Source of the DNA: Chiayiivirga flava
GTDB lineage: Bacteria; Pseudomonadota; Gammaproteobacteria; Xanthomonadales; Xanthomonadaceae
Reading direction: 5' to 3'
Assembly: GCF_014202825.1 (NCBI RefSeq)
Contig: NZ_JACHHP010000003.1
Location: 456,229-520,228 of the forward strand
Length of the DNA stretch: 64,000 nt
The notes beneath the pieces were generated by a model, which ran no database searches, was not told the DNA's origin, and worked only from the letters and a program-made list of their open reading frames with translations. Positions 1 through 64,000 of this stretch are shown here, piece after piece (position 1 is the stretch's first letter; every line of letters begins with the position of its first letter). The translations under genes and the position numbers were made by a program.

Positions 1-33
1 CACGGGCCGCGGCATGCGGCGCAGCCGGGATGA
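1..33 (+). CDS. 3' end of an upstream gene, probably rsfS (partial)
   Basis: Frame 1 is open from the window edge to a TGA at 31-33, which overlaps the ATG of rlmH (ATGA). Only the last ten residues are visible, so the sequence itself cannot identify the protein. In many gammaproteobacteria the gene directly before rlmH is rsfS, the ribosomal silencing factor; that is inference from gene order only. Confidence 0.4.
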   Translation, partial: HGPRHAAQPG

Positions 34-500
34 AGGCGAAGCTCGTCGCGGTGGGCGAGGGCGCACCGGCGTGGGTGGCCGAGGGGTTTGCCGAGTACCG
101 CAAGCGCCTCTCGCACTGGCTTCCGCTCGAACTGATCGAGATCGCGCCCGGCCTGCGCGGCAAGGGCCGCGACGCCGCCCGTGCCACCTCGGACGAGGGC
201 GCACGCGTGCTCGCCGCGGTGCCGAAACAGGCGCACATCGTGACACTCGACGGCCGCGGCAGACCGCATTCGTCGGAGCAGCTGGCGCAGCGGCTGGAGC
301 ACTGGCGCGGCCTCGGGCGCGATCTGGCACTGCTCGTCGGCGGGCCCGAGGGCCATGCCGAGGCGGTGTCGGCTGCCGCGAGCGAATCCTGGTCGCTCGG
401 ACCGCTGACCCTGCCGCACATGCTGGTGCGCCTGGTGGTGGCCGAGCAGCTCTACCGCGCCGCATCGATGCTGGCCAACCATCCCTACCATCGGGCGTGA
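30..500 (+). CDS. rlmH: 23S rRNA (pseudouridine1915-N3)-methyltransferase RlmH
   Basis: The product is 156 residues, the normal size for RlmH, a small SPOUT-class methyltransferase. The enzyme uses S-adenosylmethionine to methylate pseudouridine 1915 in helix 69 of 23S rRNA on the assembled 70S ribosome. The family-typical middle motif LDGRGRPHSSEQLA, the glycine loop LLVGGPEGH and the C-terminal LPHMLVRLVVAEQLYRA, which form the knotted cofactor site, are all present. The start overlaps the stop of the preceding frame by the ATGA arrangement, which suggests translational coupling. maf follows about 100 bases later on the same strand, a common neighbourhood in this order. Confidence 0.95.
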   Translation: MKAKLVAVGEGAPAWVAEGFAEYRKRLSHWLPLELIEIAPGLRGKGRDAARATSDEGARVLAAVPKQAHIVTLDGRGRPHSSEQLAQRLEHWRGLGRDLALLVGGPEGHAEAVSAAASESWSLGPLTLPHMLVRLVVAEQLYRAASMLANHPYHRA

Positions 501-598
501 CCGGGCGGCGGCCGGATGCCGCCCACATCGGCCGTCGCGAGCGTGCGTCCCAACGTTTCCGCAACACGCCGCACAGCCCGACTTGTTAAGCTCACGCG

Positions 599-1174
599 AT
601 GCTGTATCTCGCCTCGCAATCGCCCCGCCGCCGCCAGTTGCTCGACCTGCTCGGCTACGACTTCGGCACCCTCGACCTCGACATCCCCGAACACCGCGCC
701 CCCGGCGAACCGCCGCAGGACTACGTCAGCCGCGTCGCACGCGAAAAGGCCGGCGCCGGCCTGCTGCAGCTCGGCGGCGTGGCCGGTGCCGTGGTGCTGG
801 GGGCGGACACCGAGGTGGTCCTCGACGACACCGTCTTCGGCAAGCCCGTCGATGCCGCCGACGCCCACCGCATGCTGCGCCAGCTCTCGGGCAAGACGCA
901 CCGGGTCATCTCCAGCGTCTGGCTGGTCGGCGCCGGACGCGAACGCCAGGCCGTGTCGGTGTCGCACGTGCGCATGGCCGCGCTCGACGATGCCACCATC
1001 GCGGCCTATGTCGCCAGCGGCGAAGCGTTCGGCAAGGCCGGCGCGTACGCCATCCAGGGCCGCGGCGCGGCGCTGATCGAGCACCTCTCCGGCAGCCACT
1101 CCGGTGTCATGGGCCTGCCCATGTTCGAAACCGCGGCGCTGCTGCGCGACTTCGGCCTGACGCCGCGTGCCTGA
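599..1174 (+). CDS. maf: Maf-like nucleoside triphosphate pyrophosphatase
   Basis: This 191-residue protein belongs to the Maf/HAM1-like family, which hydrolyses non-canonical or excess nucleoside triphosphates (dTTP/UTP type) to monophosphates plus pyrophosphate. The N-terminal signature [12 protein letters not shown] is typical, and [10 protein letters not shown] carries the expected catalytic aspartate. [10 protein letters not shown] and the C-terminal [14 protein letters not shown] are further family blocks. The QG and [11 protein letters not shown] pattern fits the YhdE subgroup better than YceF. It lies between rlmH and rng, as in related genomes. Cytoplasmic. Confidence 0.92.
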
Positions 1175-1246
1175 CCCCCGCCTCCGCACCCGCACGGTCC
1201 GGCCGCACGCCGATTCCCCCTTTCCGACGCACCACGCCCGGCCGCC

Positions 1247-2728
1247 ATGTCCGAAGAAATCCTGATCAACGTCACCCCGCGCGAGACCCGCGTCGCGGTG
1301 GTCGAAAACGGCATGCTGCAGGAAGTGCACATCGAACGCACCTCCAGGCGCGGCTACGTCGGCAACATCTACAAGGGCCGCGTCATCCGCGTGATGCCCG
1401 GCATGCAGGCGGCCTTCGTCGACGTGGGCCTGGAGCGTGCGGCGTTCCTGCACGCGTCCGACGTGCTGCGCGCCGCGCCGCTGGACCTCGCCGGCGACGA
1501 ACCGCCGCTCCCGCCGCAGCCCACGCCGCCGATCGCCGAGCTCGTGCGCGAAGGCCAGGACGTCGTCGTGCAGGTGGTGAAGGACCCGATCGGCAGCAAG
1601 GGTGCGCGCCTGACCACGCAGCTGAGCATCCCGTCGCGTTACCTCGTGCTGCTGCCGTACGGCCGCGTGCTGGGCGTGTCGGCGCGCATCGAGGACGAAG
1701 CCGAGCGCGCCCGCCTCAAGTCCATGCTCGGCGAGCTCATCCGCGAAGCGCCGTTCGGCTACATCGTGCGCACCAACGCCGAAGGCCAGCCGGGCGAGGC
1801 GCTGGCCGAGGACGTGGCGTACCTGGGCAAGGCGTGGAGCGCGATCCAGGCCGCGATCGGCACCTCCCGCGTCGGCCAGTGCGTGTACGAGGATCTGTCG
1901 CTGCCGCTGCGCGCGCTGCGCGACCTGATGCGCGACGAGGTCGAGAAGGTGCGCGTGGATTCGCGCGAGACGCTCGAACGCATCCAGCAGTTCGCGCACC
2001 AGTTCATGCCCGATTTGGCCGAGCGCATCGAACATTACCCGGGCGAACGCCCGATCTTCGATCTCTACGGCGTCGAGGACGAGATCCAGAAAGCCATGCA
2101 GAAGGAGGTGCCGCTGAAGTCCGGCGGCTACCTCGTCGTCGATCAGACCGAGGCGATGACCACCATCGATGTCAACACCGGCGCGTTCCTCGGGCACCGC
2201 AACCTGGAGGACACCGTCTACCGCACCAACCTCGAAGCCGCGCAGGCTGCCGCGCGGCAGCTGCGGCTGCGCAACCTCGGCGGCATCATCATCATCGATT
2301 TCATCGACATGACCGACGCCGAGCACCGCCGCCAGGTGCTGCGCCAGCTGGAGAAATCGCTCACGCGCGATCACTCCAAGTCCACCGTGTACGAATTCTC
2401 GCCGCTGGGTCTGGTCGAGATGACGCGCAAGCGCACCACCGAGAGCCTCGAGCGCCAGCTCTGCGAACCGTGCGGCACCTGCGGCGGGCGCGGCAGCGTG
2501 AAAACCAGCGAAACGGTGTGCTACGAGATCTTCCGCGAGATCACCCGCGCGGTGCGGCAGTTCGATGCCGAGAAACTGCTCGTGCTGGCCTCGCCGAAGG
2601 TGGTGGCGAAGATCCTCGAGGAGGAATCCGCGGCGGTGGCCGAGCTCGAGGAGTTCATCGGCAAGACGATCCGCTTCCAGCCGGACGAACAGTATGCGCA
2701 GGAGCAGTATGACGTCGTGCTGCTCTGA
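1247..2728 (+). CDS. rng: Ribonuclease G
   Basis: RNase G is a 493-residue endoribonuclease that matures the 5' end of 16S rRNA and cleaves some mRNAs, preferring 5'-monophosphate RNA. The sequence starts with the family form MSEEILINVTPRETRVAVVE, followed by an S1-like RNA-binding region (about 38-128) and the RNase H-like catalytic core. The metal-binding aspartates are in TTIDVN (D308) and IIIDFIDM (D351). The Zn-link cysteines are in CEPCGTCGG (C406, C409/C412). The length equals that of E. coli RNase G, and it lacks the long degradosome-scaffold tail of RNase E, whose gene is elsewhere in this window (51.6-55.3 kb). yhdP follows 30 bases downstream. Confidence 0.96.
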   Translation: MSEEILINVTPRETRVAVVENGMLQEVHIERTSRRGYVGNIYKGRVIRVMPGMQAAFVDVGLERAAFLHASDVLRAAPLDLAGDEPPLPPQPTPPIAELVREGQDVVVQVVKDPIGSKGARLTTQLSIPSRYLVLLPYGRVLGVSARIEDEAERARLKSMLGELIREAPFGYIVRTNAEGQPGEALAEDVAYLGKAWSAIQAAIGTSRVGQCVYEDLSLPLRALRDLMRDEVEKVRVDSRETLERIQQFAHQFMPDLAERIEHYPGERPIFDLYGVEDEIQKAMQKEVPLKSGGYLVVDQTEAMTTIDVNTGAFLGHRNLEDTVYRTNLEAAQAAARQLRLRNLGGIIIIDFIDMTDAEHRRQVLRQLEKSLTRDHSKSTVYEFSPLGLVEMTRKRTTESLERQLCEPCGTCGGRGSVKTSETVCYEIFREITRAVRQFDAEKLLVLASPKVVAKILEEESAAVAELEEFIGKTIRFQPDEQYAQEQYDVVLL

Positions 2729-2758
2729 GTCCGCGCGCCGCCGCGACGCCGGTCGCGC

Positions 2759-5700
2759 ATGACCACGCCCTGGCGGCGGCGCGCCCGCCGCACGCGCCGC
2801 GTGCTGGCGTACGGGACCGCGACGCTGCTGATCCTCGCGGCCGTGGCGGTGGCACTCGCCAACCAGTTCCTGCCGTTGATCGCGCGCCATCCCGAGCGCG
2901 TCGCGGCCTGGCTGTCCGAACGCATCGGGCAGCCGGTGACGCTCGATGCGGTGACGGCGCGCTGGAGCCGCTCCGGGCCGCTGCTGACGGTCGACGGACT
3001 GCGCCTGGGCAGCGGCGACGACGCGTTCGAGGTGGCCCACGCCGATCTGCTGATCCGCATCTATGCCGGCGTCCTGCCGAACGTGCCGCTGACCGAGCTG
3101 CGCCTGCGTGGCCTGGATCTGCGCCTGGCACGCGATGCCGACGGCAGGTGGAAGCTCGACGGACTGAGCGCCGCGCCGCAGCAGGCATCGCCGCTCAAGC
3201 GGCTGGAAAACGTCGGCGAGCTGCGCGTGGAGCAGGCGCGCCTGCGTCTGAGCGATGCGGAGTCGGGCCGCAGCTGGGACCTGCCGCGCATCGACGCACG
3301 CCTGCGCGCGATCGGCGGCCGCTTCCGGCTCGGCGTGCGTGCCGCGGGCCGCGGCGACGACGGCACGCTGCACGCCGTCGCCGACGTCACGCACGATCTG
3401 CGCAGCGGCCGCCTCTACCTGGAGGGCCGCGCACGCGACTGGCTGCCGCTGCTCGGCGACGGCGCCATCGCCGGAATCGACGTACTGCAGGCGAGCGGCA
3501 CCGTGCAGGTGTGGGCCGACGTGGGCGACGGCGCCCTGCAGTCGGCGCGTGCCGAACTCGCGCTCGCTCCGCTGGTGCTGCGTGGCGCCGCGCCGGTGCA
3601 GATCGCCGATCGCAGCTTCGAGCCGCGCTACGGCATCGAGAGCGTGCGGGGTGCGCTGCGCTGGCAGCGCGACGCCGACGGCTGGCGCGCGGACGCCGCC
3701 GATCTGGTGTTCGACAGCGGCGACACCGCGATGACGGTCGGCGCGCTGGCGGTGCGATCGAGCGCCGCCGACGGCTGGCGCGTGCGCGCCGACGCGCTGG
3801 AAGTGTCGCCGCTGCTGTCGCTGTTCATGCTGAGCGAGCGGGGCGCGCCGGGCTTGCGCCGCTGGCTGTTCGAGGCTTCTCCGCGCGGCCGCATCGATGG
3901 CCTGGACCTGCACTGGCGCGATCGCGCGCAGTTCGACGTGCGGGCGACCGTGACGGGGCTCGGCTGGCAGCCGGCCGGATCGATGCCGGTGCTGCAGGGC
4001 GTGACCGGCCGCATCGACGGCGATGCGCAGGCGCTGCGCCTGCAACTGACGCCCGGCGCCTGGCGGGTGGAGGTGCCGGGCGTGTTGCGCGGCCCGTTCG
4101 TGCCGCAGGTCGATGGCGAGATCCTCGCCTTCCGCACGGCCGACGCGTGGCGCATCGAGACGCCTGCGCTGCATCTGATGGAACCGGACTACCAGATCGC
4201 GCTGGCGGGCGGCATCGAGCTGCAGGACGACGGATCGCGCCCGCTGCTGGATCTGCGCGCCGATGTCGGCGCCGCGCCGATCACCGCGGCGAAACGTTTC
4301 TGGGTCATCAACAAGATGCCGCCGAAGGCGGTGGAATGGCTCGACGAAGCCTTCGAGCAGGGCCGCGTCACGCACGGCAGCGCGCTGTTCCGCGGCGACG
4401 CCGACGACTGGCCGTTTGCCGCCGGCGAAGGTCGCTTCGAGGCACACGCCGACGTGGCCGACACCCGCCTGCGCTTCCGCAACGATTGGCCGGTGGGCGA
4501 AAACGTCAACGGAAGCGCCACGTTCGTCAACGCCGGCCTCACGTTCGATGTACGCGGCACACTGACCGGCAACAGCATCGCGTTCGCGCGCGGCGGCATC
4601 GAGAACCTGCGCGACCCCATCCTCGCCATCGACGCGGAAGGCGAGGGCACCGGCGGCACCCTGCTCACGCTGCTGCGCCGCAGTCCGCTGCAGGAGAAAT
4701 TCGGCAGCTATCTCGACGGCCTGAGCATCGGCGGCGAGGCGCGCGTGCAGGTAGGCCTGGTGCTGCCGCTGAAGAAGGAACTGGGCGAGCCGCGCGTCGA
4801 AGGCCAAGCGGACCTCGTGCGCGCGGACCTGCGCGACAGCAAGTGGGATCTGGCATTCGATGGCGCCAGCGGCCGCGTGCGCTTTTCCGAGAAGGGATTC
4901 TCCGCCGAGGAACTCAATGTCGGTTTCGGCGGCGCCGTGGCAACGCTCAACGTGGCGGTGGGCGACTACACCTCGTCCGAGGCGTGGATCGCGCAGGCCA
5001 GCCTGCGCGGGCGCTTCGGCGTCGATGCGTTGCTCGCGCCGCGCGAGGCACTGCACTGGCTGCGCCCGTGGCTGCGCGGCGAATCGAACTGGGTGCTGGA
5101 ATTGAGCGTGCCGCGTGGCGACGGCGCGCGCGCGGCGGTGCAGAACCTGCGCGTTGCCTCCGATCTGGTCGGCACCGCGATCGACCTTCCCGCGCCATTG
5201 CGCAAACCTGCCGAAGAACGCCTGCGCCTTGTGCTCGATGTCGGACTGCCCACCACCGACGGCGCCATCGATCTGCATCTGGGCCAACTGCTGCGCCTGC
5301 GCGGCAGGCTGTCGGATGCGTCGGGGTTTGCCGGTGTCGCGGCGTTCGGCGATGCGCCCGAGGTGCCGATCCCGACCACCGGTCTGATCGCCGTCGGCCA
5401 GGTCCCGGTGCTCGATGCCGCAGGCTGGGCTGGCGTTGCGCTGTCGGGCAGCGGCTCCGGCGGCGGCGGACTCCTGCGGGCGGACCTGCACGCCGGCGAA
5501 CTCGACGTGCTCGACCGCGCCTTTGCCGAAACCCGCCTGCGCTTCGAACGCGACGGCGACGAATCGATCCGCTTCGATCTTGCCGGCGCCACCCTGCAGG
5601 GCAACGTCACCGTGCCGTTGCGCGACCTGCCGACCCGCGGCATCAGCGCGGACTTCGAACGTCTGCACTGGCCCAGCGCCGCGCCCGGCGCCGGCGCGAC

Positions 5701-6637
5701 GCCGGTGGCGACCGATCCCGCAGCCATCCCGCCGCTGCATCTGCAGATCGCGGACCTGAAGTTCGGCGATGCGCGGCTGGGGCAGGCGCGCCTTGAAACC
5801 TATCCGACGCCCGAAGGCATGCACGTCGAACGGCTGGAAACCAAATCGCAGGACATGGAACTGCACGCGCGCGGCGACTGGACACGCATCGACGGCCGCG
5901 AACGTTCGAACTTCCGCCTCGATTTCTCCTCGCACGATCTGGGCGCGATGCTGGTCGCACTCGGCTTCTCCGAACTGATCGACGGCGGCGACACCGTGGC
6001 CGAACTGCAAGCCACGTGGCCCGGTGCGCCCTCGGCGTTCGACTTCGAGCGGCTCGACGGCCGCCTGTCCACCACGGTCGGCAAGGGTCGCGTGCTCGAA
6101 GTGGAACCCGGCGCCGGTCGCCTGTTCGGGCTGCTGAGCCTGACCGAAATCCCGCGTCGCCTCGCGCTCGACTTCAGCGATTTCTTCAAGTCCGGCCTCG
6201 CGTTCAACCAGATCTCCGGCAGCTTCGTGCTCGACGGCGGCAACGCCTACACCGAGGACCTGCGCATCGACGGTCCCGCCGCCGAAATCCAGGTGCGCGG
6301 ACGCACCGGCCTCAAGGCCAAGGACTACGACCAGACGATGGAAGTGCTGCCCAAGGCCAGCAGCATGCTGCCGGCCATCGGCGCACTCGCCGCGGGCCCG
6401 GCCGGCGCGGCCATCGGCGCGGTGGCGCAGGCGGTGCTGCAGCGCCCGCTGAAGCAGATGACGCGCAAGTACTACCGGGTGCAGGGCACGTGGGCGGAGC
6501 CGGTCATCGAAACCATCGAACGCGGCGCCGAGCCTGCGGGTCCGGCACGCCAGGCGCCGGACGCGCCGCCGGGCAATGCACCAAACGCGGAGCCACCCGC
6601 TCAGGCTCCGCCGGCCGAGCGCAGCCGGCGGCGCTGA
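2759..6637 (+). CDS. yhdP: YhdP family AsmA-like envelope protein
   Basis: The product is 1292 residues, close to E. coli YhdP (1266). It has a basic N-terminus and one N-terminal membrane segment (about residues 17-36), then a very long periplasmic region of beta-rich repeats. The C-terminal AsmA-like portion includes GKGRVLEVEPGAGRLFGLLSL and the block around QISGSFVLDGGNAYTEDLRI. YhdP, TamB and YdbH are redundant bridge-like proteins thought to move phospholipids from the inner to the outer membrane; that role is established for E. coli and inferred here. The gene follows rng closely, as in many gammaproteobacteria, and ends 12 bases from the convergent peptidase gene. Confidence 0.9.
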   Translation: MTTPWRRRARRTRRVLAYGTATLLILAAVAVALANQFLPLIARHPERVAAWLSERIGQPVTLDAVTARWSRSGPLLTVDGLRLGSGDDAFEVAHADLLIRIYAGVLPNVPLTELRLRGLDLRLARDADGRWKLDGLSAAPQQASPLKRLENVGELRVEQARLRLSDAESGRSWDLPRIDARLRAIGGRFRLGVRAAGRGDDGTLHAVADVTHDLRSGRLYLEGRARDWLPLLGDGAIAGIDVLQASGTVQVWADVGDGALQSARAELALAPLVLRGAAPVQIADRSFEPRYGIESVRGALRWQRDADGWRADAADLVFDSGDTAMTVGALAVRSSAADGWRVRADALEVSPLLSLFMLSERGAPGLRRWLFEASPRGRIDGLDLHWRDRAQFDVRATVTGLGWQPAGSMPVLQGVTGRIDGDAQALRLQLTPGAWRVEVPGVLRGPFVPQVDGEILAFRTADAWRIETPALHLMEPDYQIALAGGIELQDDGSRPLLDLRADVGAAPITAAKRFWVINKMPPKAVEWLDEAFEQGRVTHGSALFRGDADDWPFAAGEGRFEAHADVADTRLRFRNDWPVGENVNGSATFVNAGLTFDVRGTLTGNSIAFARGGIENLRDPILAIDAEGEGTGGTLLTLLRRSPLQEKFGSYLDGLSIGGEARVQVGLVLPLKKELGEPRVEGQADLVRADLRDSKWDLAFDGASGRVRFSEKGFSAEELNVGFGGAVATLNVAVGDYTSSEAWIAQASLRGRFGVDALLAPREALHWLRPWLRGESNWVLELSVPRGDGARAAVQNLRVASDLVGTAIDLPAPLRKPAEERLRLVLDVGLPTTDGAIDLHLGQLLRLRGRLSDASGFAGVAAFGDAPEVPIPTTGLIAVGQVPVLDAAGWAGVALSGSGSGGGGLLRADLHAGELDVLDRAFAETRLRFERDGDESIRFDLAGATLQGNVTVPLRDLPTRGISADFERLHWPSAAPGAGATPVATDPAAIPPLHLQIADLKFGDARLGQARLETYPTPEGMHVERLETKSQDMELHARGDWTRIDGRERSNFRLDFSSHDLGAMLVALGFSELIDGGDTVAELQATWPGAPSAFDFERLDGRLSTTVGKGRVLEVEPGAGRLFGLLSLTEIPRRLALDFSDFFKSGLAFNQISGSFVLDGGNAYTEDLRIDGPAAEIQVRGRTGLKAKDYDQTMEVLPKASSMLPAIGALAAGPAGAAIGAVAQAVLQRPLKQMTRKYYRVQGTWAEPVIETIERGAEPAGPARQAPDAPPGNAPNAEPPAQAPPAERSRRR

Positions 6638-6649
6638 GCGTCGCCGCAC

Positions 6650-8419
6650 TCAGTCCAGCACGCGCTCCGAGCGCATGACCGGATACAGGTTCAGGCGCTC
6701 GTCGTACGCCGAATGACGGCGATAGAAGAAATCCAGGCGCGCGTTCGGGTCGGCGGCGAAGGCCGCATCGGCGTCGAGCTTGCGCGCGAATTCCTCGCGC
6801 AGCGCGGGATCGGCCGCCAGCTGCACGCGCGCCACGTCCTCGGCCACGTAGGCTTCCATGTACTCCTTCTGCTCGAAGGCCTGGTTGAAGAATCCCCAGG
6901 CGGCGAGCGAATCGCGCGCGCGCGGCTCCAGCAGCGTCATCAGCAGCCGCGACTTCGGCTGCGCGATCGGAACGAACAGCGCGCCCGCGCCGACATCGCG
7001 CCGCTCCTCGCGCCATTCGCCCTCCAGCACCAGGGTCTGGTGGCTTTCGAGCGGCGCGGCGGCGAATGTCGTCTTCGTGGCGCGGAACGTCTGCAGCGGC
7101 ACCGCGCGGCCTGCGACATCGAGGCGGCGGTAGGCGATTGCGTGCGCATCGAGCTTGCGCGCCACGAGGTCTGCGAACGCCGCCGGGACCACGTATCCGC
7201 CGCGCGGTGCTTCGATGGCGAGCGAGGGCCGCATGTCGTCGCGCATGGGCACGTTCCACACCTGCGGCTTGCTGTCGTCGTAACGCGTCATCAGCGTGCC
7301 CGAGATTTCCGACGGCATGCGGGTGTATTCATAGCCGCGAAACGCGATCGTGCGCACTGCATCGCCCGGGGCATATTCGAGCGCCACCGGCGTGCCGCCG
7401 AGTTCACTCGCCGCGGCATCGGCCGCGCCGGCGGCACGCAACCAGGACGCGCCGTCGCGCGCGGCCAGTGCGAGCGTGTCGACGATCAGGTTGCGCGTGA
7501 TCCGCACGCGCACCGGGTACGGCTTCCACGAATGCGTTTCGAGCAGCATGCCGAAGCGGTTGCGCAGCCAGTAGTAGCCGGTGGAAAAACGCGCGGCCGA
7601 GACGCTGTCGGCGAAGCCCGACATGGGATCGTCGGATTTCACGAACGAGGGATAAAACGCGAGCGGCAGCGACCCCTGCGCCGTCAGCGTGCGCAGCAGG
7701 TCCGCGGTGAGCGCCTTGCCGGCCGTACGCAGGCCCGCGTCGCCGGCGTAGAGCGGCTCGGTCTGCACCGACATGTCGTGTTCGAATTTCGCGCCGTCGG
7801 TGACGTGCAGATCCACCGTCAGGATCGGCTCCCAGCGGTTCGCCAGCGCCAGCATCGCCTGCATTTCGGGTGCATCGACCTTCACATAGTCGCGGTTGAG
7901 GTTGAAGTTCTGCGCCGTCGTGCGCCAGCCCATCGCCTCGGGGCCGTTCTGGTTGGGACGGTTCCAGCGTCCGAAGCGTTCGTGGCCATCGACGTTGAAG
8001 ACCGGCACGAACAGCACGACGACCTTGTCGAGCGCGCCGCGCGCCGCGTCGCCGTCGAGTACCTCGCGCAGCGCGAGGAAGCCCGCATCCTTGCCGTCGA
8101 TTTCGCCGGCATGGATGCCGGCCTGGAACTGCACCACGGGCAACTGCTTCGCGCGCGCGGCGGCGGGGTCCAGCGCGCCGCTGCGCGAGACCACCAGCAG
8201 TTTCATCGGGCGGCCCTCCGGCGTTGTGCCGAAGGTTTCGCAGCGCACCGCGTCCGGGTGGCGCTGCGCGAAGGCCTCGCACAGCGCGACGGTTTCGTCG
8301 TAACGACCGGTCTGCCGGTACGCGGAGCGCTCGCCGAGCGTGGCCAGATCGTTGGCCGGCGAGAGTGCCGGCAGCAGCGCCACGCACGTGGCGGCGACAA
8401 GGGTGCGGAGTGTGGGCAT
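6650..8419 (-). CDS. Secreted M14-family zinc carboxypeptidase
   Basis: The 589-residue product starts at the ATG ending at 8419, chosen because a signal peptide follows it (hydrophobic run to about A22). The longer upstream open frame is not coding. The zinc site of M14 peptidases is visible: HAGE gives H103 and E106, and VDLH gives H205. NLNRDY supplies a likely substrate-binding arginine region, and ETHSW gives the candidate general base E294. The family removes C-terminal residues from peptides or acts on peptidoglycan or glutamyl substrates; the substrate here is unknown. The C-terminal 280 residues look beta-rich. It is expressed alone, divergent from the delta-60 repeat gene and convergent with yhdP. 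Confidence 0.85.
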   Translation of the reverse strand: MPTLRTLVAATCVALLPALSPANDLATLGERSAYRQTGRYDETVALCEAFAQRHPDAVRCETFGTTPEGRPMKLLVVSRSGALDPAAARAKQLPVVQFQAGIHAGEIDGKDAGFLALREVLDGDAARGALDKVVVLFVPVFNVDGHERFGRWNRPNQNGPEAMGWRTTAQNFNLNRDYVKVDAPEMQAMLALANRWEPILTVDLHVTDGAKFEHDMSVQTEPLYAGDAGLRTAGKALTADLLRTLTAQGSLPLAFYPSFVKSDDPMSGFADSVSAARFSTGYYWLRNRFGMLLETHSWKPYPVRVRITRNLIVDTLALAARDGASWLRAAGAADAAASELGGTPVALEYAPGDAVRTIAFRGYEYTRMPSEISGTLMTRYDDSKPQVWNVPMRDDMRPSLAIEAPRGGYVVPAAFADLVARKLDAHAIAYRRLDVAGRAVPLQTFRATKTTFAAAPLESHQTLVLEGEWREERRDVGAGALFVPIAQPKSRLLMTLLEPRARDSLAAWGFFNQAFEQKEYMEAYVAEDVARVQLAADPALREEFARKLDADAAFAADPNARLDFFYRRHSAYDERLNLYPVMRSERVLD

Positions 8420-8567
8420 GGGCGCGGGCGCAGCGGGAAAGCGCCATGGTAGCAACGCGCGACATACGCCAAGGCGGCATGCGGCGGAGCGTTGTGGCAG
8501 CATGCGGCGCTGCCGCGTCCGGCCGGGGGACGGCGGCGTGGCCCACACGTCCTGCCGGGAGTCCGCG

Positions 8568-10019
8568 ATGCATCCGAATCCGTTGCGCTGGCTGCTTGCC
8601 GCAGCCCTGTGCCTGCCCTTCATCGCGGTCGCGGCCGTGCCCGGCGACGAGGCCGAGGGTTCGCCGGCCTTCGTCGACATCGCCGGGGCCGACGTCGAAG
8701 GCGCCGTGGCGGTGGCGGTGCAACCGGACGGCAAGATCCTTCTCGCGGGCGGTGCGCGCGTGGGCGACAGCGTGCAGATCGCGTTCGCGCGGACGTTGCC
8801 CGACGGCACGCCGGACGCGGGTTTTGCCGACGGCGGCCAGCGCCGCGTCGGCTTCGGCGGCGACACCGACAGCATCGCGAGCTGGATCGGCGTGCTGCCC
8901 GACGGCCGCATCGTCATCGTCGGCAGCGTGGTCGACCCGGACACCGCCACCGTGTCGATCGTGGTGATCCGCCTGCTCGCCAACGGCGAATTCGACACCA
9001 CCTTCAGCATCGACGGTCGCGCGCGCTTCGGCGAGGACATCGGTGCGTTCTGCGGCTTTCCGTTCGCGTTCGACAGTGTGACAACCAGCTGCGGGGTCGC
9101 GCTGTTGCCGGACGGCAGCGTCGTGCTCGCCGGGGGTGCCACGCAGCCCGAGCCGGCGGGCGCGGCCAAGGGTCTGGTCGGCTTCGGAGCCGGCGTGCTG
9201 CTATACAAGATCCGGCCCGACGCCACCCCCGATCCGGGCTTCGGCGTCGCCGGGCGGCGCTTCTACGGCCACGTGCCCGGGCACCCGGACACGGTGTTCT
9301 ACGGCCTGCTGACGTCGCTGGTCCGGCGCGACGACGGGCGGCTGCTGCTGGCCACCGGCGGCATCGCCGCAGGTTCGGAGCAGCCGACGATCGCGCTCGC
9401 GCAGTTCCGTGCCGACGCTGCGCCGGACACCGCGTTCGGCGATGGCGGCGCCACGCTCGTGCCGACCGAGATCGGCGACGCCTTCATCGCCAGCGGTCTG
9501 CGGCTCACGCGCACGGGCCGCATCATGGTCGGCGCGGTCGCGATCCTCAGCGGCGTGCGCGCCTTCGTGGCGGCGCGTTTCCTCGCCGACGGCACGCCGG
9601 ATGCGAGCTTCGGCAGCGGCGGCGTGGCCGGCGTGTCCTTCGACCTCTCCGGCAACCCGGACAGCGACGACACCGCCGCCGCGCTGCACGTCGACTCCGC
9701 AGGCCGCGCCTACGTGATCGGCCACGCGGAAATGCCGCCGTTCGAGGGCCAGGTGAACTACGACGTGGCGATCGCGCGCTTCACGCCCGCCGGCCAGCCG
9801 GACACGGCATTCGCGCCGGGCGGCAAGGCGACGTACGGCTACGACATCTCGGCCGGCGGCTCGCCGTTCGTCGTGCTGCGCGAGCGCGCGGCCGACGTGG
9901 CCGTGGACGGGCAGGGCCGCATCGTGGTGGTCGGTTCGAGCGAAGGCCCGGGCGACCTGGACGGCATGCAGCTGCGCACCATCTACACCGACGACCTGTT
10001 CCGCAACACCTTCGAGTGA
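8568..10019 (+). CDS. Secreted delta-60 repeat protein
   Basis: The 483-residue product begins at an ATG preceded by GGGAG and carries a signal peptide (hydrophobic to about A21). The body has about six copies of the delta-60 repeat, with phrases such as LPDGTPDAGFADGG, LANGEFDTTFSIDG, DAAPDTAFGDGG and DGTPDASFGSGG. Each is paired with strands of the type DGRIVIVGS, as expected of a beta-propeller. Proteins of this type are secreted or surface associated and of unknown function. The last residues, DDLFRNTFE, match a C-terminal motif seen on many secreted proteins of this order; the small protein at 43732-44058 has a similar one. Confidence 0.8.
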   Translation: MHPNPLRWLLAAALCLPFIAVAAVPGDEAEGSPAFVDIAGADVEGAVAVAVQPDGKILLAGGARVGDSVQIAFARTLPDGTPDAGFADGGQRRVGFGGDTDSIASWIGVLPDGRIVIVGSVVDPDTATVSIVVIRLLANGEFDTTFSIDGRARFGEDIGAFCGFPFAFDSVTTSCGVALLPDGSVVLAGGATQPEPAGAAKGLVGFGAGVLLYKIRPDATPDPGFGVAGRRFYGHVPGHPDTVFYGLLTSLVRRDDGRLLLATGGIAAGSEQPTIALAQFRADAAPDTAFGDGGATLVPTEIGDAFIASGLRLTRTGRIMVGAVAILSGVRAFVAARFLADGTPDASFGSGGVAGVSFDLSGNPDSDDTAAALHVDSAGRAYVIGHAEMPPFEGQVNYDVAIARFTPAGQPDTAFAPGGKATYGYDISAGGSPFVVLRERAADVAVDGQGRIVVVGSSEGPGDLDGMQLRTIYTDDLFRNTFE

Positions 10020-10049
10020 CGCCCGGCGCGCCGAGGCGTCGGCCGGGCG
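10020..10049. terminator. GC-rich hairpin between convergent genes
   Basis: CGCCCGGC (10020-10027) and GCCGGGCG (10042-10049) form a perfect 8-bp stem right after the stop of the delta-60 gene and before the stop of the convergent aldehyde dehydrogenase gene. There is no T-run, so intrinsic termination is uncertain, but the position fits a shared termination or 3'-end-protecting structure. Confidence 0.4.
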
Positions 10050-10056
10050 CGCGGCC

Positions 10057-11493
10057 TCACTGCGGGTCGCGGATGACCAGCAGCCGGATTTCGGTCATGT
10101 CCTCGATCGCGAAGCGCACGCCTTCGCGGCCGAGGCCCGAGTCCTTCACGCCGCCGTACGGCATGTTGTCTACGCGCCAGCTCGGAACGTCGTTGATGAC
10201 GACACCGCCGACCTCGAGCACGTCCCACGCGCGCATCGCCTTGTGCACGTCGTTGCTGAAGATGCCGGCCTGCAGGCCGAAGCGGCTGGCGTTGACCTGC
10301 TCCAGCGCGTCTTCGAAATCGTCGAACCGGTAGAGCGAGGCGACCGGGCCGAACGCCTCCTCGGCGTGCAGTTTCACGTTGGTCGGCACATCCTCCAGCA
10401 CGCTGGGTTCGAGCATCGTGCCGTCGCGCGAACCGCCCTGCAGCAGGTGTGCGCCGGCGGTCACCGCCGCGTCGATCCAGCCTTCCAGGCGCACGGCCTC
10501 GGACTCGGAGATCATCGGACCGATGAATGTCTCTTCCTTGCGCGGATCGCCCATCTTCAGCGCCTTCACCGCGGCGACGAACCTGTCGCGGAACTGGTCG
10601 TAGATGTCGGCATGCACCAGCACGCGCTGCACGCCGATGCAGCTCTGTCCGGACTGGTAGTAGGCGCCGAAGATCACGCGCTCGACCACATGGTCGAGAT
10701 TGTTCTTCTGGTCCGCATCGACGATGACGGCGGCGTTGCCGCCCAGTTCCAGCACCACCTTCTTGCGCCCGGCCTTTGCCTTGAGCATCCATCCAACGTC
10801 CGGCGAGCCGGTGAAACTGAGCAGCTTGAGGCGATCGTCCTCGGTGAAGAGATCGGCGCCGTCGCGGTGCGCGGGCAGGATCGAGAACACGCCGTCGGGC
10901 AGGTCGGTTTCGGCCAGCACCTCGCCGATGATCAGCGCGCCGATCGGCGTGCGGCTCGCGGGTTTCATCACCCACGTGCAGCCGGCGGCGATGGCCGGCG
11001 CGATCTTGTGCGCGGCCAGGTTGAGCGGGAAGTTGAACGGTGCGATCAGCGAGCACGGACCGATCGGCACGCGCTTCCACATGCCGCGGTAGCCTTTTGC
11101 GCGGGCCGAGATTTCGAGGTTCATCACCTCGCCGCCGATGCGCACCGCTTCCTCGGCCGCGACGCGGAAGGTGTCGATCAGGCGCGAGACTTCGCCGCGC
11201 GAATCCTTGATCGGCTTGCCGGCCTCGATGCAAAGCGCGATCGCCATCTCCTCGGCGCGCTCGGTGAAGCGCTGCACGCAGTGCATCAGCACCTGCTGGC
11301 GGCGGTATGGCGCAAATGCGGCCATCGCCGCCTGCGACTCCACCGCCGCAGTGATACCTGCATCGATGGCCTGCGTGTCGGCAAGCGCGACGCGGGTCGC
11401 GACCTTGCCGGAGAACTTGTCGGTCACCTCCAGATCGGTGTTGGCGAAGACGGGCTTGCCGGCGAGGTAGTAGGGATAGGTGTCGTTGAGCAT
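10057..11493 (-). CDS. NAD(P)-dependent aldehyde dehydrogenase
   Basis: The start at 11493 is preferred because GGAGGA lies eight bases upstream; an in-frame ATG at 11508 overlaps that Shine-Dalgarno. The 478-residue protein has the aldehyde dehydrogenase superfamily residues: N154 in APFNFPLN, K177 in VMKPAS, E249 in LELGG and the nucleophile C285 in GQSCIG. The C-terminal block PYGGVKDSGLGREG is also typical. It oxidises an aldehyde to the acid; the pattern MWKRVPIGPCSLIAPFNF resembles the GAPN/lactaldehyde/succinate-semialdehyde branch, but the substrate cannot be read from sequence. It lies just downstream of a TPP-dependent enzyme gene (80-bp gap), so the two probably form an operon. Confidence 0.88.
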   Translation of the reverse strand: MLNDTYPYYLAGKPVFANTDLEVTDKFSGKVATRVALADTQAIDAGITAAVESQAAMAAFAPYRRQQVLMHCVQRFTERAEEMAIALCIEAGKPIKDSRGEVSRLIDTFRVAAEEAVRIGGEVMNLEISARAKGYRGMWKRVPIGPCSLIAPFNFPLNLAAHKIAPAIAAGCTWVMKPASRTPIGALIIGEVLAETDLPDGVFSILPAHRDGADLFTEDDRLKLLSFTGSPDVGWMLKAKAGRKKVVLELGGNAAVIVDADQKNNLDHVVERVIFGAYYQSGQSCIGVQRVLVHADIYDQFRDRFVAAVKALKMGDPRKEETFIGPMISESEAVRLEGWIDAAVTAGAHLLQGGSRDGTMLEPSVLEDVPTNVKLHAEEAFGPVASLYRFDDFEDALEQVNASRFGLQAGIFSNDVHKAMRAWDVLEVGGVVINDVPSWRVDNMPYGGVKDSGLGREGVRFAIEDMTEIRLLVIRDPQ

Positions 11494-11572
11494 GTGCTCA
11501 TCCTCCATCGGATCGAAAAGGGCGGTGGACGGTCCTGCAATTGCAACCCGGTGCGACGCGAGGCGACGGAAC

Positions 11573-13213
11573 TCAGACGCTCGCGCTCAGCGCGCGAATC
11601 TCGTGATTGAGGATACGGTCGTTGTCCGAATAGTCGACCGGCACCTCGATCAGATCCACGCCCGGCATCGCCAGCGCACGTTCCAGCAGCCCGGCGAAGT
11701 CGTCGGCGGATGCCGGCCGGTGCCCGCGCGCGCCGTAACTCTCGGCGTACTTCACGAAGTCGGGGTTGCCCGTGTCCATACCGAAGTTGGGAAACTCCAT
11801 GTGCGCCTGCTTCCACTTGATCATGCCGAACGCATCGTCGCGCAACACGATGACGACGAGGTTCAGATGCAGGCGGACGGCGGTTTCCAGCTCCTGCGAG
11901 TTCATCATGAAGCCGCCGTCGCCCACCACCGCCACGACATTCCGGTCGGGGAACACGATCTTGGCCGCCATCGCCGACGGCAGCCCCGCGCCCATCGTGG
12001 CGAGTGCGTTGTCGAGCAGCAGGGTGTTCGGTTGCCGGCAGCGGTACTGCCGCGCGAACCAGATCTTGTAGATGCCGTTGTCCAGGCAGACGATGTCGCG
12101 CTCGCCCATCACGCGCCGCACGTCGGCCACGATGCGCTGCGGGTACATCGGAAAGCGCGCGTCGTCGGCGCCGTCGCGCAGTTGCCCGGCGAGCGCGGCG
12201 CGGACGGTGTCGAACCAGGAAAAATCCCAGTGCGGCTGCGGTTCGAGCCGCTGCTTGAGCCGCCACACCGAGTTGGCGATGTCGCCCACGACCTCGATCT
12301 GCGGGAAGTACACCGTGTCCACCTCGGCGCTGAAGTGGTTCACGTGGATCACCGTGCGGCGGCCACGGTTCATGAAGAACGGCGGCTTCTCGATCACGTC
12401 GTGGCCGACGTTGATGATGCAGTCGGCGCGCTCGATCGCGCGGTGCACGAAGTCCCCGTCCGAGAGTGCCGCGTTGCCGAGCCAGAGCGGATGGGTTTCG
12501 TCGACCACGCCTTTGCCCATCTGCGTGGTGAAGAACGGAATGGCGAGCTTGTCGACGAATTCGCGCAGCATCTTGCTGGTGGTGCGGCGGTTCGCGGCGG
12601 CTCCCACCATCAACAGCGGACGCTTCGCGTTGTCGATCGCCTCGACCGCATTGGTGATGGCCTTGTCGTCTGCCACCGGTCGGCGCGACGCGCTTTTCGG
12701 GATCAGGATGGCATCGGTCGGGTCGCCCGCGATGTCTTCGGGCAGCTCCAGATGCGTGGCGCCGGGCCGTTCTTCCTCGGCCAGCCGGAACGCCTCGCGC
12801 ACGCGCGCCGGAATCGTGTCGGCCGAGACGATCTGGCGGGTGAACTTGGTCAGCGGCTTCATCATGTCGACGATGTCGACGATCTGGAAATGCCCCTGCT
12901 TGCTCGACTTGATCGGCTTCTGCCCGGTGAGCATGCACATCGGCATCGCACCGAGCTGCGCATACGCCGCCGCGGTGACGAGGTTCGTGGCGCCGGGTCC
13001 GAGGGTGGAGAGGCAGACGCCGGCCTTGCCGGTGAGGCGGCCGTAGGTGGCCGCCATGAAACCCGCGGCCTGTTCGTGCCGGGTCAGGATCAGGCGGATA
13101 GTGGACGTGCGCAGCGCCTCGAGCAGATCGAGGTTCTCCTCGCCCGGAATGCCGAACACGTACTCGACACCTTCGGCTTCAAGCGCACGGACGAACAGGT
13201 CCGATGCCTTCAT
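11573..13213 (-). CDS. Acetolactate synthase large-subunit-like TPP enzyme
   Basis: The 546-residue product has the three-part fold of TPP-dependent pyruvate decarboxylase-type enzymes. Residues 1-165 are the Pyr domain with catalytic E47 in RHEQAAG, about 190-330 the central domain, and 370-530 the PP domain with the TPP/Mg motif GDGGFMMNSQEL. The N-terminal GIPGEENLDLLEAL and TLGPGATN resemble catabolic AlsS-like acetolactate synthases. No small regulatory subunit gene is adjacent, so it is probably not the biosynthetic IlvB/IlvG. An adjacent aldehyde dehydrogenase suggests a catabolic pathway (2-oxoacid decarboxylation or condensation, then aldehyde oxidation), which is inference. The ATG ending at 13213 is chosen because the family begins MKASDLFVRALE. 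Confidence 0.85.
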   Translation of the reverse strand: MKASDLFVRALEAEGVEYVFGIPGEENLDLLEALRTSTIRLILTRHEQAAGFMAATYGRLTGKAGVCLSTLGPGATNLVTAAAYAQLGAMPMCMLTGQKPIKSSKQGHFQIVDIVDMMKPLTKFTRQIVSADTIPARVREAFRLAEEERPGATHLELPEDIAGDPTDAILIPKSASRRPVADDKAITNAVEAIDNAKRPLLMVGAAANRRTTSKMLREFVDKLAIPFFTTQMGKGVVDETHPLWLGNAALSDGDFVHRAIERADCIINVGHDVIEKPPFFMNRGRRTVIHVNHFSAEVDTVYFPQIEVVGDIANSVWRLKQRLEPQPHWDFSWFDTVRAALAGQLRDGADDARFPMYPQRIVADVRRVMGERDIVCLDNGIYKIWFARQYRCRQPNTLLLDNALATMGAGLPSAMAAKIVFPDRNVVAVVGDGGFMMNSQELETAVRLHLNLVVIVLRDDAFGMIKWKQAHMEFPNFGMDTGNPDFVKYAESYGARGHRPASADDFAGLLERALAMPGVDLIEVPVDYSDNDRILNHEIRALSASV

Positions 13214-13297
13214 GCGACGCTCCCGCGATGGCGATCCCGGAAGCATAGCGGCTCGCGCACGCCACGCGTGCACACGCGTGCGGGGCGTGACTGCGGG

Positions 13298-14890
13298 TCA
13301 GCGCGTGGTGTCGACCGCGGGCCGCAGCGGGATGCGGAACAGGTAGACCGGTTCCGGAAACGGCCCGTCGAGATTCACGCCACTGATGCGCGTGGCGCTC
13401 ATGTTCCACGGCAGGATGTCGGCGATGTCCGTCGGCCCCGATGGTGGCGAGCCGAACCCGCCGAGATTGATCAGGCTGCAGTCGGCCGTGTCGTCGCCGA
13501 GTCCGACCTCGCATGCGATCGACGAGGCATAGGACCCGCCGCCGAACTCGGACGGCGGGCCCCACTGCTCGTCGGGGACCGCGATCAGGGCGGAGTAGGT
13601 TTCGCCATCGAGGCTGACGGTTTCCACATCGGCGAACGTGTAGGCCGACGACTTGAAAAACGGAGGCGCGTCGATCGGCGTCGTCGCGTAGACACTCGTC
13701 TGCGCCCAGGCGCCCCCGAGTGCCGGAAGCGCATGTGGCCCGAATTCCTCGGCCAGCGGATCGCCGGCAAGCGGCTTGTCCAGGTAGTCCGCCCCGAACG
13801 GCAGCAACGACAGCGCCAGCGGCGCGTCATCGCCGATGGTCAGTCGCGCACGCGTTGCGCCGACGAATTCGAGGCGCATCGACCGGGTCGAATCGATCTG
13901 CGGATCGGTGTGTTCGCACGCGATGCAGCTGCCGCCGGCGAACGTGACGAGGTCGGCCTCCAGCACGTCGCCGACGGGGGCACCGGTGGCGAGCGACCAC
14001 GTGGCGTTGCCGTCGGCGTCGTAGCCGTAGACACCGACGGCGATCAGGTCCGGGCGCACGTCGATGGTCACGCCTTCTCCGAAGCGACCGGCGATCTGCC
14101 AAATGCCCGACTGCGGTTCGTTCGGAGTCGACGGCACACGGAAGCCGATGGCCGTGGTCGGTGCGCCGGCGATGCGCATCGCGGACAGGTCGGCGGGATC
14201 GAACCGTGCTCGCTCGCTGGGCGGCAAGGTGTCGTGGTGTGCGTACAGCAGGCACAGGCTGGGTGGATCTTCCGCGGCCGGGTTCGCACCGCACGCGACC
14301 GAGTAGTCGCCGCCGTCGAGAGTCCCATCCGCAGGTTCGGTGGCGAAACTCGCGCCTTCGTCGGTGATCTGCATGCTGATGAACGTGACATCGATGCTGC
14401 CCATGCCGCCCGGCGCGGTGTCGGAAAAGACCCAGCGCCCGCAGAGGTCGGGAATCGCGTCGGTCGTGCCGCTCGCGCCCGCAAGATCCAGACCCTCGAC
14501 GTAGTCCGCGCCGAACGCAAGCTGCCGCATCGGACGCGCCGGGCCGTCGCCGATGGACACGGTGCCGGCCGCACTGGCCTGGAACTGCAGCGTCACGGCA
14601 AGCGAATCGACCGCTGCAGGCGATCCATCGCCGCGGGCGAACCGCGTCAATTCGACGGCGAGCACGCCGTCCACCAAGGCCCCGGCGCCGGAGTACCAGG
14701 TGCCGTTGCCGGCATCGTCGTAGGTGTAGAGCCCAACGCCGATGGCATCGTCGCGCACATCGAGCGTGAGGCCGGAGCCGTTGGCGCCGTCGATCTGCCA
14801 GACGCCGTCGGCGGGAACCCACACCTGCGCCGACGCGGTGGCGGACAGGCCTGCAAGCAGGACGGCGAGCAGCGGTAATTTGGTTGCCAT
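13298..14890 (-). CDS. Secreted duplicated-domain protein, paralog A (unknown function)
   Basis: The 530-residue product has a signal peptide ending near ASAQV. The mature part carries the same module twice. The first begins GVWQIDGANGSGLTLDVR, with GLYTYDDAGNGTWYSGAG; the second, near residue 265, begins GIWQIAGRFGEGVTIDVR, with GVYGYDADGNATWSLATG. Each module ends with a line like LAFGADYVEGLD or LLPFGADYLDKPL. Two cysteines in SCIACEH sit at the same place as in the neighbour. The module resembles the uncharacterised SGxG...YTYD..G.xxW repeats common in secreted proteins of this order. It is the downstream member of a tandem pair (113-bp gap). I do not recognise a function. Confidence 0.75.
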   Translation of the reverse strand: MATKLPLLAVLLAGLSATASAQVWVPADGVWQIDGANGSGLTLDVRDDAIGVGLYTYDDAGNGTWYSGAGALVDGVLAVELTRFARGDGSPAAVDSLAVTLQFQASAAGTVSIGDGPARPMRQLAFGADYVEGLDLAGASGTTDAIPDLCGRWVFSDTAPGGMGSIDVTFISMQITDEGASFATEPADGTLDGGDYSVACGANPAAEDPPSLCLLYAHHDTLPPSERARFDPADLSAMRIAGAPTTAIGFRVPSTPNEPQSGIWQIAGRFGEGVTIDVRPDLIAVGVYGYDADGNATWSLATGAPVGDVLEADLVTFAGGSCIACEHTDPQIDSTRSMRLEFVGATRARLTIGDDAPLALSLLPFGADYLDKPLAGDPLAEEFGPHALPALGGAWAQTSVYATTPIDAPPFFKSSAYTFADVETVSLDGETYSALIAVPDEQWGPPSEFGGGSYASSIACEVGLGDDTADCSLINLGGFGSPPSGPTDIADILPWNMSATRISGVNLDGPFPEPVYLFRIPLRPAVDTTR

Positions 14891-15003
14891 CGTTCTGTCT
14901 CCATCGGATGCGAGGGCCGTCACCGTCGCAGCGGTCGGCCTCCGGTACTGCTGCGATTGCAGCGATTCTCCCACCGTGTGAACGCGGCGTCCTGCGACGC
15001 AGG

Positions 15004-16611
15004 TCACGGCGTATCGCTGGCCGTCGGCAGCTGGAAGCCCCACACCGTGGCATCGAGGCCGCCCGTGCCGGTGCCGATGTAGCGTGTGCCGCTGAGGTCG
15101 GAGAGATCGCCGACGGCGTGCGATTCGAACGCGGGCGGATCGTCGATCTCGCTGTCCTCCACGGCGCGGTAGAACATCTCGCACGTGGCCACGGCCGCAC
15201 CGCCGAAGGTGCCGCAGTCGAGCGAGCGCTGTTCGTTGAACGGTTCGGGCACGAGGCCGCGCGCGATGTCGGCGGCGCGGGCGGAGATGCGCGCCGCGTG
15301 CACGCCGTCGTCCGCCGGCGTGACCTCGTGATCGATGAAGTCGAGTGCCACGCCGGCATCGGGTTCGCGCTGCGTCGCGACATCGCTCTGCGTGAAGGCC
15401 CAGCGGCCGCTCAGCCGCGGCACCGGATGCGGACCGAAGTCGATCTCGAGCGGATCGTTCTCCATGGGCGACTGCACGTAGCCGGTGCCGTACGGCAACA
15501 GCACGAGCGTGATCGGATCGGCGTTGTCGATCACCAGAAGGGCGCGCGTGGCGCTGACGAACTGCAGCGACAGCGCACGCGTGACCGTCTGCGCCTCGGG
15601 ATCCTGCTGCTCGCACGCAAGGCAGCTGCCGCCGCTGAATGCCGTCAGCGTCGCGGCGAGCGTGTTCTGCACGATCGGACCCTGTGCGAGCGACCACGTG
15701 GCGTTGCCCTCGGCGTCGTAGGAAAACAGTCCGACGGCAGCGCCGTTCTCGCGCACGTCGAGGGTCATGCCCGAGCCGTTGCGGCCCACGATCTGCCAGA
15801 TGCCCGGTTGCGGCGCCGCCTGCACATCGGCGGGAATGCGGAAGCCGAACACGTCGCCGAATTCGTCGGTTCCGGCGGCGCGGTTCGGCGACAGGTCGCG
15901 CGGATCGAAGCTGCCTACCAGGCGCGGCACATCGCCCGATTCGACCGGCAGGATGCCGGCGACGAGATCGCAACGCGTGCTGGCTTCGAACGGGGCACAG
16001 CGCATCTCGTACGTGCGCAGTGCATCGGGACGCCCGTCGACGGGGTAGTCGATCGAGCGGAACAGTGCGGTGCGGCCGTCTTCGGACACGGACGAAACCG
16101 CAAACTCGACGTCGTAGGCCGACGACAGACCCATCGCTTCGCTCGGTCGCGTGGCGAACAGCCAGTGCCCACGCAGGTCGGGCAAGGCGTGGGCCGGGAG
16201 GCCTTGCGGTGTCCAGCCGCTCATGTAGTCGGCACCGAACGCCAGGTGTTCGGTCGCGATGTTGTTGGTGCCGTCGAAGCTCAGCGTCGCGTGCGTGCTG
16301 TCCGAGAAGGTCAGACGGAACTCGCGCGGCGCACCCACCGCCTCGACCACGCCGGGCGCCGTCTCCCGGTAGAGCGACAGGTCGGTGTCGAGCACGCCGT
16401 CGACGAGCTGGCCCGCACCCGAGTACCACACGCTGTCGCCGTCTTCGTCATAGGTGTACAGACCGATGCCGACGGTGCGGTCGCGCACATCCAGCGTGAG
16501 GCCCGACCCGTTGGACGCAGGGAACCGCCAGACGCCTTCGGCAGGAAGCGGTACCTCGGCGTGGGCGCTGTGTGCGATGCCGCAGGCGGCGAGAAAGACG
16601 AATCTGCGCAT
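15004..16611 (-). CDS. Secreted duplicated-domain protein, paralog B (unknown function)
   Basis: The 535-residue product starts at the ATG ending at 16611, with GGAG about six bases upstream, and has a signal peptide ending near AHAEV. Its architecture matches the gene downstream: a first module with GVWRFPASNGSGLTLDVR and GLYTYDEDGDSVWYSGAG, and a second with GIWQIVGRNGSGMTLDVR and GLFSYDAEGNATWSLAQG. The paired cysteines are in SCLACEQ and more occur in the C-terminal region. The two genes must come from a tandem duplication of a gene that was itself internally duplicated. A cell-surface or extracellular role is likely; no catalytic motif is seen. Confidence 0.75.
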   Translation of the reverse strand: MRRFVFLAACGIAHSAHAEVPLPAEGVWRFPASNGSGLTLDVRDRTVGIGLYTYDEDGDSVWYSGAGQLVDGVLDTDLSLYRETAPGVVEAVGAPREFRLTFSDSTHATLSFDGTNNIATEHLAFGADYMSGWTPQGLPAHALPDLRGHWLFATRPSEAMGLSSAYDVEFAVSSVSEDGRTALFRSIDYPVDGRPDALRTYEMRCAPFEASTRCDLVAGILPVESGDVPRLVGSFDPRDLSPNRAAGTDEFGDVFGFRIPADVQAAPQPGIWQIVGRNGSGMTLDVRENGAAVGLFSYDAEGNATWSLAQGPIVQNTLAATLTAFSGGSCLACEQQDPEAQTVTRALSLQFVSATRALLVIDNADPITLVLLPYGTGYVQSPMENDPLEIDFGPHPVPRLSGRWAFTQSDVATQREPDAGVALDFIDHEVTPADDGVHAARISARAADIARGLVPEPFNEQRSLDCGTFGGAAVATCEMFYRAVEDSEIDDPPAFESHAVGDLSDLSGTRYIGTGTGGLDATVWGFQLPTASDTP

Positions 16612-16798
16612 GGAATCACTCCGGAAGCTGCCGGCCGCGCCGGCGAATCGACATCGAGTGTTGCATGCCGCACGGCGCACACGCGCACGCGTTAGCGCGC
16701 CGTAAGAAAAACCTTCATGGTTCGTTACGTCTTCGGCGCACGCGTCGCGCACGCTGCACTGTGGGCGGTCGATGCGCCATGCAGAACGCATGTGCCGC

Positions 16799-18094
16799 TC
16801 AGCCGCGCAGCAGTTCCTGCACGAAGGTCGCATCGTCGGCGGGCATCGCCGTGGCGGACGCGGGTCGGGACAGAAGGGCGGCGAGCGCCGGCGGCGGCGG
16901 CACGCGCGCGCCGACGAGTGGCTCGACGATGGTGTCGAACTTCGCCGGATGCGCGGTCGCGGCCACCGCCCAGATGCCGTGCGCGCGCCCTGCTGCGCGT
17001 TCGCGCTGCAGGGCGTGCACGGCGGTGGCGGTGTGCGGGCAGATCGCGAAGAAGTGCGCGTCCCACACGTCCTGGATGGTTCGCGCGATGGCGTCGTCGT
17101 CGACCGCGATCGCGCGCAGACCGGCACGCAGCGCGTTGTCGTCCGGCGTGAGCCAGCGCAGGCGCTCGAAATTGCTCGGCGCACCGACATCCATCGCGTT
17201 GGCGAGCGTCGCCACGCTCGCGCGCGGCGTGTACGGCGCACCGTCGAAGAACTGCGGAAGCACGTCGTTGGCGTTGGTGGCGAGCAGCACCTTGCCGATC
17301 GGCAGCCCGATCCGCCGCGCGAGGATGCAGGCCATGGCATTGCCGAGGTTGCCGGTGGGAATCGCGAAGTTCAGCACGCCGCCGTGCGCGCGCCGGTGCT
17401 CGAGCGCAGCCTTGGCGTAGTAGCTCATCTGCGGCAGCAGGCGACCCAGGCTGATGCTGTTGGCCGAGCTCAGCGCCACGCGCGCCTGCAGTGCCGTGTC
17501 GCCCAGCGCGCGTTTCACCAGCGCCTGGCAGTCGTCGAAGCTGCCGGCCACGCGCAGCGCACGCACGTTGTCGCCGAAGGCACCGAGCTGATGCGCCTGG
17601 CGCGGCGAGACGCGACCGTCGGGATAGAGAATCACCACGCGCAGTCCGGGCGCGCGGTGGAACGCGCCTCCGACCGCCGCACCGGTGTCGCCCGAGGTCG
17701 CAACGATGATCGTGAGCGGTGTCTGCGCGCCCGCGCGCAGGCGTGTCAGGCAGGCAGCGAGGAAGCGCGCGCCGAAATCCTTGAACGCGGCCGTGGGGCC
17801 GTGGAAGAGTTCGAGCAGGTGCGTGTCGTCGCCCAGCGGCCGCAGCGGCGCGGGCACGTCGAAGGCCTCGTCGCAGATCGCGTCGAGCTCGGGCGCGAGC
17901 GCGTCGCCTGCGAAGAACGGCCGCAGCAGCGTGGCGGCGATCTGCGGCAACGTGACGCAGTCGGCGAAATCCGCGGGCGACAGCGAGGGCAGGGTGTCCG
18001 GCACATAGAGCCCGCCGTCCGGCGCGAGGCCCGCGGCGATGGCCTGCGAGAGCGTAACCGCCGGTGCACCGCCGCGCGTGCTGACGAAGCGCAT
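16799..18094 (-). CDS. thrC: Threonine synthase
   Basis: Threonine synthase converts O-phosphohomoserine to threonine and phosphate with pyridoxal phosphate. The 431-residue product begins RFVSTRG and contains the PLP lysine K105 in HGPTAAFKDFGARF. The phosphate-binding stretch ATSGDTGAAVGGAF and the asparagine-rich VALSSANSISLGRLLPQ are also present. Its ATG shares one base with the TGA of thrB, so translation is likely coupled. It is the last gene of the thr operon. The length and N-terminal domain fit the bacterial class like E. coli ThrC. Confidence 0.96.
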   Translation of the reverse strand: MRFVSTRGGAPAVTLSQAIAAGLAPDGGLYVPDTLPSLSPADFADCVTLPQIAATLLRPFFAGDALAPELDAICDEAFDVPAPLRPLGDDTHLLELFHGPTAAFKDFGARFLAACLTRLRAGAQTPLTIIVATSGDTGAAVGGAFHRAPGLRVVILYPDGRVSPRQAHQLGAFGDNVRALRVAGSFDDCQALVKRALGDTALQARVALSSANSISLGRLLPQMSYYAKAALEHRRAHGGVLNFAIPTGNLGNAMACILARRIGLPIGKVLLATNANDVLPQFFDGAPYTPRASVATLANAMDVGAPSNFERLRWLTPDDNALRAGLRAIAVDDDAIARTIQDVWDAHFFAICPHTATAVHALQRERAAGRAHGIWAVAATAHPAKFDTIVEPLVGARVPPPPALAALLSRPASATAMPADDATFVQELLRG

Positions 18095-19014
18095 CACAGC
18101 ACCTCCGCGCGCGGGCCGTTGATCGGCGACACCCAGCCTTCGCTCGCGACGCCGATGGCGTCGAAGGCTGCGCGCATCGGCATCAGCGCGGCCTGCGCCG
18201 CGTCGCGCGTCTCGAACCAGGCGAACACGCTGGGTCCTGCGCCGGAAATGCTCGAACCCATCGCGCCTGCGTCGAGCGCAGCGCGCTTGACCGCCGCAAA
18301 GCCCGGGATGAGCGACGCGCGGCGCGGTTCCACCAGCACGTCCGCGAGTCCGGCGCGGACGAGTGCGGCATCGCCGCGCAGACAGCCGGTGAGCGTCAGC
18401 GCAAGGTTCGCGTTCTGCGCGACGAAGTCCTTGAGTTCGTACGCGCCGCGCAGCGCCTCGCGCGCGTGGCGCGTTTCGAGCACCTGCTCCGGATGCACCA
18501 GCACGCAGTGCCAGTCGTCCGGCACGCGGATCGAAACCAGTTGCGTTGCGGTGGCCAGCGTGAGGCCCCCGAGCAGCATCGGGCCGACGTTGTCGCCGTG
18601 GCGGCCGCCGCTCGCGACGGCCTCGCCATCGACCGCGAAACCGTACAGCTCGGCGCGCGTCAGCGGTGTGTCGAGCAGCGCATTCGCGGCGACGAGCGCG
18701 GCCACGCTCGACGCGGCGGAGCCGCCCATGCCCGATCCGAGCGCGATGCCCTTGTCGATCTCGATCTCGAAGCCGCAGGGCAGGGCCAGCGCCTCGCGCA
18801 GCGCGATCAGCGCGCAGCCCGCGGTGTTGTGCTCGGCATCGAGCGGCAGCGCGGCATCAGTGCCGCGGATCGCGGCGATGCGCACGCGCGGCTCGTCGAT
18901 GCGGCGCACCGTGGCCGTGTCGCCGGGGCCACGCAGGGTGTGGCCGAGCAGGTCGAAGCCGACGGCGACATTGCCGACGCTGGCGGGGGAGAACGCGGTG
19001 GCTTGGTGGGGCAT
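18094..19014 (-). CDS. thrB: Homoserine kinase
   Basis: Homoserine kinase phosphorylates homoserine with ATP to O-phosphohomoserine, the substrate of ThrC. The product (306 residues) is a GHMP-family kinase. The N-terminal [17 protein letters not shown] and the ATP loop [14 protein letters not shown], followed by the conserved C-terminal [13 protein letters not shown], identify it. The start is the ATG ending at 19014, which lines up with the family N-terminus. A 261-bp gap containing a large inverted repeat separates it from thrA, whereas its stop overlaps thrC by one base. Confidence 0.96.
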
Positions 19015-19053
19015 GGGATCGTTCGTGGTCGTTTCGTGATGGCTCAGGAGCGC

Positions 19054-19239
19054 GCCCCCTTCCGCCTGCCGGCACCTTCCCCCGCTTTGCGGGAGAAGGA
19101 TTCCAGTGAGGGCAGGCAACACGCGCCGGGAGCCGTTGTTTCTATAAGTGGTGCGAAGAGACTCCAAGTTACCCGGCTTTGCAGCGAAGAAATCCTTCTC
19201 CCGCAAAGCGGGGGAAGGTGCCGGCAGGCGGAAGGGGGC
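19054..19239. repeat. REP-doublet (REPIN-like) element: perfect 49-bp inverted repeat
   Basis: Bases 19054-19102 and 19191-19239 are exact reverse complements over 49 bases, separated by an 88-bp spacer. Within each arm CCTTCTCCCGC and GCGGGGGAAGG fold on AAA, so every arm is itself a hairpin, as in bacterial REP sequences. The element fills most of the thrA-thrB gap inside the thr operon. Because both strands carry the same arm, spurious open frames appear on each strand here; they are not genes. This is a non-autonomous repeat presumably moved by a RAYT-type transposase elsewhere in the genome. Confidence 0.8.
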
Positions 19240-19275
19240 AAGCGCAGCGACACAGTCTCCGCCACGCAAACGCCA

Positions 19276-21783
19276 TCAGACCCGCGCCCCCAACGCCGTC
19301 GCCACGCGCAGCAGATCGGCAAACACCCCGGCCGCCGTCACATCGGGCCCGGCCCCCGGCCCCTGCACCACGAGCGGGTTGTCGCAGTAGCGCCGCGTGC
19401 TGAACAGCACGATGTTGTCGGTCAGCTGCAAGTGCGCGAACGCATGCGACGCCGGCAGCGCGCGCAGCCCGACCTGCGCGCGTCCTTCGCGATCGAACGC
19501 GGCCACGTACCGCAGCACGTTGCCCTGCGCCTGCGCGGCGGCGAAGCGCGCCCGCATCGCGTCGTCGAAATCGCCGAGGCGATCGAGAAATTCCTGCGCC
19601 GACACGGCGACCAGTTCCGGAGGGATCAGCGATTCCACCTGCACATCGTCGAGGCTCAGCGCGTATCCGGCTTCGCGCGCGAGGATCACGAGCTTGCGCG
19701 CCACGTCGGTGCCGGAGAGGTCGTCGCGCGCGTCCGGTTCGGTGTAGCCGAGCGCGTGCGCTTCGCGCACCAGCTGCGCGAACGGCAGCACGCCGTCGTA
19801 GCGGTTGAACAGCCACGCCAGCGTCCCGGAAAAGATGCCCTCGACGCTATGCAGCTCGTCGCCGGTGTCGAGCAGGTCGCGCAGGGTCTGGATCACCGGC
19901 AGGCCCGCGCCGACGGTGGCCTCGTAGCGGAATCGCGCGCCGCCCGCCGCCGCCGCCGCGCGGATCGCGTGGTAATGCGGCAACGGCCCGGCGCCGGCCT
20001 GCTTGTTGGGCGTGATGACATGGATGCCTGCCGCGAGCCAGTCCGGATACTTCGCGGCGACCGCTGGACTTGCGCTGCAATCGAGGATGGCCGCGTGCGG
20101 CAGGTGTGCGGCATGGACGTGGGCGACGAAGGCGTCGAGATCGCTCGGCGTCGCGGCGTCGAACTTGGCGCGCCAGTCGCCGCTGTCGTGTTCGCCGAGC
20201 CAGGCGCGGCGACTGTCGGCGATGCCGCGCAGGCGCAGGTCGAGATTTGTGTCTCGCAGCAGCCGTGGCGCGGACTGTGCGATCTGGTCGAGCAGCGCCG
20301 CACCGACCTTGCCCGGACCGATCACGCCGAGCGAGATCGTCTGCGGCGACAACCAGAACCCGGCGTGCGCGGCGCGCAGCGCGCGCGTGGCATCGGCCGC
20401 GGCGATCGCCACCGAGATGTTGCGTTCCGACGCGCCCTGCGCAATCGCGCGCAGGTTCACGCGTGCACGCGCCAGCGCGCCGAGAAAGCGTGCCGCGACG
20501 CCCGGCGTGCCGGCCATGCCGTCGCCGACGGCCGCGAGCACGCTGATGCCCGCTTCCAGCGTCACCTTCTGGATCTGGCCCTGCGCCAGCTCCGGCGCGA
20601 ACGCGCGCTCCAGCGCCGCACGGCCGGTCTGCGCCTGCGCCGCGCGCACCACGCAGCAGATCGAATGTTCCGACGAGCCCTGCGAGATCATCACCACGGA
20701 GACGTTCGACGCATGCAAGGTCGCGAACACGCGTTCGGCCGTGCCGGGCACGCCGATCATGCCGCTGCCCTCGACGTTGAGCAGCGCGAGATCGGACACG
20801 AGCGACAGGCCCTTGGCCGGCAGCAGCGCGGCGGTGTCGCCGGCCGCGTCGATGCGCGTGCCCGGGTGCGCGGGATTGAAGGTGTTGCGGATCACGATCG
20901 GCAGGCCGCGCGCGATCGCCGGCGCCATCGTCTGCGGGTGGATCACCTTGGCACCGAAATAGGCCAGCTCGCAGGCTTCGTCGTAGGAGAGCTTCGGCAG
21001 GTACACCGCGTCCGGCACCGCGCGCGGGTCGGCCGACAGCACGCCGTCGACATCGGTCCAGATGTGCAGTTCGGCGGCCTCGAACAGCGCGGCGAAGATC
21101 GCGCCGGAAAAATCGCTGCCGTTGCGCCCGAGCGTGGTGGCCGCGCCTTTCGCGTCGCGTGCGACGAAGCCCGTGACCACCACGCGTGCCTGCGGATGTT
21201 CGTGCCGCCACGCGGCGAGCCGGCGCGCGCTGGCGTCCCAGTCGACCACCACGCCGAGCTCGTTGCGGCCCACTTCCATCACGTTGCGCGCATCGAGTAC
21301 GGCCACGTCGTCGCCGGCGGCGCGCAATGCGTCGGCCAGCAGCCGCGCCGACCAGACCTCGCCCAGGCCGTGCACCCGTGCCAGCGCAGGTTCGCCCGAC
21401 GCGCCGAGCAGGGTGAGCGCGGCGAGGATCGCATGCAGATCCTGGAACTGCGCATCGAGCCATGCCAGGGTGATGTCCGCGTGCGTGCCGAGCAGGGTTG
21501 CCGCCGCGGTGCGATGTTTTTCGTGCAGCGCATCCCAGTGCGGCTGCCAGTCCTCGCCGGCCACGGCGGCGTCGCCGAGCGCGATCAGCGCATCGGTGAC
21601 GCCCTGCATCGCCGACACCACGGTCACCTGCACGGCGTCGTCGCGCCCGCGCAGCAAGCCGGCCACGTGCGCGTAGCGCTGCGCGCTGGCGAGGCTGGAG
21701 CCGCCGAACTTGTGCGCGACCGTCGTCGCCAGAGATAGGACGGCCGCGTGCTGCGGGGACGGTGCTGGATCGAGCGCGCTCAT
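19276..21783 (-). CDS. thrA: Bifunctional aspartokinase / homoserine dehydrogenase
   Basis: The 835-residue protein catalyses the first and third steps of threonine synthesis. The aspartokinase domain occupies about 20-310, with K25 in HKFGGSS, then TLGRNGSDFSGA and the TDVDGVLSADPR loop. A tandem ACT regulatory region follows at about 320-460 (LNVEGSGMIGVPGTAERVF, ISQGSSEHSICCVV), consistent with allosteric feedback. The homoserine dehydrogenase domain runs from about 465 to the end, with the Rossmann motif GVIGPGKVGAAL, the TPNKQA motif and EATVGAGLPVI. GGAGG lies four bases before the ATG. It is the first structural gene of the thr operon, preceded by a Thr-rich leader peptide. Confidence 0.96.
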   Translation of the reverse strand: MSALDPAPSPQHAAVLSLATTVAHKFGGSSLASAQRYAHVAGLLRGRDDAVQVTVVSAMQGVTDALIALGDAAVAGEDWQPHWDALHEKHRTAAATLLGTHADITLAWLDAQFQDLHAILAALTLLGASGEPALARVHGLGEVWSARLLADALRAAGDDVAVLDARNVMEVGRNELGVVVDWDASARRLAAWRHEHPQARVVVTGFVARDAKGAATTLGRNGSDFSGAIFAALFEAAELHIWTDVDGVLSADPRAVPDAVYLPKLSYDEACELAYFGAKVIHPQTMAPAIARGLPIVIRNTFNPAHPGTRIDAAGDTAALLPAKGLSLVSDLALLNVEGSGMIGVPGTAERVFATLHASNVSVVMISQGSSEHSICCVVRAAQAQTGRAALERAFAPELAQGQIQKVTLEAGISVLAAVGDGMAGTPGVAARFLGALARARVNLRAIAQGASERNISVAIAAADATRALRAAHAGFWLSPQTISLGVIGPGKVGAALLDQIAQSAPRLLRDTNLDLRLRGIADSRRAWLGEHDSGDWRAKFDAATPSDLDAFVAHVHAAHLPHAAILDCSASPAVAAKYPDWLAAGIHVITPNKQAGAGPLPHYHAIRAAAAAGGARFRYEATVGAGLPVIQTLRDLLDTGDELHSVEGIFSGTLAWLFNRYDGVLPFAQLVREAHALGYTEPDARDDLSGTDVARKLVILAREAGYALSLDDVQVESLIPPELVAVSAQEFLDRLGDFDDAMRARFAAAQAQGNVLRYVAAFDREGRAQVGLRALPASHAFAHLQLTDNIVLFSTRRYCDNPLVVQGPGAGPDVTAAGVFADLLRVATALGARV

Positions 21784-21869
21784 CGGACCTCCGGTTGAGG
21801 CCCCGCTCGCGTCGGACGGGGTTCGCTGCCGCGGCCCGCATCCTCGTCGAGGTGCGGGGCCGGGTTCGT
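21784..21869 (-). promoter_or_regulatory. thr attenuator region: hairpins between leader peptide and thrA
   Basis: On the minus strand, just after the leader stop, GGCC-C-CGCA-CCTC pairs with GAGG-A-TGCG-GGCC to form a strong hairpin. Further on, CCCCG and CGGGG form a second one close to the thrA ribosome-binding site. GGCCCCGC of the first hairpin (plus coordinates 21854-21861) is exactly complementary to GCGGGGCC of the second (21799-21806), so the structures are mutually exclusive. GGTGCG within leader codons 21-23 can pair with CGCACC of the first hairpin arm. No U-run follows, so control may act on translation or through Rho rather than intrinsic termination. Confidence 0.55.
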
Positions 21870-21956
21870 TTATCTGTCCACGGCCGGACGCACCCTGCGA
21901 CGGGTGGTGGTCGCGGTAATCGACGTGGGCGTCGGTGACGTGTTGCGGGGCAGCAT
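21870..21956 (-). CDS. thrL: thr operon leader peptide
   Basis: A 28-residue reading frame upstream of thrA encodes a peptide with seven threonines and one isoleucine. These include the runs TPTSITATTT (residues 9-18), followed by RRRVRP and a TAA stop. Threonine and isoleucine clusters are the hallmark of thrL in enterobacteria, where ribosome stalling at these codons when charged tRNAs are scarce relieves attenuation. No Shine-Dalgarno precedes the ATG. A likely promoter places the transcription start at or within a base of this ATG, so it may be translated from a leaderless mRNA. The sequence is unlike E. coli ThrL apart from composition; recognition rests on position and codon content. 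Confidence 0.75.
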   Translation of the reverse strand: MLPRNTSPTPTSITATTTRRRVRPAVDR

Positions 21957-21962
21957 CGGGCT

Positions 21963-21992
21963 AGAAGAACCCGGCAGGGTGCGGCCTGTCAA
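21963..21992 (-). promoter_or_regulatory. Candidate thr operon promoter
   Basis: A perfect -35 hexamer TTGACA (minus strand, 21987-21992) is followed after 18 bases by TCTTCT (21963-21968), a poor -10 match. With normal spacing, transcription would begin at about 21956, the first base of the thrL ATG. The -35 is convincing; the -10 assignment is tentative. Confidence 0.5.
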
Positions 21993-22067
21993 GCGCTGCG
22001 TGCGGCGGCGGGCGCCGGCCGCGCTGCAGCAATCGGGGCGCGTCGGCGCTTCGTCGGCGGGCAGGGC

Positions 22068-22430
22068 TCATTCCGTCGGCGCCGTCGCCTGGCCGATCCA
22101 CAGGCGATTGCCGTCCGGATCGTCGAACCGGAACTCGGTCATGCCGTAGAACGATTCCTCAAGGTCCGGAACCTGCACGCCGTTGGCGCGGATCATCCGG
22201 TGGTACGCCACGATGTCGTCCGGATACAGGTACAGCACCGATGCGCGCGGCAGCGACGGCGCCACGTTGATCGATTCGTCGAGCATGATCCGGCACGCGT
22301 CGAACCGCAGCATCGCCCAGCGCCAGCCGTCGTTGCGCTGCTCGACCTCGAAGCCGAGCAGGCAATAGAACGCGACGCTCGCCGGCATGCTTCGCACCGG
22401 CAGCATCGGGACGATGCGCGTCATCTTCAT
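22068..22430 (-). CDS. VOC-family (glyoxalase/bleomycin-resistance fold) protein
   Basis: The 120-residue product is a single vicinal-oxygen-chelate domain of paired beta-alpha-beta-beta-beta units. It begins TRIVPMLPVRSMPASVAFYCLLGFEVEQ, shows the typical GWRWAMLRF and VLYLYPDDI strands, and ends with the family line FRFDDPDGNRLWIGQ. Members may be metal-dependent dioxygenases, isomerases or antibiotic-sequestering proteins. The metal-ligand set here is not obvious, so no substrate is proposed. The ATG ending at 22430 is preferred over a GTG three codons upstream. It lies alone between the thr operon and ssrA. Confidence 0.75.
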   Translation of the reverse strand: MKMTRIVPMLPVRSMPASVAFYCLLGFEVEQRNDGWRWAMLRFDACRIMLDESINVAPSLPRASVLYLYPDDIVAYHRMIRANGVQVPDLEESFYGMTEFRFDDPDGNRLWIGQATAPTE

Positions 22431-22511
22431 CGCAACCACCAGAATTGGCCTTACATCGTGACAGCATACCGCGTGCGCGATGCGGGGATCGCCGCGTCGC
22501 GACCGCGTCCG

Positions 22512-22823
22512 CTACGGCAGCGTGAACCTGCGCGTCGCTCGCAGCGGCCACAGCGAGGTGAACTTCACGCCGCCCACGAGGCGATACGCGGCCGACACCC
22601 CCGCGTCGACGCCGAACCCCTGCAGCACCTCGCGCGCGCGGCGGAACGTGTGCCGCGGATCGGCGGTCAGCATGAAGAGATTGATCTCCTTCGCGCTGAT
22701 GTCGTAGCCCTCCAGTTCCACCGCAGCCCCGAGCGCCGCACGCAGCGCATCCTCGACCGTGGCGAGGAAAGCCTCGTCCGCGAGCGACTTGCGCCACAGT
22801 TTGATGACGAGCTGTTGTTTCAA
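22512..22823 (-). CDS. Conserved hypothetical small protein
   Basis: A 103-residue protein starting at a TTG (or 118 residues from a GTG ending at 22868; neither has a clear Shine-Dalgarno). The TTG gives a compact start, KQQLVIKLWRKSLADEAFL. The protein has no signal or membrane segment, is mixed alpha/beta, and contains DISAKEINLFMLTADPRHTF and YRLVGGVKFTSLWP. I recognise no domain. Similar small proteins occur singly in this order. A cytoplasmic location is assumed. Confidence 0.6.
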   Translation of the reverse strand: MKQQLVIKLWRKSLADEAFLATVEDALRAALGAAVELEGYDISAKEINLFMLTADPRHTFRRAREVLQGFGVDAGVSAAYRLVGGVKFTSLWPLRATRRFTLP

Positions 22824-22990
22824 GGTTGTGCCCCGGTGGCTGCCTGGGTTTGCGCCGTTCGGTCGCACGCCGATCGGGAGCCCGGGTGCACTCTAGCCGA
22901 TCCGGTCGATCGCCCGGCGTGGGGCCACGCCGGCGCCGGCGAACAGCCGATCGATGTTGTCGCGTGGCCGCTGTGTGCGCCGAATCCCGG

Positions 22991-23020
22991 AAAAGAAAAG
23001 GCCCGGAGGTGATCCGGGCC
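22991..23020 (-). terminator. Intrinsic terminator of ssrA
   Basis: On the minus strand GGCCCGGA and TCCGGGCC form a perfect 8-bp stem (23000-23020) with a 5-base loop, followed by TTTTCTTTT (22991-22999). It begins eight bases after the CCA end of the tmRNA, the usual place for its terminator. Confidence 0.9.
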
Positions 23021-23028
23021 CATTCGAT

Positions 23029-23382
<354 letters not shown>

Positions 23383-23411
23383 GGGGGAAATCACTGCAAC
23401 TGACAAGACCG

Positions 23412-23440
23412 AGTGTAGGGGCGGGGTGCGGTGGACTCAA
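23412..23440 (-). promoter_or_regulatory. Sigma-70 promoter of ssrA
   Basis: Minus strand TTGAGT (23435-23440), 17 bases, TACACT (23412-23417). Transcription would start about 23 bases before the mature 5' end at 23382, leaving a short leader for RNase P to remove. Confidence 0.75.
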
Positions 23441-23516
23441 GGGGCAGCGCGCGTCGACGCGGATGCGGTTCAGCGCCGCGACGCGCTTACACTGTGCGGC
23501 TTGAGTATCGAGCGAG

Positions 23517-24362
23517 GTGGGCGTGGGGCATATCGTCTGGTTGGCGTCGTATCCGAAGTCCGGCAACACTTGGCTGCGCGCGTTCCTGGCCAATCTCATC
23601 GCGGACCGGCGCGACCCGCTGCCGCTGGCGGAGCTTGCGCGCTACTGCGAGGACGAGGCGCTGCCCGAGCACTATTCGGCACTGGCTGGGCGGCCGAGCG
23701 CGGAGCTCGATTTCGACGAGATCACCCGCCTGCGCCCGCAGGTGCACGCACGGATCGCCGCCAGCCACGCCGGGACGGTGCTGGTGAAGACGCACAACCG
23801 CGCAGCCAGCATCGACGGCTACCCGCTGCACAACCCGGACGTGGGCGCGGCGGCGATCTACATCGTGCGCAATCCGCTCGACGTGGCCGTGAGCATGACC
23901 GAACACTTCGGCCTGACGCTCGACGAGGCCATCGATTATCTCGGCGCGGACAACGCCGGCACGCTCAACGATGCGTTATACGTGTCGCAGTCGCTCGGCG
24001 CGTGGTCGCAGCACGTGGCGAGCTGGGCCGACCAGGCCGGGCCGCGCCTGCTGGTGCTGCGCTACGAGGACATGCTGGAGAAGCCTGGCAAGACGCTGGC
24101 GAAGGCGGCGCGCCTGGTCGCACCCACGGCGGATTCGGCGCGCATCGATCGCGCGATGAAGCACGCGAGCTTCCGCGAACTGTCGCAGCTGGAGCGGCGC
24201 GACGGCTTCGCCGAGCGCTCGGCCAAATCGACCAAACAGTTCTTCCGCGTGGGTCGCGCCAACCAGTGGCGCGAGGTGCTGAGCCGGGCACAGGTGGAGC
24301 GCGTGGTGGCGGCGCATCGTGTGCAGATGGCGCGCTTCAAGTACGTGCCGCCCGGCTACTGA
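23517..24362 (+). CDS. PAPS-dependent sulfotransferase family protein
   Basis: The 281-residue product carries the sulfotransferase signature. The 5'-phosphosulfate loop is in WLASYPKSGNTWLRAFL near the N-terminus. The 3'-phosphate site is in YIVRNPLDVAVS at about 115-126, and LVLRYEDML at about 177-185 matches a further family block. These enzymes move sulfate from PAPS to hydroxyl or amino groups of glycans, lipids or small molecules; the acceptor is unknown. The start is a GTG; a second GTG two codons later has the GAGG better placed. It lies between ssrA and smpB, with no obvious functional link to either. Confidence 0.82.
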   Translation: MGVGHIVWLASYPKSGNTWLRAFLANLIADRRDPLPLAELARYCEDEALPEHYSALAGRPSAELDFDEITRLRPQVHARIAASHAGTVLVKTHNRAASIDGYPLHNPDVGAAAIYIVRNPLDVAVSMTEHFGLTLDEAIDYLGADNAGTLNDALYVSQSLGAWSQHVASWADQAGPRLLVLRYEDMLEKPGKTLAKAARLVAPTADSARIDRAMKHASFRELSQLERRDGFAERSAKSTKQFFRVGRANQWREVLSRAQVERVVAAHRVQMARFKYVPPGY

Positions 24363-24381
24363 GCGCGCGGCACGGGCCGCA

Positions 24382-24885
24382 TCAGGCTTCGCGGTTGTGC
24401 CGGCGCATGGTGCGCTGCTTCTCGAGCTTCCAGTCGCGTTCCTTGCTGGCGTTGCGCTTGTCGTGTTCCTGCTTGCCCTTGGCCAGCGCGATCTCGACCT
24501 TCACTTTGCCGCTTTTCCAGTACATGGCCGTCGGAATCAGGGTGTAGCCGTCGCGCTCCACGCGGCCGATCAGGCGATCGATCTCGTGCGAATGCAGCAG
24601 CAGCTTGCGCGTGCGGCGATCGTCGGCCAGCACGTGGGTGGAGGCCGAGATCAGCGGCACGATCTGCGCGCCGAACAGGAAGATTTCGCCGTTCTTGACG
24701 ATCGCATAGCTCTCGGCGAACGCGATGCGCCCGCCGCGCAAGGCCTTCACCTCCCAGCCCTGCAGCATGATGCCGGCCTCGTAGCGATCCTCGAGCGAGT
24801 ACTCGTGGCGTGCGCGCTTGTTGAGCGCGATCGTCGAGCTGCCGCTCGATCCGCTATCCTTGCCGTTCCTGTTTTTCTTCGTCAT
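24382..24885 (-). CDS. smpB: SsrA-binding protein SmpB
   Basis: SmpB binds tmRNA and mimics the missing codon-anticodon part so the complex enters the ribosomal A site. The 167-residue product has an N-terminal Lys/Ser extension, then the OB-fold core with NKRARHEYSLEDRYEAGIML, GWEVKALR and the DRRTRKLLLH region. The basic C-terminal tail DKRNASKERDWKLEKQRTMR inserts in the mRNA channel. The ATG ending at 24885 is chosen by length and composition. Its partner RNA lies 1 kb away on the same strand. Confidence 0.96.
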   Translation of the reverse strand: MTKKNRNGKDSGSSGSSTIALNKRARHEYSLEDRYEAGIMLQGWEVKALRGGRIAFAESYAIVKNGEIFLFGAQIVPLISASTHVLADDRRTRKLLLHSHEIDRLIGRVERDGYTLIPTAMYWKSGKVKVEIALAKGKQEHDKRNASKERDWKLEKQRTMRRHNREA

Positions 24886-24956
24886 CGTGAGTTCCTGGAA
24901 TCGTCCGATTGTCGCCGAAGCGGCCGGCGCGGGCGAGTGCGGGTGGAAGGGGCACC

Positions 24957-25388
24957 ATGCCACGTATCCAACGCAGCGCGCTGGTCGGCTGCAGCGCGCA
25001 GCAGATGTTCGACCTGGTCAACGATGTGGAGGCGTATCCGCAGCGTTTCGAGTGGTGCGAAGCGGCGCAGGTGCGCGAGCGCACGGCCGATGCGCAGGTG
25101 GCTCATCTCGACGTGCGCCTGGGCGCGCTGCGCACCGCGTTCGCCACGCGCAACACGCTGCTGCCGCCCGAGCGCATCGAGATGCGCCTGGTCGACGGGC
25201 CGTTCCGTGCGCTCGCCGGCGTCTGGGAGTTCCGGGCACTGGGCGACATCGGCGTCAAGGTCAGTCTGACGATGGACTTCGAGGTGGCCGGCAAGCTGGT
25301 GGGCTCGGCACTCGCGCTCGGATTCCAGCATCTGGCCGACCGCATGGTCGACGATTTCGTGCGCGAAGCCACGCGTGTCTGCGACTGA
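24957..25388 (+). CDS. ratA: RatA / COQ10-type START-domain protein
   Basis: The 143-residue protein has the polyketide cyclase/START fold found in E. coli RatA and mitochondrial COQ10. Family lines include MPRIQRSALVGCSAQQMFDLVNDVEAYP near the start (residues 1-28) and the C-terminal FQHLADRMVDDFVREA. In E. coli it is reported as a ribosome-association toxin, while COQ10 homologs bind ubiquinone; the latter role is now often favoured. GGAAGGGG precedes the ATG. It is divergent from smpB and its end overlaps rnfH, the classical ratA-ratB pairing. Confidence 0.88.
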   Translation: MPRIQRSALVGCSAQQMFDLVNDVEAYPQRFEWCEAAQVRERTADAQVAHLDVRLGALRTAFATRNTLLPPERIEMRLVDGPFRALAGVWEFRALGDIGVKVSLTMDFEVAGKLVGSALALGFQHLADRMVDDFVREATRVCD

Positions 25389-25668
25389 GCCGGCCGACGA
25401 CCTGCGGATCGAGGTGGTGTACGCGCTGCCGCACATCGTGCACGCACGCACGCTGCGCATGGCGGCGGGAAGCACGGTGGCGGACGCGGTGGCGGTGTTC
25501 CTGCGCGACGACCGCGTGGCACTGGCCCACGACGGTGTCGGCATCTTCGGGCGTCGCTGCGATGCCGCAACGCCGCTGCGCGACGGCGACCGGGTGGAGC
25601 TCTACCGTCCGCTCGTGGCCGATGCCAAGCAGGTGCGCCGCGAACGCGCGCGGCTGGGCAAACGCTAG
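25375..25668 (+). CDS. rnfH: RnfH/RatB ubiquitin-like fold protein
   Basis: A 97-residue protein of the UPF0125/RnfH family with a beta-grasp fold. It shows LRIEVVYALPHIVHARTLRM, the central GIFGRRC and the C-terminal LRDGDRVELYRPL, followed by a basic tail. The role is unclear; homologs sit next to ratA or in rnf clusters. It starts at a GTG inside the end of ratA (14-base overlap). Its TAG overlaps the TAG of convergent bamE by four bases at a CTAG palindrome. Confidence 0.85.
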   Translation: MSATEPADDLRIEVVYALPHIVHARTLRMAAGSTVADAVAVFLRDDRVALAHDGVGIFGRRCDAATPLRDGDRVELYRPLVADAKQVRRERARLGKR

Positions 25669-26066
25669 CGCCGCTGCTGGCGGCGGGCGTTGTCCTTTTC
25701 CTTGTCGCGCGGCAGGTTGCCGTAGCGGCGGGATTCGCGCATCAGCTCCTCGTCCTGCTCCGGGAAATAGTCGCCCTCGATGGTGGCGAGCGCATCGCCG
25801 TCGAAGGTGAGTACGAGGTTCTTGATTTCCGGATCGCGTCCGCGGCGGCTGACCGTGGCGATGTAGTCCCAGCGCGACTGGTGGAACGGATCGGCCACCA
25901 TCGGCGAGCCGAGCAGCGCGTGCACCTGACGTTTGTTGAGGCCGGGTTCGAGCTGTTTGACGCTCGCTTCGTCGAGCAGGTTGCCCTGGTGCACGTCCAC
26001 CTTGTAGATGAGGCCGCAGCCGCCACACAGCATGGCGACGAGCAGGGCGAGGAAAAGCTTGGGCAT
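25665..26066 (-). CDS. bamE: Outer-membrane assembly lipoprotein BamE (SmpA/OmlA)
   Basis: BamE is a lipoprotein subunit of the BAM complex, which inserts beta-barrel proteins into the outer membrane. The 133-residue product starts at the ATG ending at 26066, with a hydrophobic signal and lipobox cysteine C17 in MLCGGC. The core has the family lines VDVHQGNLLDEASVKQLEPG, LNKRQVHALLGSPMVADPF and WDYIATVSRRG. The C-terminus is strongly charged. It is divergent from fur across 209 bp, the omlA-fur arrangement known from xanthomonads and pseudomonads. Confidence 0.93.
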   Translation of the reverse strand: MPKLFLALLVAMLCGGCGLIYKVDVHQGNLLDEASVKQLEPGLNKRQVHALLGSPMVADPFHQSRWDYIATVSRRGRDPEIKNLVLTFDGDALATIEGDYFPEQDEELMRESRRYGNLPRDKEKDNARRQQRR

Positions 26067-26275
26067 GCGTGCAATCCGCGGTTCCGAATCGCGCGGATGA
26101 TACACTACGGCCCGCTCGGGAACTGAATGGCCAGCCGCGCGCGACGCGTCGCCAGCGCGCCGTTCCGAGGCTCCGACCGTCCTCCGCCGACCGGCGCTGC
26201 GCGCCGGTCCCGGCCCGATTCGATCACTTCCGTGCGGCGCGCCGGCGCCGCGCGCCACGACGATGGAGCATCGCC
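26067..26275. promoter_or_regulatory. bamE-fur divergent intergenic region
   Basis: This 209-bp stretch must carry the promoters for bamE (minus) and fur (plus). GATGATACACT at about 26096-26106 holds a TACACT-like -10 on the plus strand and TATCAT on the minus strand, but neither has a well-spaced -35. I see no convincing Fur box. Confidence 0.35.
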
Positions 26276-26689
26276 ATGGAATCCCAGGAACTGCGCAAGG
26301 TCGGCCTGAAGGTGACGCATCCGCGCATGCGCATCCTCGACATCCTCGAACGCGCCAGTCCGCGCCACGTCACCGCCGAAGACATCTATCGCCAGCTCAT
26401 CGAGCACGACGAGGACATCGGCCTTGCCACCGTCTACCGCGTGCTGACCCAGTTCGAGGCGGCGGGCCTGGTGCTCAAGCACAATTTCGAGGGCGGGCAG
26501 GCGGTGTTCGAGCTCGATCGCGGCCACCACCACGACCACATGGTGGACCTGGACAGCGGCAAGGTGATCGAATTCACCAGCGAGGAGATCGAGCGCCTGC
26601 AGCACGAGATCGCCGAGCGCCACGGCTACGTGATCGAGGAGCATTCGCTGGTGCTGTACGTGCGGCGCAAGCGCGGCGCGGCGAGCTGA
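26276..26689 (+). CDS. fur: Ferric uptake regulator Fur
   Basis: Fur is the dimeric iron-dependent repressor of iron acquisition genes. The 137-residue product has the winged-helix N-terminus (LRKVGLKVTHPRMRILDIL, then ATVYRVLTQFEAAGLV) and the His-rich metal-binding dimerisation domain (FELDRGHHHDHMVDLD, then EEHSLVLYV). The structural zinc CxxC found in E. coli Fur after HHDH is replaced by residues without cysteine (VDLDSGKVIEF). As far as I recall, this loss is shared by Xanthomonas Fur, so it is probably functional. tadA begins two bases after the stop. Confidence 0.96.
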   Translation: MESQELRKVGLKVTHPRMRILDILERASPRHVTAEDIYRQLIEHDEDIGLATVYRVLTQFEAAGLVLKHNFEGGQAVFELDRGHHHDHMVDLDSGKVIEFTSEEIERLQHEIAERHGYVIEEHSLVLYVRRKRGAAS

Positions 26690-26690
26690 A

Positions 26691-27212
26691 ATGGCGTCCG
26701 CGCCGGACGCCGCCGAGCCCGCGCCCGCGTCGCCGTTCGACGCCGCCGACGCGCGCTGGATGCGCCATGCGCTCGATCTTGCCGCGCGCGCCGAAGCGCA
26801 GTTCGACGAGATCCCGGTCGGTGCGGTGCTTGTGGGCGCCGACGGCGCGCTGCTCGCGGAAGGCCACAACCGCACCATCGGCGACCACGATCCGACCGCG
26901 CACGCGGAAATCGTCGCGCTGCGGGCCGCCGGTCAGGCGCTGCACAACTACCGCCTGGTCGGCACCACGCTGTACGTGACGCTGGAACCGTGCGCGATGT
27001 GCGCGATGGCGCTCGTCCATGCGCGCGTGGCGCGCGTGGTGTACGCCGCGCCCGACCCGAAGACCGGCGCCGCCGGCAGCGTATTCGATCTGCTCGGCTC
27101 GCCACGCCACAACCATCGCATCCGCATCGATGCGGGCCTGCTCGGCGACGAGGCCGGCGCGCGGCTCACCGCGTATTTCCGGCGCAAGCGCGGCAAGAGC
27201 GTCGCGCCGTAG
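26691..27212 (+). CDS. tadA: tRNA-specific adenosine deaminase TadA
   Basis: TadA converts the wobble adenosine of tRNA-Arg(ACG) to inosine. The 173-residue product has the zinc site H71-A-E73 in PTAHAEIVALR and C101/C104 in EPCAMCAMALVHARV. Other family landmarks are DEIPVGAVLV and GHNRTIGDHDPTAH. An Ala/Pro-rich N-terminal extension of about 20 residues precedes the domain. It follows fur directly, so the two are probably co-transcribed. A second, different deaminase is encoded at 59220-59657. Confidence 0.95.
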   Translation: MASAPDAAEPAPASPFDAADARWMRHALDLAARAEAQFDEIPVGAVLVGADGALLAEGHNRTIGDHDPTAHAEIVALRAAGQALHNYRLVGTTLYVTLEPCAMCAMALVHARVARVVYAAPDPKTGAAGSVFDLLGSPRHNHRIRIDAGLLGDEAGARLTAYFRRKRGKSVAP

Positions 27213-27229
27213 CGCGGCGCCGTGGCTCG

Positions 27230-27742
27230 TCAGGCCGGCGAAGGCGCCGCGGCGTGGATTCGTCGCAGCCGCCGCAGCCGTCGCAGCTGCAGGGTCGCGA
27301 TCACCAGGAACACGAGAAAGGTGCCGCCGACCAGCGTCTTGAGCTTCGGATCGTCCGGGCCGGTGATGTACGGCGCGTCCACCGGCAGCCGCACCAGCGT
27401 TTCGTTGAAGCCCGGGATGAAGTGGAAGAACACCGTCAGCGAGAACGCGAGGGCGGCGAAGCAGTCGCGCCAGCTTCCCGGCGCGGCGCCGCGCTCGGCG
27501 ACGATGGCTGCGGCGAGTGTGAGCAGGGTGACGATGCTCAGCACATGCGCTTCGTTGAATCCGCCGTGGCGGAAGATGAACAGGCCGGTGATGGCGGCCG
27601 CCGCGGTCCACGCGACGTACGCCTTGCCCAGGCCCGTGTTCCAGCGGATGTCGCGCCGGCGCACGAGGTAGGAAAGACCCAGGCCCAGGGACATCAGGCT
27701 GATGGCGGTGTGGAACAGCCCGAAGGCGGTAATGCCGAGCAT
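27230..27742 (-). CDS. Small multi-pass membrane protein, unknown function
   Basis: The 170-residue product has about four hydrophobic segments: near residues 1-25, 43-58, 66-82 and 141-153. Short loops lie between them, with a basic tail (LQLRRLRRLRRIH). The ATG ending at 27742 gives a membrane segment right at the start; longer upstream frames add implausible Arg-rich sequence. Phrases such as HGGFNEAHVLSIVTLL and FFHFIPGFNETLVRLP suggest a conserved inner-membrane family, but I cannot name it with confidence. It is convergent with tadA and upstream of nothing obvious. Confidence 0.6.
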   Translation of the reverse strand: MLGITAFGLFHTAISLMSLGLGLSYLVRRRDIRWNTGLGKAYVAWTAAAAITGLFIFRHGGFNEAHVLSIVTLLTLAAAIVAERGAAPGSWRDCFAALAFSLTVFFHFIPGFNETLVRLPVDAPYITGPDDPKLKTLVGGTFLVFLVIATLQLRRLRRLRRIHAAAPSPA

Positions 27743-27989
27743 GCGCGTGAGCCTCGCTGGGTGCCGGTTGCGCCGCGGCCGGGGCATCGGCGGCTGCCGC
27801 GGAACAACATTGAAGAAAAGAGCGGAATCGCTCGGGCGCGCCACGCCGTCGCGCTCCGTCGGCAGCATGCGCCCGGCGCCGGGGCGGAACATCCGCTGAT
27901 GCGGGGACCTGTGAGGCACCCGTTCGGGTGACGACATCGCCCTGCATCGTGGCGGCAGCGTGTCCGCCGCGGTGCTGCGAACTTGCGCG

Positions 27990-29063
27990 CTACGCGTCGC
28001 GGACGCCGCCGCGTCCGGACTCGTACCATCGCCTGGAGCGCCTGACGATGTGGACCACCGACAGCATCACCGGCACCTCGATCAGCACGCCGACGACGGT
28101 GGCCAGCGCCGCGCCCGACTGCACGCCGAACAGGCTCACGGCGGCGGCGACGGCCAGTTCGAAGAAATTGCTTGCGCCGATCAGCGCCGACGGTCCCGCC
28201 ACGCAGTGCGCCACGCCGAGCCTGCGGTTGAGCAGGTACGCCAGGCCCGAGTTGAAATACACCTGGATCAGGATCGGCACCGCGAGCAGGGCGATGACCA
28301 GCGGCTGTTCGAGGATCTGCCGGCCCTGGAAACCGAACAGCAGCACCAGCGTCAGCAGCAGCGCCGCGAGCGACACGGGTCCGAGCGCTGCCAGCGCCCG
28401 CGCCAGCGCGGCCGCGCCGCCGCGTGCAAGGATCAGCCGCCGCACGATCGCCGCGATGACCACCGGCACCACGATGTAGAGCAGCACCGACAGCAGCAGC
28501 GTGTCCCACGGCACCGTGATGGCCGACAGGCCGAGCAGCAGCGCCACCAGCGGCGCAAACGCCACCACCATGATCGCGTCGTTGAGCGCCACCTGGCTCA
28601 GGGTGAAATTGGGTTCGCCGTCGCACAGGTTGCTCCACACGAAGACCATCGCCGTGCACGGCGCGGCCGCGAGCAGGATCAGGCCGGCGATGTAGGCGTC
28701 GATCTGCTCCGCCGGCAGGTAGGGCGCAAACAGGTGGCGGATGAAGATCCACGCCAGCAGGGCCATCGAGAACGGCTTGACCGCCCAGTTCACGAACAGC
28801 GTCACGCCGATGCCTTTCCAGTGCCGGCCGACCGTGCGCATCGCGCCGAAGTCGATCTTCAGCAGCATCGGAATGATCATCAGCCAGATCAGCAGCGCCA
28901 CCGGCAGGTTGACCCTGGCGATTTCCATCGCGCCCAGGCGCGCGAATGTCGGTGCGAAGACGTGGCCCAGCGCCGTGCCCACCACGATGCAGGCCGCGAC
29001 CCACAGGCTCAGGTAACGCTCGACGACCCCCATGCGTGGCGCGGAGACGCGAGACTCAGTCAC
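27990..29063 (-). CDS. acr3: Arsenite efflux permease Acr3
   Basis: Acr3 exports arsenite using the proton motive force. The 357-residue product has about ten membrane segments and the family-diagnostic [14 protein letters not shown] (with its essential cysteine), the preceding [16 protein letters not shown], and [17 protein letters not shown]. The chosen GTG start (29063) overlaps the stop of the arsR-arsC gene by eight bases; an ATG ten codons later lacks a Shine-Dalgarno. The C-terminus is basic. It belongs to the BASS superfamily and differs from ArsB. Co-transcribed with the arsenate reductase. Confidence 0.94.
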
Positions 29064-29922
29064 GGGTTGTCCCCGCCTGGATCGCACCGATGCGATCGAG
29101 CGCCGGTCCGAGCGCGTCGGGCTCGGACCACACCGCGTCGGGAAGGTCGATCAGGGCACGCAGACGCGCCTTGATCGTGGCGTGCGCCTGCGCGAACGCC
29201 GCTGCCTTGTCCGCATCGCTGCCCTCGACGGCGGCGGGATCGGGCAGGCCCCAGTGGCTGCGGTGGAAGTCGCCGAAAAACACCGGACACGCTTCCGCCG
29301 CGGCGCTGTCGCAGACCGTGACCACCACGTCGAGCCGCGGTGCACCGTCGCCGGAAAACGCGTCCCAGGACTTGCTGTGCAGGCCGGCGGTCGCGATGCC
29401 CTCGGCCTGCAGCTGCGCGACGGCGAACGGATGGATGCGGCCGGTGGGCTGGCTGCCGGCGCTGAACGCTTCGAAGCGGCCGCGCCCCCAGGCGTTGAGG
29501 GTGGCTTCGGACAACACGCTGCGGGCGGAATTGCCGGTGCAGACGAACAGGACGCGATGCGGCATGGCGGGGGACTCGGGAGGGGCGGGCAGGGGGGCAG
29601 GGGCGCAGCCGCCGACCGGAGCGCAGGTCATATCGCCCGAGCCGGCGCAGCAGTTGCGCGTCAGGTACTCGATCAGGCCGTTCATCGCAGCGTAGTTGGC
29701 GCGGTAGCGCACGTAACGGCCGCGCGACTCGCCGTCGACCAGGCCGGCCTGGCTCAAGTCCTTGAGATGGAACGACAGCGTTGCCGGCGGAACCTGCAGC
29801 GCCTCGGCGATTTCGCCGGCCAGGCGTCCGGCCGGACCGGCCTCGACCAGCAGCCGGAACACCGCGAGCCGGGTGGCGTGGCCGAGCGCGGTCAGGGCCG
29901 CCAATGCATGTGTCGTTTCCAT
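29056..29922 (-). CDS. ArsR repressor fused to ArsC arsenate reductase
   Basis: A single 288-residue reading frame joins two proteins that are usually separate. Residues 1-105 are an ArsR/SmtB winged-helix regulator ([38 protein letters not shown]). The pair C91-C92 plus C100 or C106 is suited to bind arsenite, as in the C-terminal type of site known from Acidithiobacillus ArsR. After a Pro-rich linker (about 106-119), residues 120-288 are a low-molecular-weight-phosphatase-type ArsC. Its CX5R loop is C128-TGNSA-R134 and its redox cysteines are C204 and C212, typical of the thioredoxin-coupled class. No stop or strong internal ribosome site separates the halves. It should sense arsenite and reduce arsenate to arsenite for Acr3. 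Confidence 0.9.
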
Positions 29923-29929
29923 TGTTGTA

Positions 29930-29945
29930 GAATAATCGAATCTTC
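29930..29945. promoter_or_regulatory. Candidate ArsR operator in the divergent ars promoter
   Basis: Only 36 bp separate arsRC from arsH, and this stretch is AT-rich in a GC-rich genome. GAATAATCGAATCTTC (29930-29945) is an imperfect dyad matching its own reverse complement at 12 of 16 positions around TCGA. TAGAAT (29928-29933) could serve as a -10 for arsH. A repressor bound here would control both transcripts. Confidence 0.5.
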
Positions 29946-29958
29946 TTGGAGGTTTCAC

Positions 29959-30762
29959 GTGTCGGCCGAACTTCCCCATCTCGATCCCCGCCGTCTGCCT
30001 GTCGTGGATCCGGCACTGCTGGCCCCGCCCGGCGGCAGCACGCATCCGCCCCGCATCCTCCTCCTGTACGGCTCGCTGCGGCCGCAGTCCTTCAGCCGCA
30101 AGCTCGCGCTGGAAGCCGAACGCCTGCTCCGCCATCTGGGGTGCGAGACCCGCGTCTTCGATCCGCACGACCTGCCGGTGCTCGACAGCGTCGCCGCGGA
30201 CCATCCGAAGGTGCGGGAGCTGCGCGCGCTGTCGCTGTGGTCCGAGGGTCAGGTGTGGGTGAGCCCGGAGCGTCACGGCGCGGTCACCGGCGTGTTCAAG
30301 AACCAGATCGACTGGCTGCCGCTCGAGGACGGCAGCGTACGCCCGACGCAGGGACGTACGCTGGCGGTCATGCAGGTGTGCGGTGGTTCGCAGTCGTTCA
30401 ACGTGGTCAACGCGCTGCGCGTGCTCGGGCGCTGGATGCGCATGGTGACGATCCCCAACCAGTCCTCCGTGGCCAAGGCCTGGCAGGAATTCGACGCCGA
30501 CGGCCGCATGAAGCCGTCGGCGTTCTACGAGCGCGTGATCGACGTGATGGAGGAACTGGTGAAGTTCACCTGGCTGGTCCGCGACCGCAGTGCCTACCTC
30601 GTCGATCGCTACAGCGAACGCAACGGTGCGAACGCGTCGACGGTGCTCACGGCCGCGGCGGGCGTGGTGGAACCCCGACCGCTGGCAGCGGACGACGAGC
30701 CGCCTCCGAAGCAGATCGCATGCAAGCCACCGGTTGCCGGCGCGCGGGCGTGCTGCGCGTGA
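29959..30762 (+). CDS. arsH: ArsH NADPH-dependent organoarsenical oxidase
   Basis: ArsH is an FMN flavoprotein that oxidises trivalent methylated or aromatic arsenicals to the less toxic pentavalent forms. The 267-residue product has the flavodoxin-like FMN loop [18 protein letters not shown], then [20 protein letters not shown] and [17 protein letters not shown], all standard for ArsH. The start is a GTG with GGAGG six bases upstream. The C-terminal tail is rich in Pro and Cys (ARACCA). It is divergent from arsRC and overlaps or abuts arsN2 downstream. Confidence 0.95.
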
Positions 30763-30764
30763 CG

Positions 30765-31229
30765 ATGACGCCGTTCCCGCCCCCGCGCATCGACGCCGCA
30801 CGCGCGGATGACCTGCAGCCCATTCACGCCCTGCTCGTGTCGGCCGGTCTGCCGATCGACGATGTCGATATCGCGTTGCTCGCGGATTTTCTCGTGGTCC
30901 GCGGCGCGGGCGGTGTGGTCGGTGTCGTCGGCCTGCAGCGTGCCGGCGACGCCGCGCTGCTGCGGTCGCTCGCGGTCGCACCGCAGAGGCAACGATCGGG
31001 CCTGGGTGCTGCGCTGGTCGATGCCGCGGAAGCCGCCGCCGAGGCGCGCGGGATTGCCGCCCTGTTCCTGCTGACGACATCGGCCGCGCCATTTTTCGCC
31101 ACCCGCGGCTATGCGCAGATCGAGCGCGCCGCGGCGCCGCCGGCGATCCGATCGACCGCGCAATTCGCGCAGCTGTGCCCGGCGTCGTCCGTGTTGATGG
31201 TCAAGCCCGTGCAGCGACGGCCACGCTGA
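30765..31229 (+). CDS. arsN2: ArsN2-type GNAT N-acetyltransferase
   Basis: The 154-residue GNAT protein begins a few bases after arsH (a GTG at 30759 that overlaps the arsH stop is an alternative start). The acetyl-CoA loop is in LRSLAVAPQRQRSGLGAALV, and the family-specific lines LFLLTTSAAPFFATRGY and FAQLCPASSVLM match the ArsN2 group found in ars operons. ArsN proteins are thought to acetylate arsenic-containing antibiotics such as arsinothricin; for ArsN2 the substrate is less certain. Position in the arsenic island supports the call. Confidence 0.87.
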   Translation: MTPFPPPRIDAARADDLQPIHALLVSAGLPIDDVDIALLADFLVVRGAGGVVGVVGLQRAGDAALLRSLAVAPQRQRSGLGAALVDAAEAAAEARGIAALFLLTTSAAPFFATRGYAQIERAAAPPAIRSTAQFAQLCPASSVLMVKPVQRRPR

Positions 31230-31297
31230 CGTTCGATCCCGCCGGTGCGGTTGCCCGGCGTGCAACGCAGCCGCTGCCGCGCCGCGCGCTGCGCCCA

Positions 31298-33118
31298 TTA
31301 TTTCCGCGACGCGCCGTAGGTGGAGATCTCGATCCGGTTGCGTCCGCCGCGCTTGGCCGCGTACAGGCGGGCGTCCGCGCGGCGCAGCAGGTCCTGCGCC
31401 TCGCACGGCGTGCCGGTCGGCACGATGTGCAGGCCGATGCTGATCGTCAGATCCACGCGGTGCGGGTCGGTGAGGATCGGGCGTTGCTCGATGCCGGCGC
31501 GCACGCGTTCGGCCACGGCCATCGCGGCGTCGGCATCGATGTGCGGCAGCACGATGGCGAATTCCTCGCCGCCGTAGCGCGCGAGGATCGCGTCGTCGTT
31601 CGCCACCGCCTGCGACAGGGCCGCCGCCGTCGCGCGCAGGCAGGCGTCGCCGACGGAATGGCCGTAGCGGTCGTTGATCGATTTGAAGTGGTCGATGTCG
31701 ATCATCATCAGCGCCATCGGCGTGCGCTGCGCGTCCACGTCGCGGCAGACGCGCGCCAGCGCATCGTCCAGGTGGCGGCGGTTGTACAGGCCGGTGAGGC
31801 CGTCGCGGCGGGAGAAATCGTCGAGCCGGCGGTTCGCGTCCTCCAGGTGCTGCAGCGCGGCGTCGAGATCGGCGGTGCGCGCCTGCACGCGCGATTCGAG
31901 TTCGCTGCGCGCTTCACGCTGGATGCGCTCGTTCTCCGCGGTGAGCGCGTTGATGCGGTAGGCCAGCGCCAGCGAGAGCAGGATCATTTCCGCCGCCGAG
32001 CCGATCTGGATGCTGTATTCGGTGAGCGGCACCTTCGGCAGGATGCCCAGCGCCACCGCGGCGTAGATCATGGTGCCGATCAGCAGGATGCTCCACGCCA
32101 GCGCGAACTGCCGCGCCGGCGCGTACGAGCGCATGCTGCCGAACGCGGCGATCAGGATCACGGGCGCCACCGCCAGCGACAGCAGCGTCTGCAGGCGGAT
32201 GACGACGCTGTACGGCGCGACCAGCGCGGCCAGCGCCAGCGCGAGCGCAAACGCCATGCACAGGCGCAGCAGCAGGTCGAACAGCGGCGCGCGTCGTGCA
32301 AGGTCGAGGAAGCGGCGACTGAACTGCATCACCGTGATCATCGAGAACGACACGCTCAGCAGCGTTGCAAGGTTGCCCCAGTGCGGCCACTGCGGCCACA
32401 GGTGCTGGAACGCGAGGCCGTTGAGGCACAGCAGCATCAGGCAATAGCTGGCCCCATACAGCGCGTACCAGAGGAAATTGCCGTCGCGCACCGAAGCGAA
32501 CAGCAGCAGGTTGTAGAGCGTGAGCGCGACGAGGATGCCGTAGTAGAGGCCGAGCAGGAGACGGCTGGTCAGTTGTCCGGCGAGATAGGCGCGCGGATCG
32601 GCCAGCAGCAGGGGCACCTGCATCGAGCTCTGCGACTCGACGCGCAGGTAGAACGTCGCCGACGCGCGAGGCGCAAAATCGACGAGGAAGTTGAGGTGGC
32701 GATCGGCCAGATCGCGCGTGGCGAACGGCGTGCGGTCGCCGCCGTCGCGCCGGGTGACGGTGCCGGCGGCATCGATGCGGAACAGGGTCACGTGATCGAG
32801 CAGGGCATAGTCGATGACGAGGACGCGGCGCACCGCCTCCGGCAGGGTGTTCTCCACCTCGAAGCGGAACCAGTACGCCCCCTGCGCATAGCCGAACGTG
32901 GTTTCGCCGGGCGCGAGCGCGCGGAAACGCGCCGTTGTTCCCGGCGCGCGGACGGCGTCGAGATCTGCGGCATGGTCGGCGTTTTCGAGCACCTGCGTGG
33001 CGGGGGTGAGGTCGAGGACGGGCGGCGTGCCCGCGTCGAGCAGTACGCGCGCGTCCGCGTCCGGACACGCGCCCAGCAGGAGCAGGCACGCAAGCGCGCC
33101 AGCCCGCAACAGCTTCAT
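31298..33118 (-). CDS. Membrane diguanylate cyclase with 7TMR-DISM sensor
   Basis: The 606-residue protein should make cyclic di-GMP in response to a periplasmic ligand. It has an N-terminal signal with a possible lipobox LGAC (C18). A periplasmic 7TMR-DISMED2-type beta domain follows at about 25-175, then seven membrane segments at about 183-390. A short coiled coil (395-435) leads to the GGDEF domain (437-600). The active loop is GGEEF (516-520), with DIDHFKSINDRYGH upstream, so it should be catalytic. No RxxD inhibitory site lies five residues before it (ANDDAILARY), so product inhibition is probably absent. It is divergent from the his operon. Confidence 0.88.
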   Translation of the reverse strand: MKLLRAGALACLLLLGACPDADARVLLDAGTPPVLDLTPATQVLENADHAADLDAVRAPGTTARFRALAPGETTFGYAQGAYWFRFEVENTLPEAVRRVLVIDYALLDHVTLFRIDAAGTVTRRDGGDRTPFATRDLADRHLNFLVDFAPRASATFYLRVESQSSMQVPLLLADPRAYLAGQLTSRLLLGLYYGILVALTLYNLLLFASVRDGNFLWYALYGASYCLMLLCLNGLAFQHLWPQWPHWGNLATLLSVSFSMITVMQFSRRFLDLARRAPLFDLLLRLCMAFALALALAALVAPYSVVIRLQTLLSLAVAPVILIAAFGSMRSYAPARQFALAWSILLIGTMIYAAVALGILPKVPLTEYSIQIGSAAEMILLSLALAYRINALTAENERIQREARSELESRVQARTADLDAALQHLEDANRRLDDFSRRDGLTGLYNRRHLDDALARVCRDVDAQRTPMALMMIDIDHFKSINDRYGHSVGDACLRATAAALSQAVANDDAILARYGGEEFAIVLPHIDADAAMAVAERVRAGIEQRPILTDPHRVDLTISIGLHIVPTGTPCEAQDLLRRADARLYAAKRGGRNRIEISTYGASRK

Positions 33119-33250
33119 GGTGAGGTCGGTGACTCTGGATTCCCGCTGCGAGCATACGCAGGTATCGCCATGCGGAGTGCACGGATTCGCGCGCAACTGC
33201 CCGCCGACACAAGAGTTTGCAGCTCCGGAGGCAGTCGGCGCGAAAGATGT

Positions 33251-33279
33251 TTGCCATTGTAATAGCGCATTAATACAAT
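33251..33279 (+). promoter_or_regulatory. Sigma-70 promoter of the his operon
   Basis: TTGCCA (33251-33256), 17 bases, TACAAT (33274-33279). This close match to consensus would start transcription near 33286. It therefore argues against the ATG at 33278 and supports the ATG at 33308 as the start of the first gene. Confidence 0.72.
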
Positions 33280-33307
33280 GCGCGTCCCGCCCCGGACCAC
33301 GCTGCGA

Positions 33308-33655
33308 ATGAAGCGCCGCGCCCTGCAGCCCGATGCCGCCCCCACCGATGCGCTCGACGCCTTGTGCGATGCGCTGCTGACCGCGCGCTCGCGCGCCGAC
33401 GTGCGCGCGCTGCTGGTCGACCTGTGCACGCCGGCGGAACTCGAAGCGCTGTCGGACCGCTGGCATGTCATCCCGCTGCTGCTCGACGGCCTGCCGTACC
33501 GCGAAATCCACGATCGCACCGCCGTCAGCGTGACCACCATCGGCCGCGTCGCCCGCTGCCTGATGCACGGCGCCGGCGGCTACCGCAGCGCGGCCGCGCG
33601 CCTGGGCCTGGCCGATCCCTCCATCCTGTCCGCCACCGGAATCGACGCCCGATGA
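33308..33655 (+). CDS. YerC/YecD-family TrpR-like regulator, first gene of his operon
   Basis: The 115-residue product is a TrpR-fold helix-turn-helix protein with [18 protein letters not shown], then [29 protein letters not shown], the recognition region (VSVTTIGRV). TrpR-like proteins at the head of his operons occur in Xanthomonadales, and a role as histidine-responsive regulator is plausible but inferred. The start at 33308 is chosen because the promoter overlaps the alternative ATG at 33278. Its TGA overlaps the hisG ATG (ATGA). Confidence 0.82.
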
Positions 33656-34560
33656 GCAACAAACCCCGCGACCGCCTGCGCGTCGCCACGCAGAAATCCG
33701 GCCGGCTCACGGATGCCGGCCGCGATCTGCTCACCCGCTCGGGGCTTTCGTTCCGCGAAAGCCGCGACCGTCTGTTCTGCTACGGCGAATCGCTGCCGAT
33801 CGATCTGCTGCTGGTGCGCGATGACGACATTCCGGGCCTCATCGCCGAGGGCACCTGCGATCTCGGGTTCGTCGGCCGCAATGTGCTGGAAGAGCAGCGC
33901 CTGGAGCGCACGCGCCGCGGCGAGGCGGCGCCGTTCCGCGAACTGCGCGCACTGGGATTCGGGCGCTGCCGGCTGTCGATCGCCGTGCCGCAGGACATGG
34001 CCTGGGCCGGTCCGCAGAGCCTCGCCGGCCTGCGCATCGCCACGTCCTATCCGCAGCTGCTCGGCGACTGGCTCGATCGCCACGGCATCGCGGCGCAGGT
34101 GGTGATGCTGTCGGGTTCGGTCGAAATCGCGCCGCGTCTGGGCACGGCCGAAGCGATCTGCGACCTCGTGTCCTCCGGCGCCACGCTCGCGGCAAACCAG
34201 TTGCGCGAGGTGGCCACCGTGCTGGACAGCGAAGCGGTGCTCATCGGCCCCGCGCAGCCGTTCGCGGACGAACGCGGCGACCACGCCGACCTGCTGCTGC
34301 GCCGCCTCGACGGCACGCTGCAGGTGCGCGACAGCAAGCTGCTGATGCTGCATGTGGATCGAACCGCGCTCGACGCCGTGATCCGTCTGCTGCCCGGCAT
34401 CGACACCACGCCCATCGTCACCGCCCTCGACGGCCGCAGCGATGCGGTGGCGCTGCAGGCCGTCTGCCAGGGCGCCATCACCTGGCAGCACCTGGAAGAC
34501 ATGAAACGCGCCGGCGCCCGTTCGATGCTCGTGCTGCCGGTGGAGCAGATGCTGGCTTGA
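33652..34560 (+). CDS. hisG: ATP phosphoribosyltransferase (long form)
   Basis: HisG condenses ATP and PRPP, the committed step of histidine synthesis, and is feedback-inhibited by histidine. The 302-residue product is the long form, with a C-terminal ACT-like regulatory domain (about 225-300), so it needs no HisZ. Recognisable blocks are [22 protein letters not shown] and [25 protein letters not shown], the last covering the PRPP site. Its start overlaps the TrpR-like gene by four bases. A 146-bp repeat-containing gap separates it from hisD. Confidence 0.96.
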
Positions 34561-34562
34561 AG

Positions 34563-34698
34563 TCGGGATTCGGGATTCGGGATTGGTGATTCGAGATTCG
34601 AGATTCGACAATCCCACGCCCGCCATCACGAAGTCACCGCGACCCTTGCTTCAGCTCTTGCGAATCACGAATCACCAATCACGAATCACGAATCACGA
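34563..34698. repeat. Heptamer repeats forming an inverted repeat between hisG and hisD
   Basis: The left arm (34563-34607) is built of 7-bp units of the type GGGATTC/GAGATTC, and the right arm (34661-34698) of GAATCAC units. The reverse complement of the right arm aligns with the left arm along its length with few mismatches, including the off-register unit GGTGATTC. The transcript can fold into a long hairpin. Such GATTCGG heptamer arrays are scattered between genes in xanthomonads. All other his genes here overlap, so this is an insertion within the operon. Confidence 0.85.
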
Positions 34699-34706
34699 CC
34701 CAACCA

Positions 34707-36017
34707 ATGCACATCCACGACTGGAACGCCCTCGACGAACCCGCCCGCGACGCCTTGCTGCGCCGACCGGCGCAGCGCGATGCGTCGGCGCTGCGCGCGG
34801 ACGTGGCACGCCTCATCGCGCAGGTGCGCGCCGACGGCGACAGTACGCTGCGGGCGCTTACCCGGCGCTTCGACGGCTGCCAGCTCGGGCCGCTCGACGT
34901 CACCGAGGAGGAATTCGACGCGGCCGAGGCCCGGGTGCCCGCCGATCTGCGGGCCGCCATCGTTGCCGCGAAGGCGCGCATCGAAGCCTTCCATCGCGCC
35001 GGCATGGCGCAGCCGTACGTGATCGAAACCGCGCCCGGCGTGCGTTGCGAGCGGGTGCTGCGGCCGATCGCGCGCGTCGGCCTGTACGTGCCGGCGGGCT
35101 CGGCGCCGCTGCCGTCGACCGCGCTGATGCTCGGCGTGCCGGCGCAGCTGGCCGGGTGTCCGCAGGTCGTGCTGTGCAGTCCGCCGCGTGCCGACGGCAG
35201 TGTCGATCCGGCCGTGCTCGCGGTCGCGCGGCTGTGCGGCGTCAGGCGCGTGTTCAAGCTCGGCGGCGTGCAGGCGATCGCGGCGATGGCCTACGGCAGC
35301 GACACCGTTCCGCGCTGCGACAAGCTGTTCGGACCGGGCAACGCATGGGTCACCGAGGCCAAGCAGCAGGTGTCCACCGACCCGGACGGCGCCGCGATCG
35401 ACATGCCGGCCGGCCCATCGGAAGTGCTGGTGATCGCCGACGCGGGCGCGGACCCGGAATTCGTCGCGGCCGACCTGCTGTCGCAGGCCGAGCACGGTCC
35501 GGACTCGCAGGTGCTGCTGCTCAGCGACAGCGATGCGATGCTGGCCAGCGTGGCGCGGGAAATCGCGTCGCAGGCGCAAACGCTGCCGCGACGCGAGATC
35601 GTCGATGCGGCGCTGGCGCACGCGCGGCTGGTGCGGGTGCGCGACATCGCACAGGCACTGGACGTGTCCAACCGCTACGCGCCGGAGCATCTGATCCTCG
35701 CGCTGCGCGAACCGCGCGCGTGGATCGATGCGATCGAAAGCGCGGGCTCGGTGTTCCTCGGCGACTACGCACCCGAGGCGCTCGGCGACTACTGCAGCGG
35801 CACCAACCACGTGTTGCCGACCTACGGTTTCGCACGGGCATGGAGTGGCGTGTCCGTGGCGAGCTTCCAGAAGTCGATCACGCTGCAGCAGGTCGACGCC
35901 GAGGGTCTGCGCGGCATCGGCGGCGACGCCGCGACGCTTGCGCGCGTGGAGCAGCTGCACGCGCACGAGCGCGCGGTCACGCGCCGCCTTGTGCGCATCG
36001 CGGAGACGCCGGCATGA
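34707..36017 (+). CDS. hisD: Histidinol dehydrogenase
   Basis: HisD, a zinc enzyme, oxidises L-histidinol twice to histidine using NAD. The 436-residue product has the family signature region [27 protein letters not shown] and the zinc/catalytic blocks [12 protein letters not shown] and [26 protein letters not shown] lies near the C-terminus. It follows the heptamer repeat and overlaps hisC by four bases. Confidence 0.97.
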
Positions 36018-37093
36018 GCGTGCTCGACCTCGTGCGGCCGGATCTGCGCGACTTCGCAGGCTACAGCTCGGCGCGCCGCGCCGGTGTCGGCGGAACGGTG
36101 TGGCTCAACGCCAACGAAAACCCGTGGCCCGGTCCGGTGGACGCCGGGCAGGGCCTGAACCGCTACCCGCAGCCGCAGCCGGCGGCGTTGCGCGACGCGC
36201 TCGCCACGCTGTACGGCGCGGCGCCGGAGCAGGTGCTGGTCGGCCGCGGCAGCGACGAGGCGATCGACCTGCTGGTCCGCGCCCTGTGCCGGCCGCGGAT
36301 CGATGCGGTGGTGATCGCGTCGCCGGTGTTCGGCATGTACGCGGTCAGCGCGCGGTTGCAGGACGCGCCGCTGGTCGACGTGCCGCTGATCGACGGTGCG
36401 GATGGATTTGCCGCCGATCTGGATGCCATCGGCGCTGCCGCGCTGGCGCGCGGTGCGCACCTGGTGTTCCTGTGCAGCCCGTCCAATCCGACCGGCGAGG
36501 CCGTGCCGCTGCAGGCCATCGCGGCACTGGCGCGCCGCCTCGATGGCCGCGCGGTGGTCGTGGTGGACGAGGCCTACGGCGAATTCTCCGACCAGCCATC
36601 GGCGGTGTCGCTGCTTGCGACGCACCCGAACGTGGCGGTGCTGCGCACCCTGTCGAAGGCGCATGCGCTTGCCGCCGCACGCATCGGCACGCTGATCGCG
36701 GCGCCCGAGCTGATCGCCGTGCTGCGCAATTGCCAGGCGCCGTATCCGCTGCCGACACCGTGCGTGACGCTGGCGCTCGATGCGCTGGCGCCCGCGTCGC
36801 TCGTGCGCACGCGCGAGCGTGTGGCGCGGCTCGTGGCCGAGCGCGAGCGCCTGCGCGTCCGGCTCGCCGATGTCGCCGGCGTGCGCCGCGTGTACCGCTC
36901 GCAGGGCAACTACCTGCTGGTGCGGTTCGACGACACGGACGGCGCGTTCGCACGCCTGCTCGCCGCCGGTGTCGTGGTGCGCGACATGCGCGCCAACCCG
37001 GCGCTGCACGACGCACTGCGCATCAGCATCGGCACGCCCGACGAAAACGACGCGGTGATCGCCGCCCTGCACACCGAACGAGCCGCCGCATGA
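36014..37093 (+). CDS. hisC: Histidinol-phosphate aminotransferase
   Basis: HisC transaminates imidazole-acetol phosphate with glutamate using PLP. The 359-residue product has the aminotransferase class II residues: NENP at the N-terminus, CSPSNPTGE (about 154-162), VDEAYGEF and the PLP lysine K215 in [16 protein letters not shown]-terminal arginine lies in [15 protein letters not shown] overlaps join it to hisD and hisB. Confidence 0.97.
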
Positions 37094-38205
37094 CCCGCAT
37101 CCTCTTCATCGACCGCGACGGCACCCTCATCGAGGAGCCGCACGACTTCCAGATCGATGCGTACGAGAAACTCCGCTTCGTGCCGAACGTGATCCCGGCG
37201 CTGCTGCGGCTGCGCGATGCGGGGTTCGAGTTCGTGCTGGTGACCAACCAGGACGGCCTGGGCACCGACAGTTTCCCGCGCGCGACCTTCGAGGGCCCGC
37301 ATGCGCTGATGCAGCAGATCCTCGCCTCGCAGGGCATCGTGTTCCGCGAGGAACTCATCGACACGAGCTTTCCGCACGAGAACCTACCGACGCGCAAGCC
37401 GGGCATCGGCCTTGCGCTGCACTATCTGCGCGACCGTTCGATCGATCTGGCGGGTTCCGCGATGGTGGGCGACCGCGATACCGATCTCGAATTCGCCGCC
37501 AACCTCGGCGTGCGCGGCTTCAAGCTCGGCCCGGGCCTCGACACCTGGGACAGCATCGCGCACGTGCTCGCCGATGCGCCGCGCACGGCGGCGGTGGCGC
37601 GCGCGACGCGCGAGACGCGCATCCGCGTCGAGGTGGACCTCGATCGCAGCGCCGAGCCGCGCATCGCCACCGGGCTCGGCTATTTCGACCACATGCTCGA
37701 ACAGATAGGCAAACACGGCGGTTTCGCGCTCACGCTCACCTGCGAGGGCGACCTGCACATCGACGAGCACCACACGGTGGAGGACAGCGCGCTCGCGCTC
37801 GGTCAGGCGCTGCGCCAGGCGCTGGGCGACAAACGCGGGATCGGTCGTTACGGCGCCGCGGCCCAGGCGGCGGACGCGACGCTCGGCGACCTCGACGCTC
37901 GCGGCGAGATCCTGCTGCCGATGGACGAAGCCATCGCACGCGCCGCGCTGGATTTTTCCGGGCGCCCGTATTTCGTGTTCGACGGCGTCTTCCCGCGCGA
38001 ACGCGTCGGCGAACTGCCGACCGAGCTCGTCCCGCATTTCTTCCGCTCGCTGTGCGAAACCGCCGGTCTCAACCTCAACCTCACGGTGCGCGGCGACAAC
38101 GCACACCACATGGTCGAGGCCTGCTTCAAGGCCACCGCGCGCGCGTTGCGTCAGGCAATCCGCCGCGACGGGCGCGAGCTGCCCAGCACCAAGGGCACGC
38201 TGTGA
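37090..38205 (+). CDS. hisB: Bifunctional histidinol-phosphatase / imidazoleglycerol-phosphate dehydratase
   Basis: The 371-residue fusion performs two steps. The N-terminal HAD phosphatase (1-165) has D8 and D10 in FIDRDGT, plus [10 protein letters not shown] and [10 protein letters not shown]. The C-terminal IGP dehydratase (about 172-371) has [31 protein letters not shown] and [15 protein letters not shown], which carry the manganese-binding histidines. This fusion is typical of gammaproteobacteria. It overlaps hisC and hisH by four bases each. Confidence 0.97.
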
Positions 38206-38828
38206 GCGGCGTGGTGCTCATCGATGCCGGGGGCGCCAACATCGGCTCGGTGCGTTATGCGCTGCAGCGCCTGGGCGTCGACGCGCAGCTGAGCGGCGAC
38301 GCGGCGACGATCCGCCGCGCCGAGCGCGTGATCCTTCCGGGCGTCGGTGCCGCGGCACCGGCGATGGAGCGGCTGCGCGCACTCGACCTGGTCGACACGA
38401 TCCGCAGCCTCACCCGGCCGCTGCTCGGCATCTGCCTCGGCATGCAGCTGCTGTTCGAGCACTCGGACGAGGCGGGCAGCATGGCGACGGAGGGCGCCGG
38501 CGTGGCCTGCCTCGGCCTGCTGCCGGGCACGGTGACGAAGCTGCCCGCGGCCGCCGGCATCCGCATCCCGCACATGGGCTGGAACACGCTGCTGCCGCGC
38601 CGTGCCGACGCGCTGCTCGACGGCATCGCCGCGGGCGACCATGCCTATTTCGTGCACAGCTACGCCGCGCCGGTCACCGACGACTGCATCGCGACGTGCG
38701 CCCACGGCACGTCGTTCGCCGCCGTGGTGCGGCGCGGCCGTATCGCCGGCGCGCAGTTCCATCCCGAGCGATCGGCGCAGGTCGGCGCACGCATCCTGCA
38801 GAATTTCCTTCGCATGGACTTCGAATGA
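38202..38828 (+). CDS. hisH: Imidazole glycerol phosphate synthase glutaminase subunit
   Basis: HisH releases ammonia from glutamine and channels it to HisF. The 208-residue class I glutamine amidotransferase has its triad at C78 (GICLGMQ), H187 and E189 (QFHPER). The start is a GTG overlapping the hisB stop (GTGA). It overlaps hisA by four bases. Confidence 0.97.
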
Positions 38829-39559
38829 GCCTCACCGTCTATCCCGCGATCGACGTGCGCGAACACCGCGTCGTGCGCCTGCGGCAGGGCGACTACGCGC
38901 AGGAGACGCGCTACGCCCACAATCCGCTCGAGCTTGCGCAGCACTATGCCGCCGCCGGCGCAACGTGGCTGCATCTGGTGGACCTCGACGCCGCGCGCCA
39001 CGGCGGCTACACGCTGTCCCCGCTGGTGCGCGCGATCAAGGCCACCACGCCGCTGCGCGTGCAGACCGGCGGCGGCGTGCGCGACGAAGCCGACGTGCGG
39101 CATGTGCTCGACGCCGGCGCCGACCGCGTGGTGCTCGGCAGCGTGGCCGTGCGCGACCCGGCACGCGTGGCGGGCTGGATCGCAGGGTTCGGTGCCGAGC
39201 GCATCACCGTCGCGCTCGACACGCGGCAGGACGCCGACGGCATCTGGCGCATGCCGCTGCACGGCTGGACCGAAACCTCGCCGACCACGCTCGACGAATT
39301 GCTGCACGTCTACGCCGCCTCGGATCTTCGCCACGTGTTGTGCACCGACATCGGGCGCGACGGCATGCTCGCCGGCCCGAACCTTGCGCTGTACGGCTAC
39401 CTGCGCGAACGCGCGCCGACGCTGCAGCTGCAGGCGTCCGGCGGCGTGCGCGATGTCGGCGACGTGCGCGCGGCCGGCGCCACCGGCTGCGCCGGCGTCG
39501 TGCTCGGCAAGGCCCTGCTCGACGGCCGCCTGGACCTGCGCGAGGCGCTCGCATGCTGA
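38825..39559 (+). CDS. hisA: ProFAR isomerase
   Basis: HisA isomerises ProFAR to PRFAR by an Amadori rearrangement. The 244-residue beta/alpha barrel has the catalytic aspartates D10 ([13 protein letters not shown]) and D132 (VALDTRQD), and the phosphate loops [11 protein letters not shown] and [10 protein letters not shown]. It overlaps hisF by seven bases. Confidence 0.97.
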
Positions 39560-40323
39560 GCCGGCGCATCGTGCCGTGCCTGGACGTGCGCGACGGCCGC
39601 GTGGTGAAGGGCGTGCGCTTCCGCGATCACGTGGACATGGGCGATATCGCCGAGCTCGCACAACGTTATCGCGACGAGGGTGCGGACGAGCTGGTGTTCT
39701 ACGACATCGCGGCGAGTCCCGAAGGTCGCAGCGTGGATCGCGGCTGGGTCGAGCGTGTGGCACGGCTGATCGACATCCCGTTCTGCGTGGCCGGCGGCAT
39801 CCGCAGCGTCGACGACGCTCGCGCGGTGCTGCATGCGGGCGCGGACAAGGTGTCGATCAACACGCCCGCGCTGCAGCGGCCGGCGCTGATCGGCGAACTG
39901 GCCGATGCGTTCGGGGTGCAGTGCGTCGTGGTGGGCATCGACAGCCAGCGCGATGCGGACGGCCAGTGGCGCGTGCGCGCGTTCACCGGCGATCCGTCGA
40001 TGACGCAGGCGCTGCAGCGCCGCACTCTCGATTGGGTGGAGGAGGCGCAGGCGCTCGGCGCGGGCGAGATCGTGCTCAACTGCATGGGCGCGGACGGCGT
40101 TCGCGGCGGCTACGACATCGAGCAGCTGCGTGCCGCACGCGCCGTGTGCCGCGTGCCGCTGGTGGCGTCCGGCGGGGCCGGCGAGATGACGCACTTCCGC
40201 GATGTGTTCGAGCAGGCCGACGTCGACGCGGCACTCGCGGCCAGCGTCTTCCATTCCGGGTCGATCGCGATCCCGGCGCTGAAACGGTCGCTGCGCGCGG
40301 CAGGCATCGAGGTGCGGGCATGA
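39553..40323 (+). CDS. hisF: Imidazole glycerol phosphate synthase cyclase subunit
   Basis: HisF uses ammonia from HisH to convert PRFAR into IGP and AICAR. The 256-residue barrel has D11 ([13 protein letters not shown]) and D130 (VVGIDSQRD), and the conserved KVSINTPAL and [10 protein letters not shown] loops. It overlaps hisA upstream by seven bases and hisI downstream by four. Confidence 0.97.
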
Positions 40324-40931
40324 GCCCGGTCGCGTTCGACGGCGACATGCTCGACTGGGCAAAGGCACCGGACGGCTTGCTGCCGGCCATCGTGCAGGAT
40401 GCGTCCACGCACCGCGTGCTGATGCTCGGCTACATGAACCGCGCGGCGCTCGCGGCCACGCTCGCGAGCGGCCACGTGACGTTCTTCAGCCGCAGCAGGC
40501 AGCGGCTGTGGATGAAGGGCGAGGGCAGCGGGCACGTGCTGTCGCTGGTGTCGATCCGGGCCGATTGCGACGCCGACACGCTGCTCGTCCAGGCGACGCC
40601 GCGCGGACCGACGTGCCATCTGCAGCGGACCAGCTGTTTTCCGGATGCGCCGGGCGATGCCTTGGCGGACCTCGATGCGCTGATCGCGTCGCGCAGCGTC
40701 GAGCGGCCGTCGGGAAGCTATACGACGAAGCTGTTCGACGCCGGCGTGAAACGCATCGCGCAGAAAGTGGGCGAGGAGGGCGTCGAGACGGCACTGGCCG
40801 CCGTCGCCGGCGACGACGCGGAACTGCGCAACGAGTCCGCCGACCTGCTGTACCACCTGCTCGTGGTGCTGCGCGCGCGCGGGCTGGGGCTGGTCGACGT
40901 ACTGGAGACATTGCGCGACCGGCAGGGGTGA
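40320..40931 (+). CDS. hisI: Bifunctional phosphoribosyl-AMP cyclohydrolase / phosphoribosyl-ATP pyrophosphatase
   Basis: The 203-residue protein joins HisI (about 1-120) and HisE (about 122-203), steps three and two of the pathway. HisI shows [25 protein letters not shown] in part, [10 protein letters not shown] and [11 protein letters not shown] with the zinc cysteines. HisE shows [22 protein letters not shown] in part, and [14 protein letters not shown]. It ends the his operon. I see no T-rich terminator on the plus strand after it. Confidence 0.96.
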
Positions 40932-40995
40932 TCGGATCGGCGCGGCGCGTGAACGTCGTGGCTCCGGCAACCGGCGCGGGTGCGTTCCGCAGACG

Positions 40996-41023
40996 AAAAA
41001 AACCCCCGGCAAGACGCCGGGGG
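40996..41023 (-). terminator. Intrinsic terminator of the collagen-like gene
   Basis: On the minus strand CCCCCGGC and GCCGGGGG (41003-41023, loop GTCTT) form a perfect 8-bp stem followed by seven T residues (40996-41002). It lies about 50 bases after the stop of the collagen-like gene. It lacks a T-run on the plus strand, so it would not end the his transcript in the standard way. Confidence 0.9.
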
Positions 41024-41071
41024 CCGGAGCACACGACCCGGGATGCGCGCGGCATCCCGGACACGCGGCGA

Positions 41072-43735
41072 CTACGGGACGCAGATCGCGTAGACCGTGA
41101 TGCCGATGTTCTGGTTGTTGTTGTAGGCCACGATCGTCCCGGTCCAGGCGCCGCTGGTCGACGGCCAGTTGCGGGCGATCTGGTAGTAGGACGTATTGGT
41201 GGTGTTGATCCCCCCGCCGATCACGCGCGGAGTCTGCGCCGGACAGGTGGCCGTTGCCGACAGCGTTTCCAGATTGTCCAGATCGGTGTTGCTGTTGGTC
41301 GCGGTCACGATGTTGACCGTGGTCTGGGCAAAGTTGCCGCCCGGACCCTGCGCGCCTTGCGGACCCTGCGGACCGACCGCACCGGCGGGGCCGGTGTTAC
41401 CGACCGGACCTTGCGGGCCGGCCGGGCCGGTCAGGCCGATGGGACCTTGCGGGCCCACGGCGCCGGTGAGACCGATCGGACCCTGAGGGCCTGCCACACC
41501 CGCCGGACCCTGTGCGCCCGGGGCGCCGGTTTCGCCGTCGGCGCCCGCGGGTCCTTGCGGCCCCGGGGCGCCGGTGTCACCGGCGGGGCCCTGTGGACCG
41601 GCCGGACCGACAGCACCCGTCAGGCCGATCGGGCCCTGCGGGCCTGTCGCGCCGATGTCGCCGGCGGGGCCTTGCGGGCCAGCCGGACCGACAGCGCCGG
41701 TCAGGCCGATCGGACCTTGGGGACCTTCCGCACCGGCCGGGCCCTGCGGACCGGTCGCTCCGGTGTCCCCGGCGGGGCCTTGCGGGCCGGCCGGACCGAC
41801 GGCGCCGGTCAGACCGATCGGGCCTTGGGCGCCTTCCGCACCGGCCGGGCCCTGCGGACCTTCCGCTCCGGCCGGACCTTGCAGACCTGTCGCGCCGGTG
41901 TCACCGGCGGGTCCCTGCGGGCCGGCCGGGCCGACAGCACCGGTCAGGCCGATCGGTCCCTGCGGACCTTCTGAGCCGGCCGGACCTTGCGGACCTGTCG
42001 CGCCAGTGTCACCGGTGGGGCCTTGCGGGCCAGCCGGGCCGACATCACCGGTCAGGCCGACGGGTCCTTGCGGACCTTCCGCGCCGGCCGGACCTTGCGG
42101 ACCCGTCGCGCCGGTGTCACCGGCGGGGCCTTGCGGGCCGGCCGGACCGACCGCGCCGGTCAAACCGATTGGTCCCTGCGGACCTTCTGCGCCGGCCGGG
42201 CCCTGCGGACCTGTCGCGCCGATATCACCGGCGGGGCCCTGCGGGCCGGCCGGGCCGACAGCACCGGTCAGGCCGATCGGTCCCTGCGGACCTTCCGCGC
42301 CGGCCGGACCCTGCGGACCCGTCGCGCCGGTGTCACCAGCGGGGCCTTGCGGGCCGGCCGGGCCGACACCACCGTTCAGGCCGACCGGTCCCTGTGGACC
42401 TTCCGCTCCGGCCGGACCTTGCGGACCGGTCCCGCCGGTGTCACCGGCGGGGCCCTGCGGGCCGGCCGGACCGACCGCGCCGGTCAAACCGATTGGTCCC
42501 TGTGGACCTTCCGCTCCGGCCGGACCTTGCGGACCGGTCCCGCCGGTGTCACCGGCAGGGCCCTGCGGGCCAGCCGGACCGACAGCGCCGGTCAGACCGA
42601 TCGGACCTTGGGGGCCTTCCGCACCGGCCGGGCCCTGCGGACCGGTCGCGCCGGTGTCACCGGCGGGGCCTTGCGGGCCGGCCGGGCCGACATCACCGGT
42701 CAGGCCGATCGGGCCCTGCGGACCTTCCGCACCGGCCGGGCCCTGCGGACCTGTCGCGCCGGTGTCACCGGCGGGGCCTTGCGGGCCAGCCGGGCCGACA
42801 TCACCGGTCAGGCCGATTGGTCCCTGCGGACCTTCCGCGCCGGCCGGACCAACATCACCGGTCAGGCCGATCGGCCCCTGCGGACCTTCCGCACCGGCCG
42901 GGCCCTGCGGACCTGTCGCGCCGGTGTCACCGGCGAGGCCTTGCGGGCCGGCCGGACCGACCGCACCGGTCAAACCGATTGGTCCCTGCGGACCTTCCGC
43001 GCCGGCCGGGCCCTGCGGACCTGTCGCGCCGGTGTCACCGGCGGGGCCTTGCGGGCCGGCCGGACCGACCGCGCCTGTCAAACCGATTGGTCCCTGCGGA
43101 CCTTCGGCACCCGTCGGGCCTTGCGGACCGGCCGGGCCGACATCACCGGTCAAGCCGATGGGCCCTTGCGGACCTTCCGGCCCGGTGTCGCCCTGCGGTC
43201 CCGCCGGGCCGGCTTCGCCAGCCGGGCCCTGCGGACCGGCCGCCCCGTCCGCGCCCGCCGGGCCCACCTCGCCCTGCGCGCCGGCCTCGCCCTGAGGGCC
43301 CATGTCTCCCTGGGGCCCCTGCGGACCAATCGGCCCGATCGCGCCTTCGGCCGCGTTGAGAGCCCACTGCGCCACCGGCGCGGTGGAGATGGGCTGGCGC
43401 GGCAGTGCAGAGCCGTCCACGCTCACCTGCAGGTAGGTCTGTTCGCCGGTGAAGGCGCCGGGAAACGCGAGATTGATGCTGAACACGCCGCGCACCACCG
43501 GGTAGTCCGGCTCGTTGATGGTGCTGCCGATCTGGGTGCCGCCGTTCTGCTCGGTCCAGAGCGAGAAGGCGAGGTCGCGGGTGCCGTTGACGGCGGCGCC
43601 GTTCTGCTCGAGGCGGCCCTGGTAGACGAAGTCGGGCAGCTGCATGGCCTTGTCCGCACCCGGAGCCGCCAGCGCGGCGGCGCCCGGCACGGTGAGCGCA
43701 AGCGACAGCGCAAGAAACAGTGTGCGGTGGTTCAT
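41072..43735 (-). CDS. Secreted collagen-like repeat protein
   Basis: The 887-residue product has a signal peptide (to about A27) and an N-terminal globular part (28-130) containing [16 protein letters not shown], typical of Gly-X-Y surface proteins of this order. A continuous run of about 220 Gly-X-Y triplets fills 131-800. A C-terminal globular domain (801-887) has two cysteines (C831, C885) and Asn/Thr-rich strands. The triplets form 36-residue units such as [18 protein letters not shown] plus [19 protein letters not shown] trimeric, rod-like extracellular fibre is expected; its ligand is unknown. The ATG is preceded by GAGGG and overlaps the stop of the upstream small gene (ATGA). Confidence 0.9.
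41570..43330 (-). repeat. Tandem ~108-bp coding repeats in the collagen-like gene
   Basis: The coding DNA of the Gly-X-Y region is made of about sixteen near-identical 108-bp units, some shortened, with sporadic codon differences (GCG/GCA, GAC/GAT). The units differ mainly at the third triplet (GAV, GDV or GGV) and in GAT versus GGT. The region is prone to length change by slippage or recombination and to assembly error. The antisense frames also stay open here because of base composition. Confidence 0.85.
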
Positions 43736-44058
43736 GGTGTGCAACCCTCTTGGTCGTTGCCTTCAAAGCTGTCCTTGAAGAGCGTGAAAGTGCCGGTGGA
43801 AATCGGGGAGGTACCGACCGTGGCGGGGAATCCGCTGGTGATCCGGTAGGTGCCGTCGGACACGGTGCCTGCGGCGGGTTCGCCGACGGTGCTGACGAGC
43901 GCGTAGCAGTCGTTGCTGGACACGGCGCCGCCGCTGGCGGTGGTGCCGTTCCTGAGGGTGTAGCCGCCGTCGCCGGCCGACGCGAAGCCGGCGAGCGAGG
44001 CGGCGACGAGCAGTGCGAACGCACGTCTCGCATGTCGCCGGGTGCTGGGTGGTTTCAT
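43732..44058 (-). CDS. Small secreted protein coupled to the collagen-like gene
   Basis: The 108-residue product starts at the ATG ending at 44058 (GGGGA upstream). It has a basic, then hydrophobic signal ending near FASAG, then a mature part of about 80 residues: [39 protein letters not shown] and [16 protein letters not shown]. Near its end it carries [10 protein letters not shown], similar to the C-terminal LFRNTFE of the delta-60 protein in this window. Its stop overlaps the ATG of the collagen-like gene by four bases, so the two are made together. Function unknown; a surface or fibre-associated partner is a guess. Confidence 0.7.
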
Positions 44059-44657
44059 CCGTGTCCCCTGTGGGCGGCTGCCGCAGGCAACCGCCGTCGT
44101 TTCGGTGAATTGCGGGCAAGCCGGGACCGCCGCGCGGCGCGGGGCCGTGCGTGGAGGCGTTGCGGAATGCGGCCGGCGGGCCGCGGCGGGATTCGCGCGG
44201 GCTAGCGGTTGGGCGGTATGCCGCGCGGGTCCGGGGCGAGGCCGGCGCACGGCCGGTCCGGCGGTGCCAGGCACCGTGGCGTGATCTTCTGCAAGCAGAC
44301 CCCCTGTCGATCTGTTGGCGTTTTGATGTCGCGGTTGCGCGGATCAACCGGGGCGAAAATTTATGAGAAGCCGATCACATTTCCCGCGTTGTGCAATCTT
44401 CCCGCACCAAATCGTGAAATTGAAGCGGTTAAGTGTGAAGAAACATCACGTTATCGGAAAGTGTGAATCCGTTCTCTGACATCGGTCGGCAGTGTGTGGC
44501 CGGGCACGCCAGAAAGTGCCGGCGGGCGTCGCATGGTCGACGCGCCAGGGCGCAGAGCGCCATTTTCGGGGCCCGGAAACGACACACGCGCTCGCCGGAG
44601 CGAACGCGTGTGCGGGTGTGCAGCCATGCGCGGTGGCCCGCGCGGACACTCAGGGCG
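44059..44657. other. 599-bp non-coding stretch upstream of the collagen-like operon
   Basis: No supported gene lies here. The part at 44280-44470 is much more AT-rich than its surroundings and should hold the promoter of the small-protein/collagen operon (minus strand), but I could not find a well-spaced -35/-10 pair. Two direct copies of AAGTGTGAA occur at 44431-44439 and 44459-44467, 28 bp apart. The first is followed by ACATCACG, which gives a near CRP-type dyad with a spacer one base too long. Confidence 0.45.
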
Positions 44658-46373
44658 TCATTCGAGCGTGAACCACTGCACCTCGACGCGGCGGTTGAGG
44701 TCGCTGTCGGGTCCTGCCGGTTCTTCCCAGCCGCGGCCGACGAGCTCGATGCGCTCCGGCCCGATGTTCGGATACTTCTTCACCAGCGCGTCGCGCACGG
44801 CCTGCGCGCGCTGGCGCGACAGTTCCATCGCCTTCAACGCCATGCTGCGCACCAGCGGCTGGCCGCCCTGCTTCTCGAATTCGGCCAGGCGCGCGTTGTC
44901 CACGTGCCCGCGCAGCAGCACGATCGAGCCCGGGCTCACCTGCAGGAAGTTCTTGATCGTCTCCAGGTAGCCGACGTTTTCCTGCGCGCTGTTGTCGAGG
45001 TTCGACGAGTTGGGCTCGAAGAAGAAGCGGATGTCCTTGGACAGCAGCGCGTCGCCTTCGAGCGAGACGTTGCCGCCGGTCTTGATCGGCGCGATGGCGA
45101 TGGTCTGTCCGGCGAATTCGCTGGCCTTCTGCAGCGCATCCAGCGCCGTGGTGTCGACGAAGCGCGCCGGGTCCGCCGGGTTCCGGATCACGTTGCCATA
45201 GGCGAGCACCGACGACTGGAAGATGCCCTGGAACGAGCCGGCGGCGTCGATCTGGCCGCTGAAGAACGCGAGGTTCTCGGGCAGGTTGGACAGGTGCACC
45301 TTGGCGAGCTCTTCCTTCGTGTCCGCCTCGCTCCACGAGAAGGCCTTGGCGATCACGGCGAGGTTGCGCTCGGGCTCGTCGCGCACGCGGCGGTTGCCGT
45401 CCAGCAGGCCGTGCACGAGGCCCTTGACCCATTCGGGCTTGGCCTGCGCGAAGCCCTTGTTGACCAGCAGCAGGTCCGCGACGATCAGCAGGTTGCGGTT
45501 GGAGACCAGCGTCTTCGCGCTGCCGCCGGACGCCGCGACCACTTCGTCGGTGCGCGGCGACCAGCCCACGCAGCCGTTGAGCCGCGGCCGGCCGGTGCCG
45601 AGTTCGGCTTCGTACGCGTCGCAGGCGACGAACGCGTCTTCGTAGAACACCAGGCCCAACTCGCCGGCGGCCGGGCGCGCGTCCAGATCGCGCAGCACCT
45701 TCACGGGCACGCCGGCTTCCGAGGCCAGATAGCGGATGAAGAATTCGCTTTCGTTGAACTGCGAGGCCGCGAGGATCTTGCCCTTGAGCTGGTTGATGCT
45801 GGTGATGCCGCTGTCGACCACGACCTGGTCTGCGCCGCGCGAGAAGCCGATCTGCGCCGGCACCGTCACGTCGAACTGGCGGCCGAGCACGGCGAGCACG
45901 TCGGCGGTCGTCACGCTGGCGGCGACGCGGCCGTTGTTGAGTTTCGACCAGCCTTCCTCCTCGCTCAGCGTCAGGCGTACCTGGAAGCCATAGTTGCGCG
46001 CGAAAAACGAATCGGGGTTCGGCGCGAGCCCGCCGTTGGCAACGATGAGGCCCGCATAGCCTGCGTACTCGCTCATGTCGACATCGACGATGTCGCCCTG
46101 CGGCTGGTACGGCGCGGGCTGGTCGAGCGTGGGCGTGCCGGTGACCGGTTCGATCGGATCCGGCGCGTCGCCCGGCGGCGTCGCGGGCGCATCGTCTCGG
46201 TCGTCCGCGGGCGTGTTGGCCGTGGTGCGGTCGCGCGGCGTGTCGTCGCCGCCCATGTCCTTCAGCGCCAGCCAGCCGCCCAGGCCGAGCAGCGCAAGCA
46301 CCAGCAGCACGGTGATGAACTTGCCGGCGGCGTTGCCGCCTTGATGGCGCGTGTGACGCGTGCAGGATTTCAT
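44658..46373 (-). CDS. Substrate-binding protein / OmpA-domain fusion, membrane anchored
   Basis: The 571-residue product has a short basic N-terminus, one membrane segment (19-37), an acidic Pro/Asp-rich linker (40-95) and a periplasmic binding-protein-like domain (about 95-425; DSGITSINQLKGKILAASQF, LVFYEDAFVACDAYE). An OmpA/MotB-type peptidoglycan-binding domain follows (about 440-571; FFFEPNSSNLD, LLRGHVDNARLAEF, ELVGRGWEEP, LNRRVEVQWF). It should sit in the inner membrane, bind a small solute and grip peptidoglycan. No ABC permease or ATPase of the import type is adjacent, so it is unlikely to be a transporter part. It is the last gene of a set with a membrane coiled-coil protein, an AAA+ ATPase and PspA. 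Confidence 0.82.
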   Translation of the reverse strand: MKSCTRHTRHQGGNAAGKFITVLLVLALLGLGGWLALKDMGGDDTPRDRTTANTPADDRDDAPATPPGDAPDPIEPVTGTPTLDQPAPYQPQGDIVDVDMSEYAGYAGLIVANGGLAPNPDSFFARNYGFQVRLTLSEEEGWSKLNNGRVAASVTTADVLAVLGRQFDVTVPAQIGFSRGADQVVVDSGITSINQLKGKILAASQFNESEFFIRYLASEAGVPVKVLRDLDARPAAGELGLVFYEDAFVACDAYEAELGTGRPRLNGCVGWSPRTDEVVAASGGSAKTLVSNRNLLIVADLLLVNKGFAQAKPEWVKGLVHGLLDGNRRVRDEPERNLAVIAKAFSWSEADTKEELAKVHLSNLPENLAFFSGQIDAAGSFQGIFQSSVLAYGNVIRNPADPARFVDTTALDALQKASEFAGQTIAIAPIKTGGNVSLEGDALLSKDIRFFFEPNSSNLDNSAQENVGYLETIKNFLQVSPGSIVLLRGHVDNARLAEFEKQGGQPLVRSMALKAMELSRQRAQAVRDALVKKYPNIGPERIELVGRGWEEPAGPDSDLNRRVEVQWFTLE

Positions 46374-47230
46374 CGCGATTCTCCTTCGGATACGGCGGTG
46401 CGGGACGTGCGGCCGCGCAGCACGTGACGTGGCAGCGAGGCGGAGTCGTTGAAATCGAGCGAGCCGATGAGGTCGCGCTGGCTGTCGAGCCAGCGGTTGG
46501 CTTCGTTGAACGAGGCGGTGAGTGCGTCGAGCGAGCTGCCGATGCGCGATTCGTCGGTGGCGAGCAGGGTCTGTTCGCGGATCAGCGCCACCTGCTGGTC
46601 GATGCGCGAAAGCTCGGCGTCGATGCGCTCCTTGCGCCGCGCCGCTTCGATGTGCGCGGCCTGGCGTGCGTCGATGACGGCCTTCTGCTGCTCCAGGCTG
46701 CGGCGCAGGTCCGGATCGACATCGCTCGCGGCGAGGCGTGCATCGATCGAGGTTTCCTGGTCGGCGAGCCGCGCGCTTTCCTTCTTGGCGGTGGCCACCA
46801 CGCGCGAGATCGCCTCCAGTGCCGACAGCAGGCGCAGATGCAGCCAGACGAGCTGTTCCACGCTGTCGGCGTGCGCCGCCATCACCGGGCTCTTGTCCAG
46901 GCTCGCGACGATGTCGCTGGCGCGTTGCTCGAGCGCCGCCTGGCGCGCGCGGTCGGCGGCGTCGAGCGGATCGAGCAGGGCGCGGTAGCGCTGCTCGTCC
47001 GGCTGCAGCGCGCGCACCTTCGCATCCACCGTGGCGCGGAACCGCTTGTTGTTCGCCAGCCACGCGAGGTACGCGATCTCGAGCCCGGCGCCGACGATGA
47101 AGAAGCCCGGGCTCAGCACCGCGCCGAGCATCGCGAACGTGGCCAAGCCGAACCAGTTCGGCGGGATCGGCATGCCGAACGGCCGCGCGGTGAACGCGGC
47201 CCACCAGTACGACGGCGGCTTCGTCGTCAC
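46370..47230 (-). CDS. Membrane-anchored coiled-coil protein of the PspA/AAA+ operon
   Basis: The 286-residue product starts at a GTG overlapping the AAA+ gene stop (GTGA). After SYWWAAFTARPFGMPIPPNW, a hydrophobic stretch at about 26-56 forms one hairpin or two short membrane segments. The rest (57-270) is charged, helical and rich in Glu, Arg, Ala and Gln, with heptad character such as RASDIVASLDKSPVMAAHAD and QQKAVIDARQAAHIEAARRK. No enzyme motif is visible. Four-base overlaps with both neighbours suggest a complex with the AAA+ protein and the OmpA fusion. I do not recognise the family by name. Confidence 0.72.
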   Translation of the reverse strand: MTTKPPSYWWAAFTARPFGMPIPPNWFGLATFAMLGAVLSPGFFIVGAGLEIAYLAWLANNKRFRATVDAKVRALQPDEQRYRALLDPLDAADRARQAALEQRASDIVASLDKSPVMAAHADSVEQLVWLHLRLLSALEAISRVVATAKKESARLADQETSIDARLAASDVDPDLRRSLEQQKAVIDARQAAHIEAARRKERIDAELSRIDQQVALIREQTLLATDESRIGSSLDALTASFNEANRWLDSQRDLIGSLDFNDSASLPRHVLRGRTSRTAVSEGESR

Positions 47231-48873
47231 GCGGCGCCTCCGAGGTGGCGCAGCTCTTCGGGCACGAAGGCCATGTCGGTGGCTTCGCGGATGGCGATGC
47301 GCATCTGGAACTCCATCGTGTCGGGCGGCACCGGCGGCTGGTAGCCGTGCAGGCTCTGTTCGAGTGCGGCCAACGACTGCATCGGGCCGGTGCGCACCAG
47401 GCGATACACCTTCACCGCCAGCGCTTCGGCGGCACCCGGCGTGAGCAGGGTCGGCAGCGGCAGATGCGCGATCGCGTCGGCACCGGGCGCGATGTCGAAG
47501 CGCTTGAGCAGCGCGTTGAGCAGCGCTGCGCTCTCGGCCACGGTGGTGGTGGGCAGCAGGGGAATCTTCACGTCGACGCGGCCCGGGCGCTTGAGATCGA
47601 CTTCGATCAGGTCCGGGCGCGACGAGGCGAGGATCCACATCAGCCGGCCGCGGTTGTCCGAATCGCTCATTTCCTGCGCGATCATCGAGTAGATGCGGCC
47701 GGACAGGCCGCTGTCGCTGCTGCCCGAGTCGCGCCGGCCGAGGGTCTGGTCGGCCTCGTCGACGAACACGATGCAGCGACCGAGCGCGCGGATCAGGCGG
47801 AAGATCTTCTCGAGGTTGCCTTCGCTCGATCCGACCCAGCGATCGCGGAAATTCTTGAGCTTGACCACCGGCACGCCGGCCTCGCCCGAGAGGCATTCGA
47901 CGAGATACGTCTTGCCGGTGCCGACCGGCCCGCAGAACAGGTAACCCATCGGCAGCGCGCGCAGGTCGGCCGCGCGCCACAGTGCGATGTCCTGGCGCAG
48001 CCAGGCCTTCAGCGCCGGTGTGGAGTGATAGTCGTCCAAGGTGCGGTGCGATTCGATGAACTCGATGAGATTCGAGGCATCGCCTTCGATCAGCTCCTTC
48101 TTCGCCAGCGCCCAGTCCGTCGGCCCGAGCACCTTGCCCTCGTGCGCGCGGCGTTTCACCAAGCTCTGCAGCGCGCTCACGCTGACGCCGGACAGCGCGT
48201 CGGCGGCCTGTGCATCGCCCTGGTTCACATCGAAGGCGCGGGGATGGTCCACGCGCAACTGTGCGAGCGCGCGCTGCAGCACGGCGGCATCGGGCAGCGG
48301 CACGCGGATGCGCGACACGCGCGGGTTGAACGCGACCTGGGGATGCAGGTCGTTGAGGTTGTCGGCGATCAGCAGGGTGACGAAGTGCTGCTCGGCGAAC
48401 GGTGCCTCGGAGGCGAGATCGCGCACCAGGCTTGCAAGGCCCGCGACCTCGAAATCGCCCTGGCGGCTGCCGGGCATCAGCTGGTCGGCGCCGCGCACGA
48501 TGAAGGCGATGTGTTCGTCGTCGCCGCGCCCGAGCGCGCGCAGGTTGGCGCGGTAGCGCACGTAGCGCGCGACCACCTCGACCGCGGCGCGCGGATCGCG
48601 CGGCCAGGGTTGCAGTTCCTTCGCCGCGGGCCACTGCTGCACGCGGTCGGCGCCGCGCAGCACCGCGAGGCCGTTGCCGGCGTCGTACGAGAACACGACG
48701 TGGAAGCCGGCGAGCAGTTGCGCATCGATGAATTTCGTGAGTCCGACGAGGTGGCCCTGCAGCGGGAAGCGGTCGGAGACCGCGCCGTACAGCACGAACT
48801 GGCTATGCGCGCCGCTTTCGTAGGCGAGGGCGAGCTCGCGGATCCAGGCGGGGCAGTCGGCGTCGAGCGTCAT
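47227..48873 (-). CDS. AAA+ ATPase of the PspA-associated operon
   Basis: The 548-residue protein has a C-terminal AAA+ module with Walker A at 315-322 (GPVGTGKT), Walker B at 367-375 (CIVFVDEAD; D372, E373), a sensor region WILASSRPDL and an arginine finger candidate in KRPGR. The N-terminal half (1-280) looks like a degenerate AAA domain: QFVLYGAVSDRF, AFIVRGADQLMPG and LIADNLNDLHPQV sit where functional motifs would be, but lack a P-loop. It has no membrane segment. It probably remodels a membrane-bound partner, by analogy with PspF or other PspA-linked ATPases; that is inference. pspA is 358 bp upstream on the same strand. Confidence 0.82.
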   Translation of the reverse strand: MTLDADCPAWIRELALAYESGAHSQFVLYGAVSDRFPLQGHLVGLTKFIDAQLLAGFHVVFSYDAGNGLAVLRGADRVQQWPAAKELQPWPRDPRAAVEVVARYVRYRANLRALGRGDDEHIAFIVRGADQLMPGSRQGDFEVAGLASLVRDLASEAPFAEQHFVTLLIADNLNDLHPQVAFNPRVSRIRVPLPDAAVLQRALAQLRVDHPRAFDVNQGDAQAADALSGVSVSALQSLVKRRAHEGKVLGPTDWALAKKELIEGDASNLIEFIESHRTLDDYHSTPALKAWLRQDIALWRAADLRALPMGYLFCGPVGTGKTYLVECLSGEAGVPVVKLKNFRDRWVGSSEGNLEKIFRLIRALGRCIVFVDEADQTLGRRDSGSSDSGLSGRIYSMIAQEMSDSDNRGRLMWILASSRPDLIEVDLKRPGRVDVKIPLLPTTTVAESAALLNALLKRFDIAPGADAIAHLPLPTLLTPGAAEALAVKVYRLVRTGPMQSLAALEQSLHGYQPPVPPDTMEFQMRIAIREATDMAFVPEELRHLGGAA

Positions 48874-48983
48874 TGGGCGGTCGGTTTCGTGGCTCTTGAG
48901 GTGCTTCTCGCCGTCATGGAAAGGACGGAGGGCCGCAGGAACGATGGCGGAGGCTGACTCTTGCTTTGGCTTTTGAGCCCTTT

Positions 48984-49008
48984 CCCTTCCCCCTTGATGG
49001 GGGAAGGG
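48984..49008. repeat. Palindromic intergenic repeat 1 between pspA and the AAA+ gene
   Basis: CCCTTCCCCC and GGGGGAAGGG form a perfect 10-bp stem with a TTGAT loop, followed by GGGTTGGGATGGGGG, a common form of short repeat in xanthomonads. It lies in the 358-bp gap after pspA, where I see no gene. Confidence 0.65.
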
Positions 49009-49168
49009 TTGGGATGGGGGTGGCTCTTGATCCTGGTTCTCGAACGACTCGCGTTGGAAATCAGCGGCGGGCGGCAATCAATGTTCAGGCAGGCGCGATG
49101 GTGTAGTAACCACGGGTGGATCGGTCAGGACACGCCACGTGGCGGGCTTCGCCGGACCCTCTCCCCAA

Positions 49169-49191
49169 CCCCTCTCCCGGGGGGAGAGGGG
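49169..49191. repeat. Palindromic intergenic repeat 2 between pspA and the AAA+ gene
   Basis: CCCCTCTCCC and GGGAGAGGGG form a perfect 10-bp stem around GGG, preceded by CCCTCTCCCCAA. Together with the copy at 48984 it may form a REP-like pair flanking about 160 bp. It lies 40 bases after the pspA stop and could weaken read-through into the downstream genes. Confidence 0.65.
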
Positions 49192-49231
49192 CTTTCGCTG
49201 GGCGGGCGGTGACGCGCACACGACGCGGACG

Positions 49232-49990
49232 CTACGCCGATTCGCTGCCCGCTTGCGGCGTCGCTGCGCCCATCGTGCGCGATGTCGCCGGTGCCGCCGG
49301 CGCCGCGCCTTCGATGCTGAGGCCTTCGGCCGCGGCAAAGTCCGCCAGCGCCTGGTCCGCCAGTGCCTGCTGCTCGGATTCCTTGAGGTTGATGTCGGTC
49401 ATGTCGACCGAATCTTTCGCCACGCGCGCGCGGCCGGCGGCCTTGGTGCGTTCCTCTTCCACCATCTCGTGCAGGCGGTTGAGGGTGTCGCCGGAGCCGC
49501 CGATGGTGCCGATCATGCCGGCGGCCATTTCGTTCATTTCGGCCAGCGCGTTTTTCATCTTCATGTCGTTGATCGCGCCCTTGAGGCTTTCGATCTTGGC
49601 GCGCGCGGCGTTCATCGCCACGTCGCGGGCCTTGACGAGGTTCTTGTAGGTCTCGTCGGCCTGCGCGGCCTGCTTGCGGTTTTCGTCGAGCTCGCGCGTG
49701 ACCGTCTGCAGGCGCAGCGCGAGCTGCGCGGCCGCGGCCTGGTTGCCGGCGCGCAGGTGCGCCTTGGTCTTGGCGCGCAGGTCCGCCTCGTCGGCCTCGA
49801 GCTTGCGCACCTGGCTCATCAGACGCTCGGCCAGCCCCGCGTGGGCGGCCAGACTCTGGTTGTAGCTGCCGATCTGCTTGCGCAGGTTTTCCTGCTCCAG
49901 CTCCAGCAGGGCTTCGGGGTTGCGCTTCTCGATGCCCTTGATGAAGAGCGAAAAGAAGCCGCGGACGATATTGGCCAATCGGGTGAACAT
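49232..49990 (-). CDS. pspA: PspA/IM30 family membrane-stress protein
   Basis: PspA/IM30 (ESCRT-III-like) proteins polymerise on the inner membrane and preserve it under stress. The 252-residue product has an amphipathic N-terminal helix (MFTRLANIVRGFFSLFIKGI) and long coiled-coil helices (QENLRKQIGSYNQSLAAHAG, LRLQTVTRELDENRKQAAQA). It ends with an Ala/Pro-rich tail of about 30 residues absent from E. coli PspA (222 residues). I see no sigma-54 promoter of the E. coli pspA type and no pspF, pspB or pspC here. It is followed on the same strand by the AAA+, coiled-coil and OmpA-fusion genes. Confidence 0.88.
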   Translation of the reverse strand: MFTRLANIVRGFFSLFIKGIEKRNPEALLELEQENLRKQIGSYNQSLAAHAGLAERLMSQVRKLEADEADLRAKTKAHLRAGNQAAAAQLALRLQTVTRELDENRKQAAQADETYKNLVKARDVAMNAARAKIESLKGAINDMKMKNALAEMNEMAAGMIGTIGGSGDTLNRLHEMVEEERTKAAGRARVAKDSVDMTDINLKESEQQALADQALADFAAAEGLSIEGAAPAAPATSRTMGAATPQAGSESA

Positions 49991-50269
49991 GCCGGCTCCG
50001 TCGGAGGGTGGACGCGGGGATTCTCGCAGCTTCCGGCCGCGAAGTGGGCGCAGATGCCTGTCAGGACGCGGTTTCGCCGCGAACGTGACGGCCGCCACCT
50101 TCCCACGCGGAACGGCACGGCGCGGGGACAGGCGGGCACTCGCTGAGCCGCGCGCTGCCTTGCTGCGTACGCCTTGGCAACGACGGCGCAGAACGGGCGC
50201 TGCGCCGCTCCGTCCGACACATCACACCACGACGCCAACACGACACCACGACACCACGAGGGGACCGCC

Positions 50270-50722
50270 ATGACGACGAAAACGCGGATGCTGGCCTGTC
50301 TGTGCATCGCACTCCTGCCGCAGCTTGCGGCGCACGCGGCGACCGCATCGACACGCCTGGAGACGGTGGACGACAAGGTGCTGCGCGACAGCACGACCGG
50401 ACTGCGCTGGATGCGCAAGGACAGCGGCTACGCGGTCGACTGGTTCGCCGCGCGCGACTACTGCGCCAAGCTCGGCCCCGGCTGGCGCCTGCCCGCGGCG
50501 GACGAGCTCGACCGCATCGGCGAAGCCGTTCGCGCCGTCACCGCCGGCTGCAGTGGCACGGCCTGCGCCGCAGCGTCGCCGCTGAAGCTCGGAGACGGCT
50601 GGATCTGGAGCGACACGTTCAACGGCATATCCGATGCCATCGCCGTGAACCTGCTGCGCGGCGAGCGGCAGGTGACCTATCGCGCCAAACGCCAGCGCGC
50701 GCTGTGCGTCGGCGGCGCGTGA
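50270..50722 (+). CDS. Secreted DUF1566 (Lcl_C-like) protein
   Basis: The 150-residue product has a signal peptide (to about HAATA) and one DUF1566-type domain: VLRDSTTGLRWMRKD, FAARDYCAKLGPGWRLPAADE and WIWSDTFNG. The final cysteine near LCVGG would pair with an earlier one. The domain is common in secreted proteins, with no known activity. A GACACCAC-type short repeat lies just upstream (about 50217-50260). The ATG at 50270 follows GAGGGGACC. Confidence 0.75.
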   Translation: MTTKTRMLACLCIALLPQLAAHAATASTRLETVDDKVLRDSTTGLRWMRKDSGYAVDWFAARDYCAKLGPGWRLPAADELDRIGEAVRAVTAGCSGTACAAASPLKLGDGWIWSDTFNGISDAIAVNLLRGERQVTYRAKRQRALCVGGA

Positions 50723-50770
50723 TCCGGGCCGCGGCGATGCCGCGCCGCGCGAGGGCCGGCACGTTATCCT

Positions 50771-50786
50771 TGGCACGATCTGCGCG
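50771..50786 (+). promoter_or_regulatory. Possible sigma-54 type promoter element upstream of gacA-like gene
   Basis: TGGCACG at 50771-50777 is an exact -24 element, and GC at the -12 spacing follows (TGGCACG, ATCT, then GCGCG). The two T residues expected before the -12 GC are missing. A start near 50797 would leave about 22 bases before the ATG at 50819. Confidence 0.3.
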
Positions 50787-50818
50787 GACGGCCGTCCGTG
50801 CGGAAGCCCGGGGCTGAC

Positions 50819-51460
50819 ATGATCCGCGTCTATCTGATCGACGACCACGAACTGGTGCGCACCGGCTTCCGGCTGGTGCTGTCGCAGCAGACCGACATCG
50901 TCGTGTGCGGCGAGGCGGGCACGGGCGAGGACGCGCTCGCGGCGCTGCGCGACGTGAAGCCGGACGTGGTGCTGTGCGACCTGCATCTGCCCGGCATCAG
51001 CGGCCTGGAGGTGACCGAGCGCATCGTGCGCGGCGGCTGGCAGATGCGCGTGATCGTCGTGTCGGTGCAGGAAGACGGCCCGATGCCGCGCCGCCTGCTC
51101 GAAGCCGGCGCCAGCGGCTACCTCAGCAAGGGCGCGCCGGCCAGCGAGCTGCTGCGCGCGATCCGCGACGTGGCGCGCGGCAAGCGGTACCTGGGCGTGT
51201 CCATCGCGCAGCAGCTGGCGTTCGGCAGCCTCGCGGCCGAGTCGTCACCGTTCGATGCGTTGTCGCCGCGCGAGATCGAGGTGGCGATGATGCTGGTGCA
51301 GGGGCTGCGCATGGCCGAGATCGGCAAACGCCTGAACCTCAGTGCCAAGACCATCGCCACGCACAAGTACAACCTGTTCGAGAAGCTCGGCCACGACAGC
51401 GTCGCCGCACTGACGAAGCTTGCGCTGCAGCACGGACTGATCGAGACCGGAAACGCCTAG
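50819..51460 (+). CDS. gacA: GacA/UvrY-like LuxR-family response regulator
   Basis: The 213-residue protein has a receiver domain (1-120) with D8/D9, the phosphoacceptor D54 (VVLCDLHLPGISG), T/S site VSV and K104 (YLSKGAP). A LuxR helix-turn-helix follows (about 145-210; LSPREIEVAMMLVQGLRMAE, KTIATHKYNLFEKL). The arrangement and wording match GacA/UvrY/SirA, which activate small RNAs that antagonise CsrA. No sensor kinase is adjacent, as usual for gacA. uvrC, its frequent neighbour, is not here; instead the gene is convergent with rne. An upstream in-frame GTG exists, but MIRVYLIDDHELVR is the family start. Confidence 0.85.
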   Translation: MIRVYLIDDHELVRTGFRLVLSQQTDIVVCGEAGTGEDALAALRDVKPDVVLCDLHLPGISGLEVTERIVRGGWQMRVIVVSVQEDGPMPRRLLEAGASGYLSKGAPASELLRAIRDVARGKRYLGVSIAQQLAFGSLAAESSPFDALSPREIEVAMMLVQGLRMAEIGKRLNLSAKTIATHKYNLFEKLGHDSVAALTKLALQHGLIETGNA

Positions 51461-51561
51461 TGTGCGGCTGCGCGGCCCAGGTCCGGGCGCGCGCAGACCG
51501 TGGCCAGCGCGTCGACCGTTGGCGCAGAGCGGGCAGAGCAGGTCTACGCCTCGGATGCGGT

Positions 51562-51586
51562 CCCGGCCCGCGGTGCGCGGGCCGGG
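51562..51586. terminator. Strong hairpin between convergent gacA and rne
   Basis: CCCGGCCCGCG and CGCGGGCCGGG form a perfect 11-bp stem with a GTG loop, in the middle of the 135-bp gap between the two stops. There is no T-run on either strand, so it is a candidate bidirectional end structure rather than a proven terminator. Confidence 0.45.
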
Positions 51587-51595
51587 CGTGGCGCA

Positions 51596-54500
51596 TCAGA
51601 CGTTTTTCGGCGCGTCCGCCGGGTCGGCAGCGAGATCGTCGGGCGCCGCATCCTTCGGCGGCGCGGGTGTCGGCTGCGGCGCCGCTGCCGTCGCGGCGAC
51701 GGCTGCCTTCGGCATGTCGGGCGGGGGGACGAGCACGGCCGATTCGCTGCGCAGCGGCGGTGCGTAGAGCGCGCTCGCCACTGCGTGCGCGATCGAGGCG
51801 CGTGGTGTCGGCGCCGGCGCCGGCGCCGGTGCGACCGACGTCGGCGCGGTCCCCGGACGCGCATCGGGCGCCGCGGCGCGCGGTGCCGGCTCCCGCGACG
51901 GCACGGCCGGTGCGTCGCCCGCGGGCGGAACGGCGGCGCGTGGCGCGGAGGCGGGTGCTGCCGTGCCCTCGGCCGCGTTCGCTTCGCCGCCGGCCGGCCG
52001 GGACGCGGTGCTGCTCGCCGTGATGGAGGCGACGGCGGCTGCCGGTGCCTCGGCCGCGTGCGTTGTCGGCGACGCACGCGGTGCCGCGACCGCGGCCGCG
52101 TTCGCAACGGCCCGCTCCGACGCGGACGACAGCGATGGCGCGTTAACCGCGGCGCTCGGCGCAGGCGCGACCGGCGAAGCGGGGATCAGGGAGGCCGCCT
52201 CGGGCACGGAGGCGCGGTCGGCAGGCGGGGTCGATGCTGCGGGCGGCGTCGGCGAAGGAGCCGGAGCCGCCGCCGGCGCCGGCGCCGGTGCGGGCACGCG
52301 GGACGGGGCCGGAACGTGCGGCGATGCCGACGCTGGCGGTGCTGCGACCGCCGAGGCCGGTGACGTGACGCCGCCGGACGCAGTATTCGCCTCGGCATCG
52401 TGCGACGCCGGTGCCGGGCTGTCTGCGGTCGACCGCGACGCGGGTCGCGCGGTGCTGCCGCTCTCCGATGCGTCGACCGACGGCGGCGTGGCGCTCGCGC
52501 GTGCGGTCGAAGCGACCGCCGCATCTGCCGCCACCGGAACGTCGGTCGAGCCTGCCGCGGCCGTCGTCGTCGCGGCTGCGGCCGTTGCAACCGGAGCCGG
52601 CGCCACGGCAGCGCGGGATGCAGGAGCCGGAGCCGGCGCGGGTGCGGGTGCCGGCGCGGGTGCCGGCGCAGGCCGCGGCGCGTGTGCCGATGCAGTCGAT
52701 GCAGCCGGGACGACGCCATCGGCCGCATCACCCGTGCGCGCGGTGGAGACGGGACGCGGCGCCGACGCGGTTGCAGCGCCCGACGTTGCCGCCGTCGGGA
52801 GCGTCATTTCCTCGTCGTCCTCGTCCTCGTCGTCGAAGTCAAGCTCGCTCTGGCCGGCGACGCCGGCGGTGCCGCTGTCGGTCGTTGCGCCATCCTGGCG
52901 TCGACGGCGGCGACCGCCGCGGCGGCCGCGACGGCGGCGTGCCGGCGTGCCGTCGCCGTCGGCATGCGCTGGCGCGTCGGTGTTCTCGGTTGCGGCCGTG
53001 GTGCCGCTCGCTTGCGCGGCCTCCGCGGCAATGGACGCGTCGGGCGCCGCCGACGGCGGAAGCGACACCGTGCCGGCGGCGCTCAGAGCCTCGTCCGCCA
53101 CCGCGAGCGATGCGGTCGCCGCTGCCGGACGCGGCTCGCGCGGAGTGTCCTTGCGGGCGTCGCCGGCATCCTTGTTGCGGCCGCCATCGTTGCGCTGCGC
53201 ATCGGCCGCGCGCGGCTCGCGCGCCTGGCGCGATTGCTGGCGGGCTTCACGCTGTTCGCGACGCTGCTGTTCGCGCTGCTTCTGCGCCTCGCTCTGGCCG
53301 CTGCCGTTCTGAGCGGCGGCGGGCTGCGCCTTCTGCGACGCAGCTGCCTGCTGCGTGCCGCCTTGCGCGCCTTGCGCGTTGCGTCCGCCCTGCGACGACG
53401 AGCCGCTGCGGTTGCGTTCGCCGCGGTGACCGTCGCGGCGCTGTCCGTCGCGGCCGCCATCGCGCCCGTCTCGGCGCGAATCGTTGCGGCCACCGCGCGC
53501 TTCATGGCGCTTCTCGCCGCCGGCAGCGGGCTTTGCGGGTGTCGCCGCCGGGGCAGGGGCGCCGCGGAAGAACCGGATCATGCGCGAGAACAGGCCTTCG
53601 CTCGATGTCGGCACGGCCACGGGCGCGGTCGCCACCGGCGCGGGCGCCGGCTCCGCCACATCCTCGCGTTCGGCGCGCACCGGCGCGGGCGCATGCGGCT
53701 TCACCGCAGTCACCGCCGGCAGCACCGGGATGTTCAGCTGCGCCTTCGTCAGCGCGTGCGTTTCCTGGCGGCGCGGCGTCACTCGGTGGTAGCTCGGGCG
53801 CGCGTTTTCCTCGACCAGTTCGTTCTCGCGCAGGCGCTGCACGTTGAAGTGCGGCGTTTCCATCTGCGAGTCGGCCACGATGATCACCGGCACGTCGTGC
53901 CGCTTCTCGATCTCGGCGATGCCGCGGCGCTTCTCGTTCAGCAGATAGTTCGCGATCTGGTGCGGAACCTGCACCAGCACCTGCGCGGTGTTGTCCTTCA
54001 TCGCCTGTTCTTCGATCAGGCGGATGATCGACAGCGACAGCGACTCCACGCTGCGCATGCGACCGTGGCCCTCGCAGCGCGGGCACACGATCTGGCTCGA
54101 TTCGCCCAGGCTCGGACGCAACCGCTGGCGGCTCATCTCCAGCAGGCCGAAACGCGAGATGCGCCCCACCTGCACGCGCGCGCGGTCGTGCTTGAGCGCG
54201 TTCGCGAGACGGTTCTCGACATCGCGCTGGTGCTTGTTGGAGCTCATGTCGATGAAATCGATGACCACGAGGCCGCCGAGATCGCGCAGGCGCATCTGGC
54301 GGGCGGCCTCTTCCGCGGCTTCGAGGTTGGTGTTGAACGCCGTTTCCTCGATGTCGCCGCCCTTGGTGGCGCGCGCGGAGTTCACGTCGATGGCGGTCAG
54401 CGCCTCGGTCTGGTCGACAACGATCGAGCCGCCGGACGGCAGCCGCACCGTGCGCTCGTACGCGCCCTCGATCTGCGATTCGATCTGGTAGCGGTTGAAC

Positions 54501-55288
54501 AGCGGCGTGCTGTCCTTGTACTGCTTGAGCTTCTTCAGATTCTGCGGCATCACCTGCTGCACGAACTCGCGGGCGTCGTTGTAGACCTCCTCGCTGTCGA
54601 TGAGGATCTCGCCCACGTCGGCGCGCAGGTAGTCGCGCAGCGCGCGGATGATGAGGCGCGATTCCTGGTAGATCAGGAACGGGGCGGGCTTGGACAGCGC
54701 GGCGTCGGTGATCGCCTTCCAGGCCTGCAGTAGGTAGTCGAGGTCCCACTGCAGCTCTTCCGCGTCGCGGCCAACGCCGGCGGTGCGGATGATGATCCCC
54801 ATGTCGTCGGGGATGTTGAGCTGGTCCATCGCCTCCTTCAGCGCGGCGCGGTCGTCGCCTTCGATGCGGCGCGACACGCCGCCGGCGCGCGGGCTGTTGG
54901 GCATCAGCACCATGTAGCGGCCGGCCAGCGAAATGAACGTGGTCAGGGCCGCGCCCTTGTTGCCGCGTTCTTCCTTGTCGACCTGCACCACCACTTCCTG
55001 GCCTTCGCGCAGGAGTTCCTTGATGGTGGCCTTGTTCGGATTCACCCCGTCGATGAAGTAGTCCGACGAGATTTCCTTCAGCGGCAGGAAACCGTGGCGC
55101 TCGCCGCCGTATTCCACGAACGCCGCTTCCAGCGACGGTTCCAGCCGCGTGATGCGGCCCTTGTAGATGTTGGACTTCTTCTGTTCCTTCGACGGTTGCT
55201 CGATGTCGATGTCGTACAGGTTCTGTCCGTCGACGATGGCGACGCGCAGCTCTTCCTGCTGCGTCGCGTTGATCAGCATTCTCTTCAT
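51596..55288 (-). CDS. rne: Ribonuclease E
   Basis: RNase E is the essential endonuclease for mRNA decay and rRNA/tRNA processing and the degradosome scaffold. The 1230-residue product starts at [10 protein letters not shown]. The catalytic half (1-510) has an S1 domain (about 38-125), the 5' sensor and RNase H-like regions, D301 ([10 protein letters not shown]) and D344 ([20 protein letters not shown]), and Zn-link C402/C405 (CPRCEGHGR). The C-terminal half (510-1230) is disordered: first an Arg/Gln/Gly-rich RNA-binding stretch ([33 protein letters not shown]), then an extreme Ala/Pro/Thr/Ser-rich tail with PAPAPAP runs. It is longer than E. coli RNase E (1061). A ~400-nt leader precedes it. 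Confidence 0.95.
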
Positions 55289-55693
55289 TGGATTGTCATT
55301 CCTCACGCGCTCTCACCGCGAGGAACGCCGGGGGTCCGCGCCCGACATCGGGAGGCGACCGCCGCGCCTTGGCGCAGGCCGTCGCCGTGCAGATTCACCA
55401 GCGCCTCAAACCGCCGGGCATTCACCCGCGGGAGCGCTATTCAAAACAAAACAAAAAAACCAAATTCCGGATCGCGCGCCTGGCGCACGACCGGATCCCT
55501 GCCGGACACCCTTGCGTCGGAGCGCCCGTGCGGACTGCCTGCTTCGGAACAGTCGCGATGCGTTTAAACTCGCTGTCGTGCCGGGCACGACGCGGTGGTT
55601 GAACGCATGCGGACCTGCCCCGAAACTCGCGCCACCCGCTGAAGATTTGTTGTGCAAATCTTTGAGCGTGAAGCGAAATCAGACCTTTCTCGC
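55289..55693 (-). promoter_or_regulatory. Long 5' untranslated leader of rne
   Basis: From the inferred start near 55693 to the ATG, about 405 bases are untranslated. This stretch contains no gene. It has an A/T hairpin, AAGATTTG and CAAATCTT (55642-55662), further GC stems, and a U-rich tract on the minus strand (55441-55460) made of TTTTTTT and TTTTG units. The E. coli rne leader (about 360 nt) lets RNase E cleave its own mRNA; a like role here is inferred from position and length. Confidence 0.5.
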
Positions 55694-55699
55694 CCCTTC

Positions 55700-55729
55700 A
55701 GTGTAGCAATCGAATGACAATGGCGGCAA
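55700..55729 (-). promoter_or_regulatory. Candidate rne promoter overlapping the rluC start
   Basis: Minus strand TTGCCG (55724-55729), 18 bases, TACACT (55700-55705). The element covers the first codons of rluC on the opposite strand (ATG 55714). Confidence 0.55.
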
Positions 55730-56679
55730 ACGGGCCCAAAACCCCGTCGACGGGGGTGCGTCTGGTCCGGGTCGATCCTGAACGGGCCGGACAGCGCATC
55801 GACAATTTTTTGCTCGGGCAGCTCAAGGGTGCGCCCAGGTCGTTGATTTATCGCATATTGCGTACCGGCGAGGTGCGCATCGACGGCCGCCGGGCCAAGC
55901 CGGACACGCGCCTTGCCGGTGGCGAGGAGGTGCGCATTCCGCCCGTGCGCCTGGAGGCCCCGACCGACCACGGCGAGCCACCGAGCGGGCCGATGGAGCG
56001 CGTGGCCGAGAGCATCGTCTACGAGGACCGTGCCCTGCTGGCCCTGAACAAGCCCAGCGGCATCGCCACCCACGGCGGCAGCGGCATCAGCTTCGGCGTC
56101 ATCGAACTGTTGCGCAACCTGCGGCCGGACCAACCGCTGGAACTGGTTCACCGGCTCGACCGGGACACGAGCGGGCTGCTGGTGATCGCCAAGAAACGCT
56201 CGGCCCTGACCGAGCTGCAGCGGCTCATCCGCGAAGGCCTGCTCGAGAAGCGCTACCTGACCTTGCTTGTGGGCGCGCTGCCGCAGAAAAAGTTCAGCGT
56301 CAACCAGCCGCTGCTGAAGTCCACGCTGCAGGGCGGCGAGCGCATGGTGCGGGTCGATCCGCAGGGCAAGGCATCGCTGAGCCACTTCCGCCTGATCGAA
56401 GGGGCCGGGGCGCACAGCTACACCGAGGTGAAGATTGACACCGGCCGCACGCACCAGATCCGCGTGCATTCGGCGTTTGCCGGTCACCCGGTCGCGGGCG
56501 ACGACAAGTACGGCGACAAGGCGGCGAACCGCGTGCTGAAGCAGGCCGGACTCAAACGCCTGTTCCTGCATGCCGCGTCGCTGAAGTTCGCGCTGAAGGA
56601 CGGCGAACAGGAGTACGTGCTGAACGCGCCGCTGCCGGACGAGCTGAAGAACGTGCTGGAACGGCTGGACAAGGACTGA
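55714..56679 (+). CDS. rluC: 23S rRNA pseudouridine(955/2504/2580) synthase RluC
   Basis: RluC makes pseudouridines at 955, 2504 and 2580 of 23S rRNA. The 321-residue product has an N-terminal S4 domain (about 20-80; GQRIDNFLLGQLKGAPRSLI, GEVRIDGRRAKPD) and the RluA-type catalytic domain with D149 in HRLDRDTSGLLV. The C-terminal TGRTHQIRVHSAFAGHPVAG block is also present. It is divergent from rne, the usual rne-rluC arrangement in gammaproteobacteria. No clear Shine-Dalgarno; a second ATG occurs two codons later. Confidence 0.93.
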   Translation: MTMAANGPKTPSTGVRLVRVDPERAGQRIDNFLLGQLKGAPRSLIYRILRTGEVRIDGRRAKPDTRLAGGEEVRIPPVRLEAPTDHGEPPSGPMERVAESIVYEDRALLALNKPSGIATHGGSGISFGVIELLRNLRPDQPLELVHRLDRDTSGLLVIAKKRSALTELQRLIREGLLEKRYLTLLVGALPQKKFSVNQPLLKSTLQGGERMVRVDPQGKASLSHFRLIEGAGAHSYTEVKIDTGRTHQIRVHSAFAGHPVAGDDKYGDKAANRVLKQAGLKRLFLHAASLKFALKDGEQEYVLNAPLPDELKNVLERLDKD

Positions 56680-56699
56680 CCGCGTCGCGGGCGTTCCGC

Positions 56700-58181
56700 T
56701 CACGGTGCCATGAGATAGCGTCCGCCCACTTCCGCCGACCGCAGCAGCCACGGCGGCAGATGCCCCACCAGAAGCAGACCGAGCACCGCATGGCTCGCCG
56801 CCAGCGGCAGCAACGCGCGATGCCGGTAACCGAGCCAGGCCCAGGCGCTGCCGCCGGCAAAGGTTGCCAGCATCAGTCCGAAGTTGGGCAGGTGCAGCAG
56901 CGCAAAAAGGGCACCTGCGGCGAGGGCGGCCGGCAGCGGATCGGCGAACAGGCGACGCGTGCGCGGCGCGAGCGTGCGGAGCAGCAGCCACTGCTGCAGC
57001 ACGGCCCACAGCGGATACCGCCAGTAGCGGTCCGGCGCCGCGGTGCGCGACGGTTCGCCGTCGCCGAGCAACAGCCCCAGGCCGATCACCGCCAACCCGG
57101 CCAGCAGCGTGAACATGGCGCTGGCGCGCCAGGCAGGTACGGTGCCTAGCACACGCCAGCCGGGTGATGGATCGCGCAGCGCGCAGGCGGTGGCCAGCGC
57201 CAGCACGAAGACGGCGGCGATCGGCGGCGGCACGTCGTCGCCGGGCCAGCCGGCGCCGAGCAGCGCCACCGGCACGCAGAGCGCGAGCGCGAGTTCGAAC
57301 GCCGCGGCGCGCCGGGTGCGTGCGGCCGGGTGTCGGCGCGTGGCCAGCGCGAGCACGAACGCAACGGCGGCCGTCAGCAACAGCAGCCACGGCAGTGCGC
57401 CCACGGCATCGAGCGGGAGCAATGCGGCCAGCGAGAGACCGCCGGTCGCCGCGGTCACGACGCTGCCCGGCCGCTGCAGCAACAGCGCGTCGCGCCACCA
57501 CAGCATGCGCTCCGGTGTCGCCATCGGCGGCGCGGTGAATCGCGCCAGTCGCACCGGGCAGCGCGCCAGCGTCTCGTCGACGGATTCGAACGTCGCGCAG
57601 ACACCGGGCGCGAGCTGGCTCGGCGGTTGCAGCGCCAGCGACGTCAGCCGCACCTGCGCGGGGACGGGGGTTTCGAAATGCAGTTGCAGGCCGTGCAGCG
57701 GCGCATCGCCGATGGCCCGCAGCGGCAGCGTCCGCGCGTCCGGCTGCGGCGGAAGCGGCGCCGTGGCCCAGGCCGGATAGGTGCCGTCGCGTTCGCCGAG
57801 CAGCGTGATCGCGAGTCCGGCATCGCTGCCCGCCGTCAGGCTCGCCGTCGTCACCAGCGCTGGATCGATGCGCTCGCCGTGCAGCGCGAGCGCCAGCGAG
57901 CCCGCCGGCGGCAGCACGCGCACGCGCAGTCCGTCGCCGTCGCGCGCGAGGATGTCCAGATTGCGGCTGGCGGGCGCGATCACCGCGCCGCGGTCGGAAA
58001 ACGCCCAGCGCCACGGCGTCGATCCGCTCGACCACAGTGCCGCGCGCTGCAGCGCTTCGCGTTCCAGCCATGTCGCGACGATGGCGTGCGACAGCGCCCA
58101 GAACCCGAGCACGACGCCGAGCGCCGCGACCGCGGCCGCCAGCGCGCGGCGTCTCCCCGATGGCGCCGGTGCGGCGGTCAA
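56700..58181 (-). CDS. CPBP (CAAX-protease-like) multi-pass membrane protein
   Basis: The product (493 residues) begins at a TTG that overlaps the phhB stop (TTGA); no ATG is available near the domain start. After a membrane segment (about 13-30) comes a periplasmic part of roughly 190 residues with two cysteines, then eight or more membrane segments. The C-terminal region matches the CPBP/Abi family: [11 protein letters not shown] stands where EExxxR is usual, [11 protein letters not shown] gives the FxxxH-type motif, and [13 protein letters not shown] the third. The two glutamates are replaced by QQ, so proteolysis is doubtful. Unknown substrate. Overlap with phhB suggests coupled translation. 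Confidence 0.7.
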
Positions 58182-58516
58182 GCGGGCGCGTCGGCCCCGA
58201 GGCGCTCGGTCTTGGCCGCGCAGATGAGATCGTTCTGCGACAGGCCGCCGACATCGTGCGTGGAGAACGTCACCACGCAGCGGTCGTAGTGCACACCGAG
58301 GTCCGGATGGTGGTCTTCGCGATGCGCCACGTACGCGAGCGCGTTCACGAACGCCATCGTGCGGTAGTAGTCCTTGAACCGGAATGTCTTGCGGATCGCG
58401 GCACCGTCGTCGACGATCTCCCAGCCCGGCGGCAGCCGGTTGCGCACGATGTCCGCACCGAGCCGATGGGCGTCGCCCTTGCGCGGCTGGCAGTGCTGAT
58501 CGACGAGATCGGTCAT
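58178..58516 (-). CDS. phhB: 4a-hydroxytetrahydrobiopterin dehydratase (PCD/DCoH)
   Basis: PCD dehydrates the 4a-hydroxy-pterin product of aromatic amino acid hydroxylases so the cofactor can be recycled. The 112-residue product has the family motif [20 protein letters not shown] in its middle and the active-site histidines in [15 protein letters not shown], plus [14 protein letters not shown]. No phenylalanine hydroxylase gene is in the window. It is divergent from nfuA. Confidence 0.93.
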
Positions 58517-58609
58517 GGCGTGCGTCTTCGTGCGTGTGCGTGGACGCCGAGTATAACAATCGCGCGCATGCGCCTAGAATTGGCGCGTGTCCACCCCGAT
58601 ATCCGAGCG

Positions 58610-59197
58610 ATGATCGAACTGAGCGCCGCCGCGCAGACCCACTTCCGCCGCCTGCTGCAGACCCAGGGCGGCGACGCCGTCGGCATCCGCCTGTCCGCGC
58701 TCAACCCGGGCACGCCCGCCGCCGACGCGCGGCTCGAGTTCTGCGAGCCGGTCGATCTGCTCGGCGACGAATGGATCATCGATTGCGACGGCTTCTCGGT
58801 GTATGTCGAAGCCCGCAGCGTGCCGTTCTTCGATGGCGCCGACATCGACTACGTCCCGAGCGCCACCGGCGGCCAGCTCAACATCCGCGCGCCGCGCATG
58901 AAGGGCAGCGTGCCCGGCGCGGACGCATCGCTCGTCGAGCGCGTGCGCTACGTGCTCGACGCGGACATCAACCCGCAGGTTGCCTCGCACGGCGGCCGCG
59001 TCAGCCTCGAGGAGGTCACCGCGCAGGGCGTGGTGGTGCTGCGTTTCGGCGGCGGCTGCCACGGCTGCGGCATGGTCGATGTCACGCTCAAGCAGGGCGT
59101 GGAAAAAACCCTGCTGGAAAAGGTGCCCGGCGTCACCGCGGTGCGCGACGCGACCGACCACGCCAGCGGCCAGACGCCGTACTATAAGACTGCCTGA
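58610..59197 (+). CDS. nfuA: Fe/S biogenesis protein NfuA
   Basis: NfuA carries [4Fe-4S] clusters to apoproteins. The 195-residue product has a degenerate A-type N-terminal domain (1-95; [21 protein letters not shown] in part) and a NifU-type C-terminal domain with C150 and C153 in [23 protein letters not shown] lies near the end. An in-frame ATG 14 codons upstream is possible, but [16 protein letters not shown] matches the family start. The end is followed by a short direct duplication of GACTGCCTGA. Confidence 0.94.
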
Positions 59198-59219
59198 CAA
59201 GACTGCCTGAGGCCGACCG

Positions 59220-59657
59220 ATGGACGAGTTCATGGGCGCTGCGATCGCCGAGGCCGAACTCGGCGTCGCCGAGGGCGGCATCCCGATCGGGTCGGTGATC
59301 GTGCACGCAGGCCGCATCATCGGCCGCGGGCACAATCGCCGCGTGCAGAACGGCAGCCCGATCCTGCACGGCGAGATGGACGCCTTCGAGAACGCCGGCC
59401 GCCAGAGCGCGCAGACCTACCGCGAATGCACGCTCTACACCACGCTGTCGCCGTGTTCCATGTGCTCCGGTGCCATCCTGCTGTACGGCATCCCGCGTGT
59501 GATCATCGGCGAGAACCGCACCTTTCTCGGTGAGGAGAACCTGCTGCGCAGCCGCGGCGTGCAGCTCACCGTGCTCGACGACGCACGCTGCGTGCAGCTC
59601 ATGCACGAGTTCATCGAGCGCTCGCCGCAACTGTGGAACGAGGACATCGGCGAGTAG
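59220..59657 (+). CDS. Cytosine deaminase of the yeast FCY1 type
   Basis: The 145-residue zinc deaminase has H50/E52 (LHGEMDAFENAGR) and C79/C82 (LSPCSMCSGAILLYGIPR). Unlike TadA, its whole body follows the fungal cytosine deaminase: EGGIPIGSVIV, RGHNRRVQNGSPILHGE, YTTLSPCSMC, IGENRTFLGEENLLRSRG. The C-terminal gate LWNEDIGE corresponds to WFEDIGE of yeast Fcy1. It should deaminate cytosine (and possibly related bases) to uracil, quite unlike E. coli CodA, which is an amidohydrolase. It is 22 bases downstream of nfuA, and no cytosine permease is adjacent. Confidence 0.82.
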   Translation: MDEFMGAAIAEAELGVAEGGIPIGSVIVHAGRIIGRGHNRRVQNGSPILHGEMDAFENAGRQSAQTYRECTLYTTLSPCSMCSGAILLYGIPRVIIGENRTFLGEENLLRSRGVQLTVLDDARCVQLMHEFIERSPQLWNEDIGE

Positions 59658-59740
59658 CGCGCCGCGCGGCCGCGGCCGCGAAACATTTCGTTCAGTGACG
59701 CCTCTCTACGCTTGCGCGCTTTCCATCCGGGGCGCGGGGC

Positions 59741-60721
59741 TTGAGCGGGCAGGGGACGCATCTCAGCGCTGAAGCAGCGGCCATCGACGCGTCCGGTTTC
59801 GTGTTCTCCGCCCGGCCCGCCGTGCCGACCTTCGGGCCGCGGCCACGACTGCGGCGGCGGGTGCTTGGCCTCGTGGTGGCCGTGCATCTGGTGGTGTTGA
59901 TCACGCTGCTGTGGCCGCCGGCGCCGCGCGATACATCGCAGCAGTCCGGCTTGCGCATCGAATTCATCAACGTGCCTGCGACCGCCCCGGCACCGCCTCC
60001 GCAGTCGCCGTCCCCGCGCCGCGCGGCGACACGTCCGGCGCAGGCGTCGATGCCTCGCGCTGCGCCCGCACCTGCGCCGCAGTCCGCGCCGCCGAGCGAC
60101 GCTGCGCTCCAGGCCGTCGAGGTGGCGCCGCGCACGTCGGCGGTCGAGGCCGTGGCCGCGCGTGCCGCCTTGTTCGACGACACCGGCAGCATCGTCGTTC
60201 CCGATGCCGCGATCGAGGAACTGCGGCGCAACGTCGCGGACGATCGCGTGTTCGATTACCAGATCGCCGGCCTCGCCAAGGCGGCCACCGCGTTCGACCG
60301 GGCATCGCCGCTCGTCTACGAACCGAGCCGCTTCGAAGCCGGCATGCGCCCAACGCAGGACATGCTGACCGAGCTGCTCGACCGCGCCGTGGCCGCCACC
60401 ACGATGAGCGTGTCGATTCCGATTCCCGGCGATCCGCATCGCCGCATCGAATGCAAGGTGGCCATCCTCGCGATGGGCGGCGGCTGCGGCATGACCGGCT
60501 TTACCGGGTTTGTCGAGGAGGACGATCCGGACACGCTGAACCCGGAGGAGGAAGCGCAGTGCGCGGCCTGGTGGGAGAAGATCACCACTGCCACGCAACA
60601 GCAGGCCTGGCTGCAGACCCGCAAGCTCTACGATGCGAATTGCCGCAAGCCGCCGGAGACGCGACCGCGATTGCCCGACAGGAGTGAATCGAGCGGAAAG
60701 AGTGAAGCGAGTGGAGAGTGA
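59741..60721 (+). CDS. Single-pass membrane protein of unknown function
   Basis: The 326-residue product probably starts at a TTG (59741); no ATG lies before the membrane segment. A cytoplasmic N-terminus (about 40 residues) is followed by one membrane helix (VLGLVVAVHLVVLITLLW, 41-58), a Pro/Ala-rich linker (80-115) and a periplasmic domain (130-305). That domain has SIPIPGDPHRRIECKVAILA, MGGGCGMTGF and late cysteines. TonB-like topology is seen, but no TonB C-terminal motif. The last 15 residues (SESSGKSEASGE part) come from a repeat element that has grown into the gene end. Confidence 0.6.
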   Translation: MSGQGTHLSAEAAAIDASGFVFSARPAVPTFGPRPRLRRRVLGLVVAVHLVVLITLLWPPAPRDTSQQSGLRIEFINVPATAPAPPPQSPSPRRAATRPAQASMPRAAPAPAPQSAPPSDAALQAVEVAPRTSAVEAVAARAALFDDTGSIVVPDAAIEELRRNVADDRVFDYQIAGLAKAATAFDRASPLVYEPSRFEAGMRPTQDMLTELLDRAVAATTMSVSIPIPGDPHRRIECKVAILAMGGGCGMTGFTGFVEEDDPDTLNPEEEAQCAAWWEKITTATQQQAWLQTRKLYDANCRKPPETRPRLPDRSESSGKSEASGE

Positions 60722-60815
60722 AGAGGGGTGAGAAGCGAGTGAGAGCGTCGGAGTGCGGCGCGCTCGGCAGCGCCGCCTTTACTCACGTCTCACTCCTCTT
60801 CACTCTCCACTCGCT
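60706..60815. repeat. Imperfect 28-bp inverted repeat overlapping a gene end
   Basis: Bases 60706-60733 and 60788-60815 are inverted copies with one mismatch in 28, both built from GAGTGAAG-like units; related units continue back to about 60680 within the coding end of the upstream gene. The repeat lies between convergent genes and may act as a shared 3' end structure. The unit composition differs from the REP-like and GATTC elements elsewhere in the window. Confidence 0.75.
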
Positions 60816-60836
60816 CTGCAGCTTCAGCGCCGCGCG

Positions 60837-61190
60837 TTACTTCAGATGGCTGAGATCGTCGAGCGGGCCCGTCTGGCTCGCGAAGTAGGCCGCGAGGTTG
60901 GCGATGTCCTCGTCGCTCAGCGTGGTGGCAAAGCCGGCCATGATCGCGTTCTTGCGCGCTCCGGACTTGTAGTCGTGCAGGGCCTTGGCCAGGTAGTCGG
61001 CGTACTGGCCGGCGATGTTCGGATACTGCGGATCGCCGATGCCGTTGCCGTCCGGTCCGTGGCAGGCCTGGCAGACCACCGACTTGGCCTTGCCGGCCTC
61101 GATGTCGGCGGCGGTCGCCGCACCGCCCGCGAACAGGAACGCGGCGGCCACGGCAAAGGAGAGCCGGCGGACGTTGCTCGAATCGATCAT
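60837..61190 (-). CDS. Class I c-type cytochrome (second of pair)
   Basis: The 117-residue periplasmic cytochrome has a signal peptide (to about ATAAD), the haem site C40-QA-C43-H44 in [12 protein letters not shown], and a distal methionine in [12 protein letters not shown]. The wording [20 protein letters not shown] is typical of cytochrome c4/c553 types that pass electrons to terminal oxidases. It is 14 bases downstream of a second cytochrome gene, forming an operon. Confidence 0.88.
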
Positions 61191-61204
61191 GGAATGGAAC
61201 CGGC

Positions 61205-61555
61205 TCACTTGTGGTCTCCCACCTTGTGCGTGGAGAGGTAGGCGGCGATGTCCGCGATGTCCTGCGCGGTGAAGCTCTCGGCCTGCGCGCGCATGGTCGG
61301 ATGGCTGCGTTCGCCCTTCTGATATTCGGTCAGCGCCGCCACGATGTAGTCGTAGTTCTGGCCGACGATCTTCGGCACGTGGTAGTGCGGGTAGATGTTC
61401 TTGTAGCCCGGGATGCCGTGGCAACCGGTGCACGTGTAGACCTTCAGCTCGCCGGCGGCGGCGTCGCCTTTGACGGAAACGGGCTGCTGGGCGGACGCGG
61501 GCAATACGAACGCGGCGAGCGCGAGGCAGGCGGCAAGTCGGAGGGTCGGCATCAT
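61205..61555 (-). CDS. Class I c-type cytochrome (first of pair)
   Basis: The 116-residue product (two adjacent ATG codons; either may be used) has a signal peptide ending near ASAQQ and the haem motif C42-TG-C45-H46 in [15 protein letters not shown] distal methionine lies in [35 protein letters not shown] resembles a cytochrome c4 half-domain. Together the two single-haem proteins resemble the two halves of a dihaem c4 encoded separately. Confidence 0.86.
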
Positions 61556-61940
61556 CGGCTGGGTTCCGGCGCGTGAACGGGAGACGGGCGGCGCGCAAAC
61601 ACGTGCACACCAAAAGTCCGGAATTATACGGCGGCCGTCACGACTCGACCAGACATCGTCCGTGCCGCGCCCGTGCCCGCCGCAGCAATCGTCATGCGGC
61701 TGCGTCACCCTGTCGAACGAACGCCGCGTTCCGCGGTCCGCTGCAACGCAACCGTCGGCCGCGTCGAGGCATCTGTTCCCGGCGCGTCACGAACAGAACC
61801 GAGGCCAGTCACTGTGACTAGCGACACGCGCGCCGAAACGAATCGGACACCAGACTGCGCGCATTCCGGTCGCCAGTGATTGACACGTTCGGTGTTGTAG
61901 ATAACTATATCACCAGTGCAAGCCCATCCAAGGCGTCCCC
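61556..61940. promoter_or_regulatory. Divergent promoter region, cytochromes and RND efflux operon
   Basis: This 385-bp gap has no supported gene. On the minus strand TATAAT (61623-61628) is a perfect -10 for the cytochromes, with only a weak TGGTCG at the -35 position. On the plus strand TTGACA (61880-61885) is a perfect -35 for the efflux operon, followed after 16-17 bases by TAACTAT. GATAACTATATC lies over that -10 as a GATA-N4-TATC dyad, and GTCACTGTGAC (61808-61818) is a perfect 5-bp dyad. Either could bind a local repressor; no regulator gene is in view. Confidence 0.5.
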
Positions 61941-63110
61941 ATGAATCCCCTGACTTCGGCCAACTCCATGAATACCCTAAGGAAGATCGTCCTCGCCGTG
62001 GCCATTGCCGGCCTCGCGGCCTGCGGCGGCGGCACCCAGGACGCCGCAAAGGACGCCAGCGCGAACGCCGGAGCCGGTGCGGCCGGCAAGGACGAGAAGA
62101 CGCAAACGTCGGTGCCGGTGGAAACCGCGCAGGTGGCCAAGCGGCCGATCCAGGCGAGCTACAACGGCACCGCGTCGCTCGAAGCGCCGAACGAGGCGCA
62201 GGTGGTGGCCAAGACCTCCGGCGTGCTGCTCAAGCTGCTGGTGGAAGAAGGCGACCGTGTCCGCGCCGGCCAGGTGCTGGCGAAGATCGACCCCGAGCGC
62301 CCGCGCCTGGAAGTGCAGCGCGCCGAAGCGCTGCTGCGCAAGCTCGAAGCGGAAATGAACCGCTCGAAGGAACTCTACGACCGCAAGCTGGTCGCGGCCG
62401 ACCTGTACGAGAAGATCCGCTACGACGTCGCCACGCAGAAGGCCGCGTACGACATGGCGCGCCTCGAACTCTCCTACACCGACATCGTCGCGCCGATCGA
62501 CGGCGTGATCGCGCAGCGGTCGGTCAAGCTCGGAAATCTGATTCAGCTCAACTCGAGCCTGTTCCGCATCGTCGATGCCGCGCAGCTCGAAGCCGTGCTC
62601 AACGTGCCCGAACGCGAACTGGCCACGATGAAGGCCGGTGCCGCCGTCGCCATGCAGGTGGACGCACTGCCGGGCAAGACCTTCAACGGCATCATCGACC
62701 GCGTGAGCCCGGTGGTGGACGCAGGCTCGGGCACCTTCCGCGTCACCTGCGCGTTCGCAAGCGACGACCAGCTCAAGCCCGGCATGTTCGGGCGCGTGGC
62801 CGTGGTGTATGACGAACGCGCCGATGCGCTCACCGTGCCGCGCAGCGCGCTGCTCGAAGACCAGGGCGAAACCGCCGTGTTCGCGGTGCGCGACAACACC
62901 GCCGTGCGCGTGCCGGTGCAGATCGGCTATCTGTCCGGCGACCTTGCCGAAATCCGCAGCGGCCTGGCCGAAGGCGAATCGGTGGTGACTGCCGGCAAGA
63001 TCACGCTGCGCGACGGGACAAAGGTCGAAGTGCTCAACGCCGCGCCCGTTCCCGAAGCCGCCATCGCGCAGAGCGGCAACGGCGCCAGCACCGCTTCGGT
63101 CACGCCATGA
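61941..63110 (+). CDS. RND efflux periplasmic adaptor (membrane fusion protein)
   Basis: The 389-residue lipoprotein links an inner-membrane RND pump to an outer-membrane channel. A lipobox LAAC places the lipidated cysteine at C28 (counted from 61941); the second ATG (61968) would give a better-sized signal. The adaptor shows the barrel-sandwich halves (AQVVAKTSGVLLKLLVEEGD, IVAPIDGVIAQRSVKLGNLI), a coiled-coil hairpin between them (about 130-175), and beta-barrel/MP domains (PGKTFNGIIDRVSPVVDAGS, LKPGMFGRVAV). The stop overlaps the pump gene by four bases. Substrate unknown. Confidence 0.9.
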   Translation: MNPLTSANSMNTLRKIVLAVAIAGLAACGGGTQDAAKDASANAGAGAAGKDEKTQTSVPVETAQVAKRPIQASYNGTASLEAPNEAQVVAKTSGVLLKLLVEEGDRVRAGQVLAKIDPERPRLEVQRAEALLRKLEAEMNRSKELYDRKLVAADLYEKIRYDVATQKAAYDMARLELSYTDIVAPIDGVIAQRSVKLGNLIQLNSSLFRIVDAAQLEAVLNVPERELATMKAGAAVAMQVDALPGKTFNGIIDRVSPVVDAGSGTFRVTCAFASDDQLKPGMFGRVAVVYDERADALTVPRSALLEDQGETAVFAVRDNTAVRVPVQIGYLSGDLAEIRSGLAEGESVVTAGKITLRDGTKVEVLNAAPVPEAAIAQSGNGASTASVTP

Positions 63111-64000
63111 GCCCCGATCCGTCGAATCCGCCCCGCCGCGCGGGGCACGGGGGCGGCTTGGTCGAAACTTCGGTGCGCCGCCGCGTCACCGTGTTCATGG
63201 TGTCGATCACGGTGGTGCTGTTCGGCCTGATTGCGCTGTCCGACCTCAAGGTCAACCTGCTGCCGGACCTGAGCTACCCCACGCTCACCGTGCGCACCGA
63301 ATACACGGGCGCTGCGCCGTCGGAAATCGAAACGCTGATCTCCGAGCCGGTGGAAGAGGCCGTCGGCGTGGTCAAGAACCTGCGCAAGCTGCGCTCGGTC
63401 TCGCGCACCGGCCAGAGCGACGTGATCCTCGAATTCGCCTGGGGCACGGACATGGACCAGGCCGGGCTCGAGGTGCGCGACAAACTCGAAATCCTGAGCC
63501 TGCCGCTCGAGGCCAAGCCGCCGGTCCTGCTGCGCTTCAATCCCAGCACCGAACCGATCGTGCGTCTGGTGCTCACCGGCACCGAGGCGGCCACCGGCAA
63601 CGCCGAGGCCGAGCTGATGCGCCTGCGTCGCTTCGCCGACGACGAACTCAAGAAGCGCCTGGAGCCGGTGGCCGGCGTCGCCGCGGTCAAGGTCGGCGGC
63701 GGTCTCGAAGACGAAGTGCAGGTGCTGATCGACCAGCAGAAGCTCGCGCAGCTGCGCCTGCCGATCGAAACGGTGATCGATCGGCTCAACAAGGAAAACG
63801 TCAACATCTCCGGCGGTCGCCTCGACGAGGGCACGCAGCGTTACCTCGTGCGCACGATCAACCAGTTCGCCGGCATCGAGGAAATGCGCAACCTGCTCGT
63901 CACCACCGGCAGTGGCGGCACCGACAACAGCGCCGCACAGGAAGCGGCCGCGGCCGCGTCGCGCATCGCCGCGCTGTCGCCGGAAGCCGCCGCCGCGTCC
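63107..64000 (+). CDS. RND-family efflux pump, inner-membrane component (5' part)
   Basis: The frame is open to the window edge (298 codons), so the protein is truncated here; full members have about 1,000 residues or more. After a Pro/Gly-rich start comes LVETSVRRRVTVFMVSITVV with TM1 (about 28-45), then the porter-domain phrases NLLPDLSYPTLTVRTEYTGA and ISEPVEEAVGVVKNLRKLRS. VNISGGRLDEG follows further on. The LSYPTLTVRTEY wording is of the AcrB/heavy-metal-like HAE branch; drug, metal or lipid substrates are all possible. An Ala-rich insertion (about 270-298) is in the last visible part. The ATG overlaps the adaptor stop (ATGA). Confidence 0.9.
   Translation, partial: MSPDPSNPPRRAGHGGGLVETSVRRRVTVFMVSITVVLFGLIALSDLKVNLLPDLSYPTLTVRTEYTGAAPSEIETLISEPVEEAVGVVKNLRKLRSVSRTGQSDVILEFAWGTDMDQAGLEVRDKLEILSLPLEAKPPVLLRFNPSTEPIVRLVLTGTEAATGNAEAELMRLRRFADDELKKRLEPVAGVAAVKVGGGLEDEVQVLIDQQKLAQLRLPIETVIDRLNKENVNISGGRLDEGTQRYLVRTINQFAGIEEMRNLLVTTGSGGTDNSAAQEAAAAASRIAALSPEAAAAS

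Follow-up and report, generated by a model that had tools for sequence, protein, structure and literature searches.

A conserved PspA-AAA+ operon with a wall-binding receptor-like fusion as a candidate ESCRT-III/Vps4-type membrane machine of bacteria

The ESCRT-III/Vps4 systems of eukaryotes and archaea combine a polymer protein of the ESCRT-III superfamily with a classical AAA protein. In the classical bacterial Psp system (i.e., PspF-PspABC), PspA is also paired with an AAA+ protein, namely PspF, which is described in Ravi et al. (2024; PMC11237479) as a transcription activator of the NtrC type that carries an HTH domain. In the passage of Liu et al. (2021; PMC8281802) that bears on this point, it is considered unclear whether PspF acts in the manner of Vps4 or whether an equivalent ATPase exists for Vipp1. 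A structural paper from 2024 (PMC11746142) suggests, where it touches on PspA polymer disassembly, "chaperones or PspF." The closest described arrangement is found in section 18 of Ravi et al., which presents neighborhoods of PspA, two-AAA, TM-Snf7, ABC, and PBPB-OmpA proteins and proposes ATP-dependent remodeling with PspA for them; the ABC ATPase and permease are optional there and "may occur in longer operons." The core gene association is already in print in that section. In the literature, we found no published experimental test of the operon's mechanism.

We analyzed a stretch of 64,000 nucleotides from Chiayiivirga flava (here called the window), in which four minus-strand genes form an operon at positions 49990 to 44658. 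Their coordinates and frames were verified, and their families are those given in an earlier note on this DNA. The first gene, pspA (49990 to 49232; 252 aa), encodes a divergent PspA/IM30 protein of the ESCRT-III superfamily recognized by Pfam PspA_IM30. After a 358-bp spacer (49231 to 48874) come the gene for a two-module AAA+ ATPase (48873 to 47227; 548 aa; assigned by Pfam AAA and structure prediction), the GTG-initiated gene for a protein (CC; 47230 to 46370; 286 aa) with a predicted membrane hairpin and coiled coil, and the gene for a solute-binding protein fused to an OmpA-like domain (SBP-OmpA; 46373 to 44658; 571 aa; OmpA and SsuA-family matches, and NMT1 in homologs). The AAA/CC and CC/SBP-OmpA gene pairs each overlap by 4 bp. 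The pspA-AAA spacer is long compared with the median gap of 6 bp among 45 relatives with the same gene order. Among these 45 (from the best 80 of 344 loci), 31 have a gap that does not exceed 30 bp, and pspA was therefore rejected as an unrelated neighbor. A promoter and terminator scan of positions 48800 to 50300 revealed neither a sigma-70-like site nor a minus-strand terminator-like site, and three terminator-like sites inside pspA are each on the plus strand. Genes for an Lcl_C-domain protein and a LuxR-type response regulator lie upstream of pspA.

The pspA-AAA-CC-SBP arrangement is a real gene unit. The order is kept in 13 of the 13 same-family loci (pspA is frameshifted in L026, and the SBP gene is cut by the contig end in L029) and in 45 of the 80 wider loci. 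These 80 are the best of 344 confirmed loci and were found via two AAA peptide patterns, and thus are biased toward close relatives; many are metagenome bins, and a script selected the gene starts used for relatives. The clustering is conserved across several bacterial phyla, and the operon occurs in named Pseudoxanthomonas and Pseudomonas strains. Chance adjacency is rejected because it would not give such a widely conserved order. The earlier note had made its reading depend on the four genes neighboring each other in other genomes, and they do so. All of the 45 same-order loci fall on one side of one branch in an AAA tree built by a quick method with midpoint rooting only.

PspA adjoins AAA in 71 of these best 80 of 344 loci (i.e., 71 of 78 evaluable loci, two being cut by contig ends); an AAA+ partner, of the kind cited in the earlier note, is found beside the window's own PspA subfamily. 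CC was recognized in 57 of the same 80 loci, and an SBP was counted in 49, a number that includes the cut copies in L034, L058, L072, and L088. Other forms in this set are PspA-AAA without a recognized CC or SBP (16 loci), PspA-CC-AAA without SBP-OmpA (4 further loci), and AAA without a nearby PspA (7 loci). Since 20 PspA-containing loci have no SBP-OmpA and 16 of them have no CC either, neither protein looks strictly needed on these gene counts, in which four of the 20 (L084, L090, L101, and L106) could be incomplete, with less than 1.5 kb of downstream sequence. Among 369 genomes of the class, AAA, SBP, and PspA of the AAA-linked type share the same three genomes (the window's own, G463, and G487); no other genome of the class contained any of them at the thresholds used, with up to three candidates scored per genome for AAA and SBP and seven for PspA.

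The AAA+ protein had been read as a two-lobed ATPase with one degenerate module, and the domain analysis bears this out. Its N module (residues about 1 to 265) is degenerate and has no P-loop, and the Pfam AAA match (87 bits) is confined to residues 312 to 437. The C module carries Walker A (315 to 322), a pore-loop tryptophan (W346), Walker B (367 to 375), and an Arg-finger region (426 to 432). Walker A, W346, the Walker B DE, and the DLKRPGR stretch are invariant in 81 of 81 AAA sequences, and W346 aligns with a tryptophan in the corresponding loop of Cdc48 D2. The structure model (m99df0d4428c8; pLDDT, 85.3) can be superposed on p97 (Foldseek, 1.9e-18), Rix7, and NVL across both of their AAA modules, with VIA Z scores of 20.6 to FIGNL1, 19.6 to NVL over 466 residues, and 20.0 to Vps4 (3eih_B; rmsd, 2.9; 255 aligned); spastin, FIGNL1, and p97 D2 are tied with Vps4 as fold matches of the AAA module. 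On the basis of this model, the protein is a Cdc48/Vps4-like ATPase with a degenerate N module and an intact C module. It shares tandem AAA modules and a whole-length fold match with the double-ring proteins (i.e., Cdc48/p97, NVL, Rix7, and Pex1/6) but differs from them in its N module without an ATP site, its membrane operon context, and the lack of a Pfam-matched substrate-recognition domain. Unlike PspF, it is a classical AAA protein (PF00004), and this different AAA class rules out a Psp system with PspF. PspB is absent from the window's genome, the sole PspC domain of which is on contig C1 while the window is on C3. For an anti-phage role, PADLOC gave just an IetA AAA match at 34 bits and weak JetC, DndD, and PD-T4-6 matches (11.9 to 13.5 bits).

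The window PspA belongs to the PspA/IM30 family, with a full-length PspA_IM30 domain (residues 2 to 221; profile positions 3 to 217 of 220) scoring 43.4 bits against a curated cut-off of 33.9. Such low scores are not special to the AAA-linked type, as seven other family matches score 21 to 54 bits. The N-terminal helix is amphipathic (residues 1 to 18; hydrophobic moment, 0.58, matched by 1.1% of shuffles), and phmmer found no solved relative at 0.1. The C-terminal part consists of a variable linker followed by RTMG at residues 238 to 241. An [RK]xMG tail motif is present in 61 of 69 AAA-linked PspAs (two others, L045 and L101, being frameshifted or cut) but in none of the 50 other PspA_IM30 proteins compared from the family sample (i.e., 50 of 52 such matches, the missing two being one each in G089 and G137), a control that sets different subfamilies side by side; the tail could have another purpose. 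The [RK]xMG tail of the AAA-linked PspAs is a candidate docking peptide.

Like the ESCRT-III/Vps4 pair, the window has a polymer protein of the superfamily and a classical AAA protein that has intact Walker A and B motifs, an Arg-finger region, an aromatic pore loop, and a Vps4-like C module with a fold close to that of Vps4. A C-terminal docking peptide is a possible further shared feature, for which the window's PspA has the conserved tail motif. The window differs in being bacterial, in having two AAA modules as in Cdc48 instead of a single module with an N-terminal MIT domain, and in its extra SBP-OmpA. The ATPase was not filed as Vps4 because of the two modules and because AAA is its sole Pfam family above the cut-off (i.e., no MIT was recognized).

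We consider it somewhat probable that the operon encodes a dedicated inner-membrane machine akin to ESCRT-III/Vps4, in which the ATPase threads PspA out of polymers, with the action of Vps4 on ESCRT-III as the model. PspA would polymerize on the cytoplasmic face of the stressed membrane. The AAA+ protein would assemble as a Cdc48-like double ring, with the inactive N module as scaffold and the C module as motor, grip the [RK]xMG tail, and thread subunits from the polymer for recycling or constriction. CC, as a membrane hairpin with a cytoplasmic coiled coil, would retain or nucleate both PspA and the ATPase at the membrane. SBP-OmpA, anchored in the inner membrane and attached to peptidoglycan, would position the machine under the wall and would probably report a periplasmic ligand or the wall-membrane geometry. 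Sequence and prediction show the gene unit, the domain composition, the conserved motor residues, the two-module fold, and the tail motif; the ring assembly, the substrate, the direction of action, the part played by CC, and sensing are inferred.

The part assigned here to CC is a guess, since no homology to PspA is detectable (hhalign probability, 1.4). CC has membrane helices at residues 24 to 38 and 41 to 60 and a long antiparallel helical hairpin (115 to 167 and 173 to 223) in a model with a pLDDT of 88.7 (me125de6e1eb1). CC has no Pfam or NCBIfam match at an E value of 0.1, Snf7 included, and is at most a possible homolog of Snf7, the family named for the TM protein in the section of Ravi et al. 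Searches for a solved relative gave a best E value of 0.011 by sequence, which is unconvincing, and of 0.12 by fold; a further fold comparison gave Z scores of at most 9.6, with Snf7 chains (Z, 7.5) and BAR chains among unrelated helical proteins and within helical-protein noise. A net charge of +2 on each side of the membrane part weakly suggests that the coiled coil is cytoplasmic, and any signal between CC and SBP-OmpA would then have to cross the membrane, a change to the transmitter role that had been proposed for CC.

CC might itself be the substrate. We regard it as quite improbable that the ATPase acts on CC or other membrane proteins as a Cdc48-like extractor, with PspA just protecting the membrane meanwhile. 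The 4-bp AAA/CC overlap is kept in 37 of the 45 same-order loci, a tighter link than that between pspA and AAA, and the Steroidobacteraceae paralogs (L075 to L077 and L080) are without PspA of the AAA-linked type in the fetched stretch. However, PspA is the commonest partner of AAA (71 of the best 80 of 344 loci, compared with 57 for CC), and CC is less conserved (20 to 64% identity to the window in 46 sequences) than PspA (56 to 83% in 39 sequences).

SBP-OmpA contains an inner-membrane anchor (residues about 20 to 38) behind an N terminus with a charge of +4 and a hydrophobic peak of 2.47 at residue 19, an acidic and Pro-rich linker (about 41 to 95), a solute-binding domain (about 95 to 440), and a C-terminal OmpA-like domain (451 to 561; 47.4 bits). 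The solute-binding part is weak in the window protein (SsuA family, 35.5 bits, below its cut-off; NMT1, 14.7), while the L083 and L087 homologs exceed the Pfam NMT1 cut-off of 20.5 (scores, 28.9 and 25.1). As had been noted earlier, the fusion is foreign to the classical Psp set. In L083, L087, and L088, genes for a BPD_transp_1 permease and an ABC_tran ATPase lie between SBP-OmpA and CC-PspA-AAA, and in L093 and L098 an ABC ATPase gene precedes CC at the contig end. Since the SBP-OmpA gene adjoins ABC permease and ATPase genes in some relatives, the SBP may once have been, or may still be, part of a transporter and not a sensor. A transport connection is also proposed in the section of Ravi et al. 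SBP-OmpA could accordingly be the receptor of an ABC importer, with PspA, AAA, and CC organizing or repairing the surrounding membrane and with the permease and ATPase that are missing from the operon in the window's clade perhaps encoded elsewhere. We consider this unlikely. In the window itself, the stretch from pspA to the SBP-OmpA stop contains no ABC ATPase or permease gene. None of the 45 same-order loci has a match to the permease model, which was built from three sequences and finds just those three, or an operon-type ABC ATPase (best, 145 bits, compared with at least 498 in the five ABC-type loci from whose own sequences the model was built). At the resolution of these narrowly based models, the window belongs to a clade with no ABC transporter genes found in the unit.

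These 45 loci, with an SBP and no recognized transporter genes, are also consistent with a ligand-gated sensor (the model of the earlier note), in which the SBP would bind a wall or envelope metabolite and its occupancy would be relayed across the membrane to CC and switch the ATPase. Other SBP fusions occur near AAA genes, namely an SBP_bac_3-LysM protein at one locus (L103) and SBP_bac_11-VWA proteins at two (L074 and L108). In favor of the proposed machine, the wall-binding module comes in two forms, OmpA in the window and LysM at the single locus L103. A wider search of the phyla to which L103 and L074 belong found AAA just in the starting genome of each (1 of 148 and 1 of 145 genomes; E value, 1e-100), and the system is rare there as judged by these searches. 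We nevertheless hold this sensor reading to be improbable, as no signaling domain was recognized and SBP-OmpA was not found in 20 of the 71 PspA-bearing loci (contig-cut and ABC-type loci excluded).

Returning to the ESCRT-III/Vps4-like machine, the earlier suggestion that the four proteins form one envelope-stress machine is upheld in part, as to the conserved unit, the AAA+ partner, and the non-Psp fusion, while the gene set itself had been published in the section of Ravi et al. cited above. The window shares with that neighborhood PspA, an AAA protein with an inactive N copy, a TM helical protein, and PBPB-OmpA; its clade differs in the order PspA-AAA-CC-SBP and in that no ABC ATPase or permease was found. 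Our additions to that section are the ABC-free clade, the [RK]xMG tail of PspA, and the single SBP-LysM and SBP-VWA loci; neither the tail motif nor the LysM form was found in the passages of the paper on these neighborhoods. Combined into one tentative and rather doubtful picture, these features could describe a bacterial ESCRT-III/Vps4-type engine in which a Cdc48-like double-ring unfoldase grips the [RK]xMG tail on its cognate PspA subfamily, remodeling the inner membrane under an exchangeable wall-tethered receptor (i.e., SBP-OmpA, possibly SBP-LysM and SBP-VWA elsewhere). Sensing by such a receptor is an inference. The operon, in which the motor residues are conserved and the proposed substrate carries a short tail that can be removed, offers a dedicated candidate for an ATPase that dismantles bacterial PspA polymers. 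If SBP-OmpA controls the machine, wall or nutrient sensing would be linked to membrane remodeling.

The four minus-strand genes form a real, conserved, and coherent unit, i.e., pspA (49990-49232; Pfam PspA_IM30, 43.4 bits against a cut-off of 33.9), the gene for a two-module AAA+ ATPase (AAA; 48873-47227; Pfam AAA, 87 bits on residues 312 to 437), the gene for a membrane-hairpin coiled-coil protein without any Pfam match (CC; 47230-46370), and the gene for an inner-membrane fusion of a solute-binding (SBP) and an OmpA-like domain (SBP-OmpA; 46373-44658; Pfam OmpA, 47.4 bits on residues 451 to 561). The earlier note claimed 4-bp overlaps among the last three genes (AAA/CC and CC/SBP-OmpA), which the gene coordinates bear out; 358 bp lie between pspA and the AAA gene. 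On the opposite strand, 5' of pspA, are genes for an Lcl_C-domain protein and a LuxR-type response regulator. PspA_IM30 was found at a single place in this genome, which has one PspC domain (on a different contig from the window) and in which no PspB was found. Downstream of the unit, a gene (41072-43744, minus strand) encodes a large collagen-repeat protein (890 amino acids; Pfam Collagen) that may have a signal sequence and whose C-terminal part is distinct.

The earlier note read the four genes as one possible machine, and the co-occurrence of their families in other genomes was confirmed. The SBP-OmpA protein is present in 14 of 149 same-family genomes (its own included), and the order and strand of PspA, AAA, CC, and SBP are kept in 13/13 same-family loci other than the window; a fifteenth genome (G125) carries PspA-AAA-CC on a contig that ends before the SBP gene. 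In three of the 369 genomes of the class sample (its own, G463, and G487, the last with the order CC-AAA-PspA-SBP), the AAA and SBP families and this PspA type are all present, and none of them was detected in any other genome at the thresholds used (1e-80, 1e-40, and 1e-30, respectively; few candidates scored per genome). The distribution is patchy (15/149 and 3/369 genomes). An AAA-profile scan of 84,980 species genomes gave 387 candidate stretches, 344 of which were confirmed. The order PspA-AAA-CC-SBP was observed in 45 of the best 80 of these 344 loci, the others being PspA-AAA alone (16), PspA-CC-AAA (4), SBP-CC-PspA-AAA (3), CC-PspA-AAA (2), and 10 further arrangements (7 of them AAA alone). 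PspA is present in 71 of the best 80 loci; two of the nine misses (L040 and L085) are cut by a contig end.

In the 45 same-order loci, AAA-CC overlap by 4 bp in 37 and CC-SBP in 13, and the gap between pspA and the AAA gene has a median of 6 bp (≤30 bp in 31/45). Since these gaps are short in the relatives, the 358-bp spacer of the window is unusual, and pspA is part of the unit. The spacer contains a C/G-rich stretch (49140-49200) that resembles a small repeat element by eye and for which BLAST returned only weak similarity elsewhere in the window; this element may have pushed pspA apart from the AAA gene.

All 46 same-order AAA proteins (the window's included) are on one side of a branch with an SH-aLRT value of 100 (52 rows; quick method), together with two contig-cut loci and four Steroidobacteraceae paralogues. 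The same-order lineages are Pseudomonadota (Lysobacteraceae, Pseudomonadaceae, Steroidobacteraceae, Rhodospirillaceae, and others) and one planctomycete bin (L078). The four Steroidobacteraceae loci (L075, L076, L077, and L080) encode an additional AAA paralogue that shares about 55% identity with that of the window; the fetched stretches around it contained neither a PspA of this type nor CC or SBP. A small 126-amino-acid family lies ≤4 kb away in L075, L077, and L080. Povalibacter uvarum has the full operon too (L066).

The operon PspA is a distinct branch that retains the amphipathic first helix. On PF04012, the operon PspAs of the family sample (15 copies) score 28 to 49 bits (the lowest being a frameshifted copy), and the best PspAs outside the operon reach 185 bits. 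A low score by itself does not identify this branch, since seven PspA_IM30 matches outside the operon score 21 to 54 bits. After a variable-length linker, 61 of 69 AAA-linked PspAs (L045 and L101 omitted) end in a C-terminal [RK]xMG motif, and the remaining 8 have [RK]xM without the G. This motif was found in the last 60 residues of none of the 50 other PspA_IM30 proteins (of 52 matches in the family sample). According to the text of Liu et al., the C-terminal MIM of archaeal and eukaryotic ESCRT-III binds Vps4; given this analogy and its conservation, the [RK]xMG tail is a good candidate docking peptide. In one same-family bin, pspA (L026, 13227-14027, minus strand) has a frameshift after about residue 97, either a mutation or a sequencing error.

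The predicted AAA structure (51 sequences; pLDDT 85.3, with low confidence at residues 342 to 346 and 380 to 390) aligns over its full length with both modules of p97, Rix7, Afg2, and NVL (Foldseek E value of 1.9e-18 for p97; VIA Z of 19.6 over 466 residues for NVL). Its single-module matches, FIGNL1, spastin, Vps4, and p97 D2, are all tied (Z = 19.6 to 20.6). GPVGTGKT, a pore-loop W, the Walker B DE, and the DLKRPGR stretch are invariant in 81/81 sequences. The pore-loop W, which we take to be the substrate-gripping residue, has a W as its aligned counterpart in the corresponding Cdc48 D2 loop. In the N module, the P-loop place (picked, like the Walker B place, by eye from predicted strands) mostly reads G-N-V-x-D-R, and the Walker B place lacks DE; this module is therefore predicted to be ATP-dead.

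The CC model (46 sequences; pLDDT 88.7) consists of a short hydrophobic hairpin (residues 24 to 38 and 41 to 60) followed by a long antiparallel hairpin (115 to 167 and 173 to 223). Both flanks of the membrane part have a net charge of +2, which suggests, if weakly, that the coiled coil is probably cytoplasmic. Neither sequence nor fold comparison placed CC in a family, and Snf7 and BAR chains scored no better against its fold than unrelated helical proteins. In the text of Ravi et al. (2024; PMC11237479), "Snf7 homologs with a TM segment" are mentioned, which may or may not include CC. At the C-terminal end of CC (46370-46440, minus strand), an LPxxV motif follows the helical part (L266, P267, and V270 are invariant in 13 family sequences) and is possibly a second docking peptide.

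SBP-OmpA has one membrane anchor (N terminus, +4), a linker of about 55 residues (-9), the SBP domain, and the OmpA-like domain. The window's own SBP part is weak (SsuA family, 35.5 bits; cut-off, 163.5), and the homologues in L083 and L087 pass Pfam NMT1. G489-H-V-D492 and L518-S-R-x-R522, at the peptidoglycan-binding positions of OmpA-like domains, are invariant in 12/12 sequences. In three loci (L083, Planctomycetota; L087, Verrucomicrobiales; and L088, Sumerlaeota, in which the contig covers no more of the SBP-OmpA gene than its end), an SBP-OmpA homologue is succeeded, in this order, by genes for a BPD_transp_1 permease, the ABC ATPase, CC, PspA, and AAA. A permease model built from these three sequences matched only those and none of the 45 same-order loci, and it could miss distant permeases. 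Other SBP fusions were observed in at least 3 of the 20 loci with PspA and AAA but neither a recognised SBP-OmpA nor any sign of ABC genes; the sequence downstream of the AAA gene is shorter than 1.5 kb in four of these 20. In a Desulfuromonadales bin (L103, 7249-8331), SBP_bac_3 is fused to a C-terminal LysM directly before pspA and near the AAA gene, and SBP_bac_11-VWA fusions lie beside the PspA/AAA genes in L108 (11802-13574) and L074 (4545-7541, plus a second SBP_bac_11 gene). L108 also encodes a further helical, probably transmembrane protein without a Pfam match (13743-14495).

The central idea of a PspA/AAA/SBP-OmpA association is already in print, presented without experiment in the text of Ravi et al.; the ABC-free gene order was not found in their text and may be included in the supplements. 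No such system was found in the text of Popp et al. (2022; PMC9239133). In the open-access literature searched, we found no report of the [RK]xMG tail or the SBP-LysM form, and neither this motif nor the swapping of wall-binding modules seems to have been described there. The PspA disassembly factor is left open in the texts of a 2024 PspA structure paper (PMC11746142) and of Liu et al. In the mechanism that we propose, the SBP-OmpA protein would anchor the machinery at the wall and might also signal the presence of a ligand, with such a sensing role being rather unlikely. PspA would coat the stressed membrane, and CC would hold the AAA protein, which would grip PspA subunits by the tail and thread them through its active ring, a scenario towards which we lean slightly.
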